Shown: in pieces, positions 1 to 64,000 of the stretch
Layout of the letters: each line of letters begins with the position of its first letter
Position numbering within the stretch: the stretch's first letter is position 1
NCBI RefSeq assembly: GCF_014698505.1
Contig: NZ_JACJTD010000005.1
Coordinates: 124,001-188,000 of the forward strand
DNA length: 64,000 nucleotides
Reading direction: 5' to 3'
DNA from: Nostoc foliaceum FACHB-393
Lineage (GTDB): Bacteria; Cyanobacteriota; Cyanobacteriia; Cyanobacteriales; Nostocaceae
Translations under genes and position numbers: made by a program
Notes under the pieces: model-generated
The model's input: the letters and a program-made list of their open reading frames with translations, nothing else
Database searches by the model: none
Told to the model about the DNA's origin: nothing

Positions 1-3000
1 GTGGGGGAGAGTTTCTTTATTTGCGATCGCTAATTTATCTTTGAGTTGACTATGGGTTAGCAAAACCCTTGCTCCACAGTCTTCGAGCATGAAATGAATG
101 CGTTCTTGTGGGTAATTGGGGTCAATTGGTACATACGCCCCACCTGCTTTGAGGATACCAAACAAGCCAACAACCATTTCTGGCGATCGCTCTACGCAAA
201 TCGCTATCAATGGATTATCAGGTAATTGTTGCTCTGCTTTGAGTTCTAATAGAGAATACGCTAGCTGATTAGCTTTTTGGTTCAGTTCTTGATAACTCAG
301 GCTTTGGTCTTCAAACACCACCGCAATGTTATCGGGCGTTTGTGCTGCTTGTTGTTCAAACAGAGTAACTAAAGTCTGATTTTTGGGATAATCGGTATTA
401 GTTTTATTCCAAAGTTGCAGTTGTTGGATTTCTGCTGTTGTCATCAAGGGCAGCTTACTGACCATCTGCTGGGGATTTTCAGTGATTGCTTCCAGCAAGG
501 CTTCAAAGTGTCCCGCCATGCGCCGAATGGTTTCTGCCTCAAATAAATCGGTGGCATATTCCCACATACAGCGTAGTTGACCATCCCTTTCGCAAAGGTC
601 AAGTGTCAAGTCAAACTTGGCAAATGGATAATCTTGATCCAACCATTGAATATCAAGCCCTGGTAAACTAACATTTGTCCCCGCCCCTTCGGTGTTTTGC
701 AACACGATCATCACTTGGAATAAGGGATTATGGCTCAAACTGCGCTCTGGTTGTAACTGTTCTACCAAATATTCAAAGGGAATATCTTGATGAGCATAAG
801 CATCTAAGCAAGTTTGGCGAGTTTCTTGGAGTAACTGGCTAAATGCTTGCTCTGGCTTGATTTTGCTCCGTAATACCAATGTATTGACGAAAAAGCCAAT
901 TAACCCTTCTGTGTGGCTGTGGGTGCGGTTAGCGATCGCAGAACCAACACATAAATCCTCTTGACGGCTGTAACGCAATAGCAAAATATTAAAAGCCGTC
1001 AACAGGGTCATAAACAAACTAACCCCGTGTTTTTGACTGACGATTTTGAGTTTCTCAGTCAATTCGCCACTCAAACAATATTCCTCGCGCCCACCTTCGT
1101 AACTTTGTTGTGCTGGACGGGGATGATCGGTAGGCAAATCTAGCAATCGGGGAGCATCGCCTAGTTGTTGTTTCCAATAATTTTTCTGATTTTCTAAAAT
1201 CTCTCCTTGTAACCAACTGCGCTGCCAAGCTGCATAATCGCTATACTGAATCGGCAACGGTGGCAAATTTGGAGCATCCCCCGCAGCAAAAGCTGAATAA
1301 GCCTGTTCCCATTCCCGCTTAAATACCCCCATTGACCAGCCATCACTAATAATGTGGTGCATATTCAAGAGCAGTACGTTTTTCTGTTCGCCCAGTTGCA
1401 GCAATTTCGCTTTGAACAGAGGGCCGGTATTTAAGTCAAAGGGTTCTTGGGCGTGGGTATCTGATAACCGTTGTACAGTTTCTGCTTGAGTTTGGGGATT
1501 AAGTGATTGTAAATCTGCGATTGCCAGTACTTCTATATCCTCTAGATTTTGGGCGACTACTTGCGGCTGTCCCTCCAAGGCTGGGAAATAGGTGCGTAAA
1601 ATGGGATGGCGATCGAGGAGATAATCAAAGCTTGCACGTAACGCTTCTATATTCAACTTGCCTTCAAGTTGCAGAGCCGTTGACATATTGTAGGTAGCCG
1701 AGGTTCCAGTGCCTTCAAGTTGGGCTAAAAACCAGAGCCTCGATTGAGCAAAGGACAGAGTTTTAGGAGCATTTTCAGGTTGTGGTGTGATGGGAGGTAA
1801 AGCAATTACTGAAGATGCTTTGTCAATTTCTATTGCCAACTCAGATAAAATGCTTTGCTCAAATACCTTGCGGACAGGCAATTCCACTCCAAAACTGTCA
1901 CGAATGCGGGTAACTAATTGGGTTGCTAACAGAGAATGTCCACCCAATTCAAAGAAGTTATCTTGGCGGCTAACGGACTTAGCTTTCAGGAGACTTTGCC
2001 ATAAAGTCGCCAGCAGTTTTTCCGTTGGCGTGACTGGTATTTCAAAGTTAGTCGAAGTGACTGTATCTGGTGCTGGTAGCGCTCTGCGATCTAGCTTACC
2101 GTTAGGTGTAAGGGGCAACTGATCCAACACCATAATCTGGCTAGGAACCATATAATTCGGCAGGCGAATTTTCAGATAATCCTTGAGTTGACTGCCTAAA
2201 TTGCTGGATTTTTCTGCCGCCGTAATATAACCAACTAACCTGGGATTATGATCAGTTTCGTATAAAATAACAACCGCTTCTTTAACTGAAGGGTGTTGCA
2301 ATAATAGCGATTCAATTTCACCAAGCTCTATTCTGAAGCCCCGTAGTTTAATCTGATCGTCAATGCGACCGAGATACTCAAGGTTGCCATTATCTTCCCA
2401 TCTTGCCAAGTCGCCAGTTTTATAAATTCGCTCAATTTTGCCAAATAATTCAACTTCAATGAATTTTTTGGCGGTTAAATCGGGACGGTTGAGATAGCCT
2501 CGTGCTAAACCAACGCCAGCAATGCATAATTCTCCAGGTATTCCTGGGGGTAATGGTTGATTGTGAGTATCCAAAATGTAGATGCGGACATTGGATAACG
2601 GTTTACCAATGGGTGGTTTTTTGCCATTAGGTTGACAAATGGCTATACTCGCACTAACTGTAGATTCCGTAGGGCCATAGCCATTGAATAAACGTCGCCC
2701 AGTTGCCCATTGTGCCACTAATTCTGCTGGGCAAGCTTCACCACCAACGCCTATAGTTTGCAAATCGGGTAAGGTCGCTTGAGGTAATACCGATAAAGCC
2801 GAAGGCGGTACAATAATGTGAGAAATTTTGCGATCGCCTAAAAAATCAACCAAGCCCTGACCGGGTAACAAAGTGTCTTTTTTAGCAAGATATAAACAAG
2901 CACCCGTGGCTAGAGTGGGAGCAATTTCAGCAACAGAAATATCAAAACTAAAAGAAGCAAACTGAAGAAAACGGCTTTGGGGTTGAACTTGCAAAGTGTT

Positions 3001-5058
3001 AGCTACAGAAGAAGCCAGATTAGTCAACCCTCGATGCTCAATCATCACCCCCTTGGGTCGTCCCGTCGAACCAGAAGTATAAATTACATACGCTAAATTA
3101 TCAGGTGTACTTTTTGGACTGAGATTATCTATTAACGTCTCAGAAAAATCTGTCTGATCTAAACAAATTATCTGACAGGGATTTTCTAGTTGAGTTAGAG
3201 CTAATTTTTCTGTCAGGAAACTTTGGGTTAACAACACCGAAGTTCCACTATCTTGTAACATCCACTGAATCCGATCTTCTGGATAACTAGGGTCAATCGG
3301 CAGGTATGCACCACCTGCTTTGAGGATACCGAGTACACCAATAATCATTTCTAAAGACCGTTCAACGCAGATACCAATTAAGGTATCTGGCTGAATTTGG
3401 TGATTTTGAATTAGATAATGAGCGAGTTGGTTGGCTTTATGATTGAGTTGTTGGTAAGTTAAGCTTTGAGATTCAAAAACCAAGGCGAGATTATCAGGAG
3501 TTTTGGCGACTTGAGCTTCAAACAAGTCAACCAAAGTTTTATCGTCCGGGTAATCAGTTTGAGTTTGATTCCAGTTTTGCAGTTGCTGACGTTCAGCTTC
3601 TGTAATCAACGGTAGAGTATCGATGGGTTGTTGAGGATTATCGACAATTCGCTGAAGTAAAACTGCAAAATGTCCCGTCATCCGTTGAATAGTTTTAGCT
3701 GCAAACAAATCGGTTGCATATTCCCACTCTCCTATTAAACCTTGAGGAGTTTCGCGGAAAATCAGCGACAAATCAAGCAGAGTCGTTGTGTTTTCCCACT
3801 TGAAGGGGGTCAGAGTTAATCCATTGGTTTCTAGTTGCTGTTGGGTTTCATTTTGCAAGCTAAAAGCCACTTGAAATAGGGGATGATGAGAGAGCGATCG
3901 CTCTAAACCTAATTCATCGACTAGTTTCTCAAAGGGTAAATCTTGATGGTCATAAGCATCTAGAGTTGCTTGCTTCACCCGTTGCAGTAATTCTAAGAAA
4001 GTTGGATTTCCTTGCAGATTGGTACGTAAAGCTAGGGTGTTGACAAAAAATCCAATTAATGATTCTGTCTCTCGACGATTGCGATTAGCGATCGCAGAAC
4101 CAACAACAATATCTTCCTGTCCACTGTAGCGCGACAGTAACAGCGTAAATACTGTCAGTAAAGTCATAAAGAGAGTGGTTCCTGATTCCTGGCTTAAACG
4201 CTTCAACTTCTGCGTTAAATCCTGATTCAGTTCTAAAAACTCACTACGCCCTCTGAAACTTTGAACTGATGGGCGGGGTCTATCTGTGGGCAATTCTAAC
4301 AGGGGTGGAACTGCGGCTAATTGTTTTTGCCAGTAATTAAGTTGGGTTTCGAGTACCTCTCCCTGTAGCCATTGTCTTTGCCAGTGAGCGAAATCGGCAT
4401 ATTGCAGAGATAATTCGGGTAATGGAGACGTTTCTTTGGCGCAAAGTGCGCTATAAATGCTGAACAATTCACGCCTGAATATCTGCATTGACCAGCCATC
4501 ACAAACAATATGATGGATGACGAGCAACAACAGATGAGATTGGTCAGTCAGTTGCAACAACTTTACCCGCAGTAAAGGAGGGTTTGATAAGTCAAATGGC
4601 TGTTGTAACTCTTCTGTCGCTAACTGCTGCGCTTTGCTTAACTGGTTCTCTTCCGTCAATTGTCGCCAATCTAGCACTTGCATCGTCAGTTGGGGATGAG
4701 CGTGAATCACCTGTATTGGTTCGCCATCGACAACTGCAAAACTAGTGCGTAAGACTTCATGACGTTGAACAACTTCTCTAAGAGCTTGTTCTAAAGCAGC
4801 TATATTCAGAAATCCACTAAGTTGCCAGAAAAAAGGGACATTATAGGCACAATTTTCGCCTTCTAGTTGGTCGAGAAACCACAGTCGAGCTTGTGCAAAA
4901 GAGAGAGGAAGAGATTGTTGTCTCGATGTGGGTGTTAGAAGTGGAGTTTTCCTATCATTATCCTGTCCAAATAGTTGCTGTTGCTTTTTTAGTTTTTGTA
5001 GGACTAATTCTCGTTTTTCTGGTGAAAGATTTTCAAGACGTTTTAGTAGATCGCTCAT
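1..5058 (-). CDS. aptC: Anabaenopeptin-type NRPS AptC, C-A-T-C-A..., 3' end cut by window edge
   Basis: Nonribosomal peptide synthetase that should add residues 4 and 5 of an anabaenopeptin. The ATG at 5058 opens a short cyanobacterial docking-type helix (LSPEKRELVLQKLKKQ), then a condensation domain (HHIVCDGWS), an adenylation domain (YTSGSTG; pocket residues read by alignment to GrsA as D-I-A-I-G-G-G-V-S), a carrier domain (GGHSL, phosphopantetheine Ser at about residue 1042), a second condensation domain (HHIISDGWS) and the first part of a second adenylation domain. The frame is open through base 1 (1686 codons). AptC of known clusters is C-A-T-C-A-MT-T, so a methyltransferase and carrier are expected beyond the edge; this is inference. 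The pocket differs from homotyrosine codes I remember, so the substrate (Hph, Hty or other) is uncertain. It lies 74 bp downstream of the aminotransferase gene, in the same direction. Confidence 0.93.
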   Translation of the reverse strand, partial: MSDLLKRLENLSPEKRELVLQKLKKQQQLFGQDNDRKTPLLTPTSRQQSLPLSFAQARLWFLDQLEGENCAYNVPFFWQLSGFLNIAALEQALREVVQRHEVLRTSFAVVDGEPIQVIHAHPQLTMQVLDWRQLTEENQLSKAQQLATEELQQPFDLSNPPLLRVKLLQLTDQSHLLLLVIHHIVCDGWSMQIFRRELFSIYSALCAKETSPLPELSLQYADFAHWQRQWLQGEVLETQLNYWQKQLAAVPPLLELPTDRPRPSVQSFRGRSEFLELNQDLTQKLKRLSQESGTTLFMTLLTVFTLLLSRYSGQEDIVVGSAIANRNRRETESLIGFFVNTLALRTNLQGNPTFLELLQRVKQATLDAYDHQDLPFEKLVDELGLERSLSHHPLFQVAFSLQNETQQQLETNGLTLTPFKWENTTTLLDLSLIFRETPQGLIGEWEYATDLFAAKTIQRMTGHFAVLLQRIVDNPQQPIDTLPLITEAERQQLQNWNQTQTDYPDDKTLVDLFEAQVAKTPDNLALVFESQSLTYQQLNHKANQLAHYLIQNHQIQPDTLIGICVERSLEMIIGVLGILKAGGAYLPIDPSYPEDRIQWMLQDSGTSVLLTQSFLTEKLALTQLENPCQIICLDQTDFSETLIDNLSPKSTPDNLAYVIYTSGSTGRPKGVMIEHRGLTNLASSVANTLQVQPQSRFLQFASFSFDISVAEIAPTLATGACLYLAKKDTLLPGQGLVDFLGDRKISHIIVPPSALSVLPQATLPDLQTIGVGGEACPAELVAQWATGRRLFNGYGPTESTVSASIAICQPNGKKPPIGKPLSNVRIYILDTHNQPLPPGIPGELCIAGVGLARGYLNRPDLTAKKFIEVELFGKIERIYKTGDLARWEDNGNLEYLGRIDDQIKLRGFRIELGEIESLLLQHPSVKEAVVILYETDHNPRLVGYITAAEKSSNLGSQLKDYLKIRLPNYMVPSQIMVLDQLPLTPNGKLDRRALPAPDTVTSTNFEIPVTPTEKLLATLWQSLLKAKSVSRQDNFFELGGHSLLATQLVTRIRDSFGVELPVRKVFEQSILSELAIEIDKASSVIALPPITPQPENAPKTLSFAQSRLWFLAQLEGTGTSATYNMSTALQLEGKLNIEALRASFDYLLDRHPILRTYFPALEGQPQVVAQNLEDIEVLAIADLQSLNPQTQAETVQRLSDTHAQEPFDLNTGPLFKAKLLQLGEQKNVLLLNMHHIISDGWSMGVFKREWEQAYSAFAAGDAPNLPPLPIQYSDYAAWQRSWLQGEILENQKNYWKQQLGDAPRLLDLPTDHPRPAQQSYEGGREEYCLSGELTEKLKIVSQKHGVSLFMTLLTAFNILLLRYSRQEDLCVGSAIANRTHSHTEGLIGFFVNTLVLRSKIKPEQAFSQLLQETRQTCLDAYAHQDIPFEYLVEQLQPERSLSHNPLFQVMIVLQNTEGAGTNVSLPGLDIQWLDQDYPFAKFDLTLDLCERDGQLRCMWEYATDLFEAETIRRMAGHFEALLEAITENPQQMVSKLPLMTTAEIQQLQLWNKTNTDYPKNQTLVTLFEQQAAQTPDNIAVVFEDQSLSYQELNQKANQLAYSLLELKAEQQLPDNPLIAICVERSPEMVVGLFGILKAGGAYVPIDPNYPQERIHFMLEDCGARVLLTHSQLKDKLAIANKETLPH

Positions 5059-5132
5059 AATTTTATTCCTGACAATTATGTTGAAAATCACCTGACGATA
5101 ATAATGAAATAGCGGTATATGAGTTCTTGAAA

Positions 5133-6434
5133 CTACTGCGTTTGTTTGTAAACCTGTTGTATGACCTCGGCTAAACGTTCCATAGCAGTTTCGATTTGTT
5201 CATCGCTTGCTGTCAGGCTAATACGAATACATTGATGTTTGTGTGACCAATTTTCCTGTAACCCTGGAAAGAAAAACCTTCCAGCCACAACAATTACACC
5301 CACTTGCTTGAGTTTTTGGTATAAATCTAAGTCACTGATAGGTAAGTTATTGAACCACAACCAAGCAAACATTGCCCCCTCGCCCCAATGCAGAAACCAA
5401 GGTAAATCTTTGGGTATCTCTTGGTCAAGTTTGGCTTCGAGAAGTGAAATTTTATTTTTGTAAAAAGGTCTTATAACTTCTTTCGATATATATTCAATAG
5501 CACCAGAATTAATAGCACGAGCAGCGATCGCTTGCCCATAATGAGGAGGTTGGAGACATAGATTCGTCTGAAAAGATTGGAGAACTTGAATAATTTTAGA
5601 GTCCCCAATCGCAATGCCAATTCGCTCCCCTGGCAAACCCACTTTTGATAAACTCATGCAATGTACAATATTTTCACCAAACATGAGTGTCATATCCCTA
5701 AAATTTATTGCTGGAAAGGGGGGGCCATAGGCAGAATCTATGAACACGGGGATATTGTAGGGTTTAGCAAGAGCCGCAATTTTTTTGATTTCATCGTTAG
5801 ATAAGATATTGCCTGTAGGATTACAGGGGCGAGAGAAGAGGATACAGCCCGTATTTGCTGTAATTGCTAGGTTGCTGAAATCAGGGTGATACTTGAACCT
5901 GTGAGCTTTGGTATCAATATCTAAAGCTGGTTTATACGAGATTAACGCCTCTGGTGCTAAACAGATTCCGTCGTAACCTGTGTATTCAGGACTCATTGGT
6001 AAAACAATTTGCTTTAAATCTCCGTTGCTTGTGTAGCCGCCAAAAGCATTAACAGCATAGAAATAAAGCATTTGACTACCAGGAGTAATCAAGATATTGC
6101 TTTCATTTAAAGAAAGTCCGTAGCGACGATTAAAATCGTTGGCGATCGCTTGAATTAATAGAATGTATCCCTGACTTGAACCATAACGACAAACTACTTC
6201 ACCATACTCAGAACTAGCTAAAAGTTCTGCGGTACAGTCACGCCACATCTGCTCAACTTTTGGCAATAACACTGGATTTCCAGCACTTAAATTAATAAAA
6301 TCTTGCTTTTGCTTGGTTTGTAGTGTTTCGATAATGTCTTTTGCGATGGCCTTAACACCTGTAAGACTCGACATTTGAACACCGATTTTAGATAAGTTGG
6401 GTATCATAAAGGTTATTGCATGACTTTTAATCAT
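5133..6434 (-). CDS. AvtA-like (valine-pyruvate type) PLP aminotransferase inside the apt operon
   Basis: Fold-type I PLP aminotransferase of 433 aa that aligns by eye along its length with E. coli AvtA (417 aa). Shared signatures include PLAPEY-like MSPEYTGYD, SRPCNPTGN, the PLP lysine in MSLSKVGLPG (Lys264) and the C-terminal FFFPGL...HQCIRIS block. The ATG at 6434 overlaps the TGA of aptB in a TGATG arrangement, so translation is probably coupled; a second Met ten residues in is an alternative start. AvtA-family enzymes transaminate between branched or hydrophobic 2-oxo acids and alanine/valine. Placed between aptB and aptC, with hphB/hphCD upstream, it may aminate 2-oxo-4-aryl-butanoate to homophenylalanine or homotyrosine, or supply valine; this role is inferred. 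I do not recall such a gene inside published apt clusters. Confidence 0.9.
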   Translation of the reverse strand: MIKSHAITFMIPNLSKIGVQMSSLTGVKAIAKDIIETLQTKQKQDFINLSAGNPVLLPKVEQMWRDCTAELLASSEYGEVVCRYGSSQGYILLIQAIANDFNRRYGLSLNESNILITPGSQMLYFYAVNAFGGYTSNGDLKQIVLPMSPEYTGYDGICLAPEALISYKPALDIDTKAHRFKYHPDFSNLAITANTGCILFSRPCNPTGNILSNDEIKKIAALAKPYNIPVFIDSAYGPPFPAINFRDMTLMFGENIVHCMSLSKVGLPGERIGIAIGDSKIIQVLQSFQTNLCLQPPHYGQAIAARAINSGAIEYISKEVIRPFYKNKISLLEAKLDQEIPKDLPWFLHWGEGAMFAWLWFNNLPISDLDLYQKLKQVGVIVVAGRFFFPGLQENWSHKHQCIRISLTASDEQIETAMERLAEVIQQVYKQTQ

Positions 6435-9400
6435 CAAAATAGTAATTGATGCGTTACCTCTTGTTCTGATAAATGCTCTACCTCTTGCAAAATACTTGCT
6501 AAATCATCATTCTCTGCTTGCTCAATTTGTTGATCGCTCACTTTTTCGGCGAGTTCAGCAATGGTGGGATTTTCAAATAAATAACGCAAAGCAAAATCTA
6601 GAGAAAAGACCTCTCTCAAGCGAGAAATAATTTGTGTAGCTAGTAAAGAATGTCCCCCTAACTCAAAAAAGTTATCGTGAATTCCCACCTGTTTGACTTT
6701 GAGAACTTCAACCCAAATCGTGGCTAATTCTTGTTCCGTAGATGTGCGAGGAGCAACAAAATCAACCTCTAGATTTCTTTGAGAAGTATCTGGGGCAGGC
6801 AAAGCACGGCGATTGATTTTACCATTGGGTGTTAAGGGAAATACTTCTAGAAATACGAAAGCCGTGGGAATCAGATAATCAGGCAGCTTTTTCTTGAGGA
6901 AGTTTCGCAGGGTGCTAGGCGTTGGCTGATTATTTTTGGTAATAAGATATGCCACTAAATACTTGTTCCCAGGTTCATCTTCCCGCACAATGGCAACGAC
7001 TTGATTTATGTCAGAATGTTGAATTAAAATCGCTTCAATTTCTGCTAATTCAATGCGAAAACCGCGAATTTTTACTTGTGTATCAATTCGACCGATAAAT
7101 TCCAGGTTTCCATCAGGAAGACGGCGGGCTAAATCTCCGGTTTTGTAAAGTCTATCTCCCTCAAAAAAAGGATTAAGAATAAATTTTTCACGGTTTAATG
7201 TTGGTTGATTTAAGTAACCTCCAGCAACACTCGCCCCACCCACATAAAGTTCCCCAGGAATGCCAATCGGAACTCTATGTAAATCTTTATCTAGTAGGTA
7301 AACTTTTCTGTCGCCGATGGGTTTCCCAATGGGAATTGAATGCACATTTTCAGCAAGTTGTTTGGGAATCGGGTAACAGCAGGTAAAAACTGTACATTCC
7401 GAAGGGCCATAGCCATTAATTATTTGCGTTTCCGGTAATAGTTTTAAGGCACGACGAACATGATCTACAGAAAGAGATTCTCCCCCAATGAGCAGTTGTT
7501 TAACTCCTGACAAACCTTGTGGTATTGTATCAATCATGAGATTGAAGAAGGCAGAAGTTAGCCAGAGGATATTAACTTTTTGTTCTTGGATGATGCGGCT
7601 TAAGCCTTCTGGTGTAGGAATTTTGTCTGGGTACAGCACACAACACCCCCCGTAAAGCAAGGGCGGCAAGAGTTCTAGGGTTGAGGCATCCCAGGAAATC
7701 GATGAATGTTGTAGCCAAATTTGTTCTGCATCAAGGTGAATATAATCAACCCCAAACATAAATCCAATGAAGCTACAATGGGGAACTTTTGTTCCTTTTG
7801 GTGTTCCTGTTGAACCAGAGGTATAAATGATATAAGCTAAGTTTTCTGGATTAACTTCGCTATGTAAATTGTCTTCTTTGTATTGGGCAATGATTTTCCA
7901 ATCTGAGTCAAGATTAACCACAGTTTGATTATTGATTGGGAGCCTATCTTGCAAATGAGTTTGCGTTAGTAAGATGGGTGTCTGTACATCTTCCATCATG
8001 AACGCCAGTCTTTCTGAAGGGTAAGCTGGATCTAGAGGGATGTATGCTCCACCCGCTTTGAGGATAGCCAGTATTCCTACCACCATTTCTAGCGATCGCT
8101 CTACACAAATTCCCACCCGGACTTTGGGTTTAACTCCCAGTGATTGTAAATAATGGGCTAATTGATTAGCACGATTATTTAGTTCTCGATAAGTTAAATT
8201 TTGTTGCTTATATACAATTGCTACTGCATCAGGAGTTTTTTCTACCTGCTGTTCAAATAAAATATGAATACATTTGTAATTAATAGAATCTATTTTTTGC
8301 TGATTTTCTAGCAGAATCAATTGATATTCTTCATCTGCGCTGAGTAAAGATAATTGGGAAATATTCCGTTGTAAATCAACTGACATTCCTGTTAGCAATG
8401 TTTGGAAATGTCCAATCATGCGGGCAATTGTCTGTTCCTCGAAGCGGCTAGTATCATAAACAATTCTGCCAGACAATTGTAAAGCAGGATTAATAACTAC
8501 AGTCAAAGGATAATTTGTGCGTTCAAAACAACTAATATGACTAATTTCTAAAGTTTTTTTGGTTTCCTGTTTAGCAGAATCTAGCGGATAATTTTCAAAT
8601 ACTAAAATACTTTCAAATAATGGCATTCCTGGAGGAATATCACTGAGTTTTTGAATTTCTGCTAGGGAACAATAAGCATACTGTTGCTGTTCTAATGCTT
8701 GGGTTTGTAATTGCTTGAGCCAGGGTAATAATTCTGTCTTATTTGTAACTTTCACCCTGATCGGAAGAGTATTGATAAATAGCCCTACCATCGAGTCTAC
8801 TTGCTCAAGGGTTGGTGGACGACCGGATACAGTCGCACCAAAGACCACATCGCTTTCCCCACTGTAGCGTGACATTAGTAACGCCCATGCTCCCTGCACC
8901 AAATTATTCAAAGTTAAATGGTACTGTCGCGCTGCATATTGCAATTTTTCAGTTACCGTTTGAGATAATTGAAAACGTTGTTCATTATATGTTTCCAGTC
9001 CCCTGTTCCCTCCCAAAAAAGTAGGAGTTTCAAAACCCTGGAGAGTTGTTTGCCAAAAGTTCTTTGCTTGATCGATATCCTGTTGCTGTAACCACTCAAT
9101 ATATTCTCGATAGGGGCGAACAGACTGGAGGCGTAAATGTTCGCCTCGCTGATGTGCTTCATAAAAAGCTAAAACTTCTTTGAGGATAATCTGCATCGAC
9201 CAGCCATCAAAGAGGATATGATGATGGCTCCAGATAAATTGGTAGGTTTCCTCCCCTAACTGGATGATAGTGAAGCGCATCAGGGGAGCAACATCCAGTT
9301 CAAATCCTTTTTGGCGATCGCATTTCAAAAAATCCTCTAGATGCTGTTGTTGTTCATCGGGCGTGAAATTCCGCCAGTCCAGTTTTTCCCACGGAAGATC

Positions 9401-9643
9401 CACTTGCTTACTCACCATTTGCAAGGGCTTTTCTATCTCTTCCCAATAAAAGGAACTGCGTAAAATTGGGTGTCGTGCAACAACCTGTTCCCAAGCTTGC
9501 TGGAAGGCAATAAAATTTAATTCTCCAGAGAGGATGCAAAGCAACTGCTCAAAATAAACTTCCGATTCTGGCGCATAAAGGGTATGAAACAGCATCCCCT
9601 GTTGCATGGGCGAAAGTTCATAAAGATCATCGATATTGTTCAT
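6434..9643 (-). CDS. aptB: Anabaenopeptin-type NRPS AptB, single C-A-T module
   Basis: One-module synthetase of 1069 aa. The start is placed at the ATG at 9643 because AGAGG lies 7 nt upstream and the protein then begins MNNIDDLYELSPMQQGM, the usual condensation-domain N-terminus; an upstream in-frame TTG at 9694 is less likely. Domains in order are condensation (HHILFDGWS), adenylation (YTSGSTGTPKG; pocket D-A-L-W-L-G-G-V-F, close to known Val/Ile codes) and carrier (GGHSL, Ser at about residue 999), with no epimerase. It would add the third residue (Val or Ile) after D-Lys. It lies 62 bp downstream of aptA2, and its stop codon overlaps the start of the aminotransferase gene. Confidence 0.93.
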   Translation of the reverse strand: MNNIDDLYELSPMQQGMLFHTLYAPESEVYFEQLLCILSGELNFIAFQQAWEQVVARHPILRSSFYWEEIEKPLQMVSKQVDLPWEKLDWRNFTPDEQQQHLEDFLKCDRQKGFELDVAPLMRFTIIQLGEETYQFIWSHHHILFDGWSMQIILKEVLAFYEAHQRGEHLRLQSVRPYREYIEWLQQQDIDQAKNFWQTTLQGFETPTFLGGNRGLETYNEQRFQLSQTVTEKLQYAARQYHLTLNNLVQGAWALLMSRYSGESDVVFGATVSGRPPTLEQVDSMVGLFINTLPIRVKVTNKTELLPWLKQLQTQALEQQQYAYCSLAEIQKLSDIPPGMPLFESILVFENYPLDSAKQETKKTLEISHISCFERTNYPLTVVINPALQLSGRIVYDTSRFEEQTIARMIGHFQTLLTGMSVDLQRNISQLSLLSADEEYQLILLENQQKIDSINYKCIHILFEQQVEKTPDAVAIVYKQQNLTYRELNNRANQLAHYLQSLGVKPKVRVGICVERSLEMVVGILAILKAGGAYIPLDPAYPSERLAFMMEDVQTPILLTQTHLQDRLPINNQTVVNLDSDWKIIAQYKEDNLHSEVNPENLAYIIYTSGSTGTPKGTKVPHCSFIGFMFGVDYIHLDAEQIWLQHSSISWDASTLELLPPLLYGGCCVLYPDKIPTPEGLSRIIQEQKVNILWLTSAFFNLMIDTIPQGLSGVKQLLIGGESLSVDHVRRALKLLPETQIINGYGPSECTVFTCCYPIPKQLAENVHSIPIGKPIGDRKVYLLDKDLHRVPIGIPGELYVGGASVAGGYLNQPTLNREKFILNPFFEGDRLYKTGDLARRLPDGNLEFIGRIDTQVKIRGFRIELAEIEAILIQHSDINQVVAIVREDEPGNKYLVAYLITKNNQPTPSTLRNFLKKKLPDYLIPTAFVFLEVFPLTPNGKINRRALPAPDTSQRNLEVDFVAPRTSTEQELATIWVEVLKVKQVGIHDNFFELGGHSLLATQIISRLREVFSLDFALRYLFENPTIAELAEKVSDQQIEQAENDDLASILQEVEHLSEQEVTHQLLF

Positions 9644-9705
9644 GAAACTACCTCTGAGTTGGAACTGGGGAGAATAAAAAATGATTCTTGACAAATGACC
9701 AATGA

Positions 9706-12700
9706 CTAATTATTTTTGTTAATTTTGGCTAGGAATGTGTCAAGCTGTTTTTGGCTGAGTCTGGCTGCTGAAAAATCTGAAGGTGTATGACCGATCGCAT
9801 CAGGAGATTGACAGTGGACAATAAGCGATCGCAACGCCTCCATAAACCCAAAAGCCAAATGCTCAATGGTGTCTCGTTTATGAACTTTCTCGCTGTAAGC
9901 CCAAGTCATTTCCAGCCTTCCTGCACGAATAAATCCGCTTATTCCTAATAGGTGACTGCGCTTATTAAGTAAACTCTGTTCAGCTTTGAATTCTTCAGCC
10001 AAACCCAATACACCAGACGCTTTAAGCACCTGATCGAATTGACCAAGGTAGTTAAAACTTACCTGTGCTTGGGGTAGGGCTTGTAGTTTCGTGCGTATTG
10101 TTTCATCCTGCTGCAAATATCGCAACACACCATAGCCGATGCCTCGGTTGGGAATGCGCCGCAGTTGTTCTTTAACTGACTTTAAAACCTCTCCTGGATG
10201 GTCAACTTCTTCTAGCTTTAAGTGAACGGGGAATAAGGTGGTAAACCAGCCTACAGTCCGCGACAAATCTACATCCTCAAACAAGTCTTCTCGTCCATGT
10301 CCCTCTAAATCAACAAGCAGAGAACGTTCTCCCGTCCATTGGGCAAAGCTTTGCGCTAGGGCAGTCAACAGCACATCATTAATTTGAGTGTTGTAGGCAG
10401 AGGGTACATCCTGCAAGAGGGCGCGGGTCTGTTCTTCAGTTAAAGAAAGGGACACAGAAGCAGTTGAGGCGATGGTGTTGTCCTCTTTACCTGAAGGCTT
10501 GTACTGAGCGGAGTCGAAGTGATAATCTACTGGCAAGGCGGTAACTTTCAAACTAGACTCACCCAGCCAGTAATTCAACTCATCTGATATCGCCTCTGAT
10601 TTTGCATATTCTGTCAGGCGATCGCTCCAATATTGCCAGGAAGTTGTCTTCGGTGGTAGTTTAATAGCTTTACCACAGCTGATTTGCTGGTAAGCCGTAG
10701 CCAAGTCTTCGAGCAAAATCCGCCACGAAATGCCATCTACTGCTAAGTGATGGATGATGAATAGTAACCGACCAGGTTGATTGTTGCCCAACCTAAACAG
10801 CACCACTCGTGCGATCGCTCCAGTAGATAGATTCAAACTAGCTTGAAGTTGAGCGTTCTCCGCTTTCATTGCTGTTTGTTGTTCTTCTGCCGACAAGTGC
10901 GACAAATTGATGACGCTAAATAATTCGTAATGGGCTACGCCCCGCTTCTCTACGAGACGCTGCGCGAACGCTAACGTAATTCGTAATTCGTCATTAAACT
11001 GCTGCCAGTTTTCGCCTTCCTGCACAAACCGCAGACGCAAAGCATCGTGATGCACTAACAATTGTTCCACGACTTGCTGCAATAGCTCTGGTTGCAAGTC
11101 TGGCGGTACTTCTAGCAGGACTGACTGGTTAAAGTAATCAGGTTCGGGCAAATTCTGCTCGAAAAACCACCGTTGGATGGGTGTTAACGCCACCTTGCCA
11201 GTTACTAACCCTTGTTCGGCTTTGACAGAGCGAGTAATTCCTGCCACGGCAGCTAATTCAGCAATTGTTTGGTACTTAAATAGTTGTTTAGGGGCAATTT
11301 GGATACCTGCTTGATTGGCACGAGAAATTACCTGAATACTGAGGATAGAGTCACCACCCAGTTCAAAGAAGTTATCGTGGATGCCGACTTGTTTTAGTCT
11401 TAAGATTTCTGACCAGATCGCCGCTAATTTCTCTTCTATAGAGGTTTGGGGCGCAACAAAGTTATCTTCTACCCTCCGTGAAAATTCGACTGTTGGGAGG
11501 GCGCGGTAATCTACCTTCTGGTTCGGAGTTATTGGTAAAGCTTTCAGCAGCGCGATCGCTGAAGGCACCATATAATTAGGCAGCTTTTGCTTTAGGAACT
11601 GGCGCAATTCATCGGTGGTTGGTTGCGGCTGGTGCGCAACAACATAAGCCACAAGTCGCTTTTGTCCGGGAATGTCTTCACGAGCAATGACCACAGCTTG
11701 AAAGACCCGTGGGTGTTGTCTCAGCACTGTTTCGATTTCTCCCAACTCGATGCGGAAGCCGCGAATTTTCACCTGATCGTCAATTCGACCGAGATATTCT
11801 AGGTTGCCATCGGCGCGAAATCTTGCTAAATCACCCGTTTTGTAGAGGCGATCGCAGGTTGCATTCTCAATAAATTTCTCAGCCGTGAGTTTAGGACGTT
11901 GCCAATATCCTCTCGCTAATCCTGCCCCACCAATGTGCAGTTCTCCAGGAACTCCTATAGGTACAGCTTGCAGATATTTATCTAAAACATAAACCTGAGT
12001 ATTGCTGATGGGTCGTCCAATGCTGACAGAGGAGGCTGTTGGGGTTAAGCGTTTTAAGGTAGTGACAACCGTTGCTTCCGTTGGCCCGTAACTATTAAGT
12101 AATTGGGGTGGATGGGAGAGGTGAGCAATACTACTGTGCCAGCGCTTTCCTCTTTCGAGTTGAGCTTCTTCTCCGCCAATAATCACCATTCTGAGACTTT
12201 CGGTAATTCGGGTATCTTCAGGGTTAAGTTCTGCTACTAACTGGTGCCAGTACGCTGTGGGAAGATCCAAAACAGTTAACTGCCATTCTCGGCAACACCG
12301 CCAAAATTCATCGCTGGAGTGTAACATCTCTTCGGTGCGTAGCACTAAGGTTGCACCTACGGAAAGACAAGGGAAGATTTCTTCAATAGATGTATCAAAA
12401 CAGATTGACGCAAATTGCAGAATATTATCGCTTGCATTAATTCCATATTCATGAATCGCGTTGATAACAAAATTCATTAGCGATCGCTGTTCAATCATCA
12501 CCCCCTTGGGTTTACCCGTAGAACCAGAGGTATAAATAATGTAGGCGAGGTTATGAAGTTGAACGTGAGTAATCGGATTGGCTGTACTGTGTTGAGCAAT
12601 TATTTCCCAGTCTGTATCTAAACAGATCGTTTTTCCGGCATAATCTGGTAGTTTGTCATGGAATCTTTCTTGAGTCAGCAGAATGCTTAGTTGGGTATCT

Positions 12701-15700
12701 TCGAGAATATCAGCCAGTCGCTCTTGAGGATAAGCTGGATCGAGAGGAACATAAGCACCCCCAGCTTTGAGAATTCCGAGTAAGCCAACAATCATCTCCA
12801 AGGAACGCTCAACGCAGATACCGACTAAGGTTTCTGGTTTGACTCCCAAACTTTGCAGATAGTGGGCTAATTGATTGGCGCGATCGCTCAATTCACGGTA
12901 GGTTAGCTGTCGACCTTCTTGCTGAATAGCTACAGCATCGGGCGTTGACTCCACCTGAGCCGCAAATAAATCATGAATACACTCTTTAGCGGGATACTCC
13001 CTGTGAGTCTGATTCCACTCCACCAGTAATTGCTGCTGAGTCTGCGTTAGCAGTGGTAATTCGGAAACTCGCTGTTCTGGGTTGACAACAATCCCTTCTA
13101 GTAAAGTTTGATACCCCTCTAGCATTTGTTGGATTGTGGCAGCATCAAATAGGTCGCTGTTGTATTCTAAGACTAGCGTGATTCCCTTAGCTCCCGTTTT
13201 AGAACCGTTCTGCACACGTTGCTCAGAACGTGGGATAACCAGTAAATCCAGATCAAACTTTGCTGATTTATTGCTGATAGGTTCATGCAAGCTGATGTCC
13301 AAACCAGGGAGATTCAAGTCTGGCATGGGGGAATCATGGAAGCTGAACATTACTTGAAATAGAGGATTGTGGCTCAGGTTCCGTATCGGCTTGAGAACCT
13401 CCACCACCTTATCGAAGGGTAAATCTTCATTGGTGTATGCTTCCAGAGTCACTTGACGCACTCGGCCGAGTAATTCCTTAAATGTGGGATTGCCAGACAA
13501 ATCAGTGCGTAATACCAAGTTATTGACAATCATGCCAATCAGCTTTTCTACTTCATGCATCCGCCGATTGGCGACAGCAGTCCCGACGCTAAGATCGTCC
13601 TGCCCAGTATATCGGTGCAACATGACCAGGAAAGCTCCCAGCATCGTCATAAATAAGGTGACACCCTCTTGACGACTCAGAACTCGCAGAGATTCGCACA
13701 AGTTAATAGGAAGTTCCACCCTGATTTGATCGCCATTGTAAGTTTGTTCTGTCGGTCGCAGGCGATCATAGGGTAATTCCAACAAGGGTGGACTACCGGA
13801 TAACTTCTGCTGCCAATAGGCCAATTGAGCTTTGGCTTCCTGGCTTTTGACCCACTCTCGCTGCCAATGGGCAAAATCCACGAACTGGAGGAGTGGTTGA
13901 GGAAGCGGGGAAGGATTACCCGAACAGAAAGCTTGATAAAGTTCTATCAACTCACCCAGGAATACGTTGAATGACCAACCATCATGAGCTATATGATGCT
14001 CACTGTGGATTAACAGATGTTCTTGGTCGCTCAACCTCAATAAAACCCACTTAACTAATGGTAGTTGATTCAGGTCAAACGACTTTTGCACTTCTGTCTC
14101 AACTAGACACTGAGCTTCTACTTCCCGCTCAGATTCAGGGAATCTCTGGAGATCAACTACTCTGAAGCTGATTGGTTGGGCTGGGTGGATTACCTGAAAT
14201 AGCCGTCCATTCTCCGCCGGATAAGTCGTGCGAAAAATTTCATGACGTAGCACAATCTCGTTGAGGCATTGTTCTAATACCGCCACATTGAGATAACCCT
14301 TAAATCGCATAGTTGCCTGGAATTGGTAGGCACTACTTTCAGGAGCCAATTGCTCGATGAAGTACACTCGCTCTTGAGCAAAAGAGACTGGCAAGAGTCC
14401 CTCACGCCCAATTCGTTGTATAGCAGGACGATGCAACTGCTGCTTTAGGTGACTGTGCTGTTCAATTAGTTGAGCTAGAGCAGCGATGGTGGGTTTTTCA
14501 AATATGTGATTAAAGGACAACTCGACTTGGAAAACTTCGCGCACGCGAGAAAGGAGTTGAGTGGCGATGAGGGAATGACCACCCAATTGGAAAAAATTGT
14601 CATTGATTCCAATCTGTTCGAGTGCGAGTAACTGGCCCCAGATGACCGCTAATTTCTCCTCAATTGGGTTACGAACTGCGACAAAGGTTTCTTCGAGATC
14701 GGGGCGTGTGCGATCGCAGGCTGGAAGATTTTGACGATCAACTTTACCATTGGGGGTGAGAGGCAAGGAGTCTACGATTACAAAGACTGCTGGCACCATG
14801 TAGTAGGGTAGCTTTTCTTGAAGAAAGCGTTTGAGGGTAGTCGCGCTAGCATCAACTTTTTGCTTAAGCACAATATAGGCGACAAGACGCTTATCACCAG
14901 GGATATCTTCACGAGCGATTACCACTGCCTGTTTTACATCCGGGTGTTGACTCAAAAGCGCCTCAATTTCTCCGAGTTCAATACGGAAGCCGCGAATCTT
15001 CACCTGATGATCAATTCGCCCCAAAAACTCAATGTTGCCATCTGGTAAGAAGCGGGCTAAGTCACCAGTTTTGTATAATCTACTCCCTTCTGCTTTCTCA
15101 AATAAATGGGTAATAAATTTTTCCTTAGTTAATTCTGGACGGTTTAGGTAGCCTCTAGCCAAGCCGTCGCCACCAATATATAATTCACCAGGAGTACCAA
15201 TAGGAACTGGTTGAAGTTTGGAGTCAAGGATATAGATTTGTGTATTGGAAATCGGGCGACCAATCGGCACTTTTGTAGCCCCTTCTGGAATATCCTGCAC
15301 TAGATACCAAGAAGCAAATGTTGTACTCTCAGTCGGCCCATATACATGTAGCAATCCCTGTGGCGCTCCATTCCTTAAAACTGCTTTGACTGAATTAGGA
15401 TCTACAGCCTCGCCTCCAAACAGCAAGTATTGGAGTTCTTTAAATGCGTGGGGCACAACGCTGGCTAACTGATTAAATAAGGCTGTCGTCAAAAATAATA
15501 TACTAATTCTTTGTTTGCCGATGTAGGCTGCGAAATGCTGGGGCGAAAGCACAACATTCTGAGGAATTACGACCAACCTAGCTCCGTGAAGGAGAGATCC
15601 CCAAATTTCAAATGTAGCTGCGTCAAATGAAGTATTTGAGGCTTGAGCAACGCGTAGTTGACCGCCGTAGGCATCGCTAGGTACAAAGTTCACGTAGTTG

Positions 15701-16344
15701 GTATTGCATACTAGCCGATTGACAGCCCGATGCGGCACAGCTACTCCCTTTGGTTTTCCTGTAGAACCAGAGGTATAAATGACATAAGCCAGATTTTCAG
15801 ATGTAGCGTTGCTAGTCGGATTCTCTTGCTGGTGATTAATCGATTCCCAATCAGTATCCAGACAAACCAACTTTGTTACGCTACCAGCAAACTCTTCCAT
15901 GAACTTTTGCTGGGTCAACAACACCTGCACTTGTGAATCTGACAGCATGAAGCTTAGACGCTCTTTCGGATACGTTGGATCTAGTGGCACATAAGCTCCA
16001 CCCGCCTTGAGGATGCCCAATAATCCCACTACCATTTCCAAGGAGCGCTCAACGCAAATGCCTACCAACACCTCTGGTTTTACACCCAAACTTTGTAGAT
16101 AATTTGCTATTTTGTTGGCTTGGTAGTTCAACTCTTGATAAGTTAGTTGTTGCTCTTTGAAGACAACAGCAATACTGTCTGGAGTTCTTTCTACTTGTGC
16201 TTCAAATAACTGATGTATACATAAGTGCTTAGGATAATCTACCTTTGTATCATTCCATTCAATTAATATTTCATGTCGCTCCTGCTCAGTTAAAGCAGAA
16301 ATATCATCAATAGATTGAGTAGAGTTAATTTCAATTTCTTTCAT
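9706..16344 (-). CDS. aptA2: Alternative starter NRPS AptA2, A-T-C-A-T-E
   Basis: Bimodular synthetase of 2212 aa that starts without an N-terminal condensation domain, as a loading module does. The order is A1, carrier (GGHSL, Ser591), condensation (HHIAHDGWS), A2 (YTSGSTGKPKG), carrier (GGDSI, Ser1666) and epimerization (HHLAVDGISW, EGHGRED, FNYLGQFD). The A1 pocket reads D-A-F-F-L-G-V-T-F, an Ile/Val-type code. The A2 pocket reads D-T-E-D-I-G-S-V-V, acidic and fitting Lys, and the epimerase explains D-Lys. In anabaenopeptins the first residue is joined to D-Lys by a ureido bond. A short condensation-like remnant (LTEQERHEILIEWN) precedes A1. Two stretches look like repeat insertions: about 16 extra residues in the epimerase (10915-10995) and about 6 before core A4 (15651-15677). 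Confidence 0.93.
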   Translation of the reverse strand: MKEIEINSTQSIDDISALTEQERHEILIEWNDTKVDYPKHLCIHQLFEAQVERTPDSIAVVFKEQQLTYQELNYQANKIANYLQSLGVKPEVLVGICVERSLEMVVGLLGILKAGGAYVPLDPTYPKERLSFMLSDSQVQVLLTQQKFMEEFAGSVTKLVCLDTDWESINHQQENPTSNATSENLAYVIYTSGSTGKPKGVAVPHRAVNRLVCNTNYVNFVPSDAYGGQLRVAQASNTSFDAATFEIWGSLLHGARLVVIPQNVVLSPQHFAAYIGKQRISILFLTTALFNQLASVVPHAFKELQYLLFGGEAVDPNSVKAVLRNGAPQGLLHVYGPTESTTFASWYLVQDIPEGATKVPIGRPISNTQIYILDSKLQPVPIGTPGELYIGGDGLARGYLNRPELTKEKFITHLFEKAEGSRLYKTGDLARFLPDGNIEFLGRIDHQVKIRGFRIELGEIEALLSQHPDVKQAVVIAREDIPGDKRLVAYIVLKQKVDASATTLKRFLQEKLPYYMVPAVFVIVDSLPLTPNGKVDRQNLPACDRTRPDLEETFVAVRNPIEEKLAVIWGQLLALEQIGINDNFFQLGGHSLIATQLLSRVREVFQVELSFNHIFEKPTIAALAQLIEQHSHLKQQLHRPAIQRIGREGLLPVSFAQERVYFIEQLAPESSAYQFQATMRFKGYLNVAVLEQCLNEIVLRHEIFRTTYPAENGRLFQVIHPAQPISFRVVDLQRFPESEREVEAQCLVETEVQKSFDLNQLPLVKWVLLRLSDQEHLLIHSEHHIAHDGWSFNVFLGELIELYQAFCSGNPSPLPQPLLQFVDFAHWQREWVKSQEAKAQLAYWQQKLSGSPPLLELPYDRLRPTEQTYNGDQIRVELPINLCESLRVLSRQEGVTLFMTMLGAFLVMLHRYTGQDDLSVGTAVANRRMHEVEKLIGMIVNNLVLRTDLSGNPTFKELLGRVRQVTLEAYTNEDLPFDKVVEVLKPIRNLSHNPLFQVMFSFHDSPMPDLNLPGLDISLHEPISNKSAKFDLDLLVIPRSEQRVQNGSKTGAKGITLVLEYNSDLFDAATIQQMLEGYQTLLEGIVVNPEQRVSELPLLTQTQQQLLVEWNQTHREYPAKECIHDLFAAQVESTPDAVAIQQEGRQLTYRELSDRANQLAHYLQSLGVKPETLVGICVERSLEMIVGLLGILKAGGAYVPLDPAYPQERLADILEDTQLSILLTQERFHDKLPDYAGKTICLDTDWEIIAQHSTANPITHVQLHNLAYIIYTSGSTGKPKGVMIEQRSLMNFVINAIHEYGINASDNILQFASICFDTSIEEIFPCLSVGATLVLRTEEMLHSSDEFWRCCREWQLTVLDLPTAYWHQLVAELNPEDTRITESLRMVIIGGEEAQLERGKRWHSSIAHLSHPPQLLNSYGPTEATVVTTLKRLTPTASSVSIGRPISNTQVYVLDKYLQAVPIGVPGELHIGGAGLARGYWQRPKLTAEKFIENATCDRLYKTGDLARFRADGNLEYLGRIDDQVKIRGFRIELGEIETVLRQHPRVFQAVVIAREDIPGQKRLVAYVVAHQPQPTTDELRQFLKQKLPNYMVPSAIALLKALPITPNQKVDYRALPTVEFSRRVEDNFVAPQTSIEEKLAAIWSEILRLKQVGIHDNFFELGGDSILSIQVISRANQAGIQIAPKQLFKYQTIAELAAVAGITRSVKAEQGLVTGKVALTPIQRWFFEQNLPEPDYFNQSVLLEVPPDLQPELLQQVVEQLLVHHDALRLRFVQEGENWQQFNDELRITLAFAQRLVEKRGVAHYELFSVINLSHLSAEEQQTAMKAENAQLQASLNLSTGAIARVVLFRLGNNQPGRLLFIIHHLAVDGISWRILLEDLATAYQQISCGKAIKLPPKTTSWQYWSDRLTEYAKSEAISDELNYWLGESSLKVTALPVDYHFDSAQYKPSGKEDNTIASTASVSLSLTEEQTRALLQDVPSAYNTQINDVLLTALAQSFAQWTGERSLLVDLEGHGREDLFEDVDLSRTVGWFTTLFPVHLKLEEVDHPGEVLKSVKEQLRRIPNRGIGYGVLRYLQQDETIRTKLQALPQAQVSFNYLGQFDQVLKASGVLGLAEEFKAEQSLLNKRSHLLGISGFIRAGRLEMTWAYSEKVHKRDTIEHLAFGFMEALRSLIVHCQSPDAIGHTPSDFSAARLSQKQLDTFLAKINKNN
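10915..10995 (-). repeat. In-frame palindromic repeat insertion in the AptA2 epimerase
   Basis: A TAATTCGTAAT short repeat flanks a GGGCTACGCCCC-type tract. Compared with AptA1, about 16 extra residues (around AQRLVEKRGVAHYELF) are encoded here, in frame. The AptA1 counterpart is shorter and ordinary. Confidence 0.75.
15651..15677 (+). repeat. Partial copy of the same repeat in AptA2 first adenylation domain
   Basis: CCGCCGTAGGCATCGC (15662-15677) matches the right part of the 29-bp repeat and encodes DAYGGQ, inserted just before the RVAQASNTSFD core. Confidence 0.65.
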
Positions 16345-16385
16345 AACCTTGGTATATAAATTGCGATATTCAACTAGTAATTCAC

Positions 16386-19300
16386 TTAATGGTCAGTTTT
16401 CTTTTTGTTGATTTTAGCTATAAATTTATCAAGTTGTTTTTGATTAAGTTTGGCAGCAGAGAAATCAGAAGGGGTATAGCCTTGTGACTCTGTTGATTGA
16501 CAATGAGCAATCAGGTTTCTTAATGCTTTCATAAATCCAAAAGCTAACTTTTCAATAGTCGAACGTTTGTGAAGTTTGTCACTATAAGCAAAGTCGATTT
16601 CTAACTTTCCTGAATGAATTAATCCGCTTACTGCCAAGAGATGGCTACGATATCCTCGCTTACTCTGCTCTGATTTCCACTCTTTGACAGATCCAAACAT
16701 TGCAGATGCAGATAGTACTTGGTCAAATTGACCTAAATAATTAAAACTGACTTCTGCTTGAGGCAAATTCTGGAATTTATTGTGAACTGCCGCATCTTGA
16801 TTTAAATATCGCAATATACCATAACCAATACCGTGTTTAGGAAGGCGGCGCAGTTTTTCTTTAACTAATTTTAAATCTCCTAACTGATCAACAGAACTCA
16901 GTTCTAATTGGATAGGAAATAAGGTAGTAAACCAGCCTACGGTACGGGACAAGTCTACATCTTCAAATAAGTCTTCCCGTCCATGTCCTTCTAAATCAAC
17001 AACTAACGATTTTTCTCCTGTCCATTGGCTAAAGCTTTGTACTAAAGCAGTCAACAAAATATCGTTAATTTGTGTATTGTAGGCAGCAGGAACATCTTGG
17101 AGCAAGGCGCGGGTTTCATCCTCATTTAAAAAGAGGGTAAAAGAATCATTTGAGGATAACTTATTGCTTTCTTTTTCGAATGGCTTGTACTGAGCCTTCG
17201 CGTAGCGTCTCGCAGAGAAGTCGAAGTGATAATCTATCGGTAAAGGAGCAATATTGCTTTCAAAGCTAGATAACCAGTAATCAATTTCTCTGGCAATAGC
17301 TTCTGATTTACTGTATTCTTGGAGTCGATTTGCCCACTCTTGGAAAGAACTAGTTTTAGGGGGCAATTTGATTGCTTCGCCACCGCTAACTTGCTGATAA
17401 GCTGTTGCCAAATCTTCAAGCAAAATTCGCCATGAGATCCCATCTACTACTAGGTGATGGATAACAAATAGTAACTGACTTGGTTGATTCATCCCCAGAT
17501 GAAACAACGCAACTCGTACAATTTCGCCTGATGACAGATTTAGGCTAGCTTGAAGTTCAGCATCTTTTGCTTTAATTACAGTTTGTTGTGCTTCTGGAGA
17601 AAGTGCCGACAAATCCACAATGGTGAAAGGCACTGTTTCTTGGGGCGCATCATTAATCTGTTGCGGGGGATTCGTTTCTAAGACAAAGCGCGATCGCAGT
17701 GCATCGTGATGCAATAATAATTGTTGCAAGACTTGCTTTAATAACTCCGGTTGTGTTTCTGATGGAATTTCTAGCAAGGCTGACTGGTTAAAGTAGTGAA
17801 CATCGGGTAAATTTTGCTCGAAAAACCAATATTGGATCGGCGTTAGCGGTACTGAACCCGTTACTAACCCCTGATTGGCTTTAATTTGACTGGTTGTGCC
17901 GACAACGGTAGCTAACTCAGCAATGGTTTGATATTGAAACAGTTGTTTTGGAGTTAGCTGTAACCCGGCAAGATTTGCTTTAGAAATCATCTGAATACTG
18001 ATGATTGAATCGCCGCCTAATTCAAAGAAATTATCGTAAATGCTGATATTTGGTTGCCTCAACACTTCAGCCCAAATTGCCGCTAATCTTTCCTCTATCG
18101 GAGTCCGAGGAACAACAACCCCTAAGTCTAAATTTCTGTCTGAAGTATCTGGGGCAGGCAAAGCACGATAGTCTAATTTCCCATTAGGGGTAATCGGTAG
18201 CTGATCCAATGTAACGAAGGCAGAAGGAACCATATACGGGGGTAACTTCTGTTTGAGGAATTGGCGAATTTCATCAATTTTAACTTGTCCTTTATTTCCA
18301 ACCACATAAGCTACGAGACGCTTCTTATCAGGGATATCTTCACGGGCAATCACAACAGCTTGAGTCACTTGGTGATGTTGATTTAAGATGGTTTCAATCT
18401 CACCAAGTTCAATTCGAAAACCGCGAATCTTCACCTGAGAATCAATCCGCCCCAGATATTCTAGATTGCCATCGGGTTGATAACGCACTAAATCCCCAGT
18501 TTTGTATAACTTATTCTCTTCTGCTTTCTCAAAAGGATTAGAAATAAATTTTTCTGCGGTCAATTCTGGACGGTTCAAGTAACCCCGTGCTACACCTGCA
18601 CCGCCAATATGGAGTTCCCCTGGTACACCAATAGGAACGGGTTGCAAATATTTATCTAACACATATACTTGAACATTACTAATAGGTTTTCCAATAGATA
18701 CTTCCTGACGATTGAGAGCGTTTTCTGACAAATCAGATAAGGTTGCCACCACAGTGGTTTCAGTTGGCCCATAACTATTAACCAACTGAGGATTATTGCC
18801 CACCAATTGATGCCACATTGCAACTTTTTCGGGTAGCACTCGCTCTCCGCCGATAATAACCAGTCGTAATGAATCAGGTAATGATAAATTTTCACTGGCT
18901 AATTCACTTACTAACAAATGCCAGTAAGCTGTTGGTAAATCCCATACAGTCAATTCCCACTGTTTTGATTGCTGTATAAATGCTGACACAGACTGCAACA
19001 TTTCCTCGTTACGCAGCAGCAGTGTCCCACCGCTACTTAAACAGGGATAAATTTCTTCGGCGGCAGCATCAAAACTAATTGAGGCAAATTGAAGAATGCG
19101 TTGGCTTTGCCCGCCGTAGGCATCGCACTCTGTCAGTTTATATTCAGCGATCGCAGTTTGCGTAAAATTAACTAAAGAATGATGTTCAATCAGTACGCCT
19201 TTGGGCTTTCCTGTGGAACCTGATGTATAGATAACATAGGCTAAGTTACTTTCTACTACCTTAGACTCAAGATTTTCTCGACTCTGGCCTGAAATCAAAG

Positions 19301-22300
19301 CCTTTTGAGTATCTAAACAAACCATATGTAGGGAATGTTCAGCTTCCACGGTTGCCCATTGCTGCATCGTCACTAGAATTTGCACGTGAGCATCATTGAC
19401 TATATCCCTTAATCGTTCGGCTGGATATGCGGGATCTAAGGGAACATAAGCACCCCCAGCTTTGAGAATTCCTAACAGTCCCACTATCATTTCCAAGGAG
19501 CGATCAATGCAGATTGCGACTAAGTAATCAGGTTTTACCCCCAAGCTTTTCAGATAGTGAGCGAGTTGGTTAGCTTGTTCATTCAATTGCCGATAGGTGA
19601 GTTTTTGCCCCTCAAATTGCACTGCTACTGCATCAGGGGTCTTATTTACCTGTTCTTCAAATAATTGATGAATACATTTCCCTTCGGGATAAGCTGCTTT
19701 AGTCTGGTTCCAGTCAACTAATAACTGGTGCTGCTGTTGTGGCGTTAATAGAGGGTATTGGGAAATTCGTCGATCGGGGTTAGCTACAATCCCTTCTACC
19801 AATGTTTGATATTGACCCATCATGCGATCTATGGTGGCGGCATCAAATAGGTCACTGTTATATTCCCAAACAAGAGTTATACCTTCTGTTTCTATTCCTT
19901 TGGCTTCGTCTTTGGAATTGCGCCCTACCCGTTGTTCAGAACGTGGCATAACCACAACATCAAGATCGAATTTGGCTGATTTATTGTTGAGTGCCTCATG
20001 CTGTTTAATGGTCAATCCAGGTAGATTCAAATCAGGTAAAAGAGCATCATGAAAGCTGAACATCACCTGGAATAGCGGATTATAGCTCAGATTCCTTTCT
20101 GGTTTAAGAGCTTCTACAACCTTGTCAAAGGGTAAATCTTCGTTGCTATAACCCTCTAGGGTTACTTGACGTACTTGAGCCAGAAGTTCTCGAAAGGTGG
20201 GATTACCAGAAACATCTGTGCGTAGGACGATGTTGTTGACAATCATGCCAATTAACCCTTCTGTCTCCCGCCAACGACGATTAGCTACCCCAGATCCCAC
20301 ACAAAGGTCTTCTTGTCCTGTGTAGCGGTAGAGCATGGTTACGAAAACCGCAAACATACTCATAAATAAGGTTACGCCTTCTTGGCGACCCATGTTTCTC
20401 AGGGCTTCACAGACATCTAGGGGAAGCTCCATCCGCAGCATTCCGCCTTGATAACTTTGTTCTGCTGGCCGCGCGCCATCGCCAGGTAATTCTAATAAGG
20501 GCGGAATGCCAGATAATTTTTGTTTCCAATAGTCCAATTGGGCTTGTGCTGGCTCTGTTAATACCCACTGTCGCTGCCAATGGGCAAAATCTGCAAACTG
20601 TAGTGAGGGTTCAGCTAAAGGTGACGGTTTACCTTCAGAGAATGCTTGATATAGTGTTAATAATTCTCGCAAAAATAAATTGAATGACCAACCATCATGC
20701 ACCATGTGATGTTCAACATGAACTAACACATATTCTTGGTCACTTAACTTTAATAAGTTCCAACGAATTAAGGGTAATTGACTAATATCAAAAGGCTTTT
20801 GAATCGCTTCGTCAGTTAATCTTTGCACCTCAGCTTCCTGCTCGGCTTTAGGAAATTTTTGCAGATCGATAACTGTTAAAACAACTGCTTGAGGAGGGTG
20901 GATTACTTGTACCAGCTTTCCTTCTACCGCGGGAAACGTGGTGCGGAAGATTTCATGACGGCGCAAAATTTCGCTCAGACTTTGTTCAAGGATAGATATA
21001 TTCAAATATCCTTTGAAACGCAAACTCTCTTGAAATTGGTAAGCGCTCATGGAGGGGGCTAATTGCTCAATGAAATATACCCGCTCTTGGGCAAAGGAAA
21101 CAGGTAAGTAACCCTCGCGTGAAATTGGCTGAATTTTAGCTAAGGGGGATGACTGTTTTAATTGCTGTTGCTGGACAATAACCTGAACTAAATGGTTGAT
21201 TGTTGGGTTTTCTAAGAGTTGCCCAAAGGATACCTCAACTTGTAAAACATCCCGTATCCGAGACAGAATTTGAGTGGCGATTAGGGAATGACCACCTAAC
21301 TGGAAAAAATTGTCATCGACTCCAATCTGTTCTAAGCCGAAAACTTGGCACCAGATTTTTGCAAGAGTTTCTTCCTGGGCATTACGAGGGGCGACAAAGT
21401 TTTCTTGAAGTTTGGGGGCGGCAAGTGCTTGGCGATCAATTTTCCCATTGGGGTTGAGAGGTAAAGTGTCTAGGGAAACAAAGACTGTTGGCACCATGTA
21501 GCTAGGTAGCTTGTTTTTCAAGAAGCTTTGCAGATTTGTGCAGTTAATCTCCGTCTTTTGGTAGGGGACAACATAAGCTACTAGACGTTTGTTTCCAGGG
21601 GTGTCTTCACGAACAATGACGACGGTTTGAGATATTTGGGGATGTTGATTGAGAACGGATTCAATTTCTTCTAACTCAATGCGGAAGCCATTAATTTTTA
21701 CCTGATTGTCAATCCGTCCTTTAAATTCTAGGTTGCCATCTAGTAGATAGCGTCCTAAATCTCCAGTTTTATATAATTTTGAATTGTTAAAAGGATTTTG
21801 AATAAATTTTTCTGCGGTCAATTCTGGGCGGTTCAAATAGCCTCGTGCTAGTCCAGCACCCCCAATGTATATTTCTCCTATTGTTCCAGTGGGGACTATT
21901 TGAAGGTTTTGATCCAAGACATAGACTTGAATGTTATCCCCAATTGGTTTGCCAATGGGTATTTCTGTCCCCTCTAGTTGGGTATAGCTCAAATTTGATA
22001 AAGTACAAATTGTAGCTGCAACAGTAATTTCTGTGGGGCCGTAGGAATTAATCAACTCAGGGAAATTCCCTACAAACTTGAGCCACATTCTAACTTGTTC
22101 TGGAAGCGCTCGTTCCCCGCCAATAATCACCAAGCGTAATGATTGGGGTAATTTTATTTGACCAGTGACTAATTCATTTACTATTAAATGCCAGTAAGCT
22201 GTGGGTAAATCCCATACAGTTATTTGCCAATCTTGAGATTTCTGTACAAATAAGGATAAGGAACTCGCCATTTCTTCAGTTCGCAGCACTAAAGTTGCAC

Positions 22301-22958
22301 CACAACTAAGACACGGATAAATTTCTTCTGCGGATACATCAAAATTTATCGAGGTGAACTGAAGAATACGATCGCTTGCGGAGATTTTGTATTGAGCGAT
22401 GCCTGCGGCGGGCAAAGCCAACGCCATCTGAGTAAAATTCACCAATGATTGATGTTCAATCATTACCCCTTTGGGTTTTCCGGTTGATCCCGATGTGTAG
22501 ATGACATAAGCTAGATTATTTAGTTTTACTGTGTTAAAAAGATTGCACTCGCTCTCGTTAGCAATCTCATCCTGTTGAGTATCTAAACAAATTACTTGGC
22601 CTGAATAATCAGATATTAAACTAGACCATTTTTCTTGTGTTACCAAAACAGAGATTTGAGCATCTTGCACCATGTAGGTCAATCGTTCGGCTGGATAAGC
22701 GGGATCTAGCGGTACATATGCGCCTCCAGCTTTGAGAATTCCCAACAAAGCTACAATCATTTCTAGGGAGCGATCGACGCAGATTCCGACCAGTACCTCA
22801 GCTCCCACCCCTAATTTTTGCAAATGATGAGCGAGTTGGTTAGCTTTAATATTTAATTCCTGGTATGTTAGTTGGTTCTGTCCAGATTCCACAGCTACAG
22901 CTTGCGGAGTTCGTGCAACCTGGGCTTCAAATAACTGATGAATACATTGTTTAAACAT
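16386..22958 (-). CDS. aptA1: Alternative starter NRPS AptA1, A-T-C-A-T-E
   Basis: Bimodular synthetase of 2190 aa, paralogue of AptA2 with the same architecture: A1, carrier (Ser558), condensation (HHMVHDGWS), A2, carrier (GGDSI, Ser1651) and epimerization (HHLVVDGISW, FNYLGQFD). An in-frame TAG two codons upstream fixes the start at or after 22958; no strong ribosome site is visible. The A1 pocket reads D-V-E-D-I-G-S-V-A and the A2 pocket D-A-E-D-I-G-S-V-V. Both carry Glu and Asp in positions expected to bind a basic side chain, so Lys or Arg is predicted for residue 1 and Lys for residue 2. Having two AptA proteins upstream of one AptB matches the two-starter organisation described for Anabaena sp. 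90. Repeat-derived insertions lie in both adenylation domains (22396-22424, 19098-19126) and in the epimerase (about 17200-17220). Confidence 0.93.
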   Translation of the reverse strand: MFKQCIHQLFEAQVARTPQAVAVESGQNQLTYQELNIKANQLAHHLQKLGVGAEVLVGICVDRSLEMIVALLGILKAGGAYVPLDPAYPAERLTYMVQDAQISVLVTQEKWSSLISDYSGQVICLDTQQDEIANESECNLFNTVKLNNLAYVIYTSGSTGKPKGVMIEHQSLVNFTQMALALPAAGIAQYKISASDRILQFTSINFDVSAEEIYPCLSCGATLVLRTEEMASSLSLFVQKSQDWQITVWDLPTAYWHLIVNELVTGQIKLPQSLRLVIIGGERALPEQVRMWLKFVGNFPELINSYGPTEITVAATICTLSNLSYTQLEGTEIPIGKPIGDNIQVYVLDQNLQIVPTGTIGEIYIGGAGLARGYLNRPELTAEKFIQNPFNNSKLYKTGDLGRYLLDGNLEFKGRIDNQVKINGFRIELEEIESVLNQHPQISQTVVIVREDTPGNKRLVAYVVPYQKTEINCTNLQSFLKNKLPSYMVPTVFVSLDTLPLNPNGKIDRQALAAPKLQENFVAPRNAQEETLAKIWCQVFGLEQIGVDDNFFQLGGHSLIATQILSRIRDVLQVEVSFGQLLENPTINHLVQVIVQQQQLKQSSPLAKIQPISREGYLPVSFAQERVYFIEQLAPSMSAYQFQESLRFKGYLNISILEQSLSEILRRHEIFRTTFPAVEGKLVQVIHPPQAVVLTVIDLQKFPKAEQEAEVQRLTDEAIQKPFDISQLPLIRWNLLKLSDQEYVLVHVEHHMVHDGWSFNLFLRELLTLYQAFSEGKPSPLAEPSLQFADFAHWQRQWVLTEPAQAQLDYWKQKLSGIPPLLELPGDGARPAEQSYQGGMLRMELPLDVCEALRNMGRQEGVTLFMSMFAVFVTMLYRYTGQEDLCVGSGVANRRWRETEGLIGMIVNNIVLRTDVSGNPTFRELLAQVRQVTLEGYSNEDLPFDKVVEALKPERNLSYNPLFQVMFSFHDALLPDLNLPGLTIKQHEALNNKSAKFDLDVVVMPRSEQRVGRNSKDEAKGIETEGITLVWEYNSDLFDAATIDRMMGQYQTLVEGIVANPDRRISQYPLLTPQQQHQLLVDWNQTKAAYPEGKCIHQLFEEQVNKTPDAVAVQFEGQKLTYRQLNEQANQLAHYLKSLGVKPDYLVAICIDRSLEMIVGLLGILKAGGAYVPLDPAYPAERLRDIVNDAHVQILVTMQQWATVEAEHSLHMVCLDTQKALISGQSRENLESKVVESNLAYVIYTSGSTGKPKGVLIEHHSLVNFTQTAIAEYKLTECDAYGGQSQRILQFASISFDAAAEEIYPCLSSGGTLLLRNEEMLQSVSAFIQQSKQWELTVWDLPTAYWHLLVSELASENLSLPDSLRLVIIGGERVLPEKVAMWHQLVGNNPQLVNSYGPTETTVVATLSDLSENALNRQEVSIGKPISNVQVYVLDKYLQPVPIGVPGELHIGGAGVARGYLNRPELTAEKFISNPFEKAEENKLYKTGDLVRYQPDGNLEYLGRIDSQVKIRGFRIELGEIETILNQHHQVTQAVVIAREDIPDKKRLVAYVVGNKGQVKIDEIRQFLKQKLPPYMVPSAFVTLDQLPITPNGKLDYRALPAPDTSDRNLDLGVVVPRTPIEERLAAIWAEVLRQPNISIYDNFFELGGDSIISIQMISKANLAGLQLTPKQLFQYQTIAELATVVGTTSQIKANQGLVTGSVPLTPIQYWFFEQNLPDVHYFNQSALLEIPSETQPELLKQVLQQLLLHHDALRSRFVLETNPPQQINDAPQETVPFTIVDLSALSPEAQQTVIKAKDAELQASLNLSSGEIVRVALFHLGMNQPSQLLFVIHHLVVDGISWRILLEDLATAYQQVSGGEAIKLPPKTSSFQEWANRLQEYSKSEAIAREIDYWLSSFESNIAPLPIDYHFDFSARRYAKAQYKPFEKESNKLSSNDSFTLFLNEDETRALLQDVPAAYNTQINDILLTALVQSFSQWTGEKSLVVDLEGHGREDLFEDVDLSRTVGWFTTLFPIQLELSSVDQLGDLKLVKEKLRRLPKHGIGYGILRYLNQDAAVHNKFQNLPQAEVSFNYLGQFDQVLSASAMFGSVKEWKSEQSKRGYRSHLLAVSGLIHSGKLEIDFAYSDKLHKRSTIEKLAFGFMKALRNLIAHCQSTESQGYTPSDFSAAKLNQKQLDKFIAKINKKKTDH
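17200..17220 (-). repeat. 21-bp in-frame insertion in the AptA1 epimerase
   Basis: At the matching site AptA2 DNA (10501-10522) goes directly from GTACTGAGC to GAGTCGAAGTGAT, while AptA1 has 21 further bases, giving FSARRYAK in place of one Ser. The inserted text carries the CGCGTAGCGTCTCGC palindrome. Confidence 0.75.
19098..19126 (+). repeat. 29-bp dispersed repeat, copy in AptA1 second adenylation domain
   Basis: Identical to the reverse complement of 22396-22424 except at one base. It is translated on the minus strand as DAYGGQSQ, between the YTSGSTG and FDAAAEE cores. Confidence 0.85.
22396..22424 (-). repeat. 29-bp dispersed repeat, copy in AptA1 first adenylation domain
   Basis: Same repeat as 19098-19126 in the opposite orientation. 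It is translated as LALPAAGIA and adds about eight residues between the YTSGSTG and FDVSAEE cores relative to the second domain. Confidence 0.85.
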
Positions 22959-23154
22959 AAGCTAAGTATTTGCTGAATGCTGATTTAGAATTTTCAGAAG
23001 TGAATCAAATTCTTCTTTTGACAAACTTTTCAACTATTTTGTAATTAGATGTAATTACAAAATTCATATTTTATCTAAAATTATAGGTTTGAATCTGTTA
23101 CCGAATTTTAGAGATCCTTCCAGGGATGGGGAATTATATGTATGATTTTAAATG

Positions 23155-23204
23155 ATGGCCTTTGAGGGTTTACTCCGGTGCAATCGGACTCAGAGGCCAT
23201 TTTT
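23155..23204 (+). other. Long hairpin with T-run between aptA1 and the 130-aa gene
   Basis: A 12-bp stem (23155-23166 with 23189-23200, one G-U pair on RNA) encloses an inner TCCG/CGGA stem with a 7-nt bulge. Five T bases follow on the plus strand (23200-23204), which looks like an intrinsic terminator for plus-strand transcription, but both neighbours are on the minus strand. It may act on the minus strand as a partial terminator or processed hairpin. The rest of the 323-bp gap (22959-23281) is AT-rich and probably carries the aptA1 leader. Confidence 0.5.
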
Positions 23205-23281
23205 CTCGTTGAGATGAATTAAGCGATCGCACTTAATTTAATCCCATTGTGTCTGGAATTTTAAATAATCTAATAGTGAAA

Positions 23282-23674
23282 TTATTCCTCGACAATTTCA
23301 ATTGTTTTTGGCGGCTGAACTTCTTCCACATCAATATTGATTTCTGGACTCAGTTCATTTTTCAGTTTGAGTTTTAGCTCATCTGAAATGGGTAAATCTT
23401 TAATTTCTTTGAGGAGGAATCTCACGGATTCAGTTTTACTACGTTCTGTATAGATAGCCTTGAGAACAGCTTCAATTCCATATCCAGCTACAGTATCCCC
23501 TACAACTGTTATCAGACCAAGCAATCCTATACCTCCAACAATACCAAAGGGGCCTCCCAAGGCTGTGAGGGCAGCAACAATAGCAGCATTACTACCTGCT
23601 GATGTGACTGTTAAAATCACGAGAATTATGCCAGGAAGACCCAGACCAGCAAGTTTTTTAACGATTTCGTCCAT
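23282..23674 (-). CDS. Small hydrophobic protein of unknown function between hphCD and aptA1
   Basis: A 130-aa protein whose ATG at 23674 has AGGT upstream at good spacing. Residues ~10-60 are a Gly/Ala-rich hydrophobic stretch (two likely membrane-inserting segments, with GIVGGIGLLGLITVVGD). Residues 70-130 are charged and end in an acidic tail rich in Glu and Val/Ile. I recall similar short proteins in other cyanobacteria but no function. It shares the direction of hphCD (185 bp upstream) and aptA1 (323 bp downstream). A role in peptide export or assembly cannot be read from the sequence. Confidence 0.7.
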   Translation of the reverse strand: MDEIVKKLAGLGLPGIILVILTVTSAGSNAAIVAALTALGGPFGIVGGIGLLGLITVVGDTVAGYGIEAVLKAIYTERSKTESVRFLLKEIKDLPISDELKLKLKNELSPEINIDVEEVQPPKTIEIVEE

Positions 23675-23859
23675 TGTAATTACCTAAAATCCTTTTTTTC
23701 TTGGTTAAGACATTAATAAGGGTACGAGAATGGAGTCTTTGTAAATAAAGAAACCTATCTCAAAACCTAGACTAAGCTCAATAAGAGTCATTCACGCTTC
23801 GATTGGGTTAATATTTTTTGAGTTTTATCTCTATTGACCCTGATCTGATAGTTCAGTCT

Positions 23860-25569
23860 TTAATCAAAGCGATCGCTAATTTTTCCATTTACAGCAGAGA
23901 TAGCCACTGTTCTTGGTGAGGCTAAATAATTTTTGCCCGTTGGATCGCCACTGCGTCCTTTAAAATTGCGATTGGTTGCATAAATTCCTGTTTCTTCTTT
24001 TGCCAAAACCCCAAGCCCAGAATTTATACAAGCCCCGCAACCTGTCTTGAGAATCTGCGCCCCTGCTTGTTCAAAAATGTCGAGATAGCCCAACTCTTGG
24101 GCTTGTTCTCGGATTTCAACGGTTGCCGGTACAATAAACAAGTTTACACCGTCTGCCAGTTGGCGACCATTCAAAACTTCGGCTGCTTGAGCTAAATCGT
24201 AGAGTTTACCCCCAGTACAAGAGCCAATAAAAGCTTTGGTAATCGGAATGTCTTCTAACTGACTAATGGCAACTACTTGATCCGGTTTTGGGGGACGTGC
24301 AACTTGCGGTTCTAAATCACTGAGGTCAAATTGATAAACCTTTTCGTACTCAGCATCAGCATCGCCAATAACCTCTACAAATTCCTCTGAAACTCGGTTT
24401 TTTAGATAATCACGGGTTACTTCGTCAGGAACAATCAAGCCACATATTGCACCACACTCCACAGCCATATTAGCTAGAGTTAACCGTTCATCAAATGGCA
24501 GTTGTGCGAGGATTGATCCTCTAAACTCCATTACCTTACTGGTTGCACCAGCACAGCCGATTTTTCCCAGGATAAATAAGATAATATCTTTGGCACTGAT
24601 TTTAGCAGGCAAGGTTCCAGACAACTCAAATACTAGAGTTGGAGGAACACGAATCCACATATCTCCTGTGGCATAAATATTAGCCATATCGGTGGTTCCT
24701 ACACCCGTGGAAAAGGCTCCTAATGCCCCGTATGTGCAGGTATGGGAATCTGTACCGGCAATTACCATTCCTGGGCGGACAAACCCTTTTTCTGGGAGTA
24801 AAACATGACAGATGCCTGCTGCTTCGCCTGGGGAAACCACATCAAACAGGTGGCATCCTTGGACTTTAGCAAACTCAATCATCTGTTCATACATGATATG
24901 AGCTTTGTCATCAGCACGGATGTCGTTGACTTGGATAAAGTGATCGGCTACCAAAACTACCCGTTGGGAGTCCCACAACTTTGCTCCTTCTCCATAATGC
25001 TTATAAAATGTCTTGGCCACAGGCCCGGCCACAGCATCATGAGATAAGGCTAAATCGACTTGAGCAAAAACCACTTCTCCCGGCTGGACGTAGGAGTTTC
25101 CAGAGGCTTTGGCCAAGAGTTTTTCGACTAAAGTCATGGATCGAGTTGGGGTCAGGCTGCGAGGAATGGTGATCTGTCCCTGACGACGCAGTTGATTAAA
25201 AGACATTAATCCACCTGCTGCTGCGATCGCATCAACTACAGGATTCTCCTGTTTTTCCCCCAGAATTTCTAGGGAAAGTCCAATATTGATGCTATTACGA
25301 TAAAAAATTTCGGCGAACGATCGCGCCCGAATCTTTTTAATTCCCGCAGCTTGCAGGGCAATGGGGGCAACTTCTCGACTGGAACCACACCCGAAATTTT
25401 CTCCTGCTTCAATCACATCGTATTTCAGCAGTTCACCTTCGCCAATAACATGTTCTAAAGCATAGTTTTTTAAGCGATCGGGGTGATCATTGGTCGCCCG
25501 ATTAGCAGGAATAATATCATCGGTATTGATATCATCTCCAAGGTGCAAAACATTATTTGTGTGACTCAT
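23860..25569 (-). CDS. hphCD: Fused LeuD-LeuC-type isomerase HphCD (homophenylalanine/homotyrosine pathway)
   Basis: A 569-aa aconitase-superfamily protein in which the small-subunit swivel domain (residues ~1-165, GCGSSRE) is fused in front of the large catalytic domain (~166-569). The 4Fe-4S ligands are visible as Cys451 (GSCTGG) and Cys511/Cys514 (CGAC). Primary-metabolism LeuC and LeuD are usually separate, whereas a fused HphCD was described in Nostoc punctiforme for homophenylalanine synthesis, where it would isomerise 2-benzylmalate-type intermediates. The start overlaps the end of hphB by 17 bp, implying one transcript. Its place beside an anabaenopeptin synthetase, a peptide rich in homo-aryl residues, supports this role over leucine synthesis. 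Confidence 0.88.
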   Translation of the reverse strand: MSHTNNVLHLGDDINTDDIIPANRATNDHPDRLKNYALEHVIGEGELLKYDVIEAGENFGCGSSREVAPIALQAAGIKKIRARSFAEIFYRNSINIGLSLEILGEKQENPVVDAIAAAGGLMSFNQLRRQGQITIPRSLTPTRSMTLVEKLLAKASGNSYVQPGEVVFAQVDLALSHDAVAGPVAKTFYKHYGEGAKLWDSQRVVLVADHFIQVNDIRADDKAHIMYEQMIEFAKVQGCHLFDVVSPGEAAGICHVLLPEKGFVRPGMVIAGTDSHTCTYGALGAFSTGVGTTDMANIYATGDMWIRVPPTLVFELSGTLPAKISAKDIILFILGKIGCAGATSKVMEFRGSILAQLPFDERLTLANMAVECGAICGLIVPDEVTRDYLKNRVSEEFVEVIGDADAEYEKVYQFDLSDLEPQVARPPKPDQVVAISQLEDIPITKAFIGSCTGGKLYDLAQAAEVLNGRQLADGVNLFIVPATVEIREQAQELGYLDIFEQAGAQILKTGCGACINSGLGVLAKEETGIYATNRNFKGRSGDPTGKNYLASPRTVAISAVNGKISDRFD

Positions 25570-26644
25570 GAAGTACTCCTAATTGAGAATGTTGCACCAC
25601 TGAAAGTTCTTCAAACAAAAGGCCAACTAAGGTTGCAGTGTTAACTAAAATTTCCTCCCCTTGGGTAAACAAATCAGCTGTTCGGTATCCCTTAGCTAAA
25701 ATTCGGTCTTGCGCTGCAATAATCCGTTGAGCAGCCTGCACTTCCCCCCATTGCTGAAGCATTAAAATACAGGCTTCCAAGGTTCCGAGGGGATTAGCAA
25801 TTCCTAAACCTGCAATGTCTGGGGCTGTACCATGAATGGCCTCGTACAAACCAAATCCATTATCGTTAAGACTCGCCGATCCTAATAAGCCAATGGAGCC
25901 AACTAATGCACCGCCAATATCGCTGAGAATATCTCCAAACAGATTCCCCGCCAAAATTACATCAAACTGTTGGGGATTCAGAACCATTTGCATGGCTAAG
26001 TTATCTACCAGCATAGGTTCGACAACAACGCCGGGAAACTGTGTAGCTTCTTCTTGAACTAGACGAGTCCAAGGCAAATGAGGTAAGGCGTTTTCTTTGT
26101 GGGCTACGGTGAGTAATCCTCGCCGACATTGCGCCTGTTCTAAAGCCTTGCGAGCAATCCGACGAATTTCTTCATCGTAATAGCGCATTGTATGGTATCC
26201 ATAATTTCCTTGTTCGTCTGAGGAGCGTCCAGACGGGCCAAAATAGATTCCACTGACCAGTTCTCGAACAATGAGAATATCAAGTTCTTGAATTTTCTCT
26301 GGTCGAAGGCTAGATTTATGCAGAAGACTTTTAACGCTACGGATCGGACGAAGATTGCAAAAAAAGTCAAAATGCTTTCGGAGTTCTAGCAGTCCACCTT
26401 TAGTAACTGCACCAAATACAATCCCATCGGCTCCATCGCACAATTCGGCGGTGGCTTGAGGGAAGTAACTACCAAATTCCTCAAAGGCAGTTGTACCAAG
26501 CCAGCCATAGTCTACCTGCAAGGTAAATCCTTCAATTTTAGCGACGTGTTGCAGAATTTTTAAGGAAGCTTCCACAACTTCTGGTCCAATCCCTTCCCCA
26601 GGAATAGCGACGATCCGATAAGATGGTTTACTTAAAAACCCCAT
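25553..26644 (-). CDS. hphB: LeuB-type dehydrogenase HphB
   Basis: A 363-aa isocitrate/isopropylmalate dehydrogenase family enzyme. Visible features are the N-terminal GEGIGPEV nucleotide motif, RELVSGIYFG, the YD/K catalytic region, the metal-binding block NLFGDILSDIGGALVGSIG, and EAIHGTAPDIAG near the NAD site. It would oxidise and decarboxylate 3-benzylmalate-type intermediates to the homologated 2-oxo acid. The overlap with hphCD makes it part of the homo-amino-acid set. Ordinary LeuB is the alternative, but the fused neighbour and NRPS context favour HphB. No hphA (synthase) is in the window; in N. punctiforme it lies near the apt genes, so it may sit left of base 1. Confidence 0.87.
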   Translation of the reverse strand: MGFLSKPSYRIVAIPGEGIGPEVVEASLKILQHVAKIEGFTLQVDYGWLGTTAFEEFGSYFPQATAELCDGADGIVFGAVTKGGLLELRKHFDFFCNLRPIRSVKSLLHKSSLRPEKIQELDILIVRELVSGIYFGPSGRSSDEQGNYGYHTMRYYDEEIRRIARKALEQAQCRRGLLTVAHKENALPHLPWTRLVQEEATQFPGVVVEPMLVDNLAMQMVLNPQQFDVILAGNLFGDILSDIGGALVGSIGLLGSASLNDNGFGLYEAIHGTAPDIAGLGIANPLGTLEACILMLQQWGEVQAAQRIIAAQDRILAKGYRTADLFTQGEEILVNTATLVGLLFEELSVVQHSQLGVLHESHK

Positions 26645-26701
26645 TTTGCTATAACTCCAATACCTGGTTGTTTTACATAACTTATTCAGAAAACCTCAAA
26701 T

Positions 26702-28843
26702 TTAGGTTGTTAAAATACTACACAACTCATCGATTTCTTGACTTTTTTCTTGAATCAGTGTGCTACCTAAAAGTTGTAACTGCCGTAGATTTTCTGGTTT
26801 GGCATTATCTATCGCTTCTAGTTCACTTTTTAAAAATGTTTGGAATCGATAATAAGAGCTTTTATTACCTTTATTCTTAGCCTCAAACAACCGTTCTAAT
26901 TCTCCAGCTACTACTTCGCTCCCACCGTCAAGCACAATATTTAACAGTGGTTTTGCCCATTGCAATAGTCCCCATTTTTTAACTTCGTCATAAGGGTAGA
27001 CACTCGTCAATGAACCAGTACCCAAGGATACTAATAATATATCCTCTGTATTTAGGACTTGTTTGTTTTCTTGTCTGCTAATTTGTGCTTCTAAAATAGC
27101 CAAGTTAGCTGGGTTATTAGCAACTACTCCGCCATCGACTAAAGTATAAAAGCCTTTGGTATTATGAGAACTTGCAACGCGATGGGGAGCAAAATAAGTC
27201 GGAGTTGCACTAGTTGCCAATGCCGCATCTGTAAGCGTAAAACCTCCGCATAACTTGCGAAACTTTTTCGATTCTGTCTGTTGTTTTTCTAGTTTGTTAG
27301 TAAAGAATATCGGGATTCGCTGCTCGATATCGTAGCTAGTTACGAAGACTTCTTTGAGATTCTTTTCTAGAGGAGTATCACCAAAATATTGCTTGATAAT
27401 TTCCTCTCTGCCTTCAGAAGAATATTTTGGTTGGACGAATATATCCTCTAACTGACCGAGTACTTGTTCCCAGAATGGTTCGTAAAATATCTCAGCCCCA
27501 TACTCAAGATATATTTGCAGCAGATCCTCAGCACTATATTGAGCGGTGGGCGAAGTATCAGTTGCTTCTAAATCTAATCGGGGTTTAGTTAATCCGAGTG
27601 CCAGAATTCCTCCGCTGGAAGTGCCAGAAATTAAATCGAACAAACTAAAAATGGGCTTTTGTGTCCGCTTTTCAATTTCTGCTAGTACCAGTGCTGGGAT
27701 AATGCCCCGAATTCCGCCACCATCAATAGCGAGAATTTTATATTTGGGATTGGCTTTTGTATTCATAGTTTTTTGCGATCGCTCCTGAGTTGATGTTTGC
27801 GGTTGTTCCTGCTGTTGGATATCGGCTGGAACTTCACTTTCCTTAGCTGTTTCGGCTTTCTCCCCCTTTGGCTGGGGAGTTGGAATATTGGCAGATTTCT
27901 CGCTTTGCTTCTTTGTCCCTTTTTTTTCTTTGGAATTTACAATCGTTGTCTGGGCTGGAATGCCAGTTTCTACAATTGGGGGAACCTGAACGGACTCTTG
28001 CTGCAAGTCGGCTTGGGCGATCGCAGTTACTTCAACGGAGACAACCTCTGCAATCAACTGGCTTTCTTCCTCTAGCACCACAGTTTCCGCAGGTTTTTCT
28101 TCCTCGGAACTACTGGCTGTCTGTTCTTCGTTGGATGATTGTGTAATTCCAAATGGAAGTTGTGCTAAATCCCAACTGGGATTGCCACGCAATTTTCCAT
28201 CATGACCATTTTCAGTCTGGTCTTTTATAGTTGCCCCTTGTCCTTCGTTTAATGTCCAGTAAGCTACTAATCCTTGTTCATTCCCGACTAGAGGCTGATA
28301 GCGATGCCCTTGGATTTCCACTGGGGGGCAAGGGTAATTCCAGACGCTAAGGTTAGCTAATTGACCTGTGAAATATATGTTGTTGTGTAAAGTTGCACCC
28401 AGAGTCAGAGAACTAGTTGCTTTGTTTAAAGAGTCACCTGTAAAATAGCCAAAATACTCATACTCATCAAGATATACGGTCAGTTGACCTTTATTAAAAA
28501 CAATGGCAAAGAAGTGCCATTGTCCGATAGTTAATTCTCCATTACCAAAAGTTTTGATAACCTTTGCAACGTTCTCATCAATGTATATATCTAGGTTTCC
28601 CGATTCACTGATCCCAAACTCAAAATTATCACTATATCGATCTGAAGAACGGGCAAAAAAAACATTGCGCGTCCCGTATGTAGTGGCTTTATCTGTTAGC
28701 TGATGAGGATTCACCCATCCTGAAATCGTAAAGGCTGAACTTCCTTGAGCAAAAACACCACCTAAATCGTTTTTGCCAAAATCTATGTAATCATCTTGAC
28801 CATCAAATGTCAGGACTGATTGGCTATATACCTGGTTTTTCAC
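26702..28843 (-). CDS. LamG-like lectin domain fused to a patatin phospholipase
   Basis: A 713-aa protein starting at a GTG (28843) with GGAG 11 nt upstream. Residues ~1-195 are a concanavalin-A/LamG-type module (FDGQDDYIDFG, FTISGWVNP, WHFFAIVF, AYWTLNEGQG). Residues ~225-360 form a linker rich in Glu, Gln, Pro and Lys. Residues ~368-713 are a patatin-like acyl hydrolase with the oxyanion loop DGGGIRG (374-380), nucleophile Ser409 in GTSSG and catalytic Asp570 in DGG. No signal peptide is seen, so it is probably cytosolic. The hphB start lies 57 bp downstream in the same direction, so co-transcription is possible. Patatins act as lipases and, in some defence systems, as membrane-degrading effectors, but no defence partner is visible here. 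Confidence 0.88.
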   Translation of the reverse strand: MKNQVYSQSVLTFDGQDDYIDFGKNDLGGVFAQGSSAFTISGWVNPHQLTDKATTYGTRNVFFARSSDRYSDNFEFGISESGNLDIYIDENVAKVIKTFGNGELTIGQWHFFAIVFNKGQLTVYLDEYEYFGYFTGDSLNKATSSLTLGATLHNNIYFTGQLANLSVWNYPCPPVEIQGHRYQPLVGNEQGLVAYWTLNEGQGATIKDQTENGHDGKLRGNPSWDLAQLPFGITQSSNEEQTASSSEEEKPAETVVLEEESQLIAEVVSVEVTAIAQADLQQESVQVPPIVETGIPAQTTIVNSKEKKGTKKQSEKSANIPTPQPKGEKAETAKESEVPADIQQQEQPQTSTQERSQKTMNTKANPKYKILAIDGGGIRGIIPALVLAEIEKRTQKPIFSLFDLISGTSSGGILALGLTKPRLDLEATDTSPTAQYSAEDLLQIYLEYGAEIFYEPFWEQVLGQLEDIFVQPKYSSEGREEIIKQYFGDTPLEKNLKEVFVTSYDIEQRIPIFFTNKLEKQQTESKKFRKLCGGFTLTDAALATSATPTYFAPHRVASSHNTKGFYTLVDGGVVANNPANLAILEAQISRQENKQVLNTEDILLVSLGTGSLTSVYPYDEVKKWGLLQWAKPLLNIVLDGGSEVVAGELERLFEAKNKGNKSSYYRFQTFLKSELEAIDNAKPENLRQLQLLGSTLIQEKSQEIDELCSILTT

Positions 28844-29088
28844 GAGATTTTAATCTCCAAAATAAGATAATTTATAATACTCGCCAAGGCGTAAATAGCT
28901 AGCTATCTAAATGAATGCGATAGATAAATATAGTAAATTAGAATGTATTTCTTAAAGTCAAGAATTAATTTTTTTCATTATCTTCATTAAGTAAGCTAGC
29001 TTTTTAAAACCAATATTGCTTAACTATACTTTCAAATAATGTCAGCTTTATCAATAAAATGCAATAGCAGATAAAACCATCCAAGTGG

Positions 29089-29240
29089 ACAGTTAAGACA
29101 GTTAAGCAAATAGTTAAGTTGATAGTTAAGACAGTTAATACATTTGAATGGACAGTTAAGACAGTTAAGACAGTTAAGTGGACAGTTAAGACAGTTAAGC
29201 AAATAGTTAAAATATTTAAAATAATTAAAACAGTTAATAA
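29089..29240. repeat. Short tandem repeat array, unit ACAGTTAAG
   Basis: Seven exact 9-bp units occur in three blocks, mixed with variants (ATAGTTAAG, ACAGTTAAT) and the spacer CAAATAGTTAA appearing twice. The array runs into A/T-rich sequence. It is noncoding: the minus-strand frame through it gives only Leu-Thr-Val repeats. This is the short tandem repeat type common in Nostoc genomes. Confidence 0.8.
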
Positions 29241-29486
29241 AAAATAATTACCAAGTGTAACTTCTTTGTATCTAGAGAGCCGCACAATTAGTAATCTGTT
29301 TAGCATGGGTGATTATTAGCACGTGAAGCTACATGCAATACTGAAATAACCAAACTGCCTAGGTATTATTTCATAGCTCCATTCGATAGCACAAACAATA
29401 CCGCAGTCAGTGCATTAGCAGTGAAAACGTTGATATTCCACTATCTCAATTGCCTTGGTAACAAATTTGTGATATCCAACGTGTAA

Positions 29487-29592
29487 TACCATTTCACTTT
29501 AATAATGATACAAATACCCTGGTAAGGGCATGGCAATGCCATGCCCCTACGAGAAATCTATATGTATGTATCAGGATTTTTGTGAATTGGTA
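29487..29592. mobile_element. MITE-like element with terminal inverted repeats and central palindrome
   Basis: Imperfect 11-bp ends (TACCATTTCAC at 29487, GTGAATTGGTA at 29582) flank a near-perfect palindrome at 29526-29546 (10-bp arms, 1-nt centre). At 106 bp with no coding capacity it fits a non-autonomous cyanobacterial repeat. It directly abuts the 84-bp repeat copy that follows. Confidence 0.6.
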
Positions 29593-29594
29593 TA

Positions 29595-29678
29595 ATATCA
29601 TGTCCGCTTAATTAGTTATTATTCAGGGCATCTATGCAAAAATCTTAAAACTCTCTTTCCCCCTGCTCCCTGCCCCCT
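29595..29678. repeat. Dispersed 84-bp repeat, copy 1 (truncated element)
   Basis: Identical over 84 bp to 51344-51427. Here the right half of the element and its closing inverted repeat are missing, so this is a truncated copy. Confidence 0.9.
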
Positions 29679-29835
29679 AGTCTAGTGTCCAAAACTGTTC
29701 CTAACTGTTTGTGATTGCACCGTAACTATCAAACCCTTATGAGTTTTTTAATTGCTTGTCGAGTACCTGTTGTACCTAAGTTGGTATTGTTCTAGGTCTT
29801 TCTAGCGATCGCTTTTTCTCTTACAACTCTTCCAT

Positions 29836-29894
29836 TGCTTGATCGCAATATGGTCGTAACCATGTTTGAACCGTTACCCGATTGCGATCAAGCA
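29836..29894. repeat. 14-bp perfect inverted repeat
   Basis: TGCTTGATCGCAAT at 29836-29849 pairs perfectly with 29881-29894. A smaller hairpin (ATGGT/ACCAT) lies inside the 31-nt loop. No T-run follows, so it does not look like a simple terminator. It sits in the 1.2-kb spacer 28844-30082, which holds no supportable gene besides the repeats listed. Confidence 0.65.
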
Positions 29895-30082
29895 TTTGTC
29901 CACAGAATTTGACTTTTCCCGTTAAGCCTTGAAAAGCTTGCTCACAAAAGATTTAGGATCAAGTACAGCATATACGGTAGGGTAATTGAAATTGGGTGCT
30001 AAAGGTGACAAATCATCTTGGTCTGGTGGGGAGAAAAATTTTGCGACCTGTGAATTAGGCAATATTCGTTACTAGGCATCTT

Positions 30083-31033
30083 TCAGGAAAATAAATACTG
30101 TTTAATTTCAGTTTTTTGACGACGTAGAACAGTGATTGCTTGCTGTTGGATTTGGCGAACTCGTTCTCGACTCACATTCAACTTCTCTCCAATCTGAGCC
30201 AAAGTTAGTTCTTGATCATTCTCCAATCCAAAGCGCAAAACTAATACTTCACGCTGAGTTGGTTTAAGTGATGCTAACAAATTATTCATGTCTTGGCGCA
30301 GAAGTTCTTTGGTAATATGGTCGTTTGGAGATATGCCCTCATCTGGTAAAAGTTCATTGAGTTCTGTGTCTTGGTTATCTCCGACTTTTACATCTAGAGA
30401 AATTGGCTGACGAGAGTTGCTGAGAAAATCCCTAATCTGGCTTGGTTGTAAGTCTAAACTTTCAGCAATTTCTACAACATTGGCTGGACGACCCAGTGTC
30501 TGAAATAGTTCTCGCTGTACTTTCTTAATTTTGTTGAGTTGTTCGGTGATATGAATTGGCAAGCGTACAGTACGGGATTTCTCTGCGATCGCGCGTGTGA
30601 TTGACTGCGTAATCCACCAGTATACGTAGGTGGAAAGCTTATAGCCGCGATTGGGGTCAAATTTCTCCACACCCCTTTGTAAACCTATGGCCCCTTCTTG
30701 CAGCAAATCCAAGAATTCGAGATTGCGCTTCTGATACTTTTTGGCAATCGAAACCACCAGACGCAGGTTTGCTGTTACCATTTTCTGTTTGGCTCGTTGA
30801 CCAAGCTTTTGTATTTGAGCTATTTCGGTTTCACTTTTGTCAATATCAACAGCTAATTCGACCATTGTTGGCTCTCGATCTAGTTGTTGGGTGAGTTCAT
30901 TTTTTCTTTGCTCAATTGCCATGATTTGCTGTACCTGCCTGCCATAAGCAATTTCTTGGTCTGCGGTCAGCATTGGGTAACGACCAATCTCTTGCAAATA
31001 GATACGAACCATGTCTGAACTCAGGCTGGACAT
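30083..31033 (-). CDS. Group 2 RNA polymerase sigma-70 factor
   Basis: A 316-aa RpoD-like sigma factor without the long region 1.1 of the housekeeping factor. Region 1.2 (MVRIYLQEIGRYPMLTADQE), regions 2.1-2.4 (NLRLVVSIAKKYQ, LDLLQEGAIGLQRGVEKFD, YKLSTYVYWWITQSITRAIA), region 3 and region 4 with the recognition helix (LTLAQIGEKLNVSRERVRQIQ) are all present. It ends shortly after region 4. Cyanobacteria have several such non-essential factors (SigB-SigE types) that respond to stress, nitrogen or carbon state; I cannot assign which one. It diverges from the glycan locus, with about 400 bp to the first recognisable remnant there. Confidence 0.93.
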   Translation of the reverse strand: MSSLSSDMVRIYLQEIGRYPMLTADQEIAYGRQVQQIMAIEQRKNELTQQLDREPTMVELAVDIDKSETEIAQIQKLGQRAKQKMVTANLRLVVSIAKKYQKRNLEFLDLLQEGAIGLQRGVEKFDPNRGYKLSTYVYWWITQSITRAIAEKSRTVRLPIHITEQLNKIKKVQRELFQTLGRPANVVEIAESLDLQPSQIRDFLSNSRQPISLDVKVGDNQDTELNELLPDEGISPNDHITKELLRQDMNNLLASLKPTQREVLVLRFGLENDQELTLAQIGEKLNVSRERVRQIQQQAITVLRRQKTEIKQYLFS

Positions 31034-31421
31034 ACAACTTAACTTTTTTTGATAATTAGACGAATTTAAAAGTATAAATCAAATAATCGAATCAATTTTT
31101 TTGATTTAAATGGATGGGATAATGCAAATTGCCCGGATCTCACCACAAGGTAAGCTTCCAGACGGTGGTTCAGAACAAGCTGTAGCTTTTCAGTTACGCT
31201 TCTTCCTTTCTACGAAGCTTTGGTGGATGAGGTTCATCCTTAAGGGCAAAATCTAGCCCACCGATGACAAATCTCTCTCGTGTCCGTTCCACTGTTGAAA
31301 CATAGACTCGAACAGTGCCCACGTAGGCGTAGCCTAACCTAGGCATCGCTTGATCTATTTCTCACTTCATTGCAATCAGAAGAATGGAATGTTCGCGCGG
31401 GTGATGGTTCTTGCCTTGTGC

Positions 31422-31444
31422 TTATAGCCGTTCTCGTTTACGTG
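31422..31444 (-). repeat. Copy of the 23-bp repeat found at 59819-59841
   Basis: These 23 bp match the reverse complement of 59819-59841 with one mismatch. The copy lies exactly where homology of the glycosyltransferase remnant begins, suggesting that a small mobile repeat broke that gene. Confidence 0.6.
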
Positions 31445-31750
31445 AGGTACACCTCCCGCTTTGAAGGACATCCAATTGCAGTTTTGGAGGCTCTTTCTTA
31501 TGGCTTACCTTGCCTCCTTACGCCTGGGACAAATATGGCAAAAGAGGTGGAGGCTGCTGGTGCTGGATGGAAGGTTGAACCAAACCCAGCAGCTATTGCT
31601 GAAGGTATTTCTAGCGTTCTAGCTGCCCGATCATAAATTTCAGTCCGTGGACAGGCCGCAAGAAATTTAGTTGAGAAAAAATACTCTTGGTCACACATTA
31701 GTATGCAGTTACTAAAAGAGTATAAAAGTATCATCAACGAAAACATTTAA
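31445..31750 (+). pseudogene. C-terminal remnant of a group 1 glycosyltransferase, frameshifted
   Basis: From about 31455 one frame reads SRFEGHPIAVLEALSYGLP, followed by a conserved acidic/glycine region up to a stop at 31636. This is the nucleotide-sugar binding end of GT-B enzymes. A second frame then continues to the TAA at 31750 with QAARNLVEKKYSWSHI, the usual C-terminal helix. One frameshift therefore separates the two parts, and the N-terminal two thirds are missing. A repeat lies at the broken 5' end. Sequence 31034-31421 holds no gene I can support. Confidence 0.75.
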
Positions 31751-31835
31751 TGAAAAATAAGTGTTGAGATGCTGCTCAAGAGAATTTTGGATAAATTCTT
31801 GAAAAACCAAAAAAATTACCTTTAGGAGACAAAAA

Positions 31836-33077
31836 ATGCATATTGTCATTGTTAATCCATTTGATTCACTACCTTGGGAAAGTAAGCGACGCCATCGATA
31901 CACTATGCTAGTTGATGAACTGATTATTAGAGGACATAGATTAAGTTGGATTGTTGCTGATTTTGATCACAGTACTAAACAATATAGGAGCCAAATAATA
32001 ACTGATGAAAGACAATGTTTAAAAGTAATTTTTGTTCATGTACCCCCTTATTATAAAAACGTTTCTTTGCAACGTATTCTTAGCCATCGTATCTATGCCA
32101 ATGGAGTTTCCCAAGCTTTAAAATCTCTGCACGCATCAGAACCCGTTGATGTAGTTATAGCAAGTATTCCTCCGATTGAATCATCTCGTGTTGCTATGGA
32201 ATTCTGTGCTGCAACCCATGCTGTAGGAATAGTGGATATGCAAGATGCTTGGACAAAGGCGATTACATCTGTATTCCCTCACTCAATCAGGAATTTTTTA
32301 AGCGATACTCTACTTCATTCTTTAAAACAAAATGTGAAAATGGCAGCTGATATTGCCGAGGGACTAGTGGCAGTTTCTCCAGAATATTTAGATTATCTAC
32401 TTAACTTTAGAAAGTGCCAGATTCAGGCGGGTTCTCTAGTATTACCTTTAGGGTTTGACAGTAATTTTATACAAATGTCAGAGGTGAAACAAAAGAATTT
32501 GGAAATGCCTTTAACTGTCTCATATATCGGTAACTTTAGTCATTTTTATGACTTGGAAACCGTGATTAAAGCAGCAGAAATTTGTGCTGACCAGCCAATT
32601 AAGTTTACTCTGATTGGAGATGGGCCTACTTACGATAAAGTTAAGCAACTAGCCGAGACTCTAGGTGTAAAAAATGTTAACTTTAAAGGTCGTTTAAACT
32701 TTGAAGTTGCTCTACCTATTTTGCGGCAATCTGATGTAGGCTTGGTTCCATTTACATCAGATTGGCCATCTAATTTTCCAAATAAAGTTTTCGATTATCT
32801 TTCTCTGGGTATTCCAGTTATTTCTTCAATCAAAGGTAATTTCCAGAAAATATTAAAAGAATATAAGTTTGGCTTGCAGTATGAGGCAGGAAATCCCAAA
32901 TCATTAGCAGATGCATTACTGCAATCCAATACAAACCGCAAGTTATTACATGAAATGGGAACTGTAGGTTTGGAATATGCCAAGAATAATATGGATGGAA
33001 ATACAATCTACCAGCAATATGCAAATTTTGTAGAAAATTTAGCAAATCCATATTCTGTAGTAGGTAAAGCAGGTTGA
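31836..33077 (+). CDS. Glycosyltransferase family 4-like (GT-B fold)
   Basis: A 413-aa glycosyltransferase with AGGAGA 7-8 nt before the ATG. The N-terminal half shows the acceptor-binding fold start (HIVIVNPFDSLPW) and a nucleotide-fold region (PVDVVIASIPP). The C-terminal half has SYIGNFS, FTLIGDGP, the GRL turn, VGLVPF and FPNKVFDYLSLGIPVISS, which bind the sugar nucleotide. It resembles WbuB-type transferases of O-antigen and capsule loci. No membrane segment is seen, so it is probably a cytosolic or peripheral enzyme building a lipid-linked glycan. It begins the intact part of the plus-strand polysaccharide cluster. Confidence 0.9.
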   Translation: MHIVIVNPFDSLPWESKRRHRYTMLVDELIIRGHRLSWIVADFDHSTKQYRSQIITDERQCLKVIFVHVPPYYKNVSLQRILSHRIYANGVSQALKSLHASEPVDVVIASIPPIESSRVAMEFCAATHAVGIVDMQDAWTKAITSVFPHSIRNFLSDTLLHSLKQNVKMAADIAEGLVAVSPEYLDYLLNFRKCQIQAGSLVLPLGFDSNFIQMSEVKQKNLEMPLTVSYIGNFSHFYDLETVIKAAEICADQPIKFTLIGDGPTYDKVKQLAETLGVKNVNFKGRLNFEVALPILRQSDVGLVPFTSDWPSNFPNKVFDYLSLGIPVISSIKGNFQKILKEYKFGLQYEAGNPKSLADALLQSNTNRKLLHEMGTVGLEYAKNNMDGNTIYQQYANFVENLANPYSVVGKAG

Positions 33078-33669
33078 AAAATCTTTGACTAAACTTAATT
33101 GATTCTTAAATCAATTGAGTTTAGAATAATTAGGATAATATCGTGCCAGACAATTAAATTGGCTATAACTAAGAATAGTGCCAAACTGGCAACACTTATT
33201 TTCTAATTTCAGTTATATTAATTGTAATTGGTAACAACTCAAAACTACTAATACCAATTCAGCTTTTGGTTTAAGTTGCTTAAAAAATCAAACCCACTTA
33301 CTTAATTAGTAATGGTAATCGCCGCAAATAAAATAAAGCAATTTATATCTTACTTTCTATTCATTAAAATGATTAGACAAGATTAGTAATTGCAACGAAA
33401 ACTATTCCGGCAATTTTGAACTTATAAAAAGCAACCAGCATGGCAAACGCATCTAAAGTACAAGAATCCCTTAATAGCAAGGGTTTGGACGTTTCATAAT
33501 TTAGGCTGTTTTTTCATTAAGATCCTTATTCAGCAAGTGTTTCATTTTTTACTTGTGTTTGCCCTGAAACAACCAGTGTGTATATCTGCATATACTTGCT
33601 TTTCACTTCATCCTGTATAGCATATCTTCTTTCCTATTTATTTCGATTCTTGGAGCGAAGGGTGTATTT
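33078..33669. other. 592-bp AT-rich spacer in the glycan cluster
   Basis: No gene is supportable on either strand. The spacer is AT-rich. GAAGGG precedes the ATG at 33670 by a normal distance, and the length suggests a separate promoter for the sugar transferase operon, although no confident -10/-35 pair could be picked. Confidence 0.6.
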
Positions 33670-34368
33670 ATGAAGACTATAAATTTCCCAGTCCATCGTC
33701 GTCTAACAAAGAATAGTAGACTCATCAAGTCTGTATTAGATAAAGTCACAGCAGCGATCGCATTAATTGTTCTTTCTCCTGTGCTATTGAGCGTTGCGAT
33801 CGCTATTTATCTTCGTATGGGTCGCCCAATTCTCTTTACCCAACAACGTCCCGGTAAAGATACTCGCCTTTTCACCTGCTATAAATTTCGCACAATGACA
33901 AACACGCGTGGGACTAATGGTGAGTTATTACCTGATGCTGAAAGGCTCACAAATTTAGGCAAGTTTTTGCGTAAAACTAGCCTCGATGAACTTCCACAGC
34001 TTTGGAGTGTGTTTATAGGAGATATGTCTTTTGTAGGGCCTCGCCCCTTACTAGTTCAGTATTTACCATACTATTCGGCACGAGAGTGTCAGCGCCATTC
34101 AGTTCTTCCCGGAATCACTGGATTAGCCCAAATTAATGGACGCAATAGATTGCTGTGGGAAGACCGGCTGGAACTCGATGTCCAGTATGTTGAGAAGCAG
34201 TCCTTAGCATTAGATATTTACATCTTGTTCATGACTGTTTGGAAAGTAATTGTTCGTAGCGATATTGATATTGATACAAATCTAGAAGGTAATTTTGCTA
34301 AATGCCGTCAACAGCAATTAGGACAATCTATAGATTTGGAGCTAAAGCCTAAGACAATCAGAAGATAA
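33670..34368 (+). CDS. Initiating undecaprenyl-phosphate sugar transferase
   Basis: A 232-aa bacterial sugar transferase of the short PglC/WcaJ C-terminal type. One hydrophobic membrane helix (residues ~25-45, ALIVLSPVLLSVAIAIYL) precedes the catalytic domain with QQRPGKD, KFRTM, LDELPQL and GPRPLL. These enzymes move a sugar-1-phosphate from a UDP sugar to undecaprenyl phosphate at the inner face of the membrane and thereby start a repeat unit. Its stop is 9 bp before the CapK-like gene, so the two are co-transcribed. Confidence 0.93.
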   Translation: MKTINFPVHRRLTKNSRLIKSVLDKVTAAIALIVLSPVLLSVAIAIYLRMGRPILFTQQRPGKDTRLFTCYKFRTMTNTRGTNGELLPDAERLTNLGKFLRKTSLDELPQLWSVFIGDMSFVGPRPLLVQYLPYYSARECQRHSVLPGITGLAQINGRNRLLWEDRLELDVQYVEKQSLALDIYILFMTVWKVIVRSDIDIDTNLEGNFAKCRQQQLGQSIDLELKPKTIRR

Positions 34369-34377
34369 GGGGACTGT

Positions 34378-35718
34378 ATGATCACTACAAGTGCACGCAA
34401 AGCTTTGTTTTGGGGACTAGATTATATGCAGGGTGCACCCATCCACACCCACCTTCACAATATTCAACAGGTGACAGCAGATGTATCTCTTCTAGGTGAA
34501 CATCAAGCCCAGCAGCTAAAATCACTCTTAACCCATGCAGTTCAGACAACAGATTTTTATAAAAACTATGATGCTTCTGGTCAGCTTGAAGACTTTCCTG
34601 TAGTCGATAAGAATATTATTAGGGAATCATTTGAACGGTTTGAGTCAACAGTCTTCAAGGGCAAAAAACTGAAGGTAATGGAGACTAGTGGTTCGACAGG
34701 AACTCCTTTTCGAGTCGTTCAGAATTCAAGTAAGCGTCAACGAGTTTTGGCCGAACTAATCTACTTTAATTCTCTTGTTGGTTATAGTATTGGCATCCGA
34801 CACGCCTTTTTCCGAACCATAGAGTTTAACTCCAGAAAAAGCTCGGTCAAACTCTTCATGCAAAACGAGGTTGAATTCGATGTTCGCATCCAAGATGTTA
34901 CCTCTTTCGAGCAACAACGCCTAACACTTCTCAAAGACAAGCGCGTTGAGATACTGATTGGATACTCCTCCGTTATTTATGACCTTGCTCGTCATATAAT
35001 CTCCCAAGGAAATAGCCCTGAAGATTTCGGAGTCAAGGGAGTTCTGTGTCTTGCAGAACCACTTTACCCAAATATGCGGGATACCATCCGCAAGGCTTTA
35101 GATTGTCAGATTTTATCAAGGTACTCCAACCAAGAATGTGGTGTACTTGCTTACGAATGCCCTACCTGTGGTCGATTCCATCTAAACACTGCCAACTATT
35201 TCTTTGAAATCCTTGCTTTGGATGGTGATGAACCAATATCTCCAGGTACACCAGGACGTATTGTCATTACCGATCTCTATAACTATGCGCTGCCGATGAT
35301 CCGCTATGACACTGGTGACATAGGCTCGATAGTTCCCAATGACTGCTCTAAATTTGCCACTCCTATTCTTAATTCCTTAGAAGGTCGTCGCCTTGATTCA
35401 GTGTATGACACTGCGGGACGACGGCTTGTTTCCTTTATTTTTGATGACATGTTTGAGGCATTGAGTAGGTTAGGTATGTTAAAGCAGTTTCAGTTTATTC
35501 AGGAGGATAAAACTCACTACCGCCTCCGTCTTTGTGTTAACGAAACATTCTCAGAAGAAGAATCAGTTATTGAGAAGCTAAAGCAGATATTAGGAGGCAA
35601 TGCTCAAATTGAGGTTGATTACGTTGACGAAATTCCAGTTTTGAATTCTGGCAAGCGAAAATACATCGTTAGCTTATATGATCCCTCAAAAGAGGTATTG
35701 ACCTCATCTAATCTCTAA
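34378..35718 (+). CDS. CapK/phenylacetate-CoA ligase-like adenylate-forming protein
   Basis: A 446-aa member of the PaaK/CapK branch of adenylate-forming enzymes, with AAGGGG before its ATG. Visible motifs are ETSGSTGTPF (phosphate loop), SRYSNQECG, a Cys pair near CPTCGRFH, YDTGDIG and SGKRKYIV at the C-terminus, where the catalytic lysine usually lies. Such proteins occur in capsule and O-antigen clusters, where they are thought to activate a small carboxylic acid. Here it sits between the sugar transferase and an ATP-grasp gene, suggesting an acyl or amino-acid decoration of a sugar; the substrate is unknown. Confidence 0.88.
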   Translation: MITTSARKALFWGLDYMQGAPIHTHLHNIQQVTADVSLLGEHQAQQLKSLLTHAVQTTDFYKNYDASGQLEDFPVVDKNIIRESFERFESTVFKGKKLKVMETSGSTGTPFRVVQNSSKRQRVLAELIYFNSLVGYSIGIRHAFFRTIEFNSRKSSVKLFMQNEVEFDVRIQDVTSFEQQRLTLLKDKRVEILIGYSSVIYDLARHIISQGNSPEDFGVKGVLCLAEPLYPNMRDTIRKALDCQILSRYSNQECGVLAYECPTCGRFHLNTANYFFEILALDGDEPISPGTPGRIVITDLYNYALPMIRYDTGDIGSIVPNDCSKFATPILNSLEGRRLDSVYDTAGRRLVSFIFDDMFEALSRLGMLKQFQFIQEDKTHYRLRLCVNETFSEEESVIEKLKQILGGNAQIEVDYVDEIPVLNSGKRKYIVSLYDPSKEVLTSSNL

Positions 35719-35758
35719 GTTTTACAGAAATACCATCAGCTACAGAGGGTTGATATTT

Positions 35759-36772
35759 ATGAATGTCATGTTGACTTGTGTGGGAAGACGAAATTACCTT
35801 GTAAAGTTCTTTCAAGAAGCTTTAGAAAATCGAGGTCTGGTGTTTGTTGGGGATGCTAGCCTAGAGGCTCCAGCATTACAGGAAGCAGATAAAAGTTTTT
35901 TGTTGCCAGCTGTAAATCACGATGACTACTTTGACAAACTGCTTTATATCTGTGAACAACATCAAGTTCGTTTGTTAATACCACTAAATGATTTAGAATT
36001 ACCCCTGTTAGCAAAACAACGCGATCGCTTTCTCAAGATAGGGACTATCCCAGTAATTTCGTCTTCAGAAGTAATTGATATTTGTTTTGACAAATTAGCT
36101 AGTTTTAAATTTTTAACTGATTTGGGTATTTCTGTTCCCAAAACTTATCTTTCTATTAAAGAGGTGAAAGAAGCAATAAAGCATCAAGAAATATCTTTTC
36201 CTTTAGTCGTTAAACCTCGATGGGGAAGTGCATCGATTGGGATTGAATATCCTGAAGATGATGAAGAATTGGAATTTGCATATCGCCGTGTAAAAAAAAC
36301 GATATGTAAATCATTTTTGGCAGATATAAGCTCTACAGATTCTGATGAGTATATCCTGATTCAAGAAAAGATATTGGGACAAGAATATGGTTTAGATATT
36401 ATTAATAATTTAGATGGAAATTACATCACTACTTTTGTTAAACACAAGTTAGGTATGCGAGCCGGAGAAACAGATCGAGCGTTAACTGTTGAGCATGAAG
36501 CTCTTAGAGAGCTAGGTGAAAAAATAGGTAAAAACATCGGACATATTGGCAATCTAGACTGTGATGTAATTGTGGGACAAAAAAGTGCGTGTGTGTTGGA
36601 AATGAACCCACGTTTTGGTGGTGGATATCCATTTTCTCATGTAGCAGGAGCAAATATTCCAGCAGCCTTGATCGCTTGGGCAAATGGTGAAAATTCTAAC
36701 GAGCAATGGCTGACGGTTCAAACTAATACAATGAGTGCAAAATGTGATCGCCTTGTCACTGTTCGTAGGTAA
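35759..36772 (+). CDS. ATP-grasp ligase (carbamoyl-phosphate synthase large-chain-like)
   Basis: A 337-aa ATP-grasp protein. The ATG at 35759 is preferred over the TTG at 35750 because GAGGG lies about 9 nt upstream of the ATG. The N-terminal part is a pre-ATP-grasp fold (TCVGRRNYLVKFF). The ATP-grasp core shows FPLVVKPRWGSASIG, the EYGLDI turn, and the metal-binding end VLEMNPRFGGGYPFSH. These enzymes join a carboxylate to an amine through an acyl phosphate. In glycan clusters they may attach an amino acid or acyl group to an aminosugar, and the next gene encodes an enzyme that would make such an aminosugar. This coupling is inference. Confidence 0.88.
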   Translation: MNVMLTCVGRRNYLVKFFQEALENRGLVFVGDASLEAPALQEADKSFLLPAVNHDDYFDKLLYICEQHQVRLLIPLNDLELPLLAKQRDRFLKIGTIPVISSSEVIDICFDKLASFKFLTDLGISVPKTYLSIKEVKEAIKHQEISFPLVVKPRWGSASIGIEYPEDDEELEFAYRRVKKTICKSFLADISSTDSDEYILIQEKILGQEYGLDIINNLDGNYITTFVKHKLGMRAGETDRALTVEHEALRELGEKIGKNIGHIGNLDCDVIVGQKSACVLEMNPRFGGGYPFSHVAGANIPAALIAWANGENSNEQWLTVQTNTMSAKCDRLVTVRR

Positions 36773-36785
36773 AAAATAAAAAATT

Positions 36786-37949
36786 ATGAATAAACCAATC
36801 CTTCTTTCAACTCCGCATATGGGCGATCGCGAGTTAGAATTTGTCAAAGAAGCTTTTGATACCAACTGGATTGCACCAGTTGGCCCACACGTAGATGCTT
36901 TCGAGCAAGAATTTTGTCAAGTCACTGGGGCTGGCTATGGGGCGGCTGTCAGTTCTGGTACGGCGGCTTTGCATTTAGCTTTACAATTAGTTGGAGTTGA
37001 ATCAGGAGATGAGGTTTTTTGCTCTACCCTGACCTTTATAGCTACCGCTAATCCAATTACCTACTTAGGGGCAAAACCAGTATTTATTGATAGCGATCGC
37101 ACTTCCTGGAACATGAATCCCGAATTGTTAGAGGAAGCATTGGAGAAACGCGCCCATCTTGGCAAATTACCTAAAGCGGTAGTAATTGTACATTTGTATG
37201 GTCAAAGTGCAGATATTGAGCCAATTCTAAAAGCTTGTAATCAGTATGATATTCCCTTAATTGAAGACGCTGCGGAAGCTTTAGGTGCCACCTACAAAGG
37301 TCATGCTCCTGGAACTTTTGGGCGCATTGGTATTTACTCTTTTAATGGTAATAAAATCATTACTAGTTCTGGTGGTGGGATGTTAGTTTCCGAAGATCCG
37401 CAATTGGTAAAAAAAGCCCGTTTCTTAGCAACCCAAGCACGCGATCCATCTCCTCACTATCAACACTCAGAAATTGGCTACAATTATCGTCTCAGCAACG
37501 TCTTGGCTGCCATTGGTCGTGGTCAATTGTATGTTTTGAGTGAACGAGTTGCAGCAAGACGACATAATTTTGAGATTTACGCTTCTGCTTTGAAAAATCT
37601 GCCAGGTATAGAATTTATGCCAGAAACTAGCTATGGACGCGCTACTCGCTGGTTAACCTGTTTGACAATAGATCCCCAAGCTTTTGGTGCAGATCGAGAG
37701 AAAATCCGTCTAGCACTTGCCGAACAACAAATTGAATCTCGTCCTGTTTGGAAGCCTTTGCACCTCCAGCCTGTCTTTGCTGAGTGCGAAAGTGTTGGTG
37801 GTGCAGTAGCTGAAGATTTATTTGCACGCGGTCTTTGTTTGCCTTCTGGTTCAAATCTTACATATAAAGATTTAGAGAGAGTTATTAATGGAATTAAAGC
37901 AATTCACCATAACACTGAACAATATCAACGTCATATATTCATAGATTAA
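36786..37949 (+). CDS. DegT/DnrJ/EryC1-family sugar aminotransferase
   Basis: A 387-aa PLP enzyme of the nucleotide-sugar aminotransferase family (PglE, PseC, ArnB relatives). Motifs are NWIAPVGPHV, SSGTAALHLAL, the PLP-phosphate region, EDAAEALGATYKG, SFNGNKI with the PLP lysine at residue 190, and GYNYRLSNVLAAIGRGQL. It would convert a 4-keto nucleotide sugar to a 4-amino sugar. It starts 14 bp after the ATP-grasp gene. A dehydratase producing the keto sugar is not in the window. Confidence 0.92.
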   Translation: MNKPILLSTPHMGDRELEFVKEAFDTNWIAPVGPHVDAFEQEFCQVTGAGYGAAVSSGTAALHLALQLVGVESGDEVFCSTLTFIATANPITYLGAKPVFIDSDRTSWNMNPELLEEALEKRAHLGKLPKAVVIVHLYGQSADIEPILKACNQYDIPLIEDAAEALGATYKGHAPGTFGRIGIYSFNGNKIITSSGGGMLVSEDPQLVKKARFLATQARDPSPHYQHSEIGYNYRLSNVLAAIGRGQLYVLSERVAARRHNFEIYASALKNLPGIEFMPETSYGRATRWLTCLTIDPQAFGADREKIRLALAEQQIESRPVWKPLHLQPVFAECESVGGAVAEDLFARGLCLPSGSNLTYKDLERVINGIKAIHHNTEQYQRHIFID

Positions 37950-38061
37950 TTAGAAAATTCATTTGATAGTATAGAGTCAATTTGATTTATGACCAGCCAT
38001 CCGTTGATTCTACTGTAACTATACAACATTCATCTTAAATCTAAATCAACAATTTTTTATT

Positions 38062-38721
38062 ATGGAACCACAAGAAAATTCTTCAAGCTTTGACAAATAC
38101 TGGCAAGTTTTAAAACGTCGTTTCGTTCCTGCATTAAATATCTTTCTTCCTGTTTTTTTAATTTCCCTTATTGCGTCAAATTTTTTACAGAAGCCTTTTT
38201 ATATAGCAGAAGGCAAGTTACGCTTTCATAGAATAAATCCTACTTCGACATTAACAGGATTAGGAACGGAAATTGGCAAATTAGAACCAGTATCTAAGGA
38301 TAATGCAACTAATCCTCTTGATACAGAAGCAGAAGTCATACGTTCTCTTCCAGTTATACAAAAGACCATCAAGAAACTTAAGCTGAGTAATAGCAAAGGA
38401 TTACCTTTAAAACCGAAAGATTTTCTGAAAAAATTGACAGTCAATGCTATTAGTAAAACAGATATTCTAAAAATATCTTATAAAGATTCAGATCCAGAAA
38501 GGGCTGCACAGGTTGTTAATACCTTAATGGATATCTATTTAGAGCAAAACTTGTTTTCGCTCAGAGCCGAAACTGCGGCTGCCCGTAATTTTATAGAACG
38601 ACAACTGCCAAATACAGAACTAATTGTTCGACAAGCAGAAGCAGAGCTAGCAAAGCAAGGTTTAAAGAAAAGTACCGCGTTATTTCCCTACAAGAAGAAG
38701 CAACTAAAGCAGTGGAGGTGA
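38062..38721 (+). pseudogene. Wzz/Wzc-type polysaccharide co-polymerase, N-terminal part ending at a frameshift
   Basis: A 219-codon frame with a Wzz N-terminus: first membrane helix at ~28-48 and a periplasmic domain with NPLDTEAEVIRSLPV and NFIERQLPNTE. At about residue 200 the frame leaves the family pattern and stops at 38721. The expected continuation (EKYRVISLQEEATKAVEVI) is read in the -1 frame from 38667 and runs without a stop into the next entry. A 5-base stretch at 38656-38660 looks like an insertion, and T TTA AAG (38661-38667), a possible -1 slippery site, sits at the switch point. It may be a disrupted gene, a sequence error or a recoded gene. Confidence 0.85.
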
Positions 38722-40259
38722 TTGCAGAGTTAGAAAAACAACTTAATGAAGCTCAATCTAAACTTGCTGATGTCGATGTACAGTCTAAACAAATTCGTAA
38801 GCAGTTGAGTATGAACTCACAACAGGCTGTAGTGATGAGTTCTCTCAGCCAAATTGCTGGGGTACAAGATATTCTCAAAGAAACTCAACAGCTAGAGTCA
38901 GAACTTGCAGCTAGGCGAACTATTTTACAGGATAACCATCCACAAATCATAGATTTAGAAAATAAATTAAAGTCTTTAAATGGGCTGTTAGAAAAACGGA
39001 TAGAACAGGTTACAGGAAAAAATAAAATACAAATAAATCAGAACTTTCAACTTGGAGAATTGCAACAACAACTCTCAGCAAGGCTGGTAGAATTTGAATC
39101 AAGCCGTATGGGTTTAGCAAGCCAAGTTGCTACTTTATCCAATTTACAAACTTCTTATAAGCAACGCTTCAACAATCTTCCCAGATTAGAGCAACAACAG
39201 CGCCAGTTAGAACGTAAAGTACAAGCTGCTCAATCTACCTACTCACTTCTGTTACAAAAGCAGCCAGAAAGTCGCATCGCTGAAAATCAAAATGTAGGAA
39301 ATGCCAGCATTATATCCCAAGCTGAAATTCCAGAAGAACCAAGTTCTTCTCGGATGTTTTTGTATTTAAGTACAGGTTTGTTGGCTAGTATGGCAGCTTT
39401 TACGGCTATATATATTTTGGAGGTAACAGATAAATCAGTTAAAACTGTTGATGAAGCGAAAGAGTTGTTGGGGTTGACTTTATTAGGGATTATTCCTTCC
39501 TTTAGTAAGTCGAACAAATCCATTCGTGGGAAAGAAGAACCAGACTTGTATAGTGAAAGACTTGTGGTTTGTAATGCTCCGCGATCGCCTGTTAGTGAAG
39601 CATACCGAATGCTGCGGGCTAACCTGAGGTTTATGAGTGCTGATAAGGAATTAAAAGTTATCGTGATCACTAGTTCCGTACCTACAGAAGGTAAGTCAAC
39701 AGTAGCAGCTAATTTAGCTGTAGTAATGGCTCAAATGGAGCATAAAGTCTTACTGGTAGATGGAGATTTGCACCGTCCAGTTCAACATAAAATTTGGGAA
39801 ATAACGAATAATGAAGGTCTAAGCAATTTAATTGTTGAGCAGGCGACACCTAGGGCAGCTATTAAACAAGTAATGAATAATTTGGATGTCCTCACATCTG
39901 GAGTAGTTCCTCCTAGTCCAGCATCCTTACTCGACTCAAAACGCATGGCTGCATTGATGAAAACTCTTGCTGCTAAATACGATTTTGTGATCATTGATGC
40001 TCCTTCATTAAATGTTGCTGCTGATGCTGCTACTCTCGGACAAATGGCTGACGGTGTTTTGTTCGTAGTTCGTCCAGGAGTAGTTGATTCGGTTAATGCA
40101 GCTTTCGCTAAAGAACTTTTAGAAAAATCTGGTCAAAATGTCTTGGGACAGGTAGTGAATGGTGTAATTCCTAAAAACGAACCTCATAGCTACTACTACT
40201 TTAGAGAGGATGGCGATTTAAAGGTAAGCCAAGAATCTTCCAAAACACTAGTAAGGTAA
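38668..40259 (+). pseudogene. Wzc/BY-kinase C-terminal part, in the -1 frame
   Basis: Carries the rest of the polysaccharide co-polymerase: a long coiled coil (from VEVIAELEKQLNEAQ to about 39250), a second membrane helix (39350-39420), and a cytoplasmic tyrosine-kinase domain with Walker A (PTEGKST), Walker A' (VLLVDGDLHRP), Walker B (FVIIDAP) and a C-terminal cluster of three tyrosines (YYY) for autophosphorylation. An in-frame GTG at 38712 could start a shortened protein, but that would lack the first membrane helix. With the upstream part this protein would control glycan chain length and export. The kinase motifs are intact, so the break is recent or bypassed. Confidence 0.88.
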
Positions 40260-40283
40260 AGTTTTTACCTGCTAACAAACTGG

Positions 40284-40553
40284 GTGGTTGATTCAATTAA
40301 GTTTGCCCCAAATCTGGAAAAATATTCAAGTGAAGCTATAGTTGCAAAGTCAAAAGTGCTACCATATCGTGGTCAATCACTACTAAATTGCCTTATAGGA
40401 AAAGTTAGATTGAATATGAATGAGACTTTAGCCACTACATTAGGGGAACTACAAGCACAAATATATTGGTTACATGATGCTGAAAAGTTTTCAGAACCCT
40501 TATCTTGGTTAAATTGCTTATTTTTAGGCTTGAACGCGATTGGTAAACTTTGA
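40284..40553 (+). CDS. Small conserved-looking hypothetical protein (89 aa)
   Basis: Opens at a GTG 24 bp after the kinase stop. The protein has basic and polar stretches and a Trp/Leu-rich C-terminus (LSWLNCLFLGLNAIGKL). No domain is recognised. Its TGA overlaps the ATG of the next small frame (TGATG at 40551-40555), which supports both being real, translationally coupled genes. Confidence 0.5.
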   Translation: MVDSIKFAPNLEKYSSEAIVAKSKVLPYRGQSLLNCLIGKVRLNMNETLATTLGELQAQIYWLHDAEKFSEPLSWLNCLFLGLNAIGKL

Positions 40554-40776
40554 TGAGCGATGTTTACAACTTTTGCGATCGCATCAGTAGGGGCATTTTT
40601 TAATTAGTTCTCTTCAATATTGGATTGGGTGGGCTGGGCGAGCGCTTGGTTTCCTCTTTGAATTGGGTGGAGCGATCGCACTGCTACCAATTAAATTACT
40701 TTACAAGAAAGCTACCTCAGTACGGCTGGTAATAGAAATGTCAATTACTCGCAAATCAACCTACTTGTATCAATAA
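40553..40776 (+). pseudogene. Small membrane-type gene broken at a T6 run
   Basis: The ATG at 40553 reads MSDVYNFCDRISRGIF and then stops at TAA in a run of six T bases (40596-40601). One more T would join it to a long open frame with LQYWIGWAGRALGFLFELGG and IALLPIKLLYKK, ending at 40776. The two parts together would make a protein of about 74 aa with one hydrophobic segment. It is either a homopolymer frameshift pseudogene, a sequencing error or a slippage-controlled gene. Confidence 0.55.
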
Positions 40777-40869
40777 ATGCTTCTAATAATAGATGACTTG
40801 GTGATTGGGAAAAAGATAATACTGAAAGACGTAATTCCTAAGACCAATTACTGACTAGGAGATTATTTG

Positions 40870-41850
40870 ATGAAAACCAGAAAGCTAGGCAAACAAGGGT
40901 TAGAGGTGTCAGCTATCGGACTTGGTTGCATGGGAATGTCTGAGTTCTATAGTGGCCGTGATGAATCAGAAGCGATCGCTACTATCCATCGGGCATTAGA
41001 ACTTGGAGTTAATTTTCTCGATACTGCTGATATGTATGGGCCGTTTACCAACGAGCAACTAGTAGGCAGATCAATTAAAGCTCGCCGAGATCAAGTAGTG
41101 TTAGCAACCAAATTTGGCAATGTCCGCACTGAAGATGGTGGTTGGAAAGGAATTAGTGGCAGGCCAGAATATGTCCATCAAGCTTGCGATGCCTCGCTAA
41201 AACGCCTGGGAGTTGAAGTGATTGACCTCTATTATCAACATCGTGTAGATCCAACCGTACCCATTGAAGATACTGTAGGGGCAATGGCAGAGTTAGTTAA
41301 GCTTGGTAAAGTTCGTTATTTAGGACTTTCGGAGGCTGCTCCTACCACGATTCGACGGGCTGTGGCAGTTCACCCCATTACTGCATTGCAAACAGAATAC
41401 TCTCTTTGGAGTCGAGAGCCAGAGGATGAAATTTTACCGACTGTCCGGGAATTAGGAATTGGGTTTGTTCCCTATAGCCCATTAGGAAGAGGGTTTTTAT
41501 CAGGTGCAATCACTAGCCCTGATGATCTTGCACCTGATGACTATCGAAGAAATTCTCCTCGCTTTCAAGGTGAGAATTTCTATAAGAACCTGCAATTAGT
41601 AGAGCAAGTCAAGGCAATTGCCAGCGAAAAAGGAGTAACTTCTAGTCAGCTTGCTTTAGCGTGGCTATTGGCTCAAGGAGAAGATATTGTCCCAATTCCT
41701 GGTACAAAACGTCGTACTTACTTGGAGGAGAATGTTGCAGCTACCGAAATTACCCTGACTGAACAAGAGTTGAATCGACTTGAAGCAGTTGCACCAAAAG
41801 ATGTGGCAGCAGGCGAACGTTACCCTGATATGAGTACTGTTAACCGTTGA
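40870..41850 (+). CDS. Aldo/keto reductase
   Basis: A 326-aa NADPH-dependent aldo/keto reductase. The ATG at 40870 has AGGAG 8 nt upstream, and a TTG one codon earlier is unlikely. The catalytic tetrad is visible: Asp and Tyr in [10 protein letters not shown], Lys in VLATKFG and His in YYQHRVDP. The C-terminal cofactor segment [14 protein letters not shown] is also present. It belongs to the AKR13/YghZ-like group common in bacteria and reduces aldehydes or ketones; the natural substrate is unknown. It is transcribed alone. Confidence 0.93.
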
Positions 41851-42003
41851 TCCATTTAGGTGTTGGGGTATTTTTTCAAATTCTGCTTTTGATGAGCATA
41901 AGTAATGCCTGCGGCGGTAAACTATGCTCCTCTATTTTTTTATCTAAGAATAAGGGCAGCTCATTCTGGTGACTTAGAGGCTTGGGATAGGTGCGATCGC
42001 TTT

Positions 42004-42221
42004 TTATGAGTCGTGATGCGTAAAACGCTGGCTAAGGGACTTCCAGAAATTAAATTATCCAATTTCTGGACTTCACTACGACTATCCCTCCCCCTGCTCC
42101 CTGCCCCCTGCCTCTATAGCGATGGTATATTTTTTTATTTGGAAGTCCCTAAGGGCGGAGTGGCGACACTCCGACCTTAGCCAGCGATATAAGCGAATTA
42201 GTCAAGCTTTACGACTCGTAA
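42004..42221. mobile_element. Nested palindromic MITE-like element
   Basis: The ends form an inverted repeat (TTATGAGTCGT at 42004, ACGACTCGTAA at 42211). Inside is a second, perfect 12-bp pair (CGCTGGCTAAGG at 42026-42037, CCTTAGCCAGCG at 42175-42186), then GGGACTTCC/GGAAGTCCC, a CCAGAAATT/AATTTCTGG hairpin and a CGGAGTG/CACTCCG hairpin. A CCCTGCTCC-type low-complexity tract lies in the middle. It is noncoding and fills most of the gap 41851-42320. Confidence 0.65.
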
Positions 42222-42320
42222 AATCCCCACACTTGAGGCAGGGACTATAAGCTTACTCTCAATCATTAATACAGAAATACTATATGTATTGCTCAAGGTA
42301 AGCACCTACACTTAGGACAA

Positions 42321-42584
42321 CTAAGATACTTTCGGTTGCTGCCATAAGATGAGTTGTAATTCAGAGCAGTTGTAAGCTCCATCACTGATTTGGTGTTCGT
42401 GGTCAGCTAGCCAATCATAAATTTGTGCAGCTTTTGCCAATGCCACCCTTTCTGAACGATAAAGCCGAGGAGTAGGGCAGTAGGCTTGGCCATTGATGTG
42501 TATACCTACAATCTGCCAATAATCGCTCTCTGGTACAACTTCTAAAAACCCGTTACTGTAAGACTCGATTATTCCTATGTTCAT
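42321..42584 (-). CDS. Hypothetical cyanobacterial protein (87 aa)
   Basis: ATG at 42584. The protein is soluble and mixed alpha/beta in appearance, with SDYWQIVGIHINGQAYCP and a helical C-terminal half (SERVALAKAAQIYDWLADHE). Codon use matches neighbouring genes and no membrane or metal motif is seen. No function is recognised. It is transcribed away from the aldo/keto reductase. Confidence 0.6.
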   Translation of the reverse strand: MNIGIIESYSNGFLEVVPESDYWQIVGIHINGQAYCPTPRLYRSERVALAKAAQIYDWLADHEHQISDGAYNCSELQLILWQQPKVS

Positions 42585-42834
42585 CTACAACCATCAAACT
42601 TTCTAAAGTTGGCCACAACAAAGCCGATACCAGCCATTCAACCGATAAAAAGCTGGAATCACCAGGGAATACAGTAGCAACCCCTGCTAATGATTGTGGG
42701 TTCGTAGTCAATGAAAATCTGAATTATTGGTCACTTTTTGGCTAGTTGTCTTAGTGCTAGTTTGGGCTTGATGGTGAGGGTATTCACCTCAAAACCAATA
42801 TCAAAACAGTAAACTAGCAAAAACTAAAAATAAT

Positions 42835-43290
42835 ATGTGGGTAAGTGCCATAGTCGCGTATTTACATTATTTAAGCTTCATATTGTGTTTTGGCGCTCTG
42901 GTATTAGAAGCATTCAATTTAAAAAAAGAATTGAGTTTAAATGAGGCTTGGAAGATTGTTATAGCTGATGCAGTGTATGGCATATCAGCAACTGTTGTTC
43001 TTGTTACAGGCGTTTTGCGTGTTATCTACTTTGGTAAAGGCACGGATTACTATTTGAGTAACCCAGTTTTCTACGTCAAAGTTGGGGTTTTTATCGTGGT
43101 AGGTTTGCTATCTCTCTATCCCACTTTTTCTTTCATTGGTTGGTTGAAAAGTCTGCAACAGGGGCAAGCACCCAAGCTGGAATTACTAAAACTAAATCGT
43201 CTAATCTGGCTAATTAGAATTGAACTGGTTGGTTTTACCCTAATTCCGTTATTGGCAGCAATCATGGCAAGGGGATTAGGCACAAACTAG
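42835..43290 (+). CDS. DUF2214-type membrane protein
   Basis: A 151-aa integral membrane protein with four hydrophobic helices (residues ~3-25, 45-65, 82-102, 127-147). The pattern fits the cyanobacterial DUF2214 family: YLHYLSFILCFGALVLE, GVLRVIYFGKGTDYYL and NPVFYVKVGVF. Function is unknown; it probably sits in the plasma or thylakoid membrane. Confidence 0.8.
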   Translation: MWVSAIVAYLHYLSFILCFGALVLEAFNLKKELSLNEAWKIVIADAVYGISATVVLVTGVLRVIYFGKGTDYYLSNPVFYVKVGVFIVVGLLSLYPTFSFIGWLKSLQQGQAPKLELLKLNRLIWLIRIELVGFTLIPLLAAIMARGLGTN

Positions 43291-43619
43291 GTTAGGCAGT
43301 CAAAGTTGCACTCTAGATCGCCTCACCTAAAAAATTCAAGCGATCGCATTCAGCATCTCATAGAGAGGAAAAAATTGCACCCCTGGAGCGATCGCTTGGA
43401 ATGGATAGTACACTAGTACTATGCAAAAGCTTCCCCAGTGCGTAGATGTTTAATGGCTCCTATGACCGGTACAATGCTCTTTTTGCGCCTGTGCATTGGG
43501 ATTGCTCGGAGTACGGCTGGATGGATGATTCGGTGTAGGCGAACCGATAAGGCGCAGCACTCACCCAAAATGACCGAAAATAAATGAGTGCTATTTAAAA
43601 CTTGAGGGGAAAATTTATC
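43291..43619. other. 329-bp spacer with HIP1 sites, no gene supported
   Basis: Contains several GCGATCGC-type sites. A minus-strand frame (about 43419-43619) has no family features and crosses the ribosome site of the next gene, so it is not accepted. Otherwise nothing is recognised. Confidence 0.5.
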
Positions 43620-44111
43620 ATGTCTCATCTGCTAAAAGCGTTCCAGCAGCGATTCTTGCGGAGTATTACTTTTGTAATACTCGTAACTTTGATTAGTAGT
43701 TTCATACTTCCTGGGGCTACTTGGGCTGCTTCTTCTAGCTTGGGAGTTGATAATGGTTATCTTACTGCTTGCCCGGCTTCAGACAACTGTGTTGTGAGTC
43801 AAAATGCTGATGCTAAACACGCCATTGACCCGATTACTTATCATCTAGACCAGAATACAACTAGAGAAATCTTACTAAAAGTTCTCGGTGTTGTTCCCCG
43901 TACAGAAATTGTAGAACAGACTCCTAATTACATCCATGCTCTTTCTAAAAGCCGCATCTTCAAATTTGTTGATGATGTAGAGTTTTATTTCCCTCCCAAT
44001 GAATCAGTAATTCATCTGCGATCGGCATCTCGCGTGGGAGAATCGGATCTCGGTGTCAACCGCAGACGAGTCGAGCAAATTCGTCTGGCTCTACGCGATT
44101 TAAACATTTGA
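43620..44111 (+). CDS. Exported DUF1499 family protein
   Basis: The ATG at 43620 has GAGGGG about 10 nt upstream, giving 163 aa; an upstream TTG is less likely. A signal peptide covers residues ~1-36 (a basic start, FVILVTLISSFIL, then ATWAAS with likely cleavage after AWA). The mature part shows the DUF1499 pattern: CPASDNCVVSQ, the HAIDP turn, SRIFKFVDDVEFYF, VIHLRSASRVGESDLGVNRRR. It is expected in the periplasm or thylakoid lumen. Function is not established. Confidence 0.85.
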   Translation: MSHLLKAFQQRFLRSITFVILVTLISSFILPGATWAASSSLGVDNGYLTACPASDNCVVSQNADAKHAIDPITYHLDQNTTREILLKVLGVVPRTEIVEQTPNYIHALSKSRIFKFVDDVEFYFPPNESVIHLRSASRVGESDLGVNRRRVEQIRLALRDLNI

Positions 44112-44160
44112 TTTTAGTAGCCGTGAGGAGTGCCAAGATTAGTGATGGATGACAACCAAC

Positions 44161-44565
44161 TTAAACTTGGCTCAACTTACGAGAATAAAGTTCATCAGAC
44201 ACTTCTTTGAGTTCTGGTTCAACCACTGTCAAATGTTGCTCTAAAATAGTCAAATTGCGAATATTAGACTTATAGAAAGCATCAAATAAATCACCCACTA
44301 AAGGCACAGTACCCACGACTGTTTCCAAACCAACATTAAAAATCATTTTGGCTAAATCTTGACGGGGAATACCAAAACGGGTAGCTAAAAATATGATGTA
44401 AGCTGAAAACGCTGTACTGATTAAATCACCAGCACCTGGCACCAAACCGATAATTGGGTCTATTCCAATGTGAAAACCTGTTAGAGGGATGCGTATAGAT
44501 GTATCCATCAAGCGGCTGAGTTTGCGGATGCGATTTAGAGTAGCAAGGCGTTTGGCAGCGTCCAT
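44161..44565 (-). CDS. DUF4112 family protein
   Basis: 134 aa from the ATG at 44565 (a GTG six codons upstream is possible). The family pattern is clear: LSRLMDTSIRIPLTGFHIG, GIDPIIGLVPGAGDL, a hydrophobic helix at ~60-80 and TVVGTVPLVGDLFDAFYKSN. The repeated G-P-x-x-G-D motifs in two halves are typical. It is membrane-associated with unknown function. It converges with the DUF1499 gene, with about 50 bp between the stops. Confidence 0.85.
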   Translation of the reverse strand: MDAAKRLATLNRIRKLSRLMDTSIRIPLTGFHIGIDPIIGLVPGAGDLISTAFSAYIIFLATRFGIPRQDLAKMIFNVGLETVVGTVPLVGDLFDAFYKSNIRNLTILEQHLTVVEPELKEVSDELYSRKLSQV

Positions 44566-44679
44566 AATTTTCGATATTTGCACTACTTTTAAATTGCACT
44601 ATTTTTAGTTATTTGTCTTGTACCGTTAGAAAGAAAAAGTATGAATAAAAATCTTGAATACTGCCTAAAAAGCAGATAA

Positions 44680-45117
44680 ATGGATGATACACTATACTTT
44701 TTTTGGTACTCGTGGATAGAAAATATGTCGCCCTGGATTAGTCTTATAACTGCTTTGACACTTTTGCTCTATTTGGTCATCACAATTAATGTTGGTAGAG
44801 CCAGAGCCAAGTATAAAGTAGCACCTCCTAAAACGACAGGAGATGCCGGCTTTGAACGAGTGCTGCGTGTTCAGCAAAATACCCTAGAGCAGTTAGTTCT
44901 TTTCTTACCCGCTTTATGGTTGTTCTCCTTCTACGTCAACCCATTGTGGGGGGCGCTTGTTGGTGCTATCTGGCTTGTTGGTCGAATTGCCTACGCTTGG
45001 GGATATTATCAGGCTGCCGAAAAGCGGATGCTTGGCTTTGGCATTAGTTCCCTCAGCAGTATGGTGCTACTCTTGGGTTCGCTGGTTGGCATCATCCTGT
45101 CTTTGGTGCGCCCATAA
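44680..45117 (+). CDS. MAPEG family membrane protein
   Basis: 145 aa from the ATG at 44680; the internal ATG at 44725 (MSPWISLITALTLLLYL) matches the usual family start and may be the true one. Four membrane helices are visible, with VGRARAKY, the FERVLRVQQNTLEQL signature of microsomal glutathione transferase/MAPEG proteins, and GRIAYAWGYY. Bacterial members may conjugate glutathione to lipophilic compounds in membranes; the exact activity is unknown. Confidence 0.88.
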   Translation: MDDTLYFFWYSWIENMSPWISLITALTLLLYLVITINVGRARAKYKVAPPKTTGDAGFERVLRVQQNTLEQLVLFLPALWLFSFYVNPLWGALVGAIWLVGRIAYAWGYYQAAEKRMLGFGISSLSSMVLLLGSLVGIILSLVRP

Positions 45118-45283
45118 GTCATTTGCATTGAGGGAGCGATCGCAGGATATGTAAGCCAAAAATTTCCCACAGAAAATACAGAATATGCCCTTTAGTAGAA
45201 CCAGAGCCACGAGCTAAGGGTAGTATCTTGGAGTCAAAGCTATCTTATTAGTTTTTGATTGATTACAACTTCTGCTAGAGAAT

Positions 45284-45389
45284 CAATTCAGTAATCAAAA
45301 ACGCCAAACTCCCCGCTCCGCTATCTAATGGCAGGCTTACGCCAAGGTCGACGGGTTGGGGGAAAAGTTCTTCCAGGATTACTGAATTG
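45284..45389. mobile_element. 106-bp MITE-like element with 13-bp perfect terminal inverted repeats
   Basis: CAATTCAGTAATC at 45284-45296 pairs perfectly with GATTACTGAATTG at 45377-45389. The GC-richer interior contains a GCAGGCTTACGCC repeat tract. No coding capacity. It occupies the gap 45118-45422, just upstream of the start-less zinc-ribbon frame. Confidence 0.65.
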
Positions 45390-45422
45390 GTGTTCTAGAT
45401 TACTCCTGGATGAAATTTTTAG

Positions 45423-45776
45423 TATTTTTCAATACTGAATCTGGAGAGCAACACTCTTCAGGACAAGCTGACTCAACTTGTAGAACCAGAAGAAAAAGCC
45501 CTTGCCGCCATTGATGCACGCAGCAAAACAATCACTGATACATCTATATGTTCCCAGTGCCATTGGCAACATAATCCAGAACTGGGCAACACTGAGCATT
45601 GTAATAACTGTGGTCATCCTGTGTACTCGGTGGGCGAAGAGTCTGATTGCTCAGAATGCGCCCAACGATTGCGACAAACCGAGGCAGATAGACAACTTTA
45701 CACGCATCAGCACCCTGTTGAGACAAGAACTTATTGCTACATCCAGTTAATTTATCATTTTACAACTGGAGAGTTT
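45423..45776 (+). pseudogene. 5'-truncated zinc-ribbon protein fragment
   Basis: An open frame that begins after a TAG at 45420 and has no ATG before 45777. It encodes LQDKLTQLVEPEEKALAAID and then a zinc-ribbon-like region with paired cysteines (CSQCHWQ, CNNCGHP, CSECAQ). The frame continues without a stop into the following small gene. Loss of the start next to a small mobile element suggests a gene fragment. A non-AUG start cannot be excluded. Confidence 0.45.
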
Positions 45777-46004
45777 ATGAACTATATCAACAAAATTATC
45801 CTCGAACAGCTGCGTTCCGGGGGAAAAACTGCCGGAGAACTTAAAGATACCCTTGAGTGTAGTTATAGTGTTCTCGACAAAGCTTTGCGTGAGCTGATTG
45901 AAGCTTCTGAAATCGAGCCAGGATGGAGTAATGATGATTTTCCTGTGAGAATTTATAAACTTAAGCGCAAACAAGGATCTATTCCTTTTTGGATAAATCA
46001 ATAA
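45777..46004 (+). CDS. Small winged-helix-like regulator candidate (75 aa)
   Basis: The ATG at 45777 has GGAGAG just upstream. The 75-aa product (KIILEQLRSGGKTAGELKDT, then a Ser/Leu helix and DDFPVRIYKLK) looks like a DNA-binding helix-turn-helix with a beta-wing, by pattern only. The next hypothetical gene follows 72 bp downstream in the same direction. Confidence 0.65.
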   Translation: MNYINKIILEQLRSGGKTAGELKDTLECSYSVLDKALRELIEASEIEPGWSNDDFPVRIYKLKRKQGSIPFWINQ

Positions 46005-46076
46005 GCTCTAAAATGTCTGCTCCATCTATTTTATAGATTTAGCCTATGGCTATCAGAACCAAAAAAGATAAGAGTT

Positions 46077-46505
46077 ATGATAGATGAATTACATGAAACC
46101 CTCATTGACATTATTCAACGCTGGCTAGAACAAGATAGCGACCCACCAAGCTGCCGAATTTTATCCCGCTCTGTTTCTTTAACAGAGTTAATTGAGCTTA
46201 AGACCATCAAAGAACAAGAACAAAGCACTTACCAAAATGCTTGTTTCCAAGCAGGGCAGCGATGGCATCAATCTCTACACCTTCGCGCTTGTGATGGTGA
46301 TTTAGTCCGCGTTCCCTTCCTGGCAAAAATTAAAATTAAGTACGGTTTAGAACGCCTCCACCAACAAATTGATAGTGATGTTTTAGCAACTTCTACTAAC
46401 TGGTGTAACGAATATGGATGGACGGATTTATTTATATTTGAAGGTCGTTTCTGGGCTTTCCCTCATAACGCTGTACTACCATTGCCAATTTCTGAGGCCT
46501 TATAG
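46077..46505 (+). CDS. Hypothetical protein (142 aa)
   Basis: A soluble, Trp- and Leu-containing protein starting MIDELHETLIDIIQRWLEQD and ending in a beta-rich part (WTDLFIFEGRFWAFPHN). No known domain, membrane segment or metal motif is recognised. It may be co-transcribed with the small regulator candidate upstream. Confidence 0.65.
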   Translation: MIDELHETLIDIIQRWLEQDSDPPSCRILSRSVSLTELIELKTIKEQEQSTYQNACFQAGQRWHQSLHLRACDGDLVRVPFLAKIKIKYGLERLHQQIDSDVLATSTNWCNEYGWTDLFIFEGRFWAFPHNAVLPLPISEAL

Positions 46506-46701
46506 TCTATAGGATGTCAAGGCTAGGCGGCAATCTAATACTTGTCGGTTAAAGGGGAAAGGATTTAAATTCACCCCTTACCCTTTTCTCCGATCACACC
46601 AGAGTGAAGAGTACTTATCCGAGAAGGATTGGGAGGCAAATAGTCACTCTGTATTGCCAAGCTCGACGCTACGCAATAAGTATTAGTTTTTTTACTAAAA
46701 C

Positions 46702-46899
46702 TTATTCGCTGCCTCCGATAGCTTTATTGATATCAGTTAAGTTTTGATACTGTTTTGGAGGTAATTGCTTCAAAGCTCGCAAAACAACCTCATCAACACC
46801 TTTTTCTTCCGCATATTTCAGCAATTCATTTCTGCTGATTGGGTAATTAACTTCATTCAAATTGTTTTGTAATTTTGATAAATTGACTGTAGCGTTCAT
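46702..46899 (-). CDS. DUF2795 small protein
   Basis: A 65-aa protein with GGAGG eight bases before its ATG. It matches the DUF2795 pattern: NEVNYPISRNELLKYAEEKG followed by a short helix and LKQLPPKQYQNLTDINKAIG. These small proteins are common in bacteria and may be nucleic-acid or regulatory adaptors; the function is unproven. Confidence 0.85.
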   Translation of the reverse strand: MNATVNLSKLQNNLNEVNYPISRNELLKYAEEKGVDEVVLRALKQLPPKQYQNLTDINKAIGGSE

Positions 46900-47414
46900 G
46901 ATTTTCCTCCATGTATAATATTGTATGTTGACTCAACAAAATGGTTATTGAGTTTAATACTCGTCTTGGCAACAATTGAAAACAGTTAGTTACAAAGCAA
47001 TTAAGACTATCCTCAGCCAATGTGCTTTTGAATCAATTTGATTTAGGGTCTTATTCCTTGGCAAGCTTTCTCGTTGCCGCAATCAGGTATTTACTCGCCT
47101 CATCGGCACATAAAATTCCCATATCTACCATCTCTAGCTTGAGGCATACCTGTTCGTCAATTCATTCTCCTTAAGTATGATTTAGTTTTGTTGCACTTCG
47201 GTTATGGTGCAAAGCACCCGCAAGGGAGAGCGATCGCAATCCAATACTGCTTGCTTTGTGCATTTTCAACTCGGAATTGGGTTTAGGGAAAAGGTTAAAG
47301 GTTTTTTCTTTCCCCTTTTCCTTTTCCCCCTTAAGCCAAAAGTATTGGAGCAGAGCTGTTCCCCGCCTTTTGAGTACCGTATAGTTACAGTTGTCCAATA
47401 ACATACCTCGATAT
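46900..47414. other. 515-bp spacer, no gene supported
   Basis: Holds the leader of the DUF2795 gene, a HIP1 site near 47230, and a pyrimidine-rich tract (47306-47332, repeated TTTTC/CCCC blocks). Short frames on both strands here have no family features. Confidence 0.5.
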
Positions 47415-47843
47415 ATGAAAACTTTCATTTGTTGTGTTGCTCTGCTCTTATTTGGCCCTAGCTTTCTAGCTAACAGTCCCAGTAATGCCAATGAATCATC
47501 TATTACTAGGAATAGTCTTGTTGTTGCAGAGACTGCTAGTAATCAAGAATTCATCGCTAGGGGTACAGAACCTTTTTGGAGTGTTACTGTGAGCAAGAGG
47601 GGAATTGTCTACTCTTCACCAGATGTGCAAAAGCGAACCTTCTCTTATGTTGCACCCTTGAAAGCAGAGGCGCGTCCCGCAGACCTAGTGCGGGTCTATC
47701 GACTTAAGGGCAAAGGCAACAATATCTTAATCATCAAAAAAGTCGATGCCTGTAGCGACGGTATGTCAGATCAAGAGTATCCCTACTCGGCAATTTTTAT
47801 CTTGGAGAATAAAATTTTAGAAGGTTGCGCTGAGAAAAAATGA
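47415..47843 (+). CDS. Exported GTEPFW-motif protein (COG3650-like)
   Basis: 142 aa from the ATG at 47415. The N-terminus is a signal peptide (MKTFICCVALLLFGPSFLA; cleavage probably around residues 20-27). The mature part has the characteristic ARGTEPFWSVTV motif, then VYSSPD, a beta-rich core and CSDGMSDQEYPYSAIF, as in small periplasmic proteins of the COG3650 type. Two cysteines (CSDG, EGC) could form a disulfide. The role is unknown. Confidence 0.8.
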   Translation: MKTFICCVALLLFGPSFLANSPSNANESSITRNSLVVAETASNQEFIARGTEPFWSVTVSKRGIVYSSPDVQKRTFSYVAPLKAEARPADLVRVYRLKGKGNNILIIKKVDACSDGMSDQEYPYSAIFILENKILEGCAEKK

Positions 47844-47888
47844 TGCCCTGATGCAAGAACTAACCGTTACTCAAATGATTCGGAAGTT

Positions 47889-47925
47889 AAATAAAAGCCG
47901 TGCTAGAAGCACGGAGCTTTAAACC
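47889..47925 (+). repeat. IS200/IS605-like end hairpin remnant
   Basis: AAAGCCGTGCTAGAAGCACG is followed by GAGCTTTAAACCC. The hairpin CCGTGC-TAGAA-GCACGG, followed by AGCTTTAAACCCA, looks like the right-end structure of cyanobacterial IS605/TnpB elements as I remember them. No transposase or tnpB frame is adjacent, so it would be a solo end. Confidence 0.4.
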
Positions 47926-48156
47926 CATTTTCTCGGTAAAAAATACATTAACAGGAATTACGTAAGTTGAAGATAAGTGATTTCACGATAGAGGTGTGTG
48001 GAAATCTAAAGAAATTGTTAAGGGGATACCCAGGTAATATGGGTAAAAATTGGGTAGTTACGCGCTATTTTTAAGCAAGCGATTGAGCGATGATTATGTG
48101 TATAGAAAGCGCTGGCAAAGATTTTTAGCTGGCATTTAATAAACCGCATATAAAAC

Positions 48157-48185
48157 AAAGCCCTGAAATTTTTCAGGGCTTTTTA
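48157..48185 (+). terminator. Strong intrinsic terminator with no gene directly upstream
   Basis: A perfect 12-bp stem (AAAGCCCTGAAA at 48157-48168, TTTCAGGGCTTT at 48171-48182) with a TT loop runs into five T bases. The nearest plus-strand gene ended 314 bp earlier, so it may end a small RNA transcribed from within 47930-48150. The gap 47844-48531 holds no other gene I can support. Confidence 0.75.
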
Positions 48186-48531
48186 AATTAAAAACTCAGT
48201 TTTCAGCCAAAATATACAAAGCTTGCCTCGATTTGTCCACACCCAACATATAACAATAAAATTGCCGACTTCTCTAGAAAGTTGGTAATCTGAGCCTTTC
48301 AATTACTTGGAATATAGGTATTTCCTAGGGACGCACAGATGTACGCCCCTATTATGTTTTTTGTATCAATTGCGTCATTGTTATACCTGTAAGTATGAAA
48401 CAATACCATACTTCTCCCTTTACGTCTTATATCTAAAGGTAGAAGATAAAGGTTAAAATTTGGGAAACCTAAGAGAGGTTCATTCCTAAAAGATGTCCTG
48501 CCTATTTATCGCAGAATGCAACTGAGGTCAG

Positions 48532-49554
48532 ATGACGCAATCTTTAAATCGAGTCAAAGAGTGGGAACAACGTCGTGATGAAGCAAGCCGCTACTACCAG
48601 CGGGGGAAATTCCAAGAGTCTCTCGATCTTGCAACCAAGAATTTACACTTGGCTAGATCAATTCCAGACCGAGCCAGAGAAGGTTATACATTAAACGACC
48701 TTGGTTTAGCTCACCTCAGTTGCTGGCAACCTCAAAGAGCATTAGAGCGCTTTCATCAGGCGCTTTCGGTTGCTGTTGAAATTGGCAACGCGCCAGCACA
48801 AGCAACTGCACTTAGCAATCTGGGTTCTACCTACAGCCGTCTTGGACGCTTTTCGCAGGCGTTAGAATATTTTGACCAAGCACTACCAATCTTTAGGCGA
48901 TCGCAAGATACTCAAAGTGAAATTTCTACTCTTAATGATGTAGCCCTAATTTATACCCGATTGGGAGAACCAAAACGGGCACTGTTGCTACAACACCAAA
49001 TTTTGAGGATGCGGCGATTGTTAGGTGACTTTTCTGGTGAAGCAACAACCCTAAATGGCATTGGGTTTGCTTACAACGTCTTAGGCAAGTTTGAGGAAGC
49101 TCTAGAATTTTTTCAAGCAGCCCTTCCAATTCAACGAGCTGTCAAGAATTTGGTTGGTGAAGCAACCACTTTGAACAATATTGCCTCAATCTATAGTGAT
49201 TTAGGAAAACCGAAACAAGCGTTATTGCTTTACTATCAAGTTCTTTTGACACGTCGAGCAATCAGCGATCGCTCCGGTGAGGCAACAACCCTTCATAACA
49301 TTGGTTTTACCTATAGCACTCTGGCAGAGCATCGGCAAGCAATGAAGTTCTATAAGCAAGCCATTGCGATTTATCAACAACTAGGCGATGGCCTTGGAGA
49401 AATTTCGACTTTGCTAAATATGGGAAGCCTTTACGCTACAACGAAACGCAAAAAAATGGCGCGATCGTGCTACCAAAACGCCCAAGAGTTAGCAGAGCAA
49501 ATCGAACATCAGCCACTCCTAGAAAAAGTACAGCTGTTTATAGATTCTCTGTAG
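48532..49554 (+). CDS. TPR repeat protein
   Basis: A 340-aa protein made almost wholly of tetratricopeptide repeats; the ATG at 48532 has GAGGT 6 nt upstream. About seven repeats of ~40 residues are seen, each with the GEATTLNNIxxIYSxLGxPxxAL pattern (for example at residues ~50, 90, 130, 170, 210, 250 and 290). It has no signal peptide or extra catalytic domain. It is presumably a protein-interaction scaffold; the partner is unknown. A terminator follows directly. Confidence 0.92.
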   Translation: MTQSLNRVKEWEQRRDEASRYYQRGKFQESLDLATKNLHLARSIPDRAREGYTLNDLGLAHLSCWQPQRALERFHQALSVAVEIGNAPAQATALSNLGSTYSRLGRFSQALEYFDQALPIFRRSQDTQSEISTLNDVALIYTRLGEPKRALLLQHQILRMRRLLGDFSGEATTLNGIGFAYNVLGKFEEALEFFQAALPIQRAVKNLVGEATTLNNIASIYSDLGKPKQALLLYYQVLLTRRAISDRSGEATTLHNIGFTYSTLAEHRQAMKFYKQAIAIYQQLGDGLGEISTLLNMGSLYATTKRKKMARSCYQNAQELAEQIEHQPLLEKVQLFIDSL

Positions 49555-49573
49555 TTTGATGCAGCAGACTCAG

Positions 49574-49611
49574 ATTCCCCACTTCTTTAAGAAGAAATGG
49601 GGAATTTTTTT
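49574..49611 (+). terminator. Terminator of the TPR gene
   Basis: ATTCCCCA (49574-49581) pairs with TGGGGAAT (49598-49605), with an inner CTTCTT/AAGAAG stem, followed by six T bases. Confidence 0.85.
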
Positions 49612-49728
49612 GTGCGAGTTGAAACTCAAAAAGTTAGCAACTTCGTTACCGTCATCCAGATATTGCTCAACAGGTTACGATCAATTAAGAAGTAATAATT
49701 TGTTACGGCACCGCCAGGAGTCTTTTAA

Positions 49729-49947
49729 ATGTTCATTGATGAATTGTCACCTATATTCAAAGAATTTATCCAGCATCCAGTCTCATTTGTGGGTGGGTTC
49801 TTCTCTGGTGTGCTTCGGCTCAATCTTGCAGACGATCCTGTAAAAAGCTGGCTGGATCAACAGATCCGCTCTAATAGTTACACCAGCACCGCAACAGACG
49901 GACACAATGGCAAAGCAAGTGGGCCTCAACAGATTTCGATTGACTAA
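49729..49947 (+). CDS. Small cyanobacterial hypothetical protein (72 aa)
   Basis: The ATG at 49729 is preceded by CAGGAGT at normal spacing. The N-terminal half (ELSPIFKEFIQHPVSFVGGF, then FSGVLRLNLADDPVKSWLDQQ) is amphipathic to hydrophobic and the tail is polar (Ser, Thr, Asn, Gly). A terminator follows. I recall similar short proteins in other cyanobacteria, but no function is known. Confidence 0.75.
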   Translation: MFIDELSPIFKEFIQHPVSFVGGFFSGVLRLNLADDPVKSWLDQQIRSNSYTSTATDGHNGKASGPQQISID

Positions 49948-49989
49948 ATTTTTGAGTCATCGCAAATCAGGCTAATTATTTTGGTCACA

Positions 49990-50029
49990 TACTCCCACAT
50001 TGTTGCAAGCATACAGTGTGGGAGTAGTT
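49990..50029 (+). terminator. Terminator after the 72-aa gene
   Basis: TACTCCCACA (49990-49999) pairs with TGTGGGAGTA (50017-50026) across a 17-nt loop, followed by GTTTATTTT. Confidence 0.75.
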
Positions 50030-50110
50030 TATTTTCACCAAGCTGTAGCTGTACTAGTCGGTTGCTCCCCTATTAAGAGATACTAAAGCTAGGTAGATAG
50101 GCAAAGAAAT

Positions 50111-51301
50111 ATGGAATCCCTAACCTCTCGTATGCAGGCGGTACAGTCGCCAATTATTCCTGTGGTTGGGGAACTGATTAAAAACTCTCCTGGAACAATC
50201 TCTTTAGGACAGGGTGTTGTTTATTACAATCCACCACCGGAAGCGATAGAATTTTTACCCAAATTCTTAGCCGAGCCTGCTAATAATTTATACAAATCAG
50301 TTGAAGGAATTCCCCCTTTGCTGACAGCACTTGCAGAGAAATTGCAAGCCTTTAACGGCATTGAAATCAATGGGGAAAACTGCATCGTCGTGACAGCGGG
50401 GAGCAATATGGGATTTATGAATGCCATTCTTGCGATCACTAACCCAGGCGATGAGATTATTCTAAATACGCCCTACTATTTCAACCACGAAATGGCGATC
50501 GCAATGGCTGGTTGTCGTGCAGTGTTAGTGGCGACGGATGAAAATTACCAATTGCGCCCAGATGCGATCGCTCAAGCAATTACTCCCAAAACGCGGGCTG
50601 TGGTAACAATTTCACCAAATAATCCGACTGGAGTTGTCTATTCAAAAGCAGCATTGCACCAAGTAAATCAAATTTGTGGCACTCGCGGCATTTACCACAT
50701 CAGCGATGAAGCCTATGAATACTTTACCTATAACGGGGTAAAACACGTTTCCCCTGCTGCATTTGAGAGTAGTAGCGAGTACACCATTTCTCTCTTTAGC
50801 CTTTCCAAAGCATACGGTTTTGCCAGTTGGCGCATTGGCTACATGGTGATTCCCAAACACTTATTTGTCGCCATCAAAAAAGTCCAGGATACAATTTTGA
50901 TTTGTCCGCCAGTAATTTCCCAATATGCAGCTTTAGGGGCATTGCAAGCCAAAGCGGAGTATTTGGAGAGTAATATAGGTGCGTTGGCGCAGCCCGCCGT
51001 AGGCATTGCTCAAGTGCGGCAAGTAGTACTCAACTCCCTTAACCGTCTACAAGGTTTATGTAGCATTACACCCGCCAATGGCGCTTTCTATTTTTTTCTC
51101 AAAGTTAATACTCAGATGGATGCTTTTGAACTAGTTAAAAGACTAATCCAGGAACATAAAGTAGCAGTCATTCCAGGTACAACCTTTGGCATGGATGACG
51201 GATGCTACCTACGCATTGCCTATGGGGCGCTGCAAAAAGAGACGGTAAAAGAAGGTATAGAAAGATTAGTGCAAGGTTTGGAAACTATAGTTGGGAGTTA
51301 G
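50111..51301 (+). CDS. Class I/II PLP aminotransferase (aspartate aminotransferase-like)
   Basis: A 396-aa fold-type I aminotransferase. Visible are GQGVVYYNPP, TAGSNMGFMNAI (PLP phosphate region), SPNNPTGVVY, SDEAYEYFTY and SLSKAYGFASWRIG with the PLP lysine at residue 233. A C-terminal Arg in LRIAYG would bind the substrate carboxylate. The substrate cannot be fixed; Asp, aromatic and kynurenine-type enzymes share this pattern. A 29-bp dispersed repeat at 50981-51009 lies in frame and adds ALAQPAVGIA, an insertion not expected in the family. Confidence 0.9.
   Translation: MESLTSRMQAVQSPIIPVVGELIKNSPGTISLGQGVVYYNPPPEAIEFLPKFLAEPANNLYKSVEGIPPLLTALAEKLQAFNGIEINGENCIVVTAGSNMGFMNAILAITNPGDEIILNTPYYFNHEMAIAMAGCRAVLVATDENYQLRPDAIAQAITPKTRAVVTISPNNPTGVVYSKAALHQVNQICGTRGIYHISDEAYEYFTYNGVKHVSPAAFESSSEYTISLFSLSKAYGFASWRIGYMVIPKHLFVAIKKVQDTILICPPVISQYAALGALQAKAEYLESNIGALAQPAVGIAQVRQVVLNSLNRLQGLCSITPANGAFYFFLKVNTQMDAFELVKRLIQEHKVAVIPGTTFGMDDGCYLRIAYGALQKETVKEGIERLVQGLETIVGS
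50981..51009 (+). repeat. In-frame 29-bp dispersed repeat inside the aminotransferase gene
   Basis: Matches 19098-19126 (inside aptA1) at 25 of 29 positions and lies in the same orientation. It is translated as ALAQPAVGIA. Confidence 0.75.
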
Positions 51302-51343
51302 GAGTTAGGAGTTAAAAGTTTATATTTAATTTATGAGGGCGTT

Positions 51344-51531
51344 ATATCATGTCCGCTTAATTAGTTATTATTCAGGGCATCTATGCAAAAATCTTAAAAC
51401 TCTCTTTCCCCCTGCTCCCTGCCCCCTGCTGCCTGCCCCCTGTTCCCTGCCTGCCCCCTGCTCCCTGCTCCCTGCCCCCTGCCCCCTGCCCCCTGCGGTC
51501 TTAATGATAAGTCTTTTACCGGACATGATAT
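51344..51531. mobile_element. 188-bp element with 12-bp terminal inverted repeats and CCCTGC tract
   Basis: ATATCATGTCCG at 51344-51355 pairs perfectly with CGGACATGATAT at 51520-51531. The left 84 bp are identical to 29595-29678. The interior is a CCCTGCTCC/CCCTGCC tandem tract (51409-51496). It is noncoding. The tract differs in length between copies, which suggests slippage. Confidence 0.75.
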
Positions 51532-51582
51532 TAGACTGTGTTAGCGTACCTCATCCGTAATCCCAAATATCAAATTTCAGAG

Positions 51583-52020
51583 ATGCCAATTATTAATAAG
51601 TTAATTGAAATTGAAACTGAACCAAAAATTAATATTCATAATATCACGCCACAAATCAAAGATTTTATTGCTTCAACATCAATTAAAAATGGACAAGTTT
51701 TAGTATTTTCTCGACACACAACAACAGCTTTAGCCATCAACGAGAATGAAGTCAGATTGTTAGAAGATATAAAAGTGTTCTTGCAAAAATTAGCACCGGA
51801 ATCAGACAGCTATTTGCATAATGACTTGCATTTAAGAGATGTCCCGGAAGATGAGCCGATTAATGCTCACTCTCATTTAATGGCAATGATGCTGACCACG
51901 AGTGAGATAATTCCCATCGTGGATGGTAAATTAGCTTTGGGAACCTGGCAATCTGTGTTGTTTTTTGAGTTGGATGGGCCGCGCAAAAGAACGGTATTTG
52001 TCCAAATTTCTGGCGAATAA
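51583..52020 (+). CDS. yjbQ: YjbQ/UPF0047 family protein
   Basis: 145 aa from the ATG at 51583 (MPIINKLIEIET); upstream in-frame codons run into the mobile element and are not accepted. Family features are VLVFSRHTTTALAINENEV, DLHLRDVP, NAHSHLMAMML, LGTWQSVLFFELDGPRKR. The conserved His residues and acidic pocket are present. YjbQ proteins show weak thiamine-phosphate synthase activity; the physiological role is unclear. Confidence 0.92.
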   Translation: MPIINKLIEIETEPKINIHNITPQIKDFIASTSIKNGQVLVFSRHTTTALAINENEVRLLEDIKVFLQKLAPESDSYLHNDLHLRDVPEDEPINAHSHLMAMMLTTSEIIPIVDGKLALGTWQSVLFFELDGPRKRTVFVQISGE

Positions 52021-52198
52021 TGCAACTTCACACCTGCAATCCTCCCAGAACAACCCAAATCTGAGAGAATTACGAACACGACCAACAAGCGTATCACTTG
52101 AATTTACCTACAGCAATTAAAGAAAGAATGTTTCTCAGCATAACCTTCCTTTCCACAAACCAAGACTTTCGTTGTGTCAAAGGCAGACGCAATTAGTT

Positions 52199-53251
52199 AT
52201 GAAAAATAACGATAACTTTGTATTACGCAATACTTGGTACTATGCTCTGCCTAGTAATCAGATCAAGCCAGGTATGATGATCAGCCGCATTTTCTTGGGA
52301 GAACCAGTGCTGCTAGTTCGCAGCCAGGATGGCAAAGTTTCTGCAATGACGGACATTTGTCCCCATCGTGGTGTGCCCTTGAGTTGTGGTAGATTTGATG
52401 GGCAGGAGGTGGAATGCTGCTATCACGGTTGGCGTTTTGATCCGGCTGGGCGCTGTACTGCGATACCTTCTCTTGTAGAGGAGCAGCAAATGGATTTGAG
52501 GCGCTTTGACGTACATTCCTATGAAGTCCGGGAAGCGCAAGGAAATATCTGGATATATATGGCTGATCCCGATAATTCTAAACCTGCTTCTGAGATGGAG
52601 ATTCCGGTAATTCCAGGGTTTGATGAGCGATCGCCCCAGTTCATAGAGGTGATGAGATTCCCCTGTTTTGTGGATCATGCAGTGGTAGGTCTGATGGACC
52701 CTGCTCATTCACCCTACGTTCATCGCGCTTGGTGGTGGCGAAGTGAGCAACTGCATGAAGAAGTGAAGCAATTCGATGCTTCGCCTTACGGCTTCACGAT
52801 GCGACGACACCGATTGCCAGCGAATGGGGGTAGATTATACTTGCTGATTGGCGGTGGTGTGCCAGAAACGGAGATTTCTTTTCGTTTACCTGGAGTCAGA
52901 ATAGAAGAAACCACAATTGGCAACCATCGAGTCGTTAATTTAACGGCAGTTACACCCATTTCAGACACGGAAACCGAGGTAAATTTTGTTCTTTACTCGA
53001 CACTTCCTTGGGTGGGATTTTTCAAGCCACTGCTACATGTGCTGGCGCGGACTTTCCTTGGTCAAGACCGAACGGTTGTGGAAAAACAGCAGATTGGCCT
53101 TAAATATAATCCTGTGCTACGGCTGATTAAAGACTCAGATATGCAGGCACAGTGGTACTACCAGTTAAAGCGGGAGTATGCTCGGTCTGTCGCTGAACGA
53201 CGAGAATTTGTGAACCCTGTCAAGGATCAGATACTCCGCTGGCGTGCTTAA
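52199..53251 (+). CDS. Rieske non-heme iron oxygenase (VanA/pheophorbide-oxygenase-like)
   Basis: 350 aa from the ATG at 52199. Residues ~10-110 form the Rieske 2Fe-2S domain with CPHRG...CCYHGW (C-x-H-x16-C-x2-H). The catalytic domain carries the mononuclear iron motif DPAHSPYVH (D-x2-H-x4-H). Such oxygenases hydroxylate or demethylate aromatic or tetrapyrrole substrates using electrons from a reductase. Which one cannot be read directly. The convergent neighbours (SDR and alpha/beta hydrolase) resemble partners in chlorophyll catabolism, which is suggestive only. Its stop lies 1 bp from the end of the SDR gene on the other strand. Confidence 0.9.
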   Translation: MKNNDNFVLRNTWYYALPSNQIKPGMMISRIFLGEPVLLVRSQDGKVSAMTDICPHRGVPLSCGRFDGQEVECCYHGWRFDPAGRCTAIPSLVEEQQMDLRRFDVHSYEVREAQGNIWIYMADPDNSKPASEMEIPVIPGFDERSPQFIEVMRFPCFVDHAVVGLMDPAHSPYVHRAWWWRSEQLHEEVKQFDASPYGFTMRRHRLPANGGRLYLLIGGGVPETEISFRLPGVRIEETTIGNHRVVNLTAVTPISDTETEVNFVLYSTLPWVGFFKPLLHVLARTFLGQDRTVVEKQQIGLKYNPVLRLIKDSDMQAQWYYQLKREYARSVAERREFVNPVKDQILRWRA

Positions 53252-53252
53252 A

Positions 53253-53930
53253 TTACTCCAAGCCAAATTCTGCAAATTCTCTTTGCCCAAACAGCATATT
53301 TCGGTCTACCGCTGACAAAATTTTATTATTGGTGCGTTCGTTATTTAAACAGCGACCAACTAACTGCGCGACATCTGCACGATTGATGCTACCACTAATG
53401 TGCGGATCTTCGGTCAAAACGCCGTTACCTGTTGCTGGTTCTGACTTTAGTCCACCTGGGCGGATAATTGTATAGGTGAGTCCACTGGCAATTAAGTGTT
53501 GTTCAGCTTTGTCTTTCTCAACTAAAACTGTTCCCAGTGCTGCTAAAACTTGGGGTGACAGAGCAACAACACTATTGCCAGCACCAATGGAAGATATAAG
53601 AATAAACTTTTGCACCCCAGCTTTAACTGCTGCATCAATCAGATTTCTATTACCAGGGTAATCTGCCCTTTCTCCCTCTGATGGTAAACCGCCAATTGTA
53701 CTGATAACGGTGTGAATAGGTTTATCTGTCAGCATTGCGTGTTCTACATCGCCAACATTCAAGGCATCTCCTAGAACTACCTCAATACCGATTTTCTCTA
53801 GTTCAGCAGCAACTGATGCTGTTCTTAGGAGTGCTCTTACCTTTAGCTGTTGCGCTGTGAGATATTGAGCAATTTCTCGACCAACACCGCGACTTGCCCC
53901 AGCCAGAAAAATATAAGATGTACTTGTCAT
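53253..53930 (-). CDS. NAD(P)-binding atypical SDR family protein
   Basis: A 225-aa Rossmann-fold protein with IFLAGASRGVGREIAQYL (dinucleotide loop), GIEVVLGDAL, VISTIGG, ILISSIGAG and YTIIRPGGL. It lacks the YxxxK pair of classical SDRs and groups by pattern with SDR_a5-type proteins such as YwnB and the Tic62 N-terminal domain. Probably a cytosolic redox-sensing or reductase protein. It is followed upstream on the same strand by the alpha/beta hydrolase gene, 11 bp away, so they form an operon. Confidence 0.88.
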   Translation of the reverse strand: MTSTSYIFLAGASRGVGREIAQYLTAQQLKVRALLRTASVAAELEKIGIEVVLGDALNVGDVEHAMLTDKPIHTVISTIGGLPSEGERADYPGNRNLIDAAVKAGVQKFILISSIGAGNSVVALSPQVLAALGTVLVEKDKAEQHLIASGLTYTIIRPGGLKSEPATGNGVLTEDPHISGSINRADVAQLVGRCLNNERTNNKILSAVDRNMLFGQREFAEFGLE

Positions 53931-53941
53931 AATAAATTTAA

Positions 53942-54925
53942 CTATTTACGCTCAAAGGATTTTATCAGAGGATTGGCAGTATTTAATAATTGCTCAAGTG
54001 ACTGAGATGCTTCTGGTTGATGGCGAACATAAGTGTCAATAAACAAACTAATGATTTCACCCATCAGCAAACGGAAGCTTTCTTGAGGTTGGGTGGCGGG
54101 AAAGTCCAACAAGGGTGTATCTAGAGTGGAGTCTAGCTGATCAACTATTGAAAAGTGATTTGCCCCATCCAAAAGTATCAGATAGCTATCATTTCGTCCT
54201 CCAGTAATTGCTTCTTGGAATGTACGGATGACTGGGGTGGTAGTATTTCCAGGACTTACACCGTAGCGATCGCTGTTGTTCGCAATTACTCCATCGCAGG
54301 TTCCTCCCATAAGTAGAAGTGGTAGGGAGTCTGGTAAGGGTAAGATAGTACCTGCTTCATACCCCAATAATAACGTTGCCATAGTGTGTAAACCATAACC
54401 AAAAGATGCTGCAACTTGAGGGAAAAAATGGGGATCAGCATTTTCGATTGCTACTCTACCACCTGCGGAGTGTCCACCTAAAATTATTCGTTGCAGATCA
54501 AGCATTCCAGCTAAAATACCCTCAGACTGTAACTGTTCCACTTTCGCTAGCAGTGTTGGCAAAGCCAAAGCAGTGGGAACAGTACGATAAATTGTTGGTT
54601 TCATCTTTTCAAAATCAACGCCTGGAGTCAGACTAATTATTCCTGGTATCATTTCCGTAATCCAGTTAAAGAGAATCACCACTAGTCCACGTTCAGCGAG
54701 TTTAACTGCCAACCATTGATATTGTTGAGCATCACAGTTAAAGCCGTTGAAGAAAATCACTACTGGAAAAGGTGCCTTTTCTAAATTAACTGGCAAAATT
54801 TCCCTATTTCTTTCTCCCTTATGCCTTGACATCTCTACTGGATAGAAAATTTTCAGGTGGATGGTATCGTAAGGAGACTGGAAACCCTCGACTTTAGCAG
54901 CTTGGAAAAAAGCACGAACTGTCAT
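53942..54925 (-). CDS. Alpha/beta hydrolase of the chlorophyllase/PAF-acetylhydrolase-like group
   Basis: 327 aa from the ATG at 54925, which has AGGA 8 nt upstream; a TTG at 54988 is less likely. Shown are FPVVIFFNGFNCDAQQY (oxyanion region), the nucleophile elbow GGHSAGG, DGVIANN (acid region) and GANHFS with the catalytic histidine. The spacing fits serine hydrolases in the chlorophyllase and plasma PAF-acetylhydrolase neighbourhood. No signal peptide is obvious. It is co-transcribed with the SDR gene. The substrate is unproven: lipid ester or chlorophyll phytol ester are possible. Confidence 0.85.
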   Translation of the reverse strand: MTVRAFFQAAKVEGFQSPYDTIHLKIFYPVEMSRHKGERNREILPVNLEKAPFPVVIFFNGFNCDAQQYQWLAVKLAERGLVVILFNWITEMIPGIISLTPGVDFEKMKPTIYRTVPTALALPTLLAKVEQLQSEGILAGMLDLQRIILGGHSAGGRVAIENADPHFFPQVAASFGYGLHTMATLLLGYEAGTILPLPDSLPLLLMGGTCDGVIANNSDRYGVSPGNTTTPVIRTFQEAITGGRNDSYLILLDGANHFSIVDQLDSTLDTPLLDFPATQPQESFRLLMGEIISLFIDTYVRHQPEASQSLEQLLNTANPLIKSFERK

Positions 54926-55122
54926 CTGGTTGTTCCTGATGTCATTGAAAATTTTTCTATTGCCCAGAACTGCTCCTAGCAATGCCAATCTAGTGATATG
55001 AAATAATGTGGCAGCAATAATAACATAAATTGTAGTAAGTAATTAGATTTAACCCAATTGTAGGAAGTATTTTAGTAAGCAATTGTGTCAATCTAGCAAA
55101 TAACTTTTCTTTGGATTTACTT

Positions 55123-55518
55123 ATGGCTAAAAAATCTCAAACAAATATAGAACCATACCAAGATGTTAGATTATCTGCCACCACAAGAATTTGGGTAATT
55201 ACAGTCGCAATTCTCGGAGTTTGCGTCCCACTGTCAGCAGTGACTAGAAGCGGTGCTATTCTTCCTTTAGTTGCAATTGGTGGGGCAGCTGTTGGTACAG
55301 TTGCTGTTTGGCGTTCTGATGAGCAAAAATCAAAAACTAACTATTTGCAACAGCAGCAAATAGAACTGTTAGAGCGGAGATTAGCGAATCTAGAAACAAT
55401 TGTTAGCAGTGATGACTTGAACTTGCAAATGAAAATTAAACAGATTGAGACAAGGGATACTTTTGGCGACTCATCTGATGTAAGTACTACACCCAGACAG
55501 CCAAAACGCAAAGGTTAA
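55123..55518 (+). CDS. Hypothetical membrane-anchored coiled-coil protein (131 aa)
   Basis: ATG at 55123 (MAKKSQTN). Two hydrophobic segments (IWVITVAILGVCVPLSAV and ILPLVAIGGAAVGTVAVW) are followed by a coiled coil (residues ~68-95, QQQQIELLERRLANLET) and a polar, basic tail. The layout fits a small membrane anchor with a cytosolic coil. No family name is recognised. Confidence 0.7.
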   Translation: MAKKSQTNIEPYQDVRLSATTRIWVITVAILGVCVPLSAVTRSGAILPLVAIGGAAVGTVAVWRSDEQKSKTNYLQQQQIELLERRLANLETIVSSDDLNLQMKIKQIETRDTFGDSSDVSTTPRQPKRKG

Positions 55519-55903
55519 ATTTAGCCAATCTTCACCATTTATGCCGATTTCAGATGATAAACCCTAGAATTATCGTTACTAGGTTGTTTTTGTGTAGGTA
55601 TTTGTTGACTTCTCGTTACGGCAACCTTTGAAATTCCTCTTACATTAAACTTTCCTTTGCGGCTATAAATGTTTCTAGGGAAACAGTATCTCGTTCTCCA
55701 TCTCCGTTAGAATTGACTGACATCATTTAATTCTATATACTTCAACTGCATCAGTTCATGAAATGTCTAAGTGCTATCCATCTCTATCTTTCCCGGAAAA
55801 ATCTGCCAATGGCTGTGTTTTATTAGACTACTAACATTACTGAATTTTTAATTAACTAAGGTTATAAACTTGAGTAATTGCATTGGTATAGTTTACCGTA
55901 GGT
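55519..55903. other. 385-bp spacer, no gene supported
   Basis: A weak CCTAG/CTAGG hairpin followed by TTGTTTTT near 55563-55596 could end the 131-aa gene. The rest is AT-rich and probably holds the WD40 gene promoter. Confidence 0.45.
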
Positions 55904-57697
55904 ATGCAAGAGTTTGCCGCAGGAATGCAGATGGATTGGATTAGCTTACTTAAAGCTCAACAAGCTGATTTCCTTCAACGTGTGAAAAAGCCTAAAACTT
56001 ATGACTTATCTTTGCTGGAAAGTCAAGTAAAAGGCTGTCACACTGAAATCATGGCTTTTTGGGGCGAGCCATTGGCAAGACTCCAAGAAGTTTCTCGCCA
56101 ACAAGCAGAAGTTCTCGCCAAAAACCCGCCGCCGACACCGCCTGAATATCCTGAGCCTCCCGACTGGACGATACCTTTCCCCAAATACTTCCAGCGACAA
56201 GCGGAAGATTATCTTTTGCGGGAGCATATTGTTGACCGGGTGATAACTGAACGCTTGGGGAAGTTGGTAAAAAAGGTATCACAAGATACCTTGGAAAACA
56301 TGGTTTTAGATGATGAGGGAAATTTGTGTGGCGAAAGCAAATTTTCTTATCTACTAAAAGATAATCCTCAGCTAAGTGTTCAAGTTTATGTTGCTGACGG
56401 AGAAAGTTTTAATGGTATTAAGAAAGACAAAATTAGGTGGTCGGTTACTCAAGAAGATTTAAGAAAGCACCAAGCATTAATTTTTCTATGTTTGTTTTAT
56501 CCATCTACAGGTAAGCTAGGATACGACGAAAAACAGAGCATAATTACAGGCTTTTTACCTGCAAATCAAATTGAGCTTACTGAACCAAAAATATACATTA
56601 ATCCGAGTAACTTGTTATATGCAGGGGGGTTGAGTTGGTATTTAGAATCACTTGTTGGCAAAAAAGACACATCACCATTAATTAATGAGAGAGCGATCGC
56701 AGATACAATACAGACTCTACCATCAGAGCATTGCCTTAAGGGTATAGTTGGTGATTGGGAATGCTGGCAGACTTTGCAAGGGCACAACAGAGGCATTAAT
56801 TGCCTAGCTTTCAGTTCCGGGTGTAAGAATGGCAAAGCCTTACCCATATTGGCAAGTGGTAGTCGTGGAGAAACGAAACTCTGGGATTTAAGCAAGGGTG
56901 AATTAATAGAGACATTATCAGAGTATCCTTGGGTGATATCTGGGCTGGTGGATGAAGTGAATTCCCTGGCTTTTAGTTCAGATGGACAGACTTTAGTGAG
57001 TTGTGGTGCAGATTCCACTATTAAGCTTTGGCACGTAGGCGCTTTAGACTTGATAGATATTTTGCACAAACATAATGGGGTAGTGCGGTGCGCTGCCTTC
57101 ACCCCAGATGGCAGAATGTTAGCTACAGGTGGAGATGATAGAAAAATTCTGTTTTGGGATTTGATGCATCGTCAGGTTGCGATCGCACTCTCTTTAGATG
57201 ATACAGCTGCTCATTCCCTGGTTTTAAGTCGAGACGGGGAAACTTTAGTTACAGGTAGCTATCGCAAAATTAAAGTCTGGCGCACCTTACCTCAGACGGG
57301 TATCAAAAGTTTAAAGGACGCAGAACCACTGCATACCCTCATGGGTCATTCTCACATCGTTCGTTCCTTGGCGATTAGTGCAGATGGTAAAATGCTGGTG
57401 AGTGGTAGCTGGGATCAAACAATTAAAGTTTGGCAATTGGAGACTGGGGAATTACTTCATACTCTTAAAGGACATAGAGATAGAGTATATGCGATCGCAT
57501 TAAGTCCCGATGGTCAAATTATCGCTAGCGGTAGTGCTGATAAAACCATTAAGTTGTGGCATCTACAAACCGGGGAATTGCTGGGTACGTTTACAGGTCA
57601 TGGGAATATAGTCACAGCATTAGCCTTCACAGCTTCCGGTGAGATGTTGGTTAGCGGGAGTTTAGATAAGACGATTAAAATTTGGCAACGGAGTTAA
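55904..57697 (+). CDS. WD40 beta-propeller protein with a cyanobacterial N-terminal domain
   Basis: A 597-aa protein. Residues ~1-280 form an N-terminal region with charged helices, a Pro-rich stretch (PPPTPPEYPEPPDW) and no recognised enzyme motif. Residues ~290-597 contain seven WD40 repeats, each ending in variants of KLWHL/KVWQL/KIWQ with GH near the start, enough for one closed propeller. The last three repeats are the most regular. Probably a cytosolic scaffold. A TAATTCGTAATTCG short repeat follows its stop directly (57694-57724), as at many Nostoc gene ends. Confidence 0.93.
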   Translation: MQEFAAGMQMDWISLLKAQQADFLQRVKKPKTYDLSLLESQVKGCHTEIMAFWGEPLARLQEVSRQQAEVLAKNPPPTPPEYPEPPDWTIPFPKYFQRQAEDYLLREHIVDRVITERLGKLVKKVSQDTLENMVLDDEGNLCGESKFSYLLKDNPQLSVQVYVADGESFNGIKKDKIRWSVTQEDLRKHQALIFLCLFYPSTGKLGYDEKQSIITGFLPANQIELTEPKIYINPSNLLYAGGLSWYLESLVGKKDTSPLINERAIADTIQTLPSEHCLKGIVGDWECWQTLQGHNRGINCLAFSSGCKNGKALPILASGSRGETKLWDLSKGELIETLSEYPWVISGLVDEVNSLAFSSDGQTLVSCGADSTIKLWHVGALDLIDILHKHNGVVRCAAFTPDGRMLATGGDDRKILFWDLMHRQVAIALSLDDTAAHSLVLSRDGETLVTGSYRKIKVWRTLPQTGIKSLKDAEPLHTLMGHSHIVRSLAISADGKMLVSGSWDQTIKVWQLETGELLHTLKGHRDRVYAIALSPDGQIIASGSADKTIKLWHLQTGELLGTFTGHGNIVTALAFTASGEMLVSGSLDKTIKIWQRS

Positions 57698-57724
57698 TAA
57701 TTCGTAATTCGTAATTCGTAATTA
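57694..57724. repeat. AATTCGT short tandem repeat
   Basis: Four near-perfect 7-bp units (ATTCGTA) start at the stop codon of the WD40 gene. The same unit occurs inside aptA2 around 10921-10990. Confidence 0.75.
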
Positions 57725-57775
57725 TTCAGTCTTTGATATTCGTGTGAGACGCATCAAATCATGAGCTAAATCAGC

Positions 57776-57955
57776 CTAAAACCCCATTGCACCTACCCAT
57801 AACTGTCCATAGAAACCGATCCAAAAAACACTATGTCTGTGCTGCGATCGCTGTAATTCCTGGAGACGACCAACATAGTTTTTGTAGTCCCATTTAACGG
57901 TGTTTGTTCTGAGATTGTCGGCTGTTTTTGACCCATCGGCTTCAGCCCCTTTGTC
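57776..57955 (-). pseudogene. Possible small gene remnant
   Basis: A minus-strand open frame without an ATG reads WDYKNYVGRLQELQRSQHRH, then an aromatic-rich end (SVFWIGFYGQLWVGAMGF) before a stop at 57776. The composition looks protein-like and ends in an amphipathic hydrophobic tail. No family is recognised. The rest of the gap 57698-58069 holds an AATTCGT repeat and a TTCCCTGG/CCAGGGAA hairpin near 58028-58049. Confidence 0.3.
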
Positions 57956-58069
57956 ACCCCTTCAGGCTAAAAACTAAAACTGGCGTAGCGACTGTCTTAA
58001 AAGTCAAGTGTATTGTCCTATAAGTGCATTCCCTGGTTCTTGCCAGGGAACGAGAGGTACTTCTAACTC

Positions 58070-59542
58070 TTAAAATCTTTCCACACCTTCAAATTGCTTG
58101 AGTGCCGATGCATTTGCTGCTTCACCACAAGTACGCGGTGTAGGGAATATCTTTTCAGGATTTGCTAACCCTTTAGGATTAAAAACTTGCCGCACCCATT
58201 GCATCGTTTCTAAATCAACTGGGCTAAACATCTGTGGCATATAGCACTTTTTCTCTTCACCAATGCCATGCTCACCAGAAATACTACCACCAACTTGGAC
58301 ACAAAGTTTGAGAATTTTTCCACCCATTTCTTCTACTTGCTCTAATGCCCCAGGCACAGAATTATCATAAAGAATTAGCGGATGAAGATTGCCATCGCCA
58401 GCATGAAATACATTAGCAACCCGATAACCGTATTGTTCACTTAATGTCTTAATTTCGTGCAGAACATAAGGCAACTGAGTCCGGGGAATGACACCATCTT
58501 GTACATAATAATCTGGACTTAAATGCCCAGCAGCAGCAAAAGCCGCTTTGCGTCCTTTCCATAATTTTAATCGAGTTTCTGGGTCACTAGCAGAAGTGAC
58601 ATTTCGCGCCCCATTCTTTTGACAAATTTCAGTAACTCGTTGCTTATTTCCTACAACTTCCACTTCTAAACCGTCAATTTCTATTAGCAAAATAGCAGTA
58701 GCATCACGGGGATAACAATTTGTTGCAACAACATCTTCAACTGCATTGATGCTGAAGTTATCCATCATTTCCATCCCACCAGGAATAATTCCGGCGCTGA
58801 TGATGTCAGAAACAGTTGCTCCGGCAGCTTCAATACTGGTAAAATCTGCCAACAAGACACAAATTGATTCTGGACTTTTGAGAATTCGCAAAGTAATTTC
58901 TGTGGCAATTCCTAAAGTGCCTTCAGAACCAACAAACACACCTGTTAAGTCATAACCAGGCATTTCGGGGATTTGCCCGCCTAAATCAATAATTTCCCCT
59001 TCTGGCGTAACAATTTTTAATCCCAAAACGTGGTTAGTGGTAACGCCATACTTGAGACAATGTACGCCACCAGAGTTTTCAGCAATATTGCCTCCGATAG
59101 AGCAGATAATTTGACTAGATGGGTCAGGAGCATAGTAAAAACCAGCACCACTGACAGCTTGTGTTACCCAACTATTAATCACTCCTGGTTGCACAATTGC
59201 CCGCTGATTTTCCAAATCAATATTCAGGATTTGCCGCATTAAGGAAGTGACAATTAAAACAGAGTCTTTTTGTGGCAAAGCGCCACCAGATAGACCTGTG
59301 CCAGAGCCGCGTGCTATGAAGGCAATAGAGTATTGGTTGCATATCTTTACAATTTCTGCAACTTGTTCTGTAGTTCTCGGTAACACCACTACAGCCGGAC
59401 GTTGGCGGTAACCAGTTAAACCATCGCATTCATAGGTAATGAGTTCTTCGCGGCGTTGCACCACACCATTTTTACCAAGGATAGCCTCGAATGCTTTGAT
59501 AATGGGTTTCCAGTTGCGTTGTTTTTTATCTTGGGCAAGCAT
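58070..59542 (-). CDS. glcD: FAD-linked glycolate oxidase subunit GlcD
   Basis: A 490-aa FAD-binding type 4 (PCMH) oxidoreductase. The FAD domain shows RPAVVVLPRTTEQVAEIVKIC, ARGSGTGLSGGALP, CSIGGNIAENSGGVHCLKYG and GSEGTLGIATEITL. The C-terminal FAD-oxidase domain contains DYYVQDGVIPRTQLP, VFHAGDGNLHP and SGEHGIGEEK. This matches GlcD, which oxidises glycolate to glyoxylate in photorespiration with GlcE and GlcF; those partners are not adjacent. A D-lactate dehydrogenase is the main alternative. Confidence 0.93.
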   Translation of the reverse strand: MLAQDKKQRNWKPIIKAFEAILGKNGVVQRREELITYECDGLTGYRQRPAVVVLPRTTEQVAEIVKICNQYSIAFIARGSGTGLSGGALPQKDSVLIVTSLMRQILNIDLENQRAIVQPGVINSWVTQAVSGAGFYYAPDPSSQIICSIGGNIAENSGGVHCLKYGVTTNHVLGLKIVTPEGEIIDLGGQIPEMPGYDLTGVFVGSEGTLGIATEITLRILKSPESICVLLADFTSIEAAGATVSDIISAGIIPGGMEMMDNFSINAVEDVVATNCYPRDATAILLIEIDGLEVEVVGNKQRVTEICQKNGARNVTSASDPETRLKLWKGRKAAFAAAGHLSPDYYVQDGVIPRTQLPYVLHEIKTLSEQYGYRVANVFHAGDGNLHPLILYDNSVPGALEQVEEMGGKILKLCVQVGGSISGEHGIGEEKKCYMPQMFSPVDLETMQWVRQVFNPKGLANPEKIFPTPRTCGEAANASALKQFEGVERF

Positions 59543-59760
59543 AGTTTTTTAAAGTTTGCTCTAGTAACTTAGAGTTTAAAACAATCCCCAAGTTTTGAGG
59601 GATTAGTCTCTACTCCAAACTCTTTTTCTGTTAACCAAAATTTGCTTGCTTGCTTAAGAAATCCCGGTAAAGCAACTACCCCCAATTTCAACTTCACCTA
59701 ATTCCCAAATAATTTACTACTGTGTTTTACAAAGAGTCTATTTATACTAGTAACTATATT

Positions 59761-59840
59761 TATAGCTGTTCCCATTTAGATGCGGTACAACATTACATCA
59801 CGAGGTGTAGGGGCACGGCACGTAAACGAGAACCGCTATA
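59761..59840. mobile_element. 80-bp inverted-repeat element upstream of the sensor gene
   Basis: TATAGCTGTTC at 59761 and GAACCGCTATA at 59830-59840 form an 11-bp inverted repeat with one mismatch. Its right 23 bp recur, inverted, at 31422-31444. Otherwise the gap 59543-59929 holds no gene. Confidence 0.55.
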
Positions 59841-59929
59841 AGTCCTTCTTTGCGTATTGTAACAAAAGTTTTGATTCAAGTATAGTTAACTACAATATAG
59901 TCCAAAAAACTTGTGTTTGAGACAACTTG

Positions 59930-62900
59930 ATGCTGGAATTTGGGAAAAGGCTTCTTGCTTATAAACAGTTTATCCCCCACGGTCATTGCTATCTTTGGAA
60001 AACAGAATTAGTGGGGTTACATATTGTATCCGATAGTTTAATTGCGCTTGCTTATTATTCCATTCCCATCACGCTACTTTATTTTGTCCGCAAGCGCCAA
60101 GATTTGCCCTTCAACTGGATATTTCTGCTATTTGCAACATTTATTGTTACTTGTGGTACTACCCACCTGATGGAGATTTGGACGCTCTGGTATCCAACTT
60201 ATTGGTTGAGTGGTTGCCTTAAAGCTATTACAGCCGTAGTTTCACTGTACACAGCTTGTGAACTTATACCTTTAATACCAAAAGCACTTGCTCTCCCCAG
60301 TCATGCACAACTGGAGGCAGCTAATCGAGAATTAGAGCGGGAAATTAGCGAACGGCAAGCCGCGCTGTGCGATCGCAAACAGGCAGAACTCGCACTACAA
60401 GAGCGGGAAGCTATGTTGCGGCGAATTGGCGATAACCTGCCCAATGGGGCAATTTATAAAGTAATCCGCCAATTGGATGGCAGCGATCGCTTTGATTATA
60501 TCAGTGCGGGGATTGAAAGACTGACGGAAGTCAGGGCAGAAGATGCACTGAAAGATCCAAGTTTACTTTATCGCCAGTTTATCCCAGAAGACGCACTACT
60601 CTTTCAGGCAGCAGTCGATGAATCCCGGCAGAATCTCTCGGTGCTTGATATACAAGTGCGAATTCAAATGCCCAGCGCTCACCTTAAATGGTTTCATTTT
60701 CGTTCTACGCCACGCCAGTTGCAGGATGGTTGTGTAGTTTGGGATGGACTGGTAGTAGATGTGACCAACCTCAAATGTGCTGAAGAAACACTACGCAAGA
60801 GTGAAGCCTTATTAGAAGAATCTCAGCGAGTTGCTCGTCTCGGTAATTGGGAGTTTGATATAGCCAGTCAAAAAGTTAGCTGGTCAAAGCAGCTTTTCGA
60901 CCTCTTTAATCGAGATCCAGCACTTCTTGAGCCGAACTACCAAGAAAATCTGCAACTATACTGGGCAGAAGATGCAGGAAAATTAGCCCAAGCAACTGAG
61001 CGGGCAATTTCAACTGGCGAATCCTACAAACTTATTCTACGCGCATCTCCAACTTACGGGTCTACTATTTATATTGAGGGGATTGGACATGCAGAATTCA
61101 ACGCGGATGGAAAAGTAATTCGCCTCTATGGGACTGCCCAAGATGTTACAGAACGGCTTGCCGCACTCAACGAACGCAAACAAGCCGAGAAAGAACTCCG
61201 ACGCAGTGAAACGTTGCTAGCTACTGCTCAAAAGATTGCCCATCTGGGCAGTTGGGAGTGGTACTTAGAGTCTCAAAAGCAAATTTGGTCAGATGAAACC
61301 TTTCGTATCTTAGGTTTAAATTCTACTCAATCAGCACCGACGCAGGCTGCATTTCTCCAGATGCTTCACCCAGAAGACCGACCAGTGTTGCAGAGGCGTT
61401 TACTAAAGGCGATCGCCAATAAAACTCCTTTCAATCTTGAATATCGCATTATCCGACCTGATGGCTCATTGCGCTACCTGGAGTCAAGAGCAGAGGTAGC
61501 TTATGATACTCAGGGTAAGACTGTTAGACTGTATGGAGCTATTCAAGATATTACAGAACGTAAAGAAAGCGAGTTAGAAATCACCAAGAGCCGCGACTTG
61601 CTAGAAGCTGTCTTTAACGAATCCGCTGATGCGCTTTTTTTGGTAGATACAGAAACGTTACTGACCATTGACTGTAATAATCGTGCAGTAGAACTATTTG
61701 CAGCCTCAAGCAAAGCTGAACTCATTGGTATTGAAGGTCATACTTTACAAAAAGAGCAGTTTACTTCTGATGAACTAACCAGCATTGTCGAAAAAATTAA
61801 CCAGCAAGAGTTGTGGAGTCGTGAAATTGCATACTTTACCAAGCAGGGCAATTGCTTTTGGGGAAACATAGCAATCAAACAAATCAGGGTTGCTGACCGA
61901 GTGATGAATTTAGTACGAGTTACGGATATCAGCCCCAAGAAGCGTATCGAAGAAGAACGCCAACGAGCAGAAGTAGCCTTAGCTAAAAGTGAAGAACAAC
62001 TTAGGCTGACGATGGAATTTAACTATATCGGTAGTTGGGATTGGAATTTGCTTGATGGGGCAGTCATTTGGAATGACAACCACTTTCGCTTGTTAGGGTT
62101 AGAACCAGAAACATCATCAGCTAGATACCAGGTATGGCGCAATGCTATTCATCCAAAGGATGTTGAGCGAGTTGAACAGGCTCTATTCAACGCCATGACT
62201 CAGCATACTAATTATGAAGCTGAATATCGGGTGATTCATCCTGATGGCAAAGTGCGCTGGTTGGTTGGAAAAGGACGCAGTATTTACAACGAAGTAGGTA
62301 AACCTGTGCGGATGTTGGGTGTGGTGATTGATATTAGCGATCGCAAGCAAGCAGAAATTGCTCTGAAACAAAGTGAGATTCGCTACCGTGCCATTGTCGA
62401 AGATCAGACTGAACTCATTGCCCGATATTTACCAGACGGTACACTTACGTTTGTCAACCAAGCTTATGCAGTTTATTTTGGACAATCGCCCGAGGAAATG
62501 ATCGGCAGCCGCTATCAACCGATTATCTTTGAGGAAGATCGGGAGCGAGTTGTTCAATTAGTCGCTTCAATTAGTGTCGATAATCCTGTCGTGATTATTG
62601 AGAATCGCGTCGTTGTGGCAAATAAAGTGCGTTGGACTCAATGGCATAACCGAATGCTGTTTGACGAGCAAGGATGCTTTATCGAATTTCAATCAGTGGG
62701 ACGCGATATCACAGCCCTGAAGCAAATTGAAGAAACACTTTTTCAAGAAAAAGAATTAGCTCAGGTGACGTTGCAATCGATTGGAGATGCAGTTATTACC
62801 ACAGATGCGTTTAGCAGGATTCAATACCTCAATCCCATTGCAGAATCTCTGCTCGGATGTAGTGAAGCATCTGCACAAGGGTTGCCGTTAAAAGAAATCT

Positions 62901-64000
62901 TGAGAATTGTGCATGAAACGACACGGGAGGTAGTTCAGAACCCAATTGAGCAAGCGTTAAAGGAAAATCGAATTGTGAGTTTAGCAAACCATACCGTCTT
63001 AATTACTGAAAACGATCAAGAGATTGCGATTCAAGATTCCGCCGCGCCCATTCGCAATCGTGAGGGACAAGTTATTGGCGCGGTTATGGTGTTTCATGAC
63101 GTGACTCAGAACCGCCAGCTTTCGCGTCAGCTATCCTGGCAGGCAACCCATGATGCCTTAACCGGATTGGTGAATCGCCAGGAGTTTGAGCGGCGGGTTG
63201 AACAAGCATTGCACCTTGCTTCTTTAGACTACCAGGTTTATGGGTTGTGCTATTTGGATCTCGATCACTTCAAAATCGTAAATGATACCTGTGGTCATGT
63301 GGCTGGAGACGAATTACTGCGTCAAATTACTGCCTCATTGCAGGAGAAGATTCGGAAAACTGACACACTCGCACGGTTAGGCGGCGATGAATTTGGCGTA
63401 TTACTCAATCAGTGTACACAGGAGGAAGCTTTAGGAGTTGCCAACAATCTGCTTTCATGTGTTCAAGAGTTCCGGTTTGTTTGGCAAGAGCAGGTATTCT
63501 CAATTGGAGTAAGTATTGGCTTGGTCGGTATCGACACGAATACCAAGAGCCTTGCAGAGATTATCAGCACGGCTGACGCAGCTTGCTATGCCGCGAAGAA
63601 CCGGGGGCGCAATCGCGTGTATATTGCTCAGACTGACGACCAGGAGCGACTGCAACAGCGTGGGGAGATGCAGTGGGCCAGCCGCATTTCTCAAGCCTTG
63701 GAAAGTGATTGGTTTTGTCTCTATGCTCAAAGAATTACCGCGATCGCTCCGACAGATCAAAATGGCGACCATTATGAAGTGCTGCTGCGGCTCCGGGATG
63801 AGCAGGGAAATTTAGTGCTGCCGATGGCGTTTATTCCAGCAGCAGAACGCTACAACTTGATGCACCTGATTGATCGGTGGGTGATTCAGACTCTGTTCAG
63901 GAATTGGACAAGGGTCGTTGGCGATAAACAAAGCATCTATGCGATTAACCTTTCTGGCTCTAGCATCAACGATGATCAGTTCATTGACTTTCTGTATGAG
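59930..64000 (+). CDS. Ethylene-receptor-like sensor: ethylene-binding domain, seven PAS, GGDEF, EAL (3' end beyond window)
   Basis: The frame opens at ATG 59930 and is still open at 64000 (1357 codons). Residues ~30-115 form three membrane helices matching the ETR1 ethylene-binding domain. Asp35, Tyr42, Ile45, Pro46, Cys75 and His79 keep the exact spacing of ETR1 Asp25, Tyr32, Ile35, Pro36, Cys65 and His69 (SDSLIALAYYSIP, VTCGTTHL). A coiled coil (~120-155) and about seven PAS/PAC units (~155-1060) follow. The GGDEF domain has its motif at 1151-1155 and an RxxD inhibitory site (RKTD, 1142-1145). An EAL domain starts near 1247 (YEVLLRL at its active site) and is cut by the edge. It should bind ethylene through Cu(I) and control cyclic di-GMP; whether both catalytic domains are active is not known. 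Confidence 0.93.
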   Translation, partial: MLEFGKRLLAYKQFIPHGHCYLWKTELVGLHIVSDSLIALAYYSIPITLLYFVRKRQDLPFNWIFLLFATFIVTCGTTHLMEIWTLWYPTYWLSGCLKAITAVVSLYTACELIPLIPKALALPSHAQLEAANRELEREISERQAALCDRKQAELALQEREAMLRRIGDNLPNGAIYKVIRQLDGSDRFDYISAGIERLTEVRAEDALKDPSLLYRQFIPEDALLFQAAVDESRQNLSVLDIQVRIQMPSAHLKWFHFRSTPRQLQDGCVVWDGLVVDVTNLKCAEETLRKSEALLEESQRVARLGNWEFDIASQKVSWSKQLFDLFNRDPALLEPNYQENLQLYWAEDAGKLAQATERAISTGESYKLILRASPTYGSTIYIEGIGHAEFNADGKVIRLYGTAQDVTERLAALNERKQAEKELRRSETLLATAQKIAHLGSWEWYLESQKQIWSDETFRILGLNSTQSAPTQAAFLQMLHPEDRPVLQRRLLKAIANKTPFNLEYRIIRPDGSLRYLESRAEVAYDTQGKTVRLYGAIQDITERKESELEITKSRDLLEAVFNESADALFLVDTETLLTIDCNNRAVELFAASSKAELIGIEGHTLQKEQFTSDELTSIVEKINQQELWSREIAYFTKQGNCFWGNIAIKQIRVADRVMNLVRVTDISPKKRIEEERQRAEVALAKSEEQLRLTMEFNYIGSWDWNLLDGAVIWNDNHFRLLGLEPETSSARYQVWRNAIHPKDVERVEQALFNAMTQHTNYEAEYRVIHPDGKVRWLVGKGRSIYNEVGKPVRMLGVVIDISDRKQAEIALKQSEIRYRAIVEDQTELIARYLPDGTLTFVNQAYAVYFGQSPEEMIGSRYQPIIFEEDRERVVQLVASISVDNPVVIIENRVVVANKVRWTQWHNRMLFDEQGCFIEFQSVGRDITALKQIEETLFQEKELAQVTLQSIGDAVITTDAFSRIQYLNPIAESLLGCSEASAQGLPLKEILRIVHETTREVVQNPIEQALKENRIVSLANHTVLITENDQEIAIQDSAAPIRNREGQVIGAVMVFHDVTQNRQLSRQLSWQATHDALTGLVNRQEFERRVEQALHLASLDYQVYGLCYLDLDHFKIVNDTCGHVAGDELLRQITASLQEKIRKTDTLARLGGDEFGVLLNQCTQEEALGVANNLLSCVQEFRFVWQEQVFSIGVSIGLVGIDTNTKSLAEIISTADAACYAAKNRGRNRVYIAQTDDQERLQQRGEMQWASRISQALESDWFCLYAQRITAIAPTDQNGDHYEVLLRLRDEQGNLVLPMAFIPAAERYNLMHLIDRWVIQTLFRNWTRVVGDKQSIYAINLSGSSINDDQFIDFLYE

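Follow-up and report, generated by a model that had tools for sequence, protein, structure and literature searches.

The window, a 64,000-nucleotide stretch of the Nostoc foliaceum FACHB-393 contig NZ_JACJTD010000005.1, ends within a gene that encodes an ethylene-receptor-type membrane domain followed by PAS, GGDEF and EAL domains (Table 1). The gene starts at an ATG at 59930, with a TTG one codon upstream at 59927, and its open frame exits the window at residue 1357 and, as read from 20 kb of this contig, ends at 64405. Pfam analysis of the full protein identified GGDEF (E 3.3e-41) and EAL (E 3.1e-60) with PAS models across the middle, and a purpose-built profile counted seven PAS copies, bearing out the ETR1_N/seven-PAS/GGDEF-EAL architecture proposed in the initial annotation. 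That annotation had been made with the EAL domain cut at the window edge; read beyond it, the domain is complete to residue 1485 and the frame ends at 64405. HisKA, HATPase_c, receiver and MHYT domains are all absent from the protein's ten Pfam matches, and the proposal that the output differs from the histidine kinase of the Synechocystis receptor is thus upheld by the GGDEF-EAL matches and the lack of a kinase domain match. DNA-level tandem duplication was considered as the origin of the seven PAS domains and rejected, there being no direct repeats of at least 40 bases within 59930-64000. A promoter search for the gene gave 2 matches vs 1.3 by chance and was not used.

Table 1. Features of the receptor gene. 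PAS boundaries are frame coordinates less 3, and the seventh PAS domain is trimmed at its overlap with GGDEF.
Feature	Position	Strand	Residues and remarks
ETR1_N - 7 PAS - GGDEF - EAL gene	59930..64405 (window part 59930..64000)	+	1491 aa
PHGHCYLW just ahead of helix 1	59975..59998	+	16-23
ETR1_N ethylene-binding-type domain (PF25487)	60008..60295	+	27-122; predicted helices 25-55, 62-85, 89-121
Long helix 3' of membrane part	60302..60421	+	125-164; predicted model, pLDDT 97-98 over most
Seven PAS domains	60488..63124	+	~187-309, 314-442, 449-576, 582-703, 710-834, 838-960, 963-1065
GGDEF domain	63143..63616	+	1072-1229; GGDEF 1151-1155; RxxD inhibitory site 1142-1145
EAL domain	63683..64000, cut by window end	+	1252-1485

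The ETR1_N domain matches its Pfam model at 150 bits against a curated cut-off of 27 (E 1.8e-44). Six key residues of Arabidopsis ETR1 (AtETR1), D25, Y32, I35, P36, C65 and H69, correspond to D35, Y42, I45, P46, C75 and H79 with identical spacing, as first annotated, in an alignment with AtETR1; K91 corresponds to K98, the stretch that precedes it being 3 residues shorter than in ETR1. The predicted model (mean pLDDT 74.7, pTM 0.43) has three membrane helices, with the Asp in helix 1 and the Cys and His in helix 2, and the long helix that follows is probably a signalling coiled coil. Among solved structures, a sequence search at E <= 1 gave no match to the ETR1 membrane domain. The same genome has ETR1_N matches at five places, one of them weak (38.6 bits), and five of its P1B ATPases of the Cu type score above the cut-off.

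Ethylene binding by this protein is predicted from its sequence, and the domain might instead anchor the protein in the membrane or sense copper or some other small molecule, with a signal other than ethylene. The PHGHCYLW stretch, which has no counterpart in the aligned Arabidopsis sequence and whose pattern P[HY]GxxYLW is shared by 143 of the 152 ETR1_N proteins examined from cyanobacteria, would fit such a role, as would the MHYT gas sensors, also carried on GGDEF-EAL, which are reported to use copper for CO, with NO proposed (PMC11347149). That ETR1-type domains could bind something else is counted against an ethylene receptor. Against a non-ethylene signal, every residue that ETR1 requires is present, D25 among them, for which substitution by Asn is reported to lower affinity ~100-fold (PMC13012798), and homologous receptors of cyanobacteria and Azospirillum are reported to bind or respond to ethylene; we regard such a signal as unlikely.

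The GGDEF motif and the RxxD site are both intact in the sequence. The closest solved PAS-GGDEF-EAL protein is RbdA (PA0861) from Pseudomonas aeruginosa (5xgb, E 4e-145), the EAL domains being 54% identical. Eight EAL positions, E1283 and N1340 inside the window and E1372, D1402, D1403, K1423, E1459 and Q1479 beyond it, carry letters identical to RbdA in the alignment, and outside the DDFxxG metal site we take these residues to be catalytic. DDFxxG is reported as the EAL metal site, and the RbdA phosphodiesterase as being restrained by its own cyclase domain and stimulated by GTP (PMC11372557). Of the four parts compared by dN/dS (21 pairs, seven sensor-keeping genes), the ETR domain is the lowest, with a median of 0.15, followed by EAL at 0.19 vs 0.36 for GGDEF, so that, of the two catalytic parts, EAL seems to be under the tighter constraint. 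From these sequence comparisons, c-di-GMP turnover is probably set mainly by hydrolysis. It would be set otherwise if the ETR1 domain bound ethylene and the output were mainly a diguanylate cyclase, ethylene then altering c-di-GMP synthesis; the intact GGDEF and RxxD sites are in keeping with this, as are other cyanobacterial proteins with an ETR1_N-PAS-GAF-GGDEF order and no EAL. The stronger constraint on EAL and the phosphodiesterase activity reported for RbdA (PMC11372557) argue the other way, and we consider a mainly cyclase output rather improbable.

Across 386 cyanobacterial genomes there are 219 ETR1_N matches, and among the best 150 of these the outputs comprise 138 histidine kinases and 7 GGDEF proteins, 3 of which also have EAL; a GGDEF-EAL output on ETR1_N is therefore rare among these best 150. 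Near relatives of the window sensor carry a histidine kinase in some cases and a GGDEF output in others. The fusion recurs in the named Nostoc records L042, L043 and L045, by which a chance or misassembled fusion was rejected, and in a fourth (L040) it is cut by a contig end. A single open frame contains the binding and catalytic motifs in the window genome and in six relatives, except that G125 lacks the RxxD arginine and has Lys in place of E1459, G419 has Thr where ETR1 has P36, and G412 meets a contig end. Lys likewise replaces E1459 in an Aphanothece protein.

The copper-site helices are lost in four genomes of the same genus, in which GGDEF-EAL is still open with its motifs. These receptor-less forms make up one clade (support 100/99) and gave no ETR1_N match at their four loci; assembly error is unlikely, as the form recurs in four genomes of one clade. 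Since these four siblings without a copper site keep GGDEF-EAL, the enzyme does not need ethylene sensing to be retained. Orthologues are broken or split in G401, G411 and G431, and a second copy in G409 is split; the gene is therefore dispensable in some strains. The number of PAS domains in relatives is 2, 5, 6 or 7, and seven is not a fixed family feature. Among the receptor-less copies, GGDEF dN/dS reaches 1.09 in one pair, and constraint looks weaker once the sensor is absent. The sensor deletions, the broken frames, the varying PAS number and this high ratio would all suit a gene that is a decaying domain-shuffle whose role is not settled. The low ETR and EAL ratios across the seven sensor-keeping copies and the motifs held in single open frames, with the exceptions given above, speak against decay, which we judge to be very unlikely.

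Sequence, predicted model and selection agree in supporting an intact GGDEF-EAL module with a putative functional sensor of the ETR1 type. Alongside the observed domain order, conserved residues, constraint, natural sensor loss and differing outputs on closely related sensors, the reading that we favour, with moderate confidence, is a copper-dependent membrane ethylene receptor that would set c-di-GMP turnover via a coiled coil, a PAS array and an RbdA-type GGDEF-EAL module; copper, ethylene, dimerisation, catalysis and direction are the parts of it that we infer. A dimer would hold Cu(I) through C75 and H79, and ethylene binding would shift the helices, with the signal passing through the coiled coil and PAS array to alter the restraint of GGDEF on EAL. 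The net result would be changed c-di-GMP hydrolysis, with GGDEF working in part as a switch that binds GTP, a behaviour reported for RbdA. The fuller account, in which a Nostoc-family ETR1-PAS sensor lineage with mainly histidine-kinase outputs gained GGDEF-EAL to give a single-protein ethylene receptor directly setting c-di-GMP, and a sub-clade then deleted the copper site to leave the bare enzyme under relaxed constraint, seems to us evenly balanced.

As to direction, ethylene might raise hydrolysis, lower c-di-GMP and favour movement over matrix, a tentative suggestion, less secure than the rest of this reading. In Azospirillum brasilense, which has the ETR1-type receptor AzoEtr1, ethylene is reported to lower biofilm and c-di-GMP through a path described as not known (PMC11819568), and Synechocystis is reported to move faster with ethylene (PMC5812497). 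The AzoEtr1 effect may not carry over, because AzoEtr1 is a histidine kinase, and the reported increase of cellulose production by ethylene in Komagataeibacter, for which no receptor is given as known (PMC4686702), counts against the proposed direction.

SynEtr1 (UirS, Slr1212) of Synechocystis and AtETR1 have the three-helix ETR1_N type in common with the window protein, ligand residues having been compared with AtETR1 only; both end in a histidine kinase, whereas the window protein ends in GGDEF-EAL. In E. coli DosP, which appears in the structure listings, an oxygen sensor is fused directly to GGDEF-EAL, its sensor being a haem PAS rather than a membrane copper site. SynEtr1 is described as also a light-sensing cyanobacteriochrome, and AzoEtr1 as a two-component receptor with a separate response regulator, unlike the window protein, which carries the c-di-GMP enzyme within the receptor. 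Where the window protein has its ETR1 domain, RbdA is reported to have two membrane segments flanking a periplasmic domain (PMC11372557). The MHYT-(PAS)-GGDEF-EAL proteins MucR, NbdA and CdgB are alike in outline, combining a membrane copper gas sensor with GGDEF-EAL (PMC11347149), although MHYT is a different domain from ETR1_N.

Effects of ethylene on bacterial biofilm and motility are reported, as is, in Azospirillum, an effect on c-di-GMP, whose link to the receptor is described as not known (PMC11819568). A receptor bearing its own c-di-GMP enzyme would make this link directly testable in one protein, for which nature offers two controls, histidine kinases with closely related sensors and siblings lacking the copper site. 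From the sequence, ethylene could act on stick-or-move behaviour through a single protein. A route from the receptor to motility or matrix is plausible, as two c-di-GMP effector types are encoded in the genome: a single PilZ match, in a fusion with glycosyltransferase-2, and a single ComFB protein above the cut-off. ETR1_N-like stretches also occur in 19 plasmid records, seven of them from Azospirillum. A conserved neighbour that might explain function was sought and rejected: a downstream PP2C gene lies beside the gene in 5 of 15 genomes and does not suggest a pathway. NfeD and SPFH accompany the adjoining PP2C gene in 4 of those 5 genomes.

The gene, on the forward strand, starts with an ATG at 59930. 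Its frame crosses the window end at residue 1357 and continues in the same contig to 64405, encoding 1491 residues. Pfam assigns an N-terminal ETR1_N (ethylene-binding) domain and C-terminal GGDEF and EAL domains, and its PAS models fill the region between ETR1_N and GGDEF. A profile built in this analysis resolves seven PAS copies, as the initial annotation had proposed. A relative 92% identical (G413) also has seven, G412, G419 and G420 have five, G125 has two, and G409 has six, counted in its visible part only. The ETR1_N-PAS-GGDEF-EAL gene is real, intact and rare, and we infer the function of its protein. Between the gene and the next one, past the window end, lies a 21-base tandem repeat of ~12 copies (64585-64832 in window numbering; 10585-10832 of locus L006).

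Domains and motifs of the ETR1_N-PAS-GGDEF-EAL protein
Feature	Residues	Source
ETR1_N	27-122	Pfam
RKTD	1142-1145	
GGDEF motif	1151-1155	
GGDEF	1072-1229	Pfam
EAL	1252-1485	Pfam

Alignment with the first 116 residues of Arabidopsis ETR1 places D35, Y42, I45, P46, C75, H79 and K98 at ETR1 positions 25, 32, 35, 36, 65, 69 and 91; the first six are the Asp, Tyr, Ile, Pro, Cys and His that had been read from the DNA as conserved, and all match. The AlphaFold2 model of the sensor (mean pLDDT 74.7, pTM 0.43) has helices at 25-55, 62-85 and 89-121, followed by a long helix at 125-164, and no solved chain similar in sequence to this domain was found at E ≤ 1. According to a passage of a review, exchange of the conserved Asp for Asn costs ~100-fold in affinity (PMC13012798). 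Ahead of helix 1 stands P[HY]GxxYLW (59975-59998), which is present in 143 of the 152 cyanobacterial ETR1_N proteins examined and has no counterpart in Arabidopsis ETR1 in this alignment.

The solved structure closest in sequence to the output module is that of RbdA of Pseudomonas aeruginosa (PA0861), a PAS-GGDEF-EAL c-di-GMP phosphodiesterase (5xgb; E 4e-145 over 424 residues). E1283, N1340, E1372, D1402, D1403, K1423, E1459 and Q1479 are the same letters in RbdA; the last six lie in the part of the EAL domain beyond the window, whose reading the initial annotation had put forward as a check, and all are as in RbdA. Searching by fold with a model of 685 residues (mean pLDDT 73.1, pTM 0.42) also placed RbdA at the top, with a whole-length TM of only 0.41-0.49 because the model leaves the arrangement of its domains uncertain; taken by itself, the EAL part matched the RbdA EAL entry with a TM of 0.92 (of target) and 54% identity.

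Fusion of such sensors to new outputs in general is already known, since a review states in one passage that the output domains of prokaryotic ethylene-binding proteins are varied and some are absent from plants (PMC7700396). Other papers describe UirS/SynEtr1 as an ethylene binder (PMC5812497), a fall in c-di-GMP with ethylene by an unknown path for Azospirillum AzoEtr1 (PMC11819568), two receptors in Geitlerinema, one of them next to a gene whose product contains a diguanylate cyclase domain (PMC6682694), and ethylene and cellulose in Komagataeibacter, with no receptor reported (PMC4686702). No description of an ethylene receptor fused to GGDEF, EAL or c-di-GMP functions was recognised in a literature search that was mostly title-level and had subscription journals mostly outside its reach.

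ETR1_N occurs in 90 of the 386 cyanobacterial genomes covered by a family search, which gave 219 matches. The best 150 of these, L010 (a locus of the window's own genome, and the only one of the 69 weaker matches to enter the output count) and one extra domain from a fetched region gave 152 frames. By profiles built in this analysis, the best 150 of 219 comprise 138 histidine kinases, 3 GGDEF+EAL proteins, 4 with GGDEF only and 5 without assigned output; L010 is GGDEF-only and the extra domain is without assigned output. Pfam agreed with these classes for seven proteins (two HisKA_2 kinases, two ETR1_N-GGDEF-EAL, two ETR1_N-GAF-GGDEF and one receptor-less GGDEF-EAL). Among the matches listed, the 80 named loci nearest the window's sensor (81 frames), a set biased to near relatives that may share genomes with the first set, hold 71 kinases, 6 GGDEF proteins (5 with EAL) and 4 without assignment. 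Across the 152 proteins, Cys65 is kept in 137/138 kinases, His69 in 138/138 and Pro36 in 128/138, each with 8/8 GGDEF proteins; Lys91 is kept in 112/138 and 7/8, and Asp25 in 130/138 (8 Asn) and 7/8, the exception being His in L010. The GGDEF-class sensors are therefore no more degenerate than the kinase-class ones, on small numbers.

Kinases in Fortiea, Mojavia and two Nostoc records (L044, L046, L047, L049) have sensors 80-85% identical to the window's. A FastTree built on 230 sensor domains requires at least 8 changes of the c-di-GMP label; in it, the window's sensor belongs to a group of eight (support 98; inner supports weak) made up of six c-di-GMP proteins and two kinases. In the GGDEF-EAL tree the Nostoc family forms a single clade (100/100), separate from the G172 and Aphanothece ETR1_N-GGDEF-EAL proteins (98/98); between them stand four same-genus GGDEF-EAL rows, at whose places no ETR1_N match was found. 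At least two fusions of ETR1_N to GGDEF-EAL would fit this tree, which does not prove them.

Four genomes (G404, G424, G427, G403) hold receptor-less genes (776-786 aa) that form one clade (100/99) and keep two PAS, GGDEF and EAL, with all GGDEF, RxxD and EAL residues intact. Of the sensor, only a vestige of helix 3 and the linker survives at their N-terminus; the segment bearing helix 1, helix 2 and the copper site is absent from protein and DNA alike, and ETR1_N gave no match at these places. Elsewhere, each of the four genomes has 3 to 5 ETR1_N matches, one in G427 being below cut-off. PP2C-NfeD-SPFH genes follow the G427 gene, as they do in G125, G431 and G401, and are absent within the 17 kb examined in G404, G424 and G403. 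Some orthologues are broken: that of G401 ends after GGDEF, that of G431 is in two frames and that of G411 stops inside EAL; G409 has a second, split copy in addition to its long one.

Pairwise median dN/dS (Nei-Gojobori; the three broken orthologues, G172 and Aphanothece excluded) for seven sensor-bearing genes (21 pairs) is 0.15 in ETR, 0.34 in PAS6-7, 0.36 in GGDEF and 0.19 in EAL. The four receptor-less genes (6 pairs) give 0.67 for PAS6-7, 0.58 (0.37-1.09) for GGDEF and 0.32 for EAL, and sensor-bearing against receptor-less genes (28 pairs) give 0.62, 0.38 and 0.28. These values hint at weaker constraint once the sensor is lost, a hint and not a test because the same branches enter several pairs, dS is low and numbers are small.

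The window's own genome has 22 GGDEF and 11 EAL matches, a single PilZ match within a glycosyltransferase-2/PilZ fusion, and, above cut-off, one ComFB and five Cu-type P1B ATPases. Its five ETR1_N proteins are three kinases, the gene at 59930 and L010:6309-8063 (contig G000:C119), the second with a c-di-GMP output, which combines a divergent ETR1_N with PAS, GAF and GGDEF. Besides its His at the Asp25 position, the L010 sensor keeps Cys and His, and two of the order's 80 genomes contain it, its own among them. In 14 of 17 same-genus genomes, ETR1_N also matches weakly (35-44 bits) within frames 563-598 residues long. At L007:7049-10558, an ETR1_N-PAS-HisKA_2 kinase is followed, after an 18-base gap, by a receiver-PAS-histidine kinase gene, and the two are likely a partner pair.
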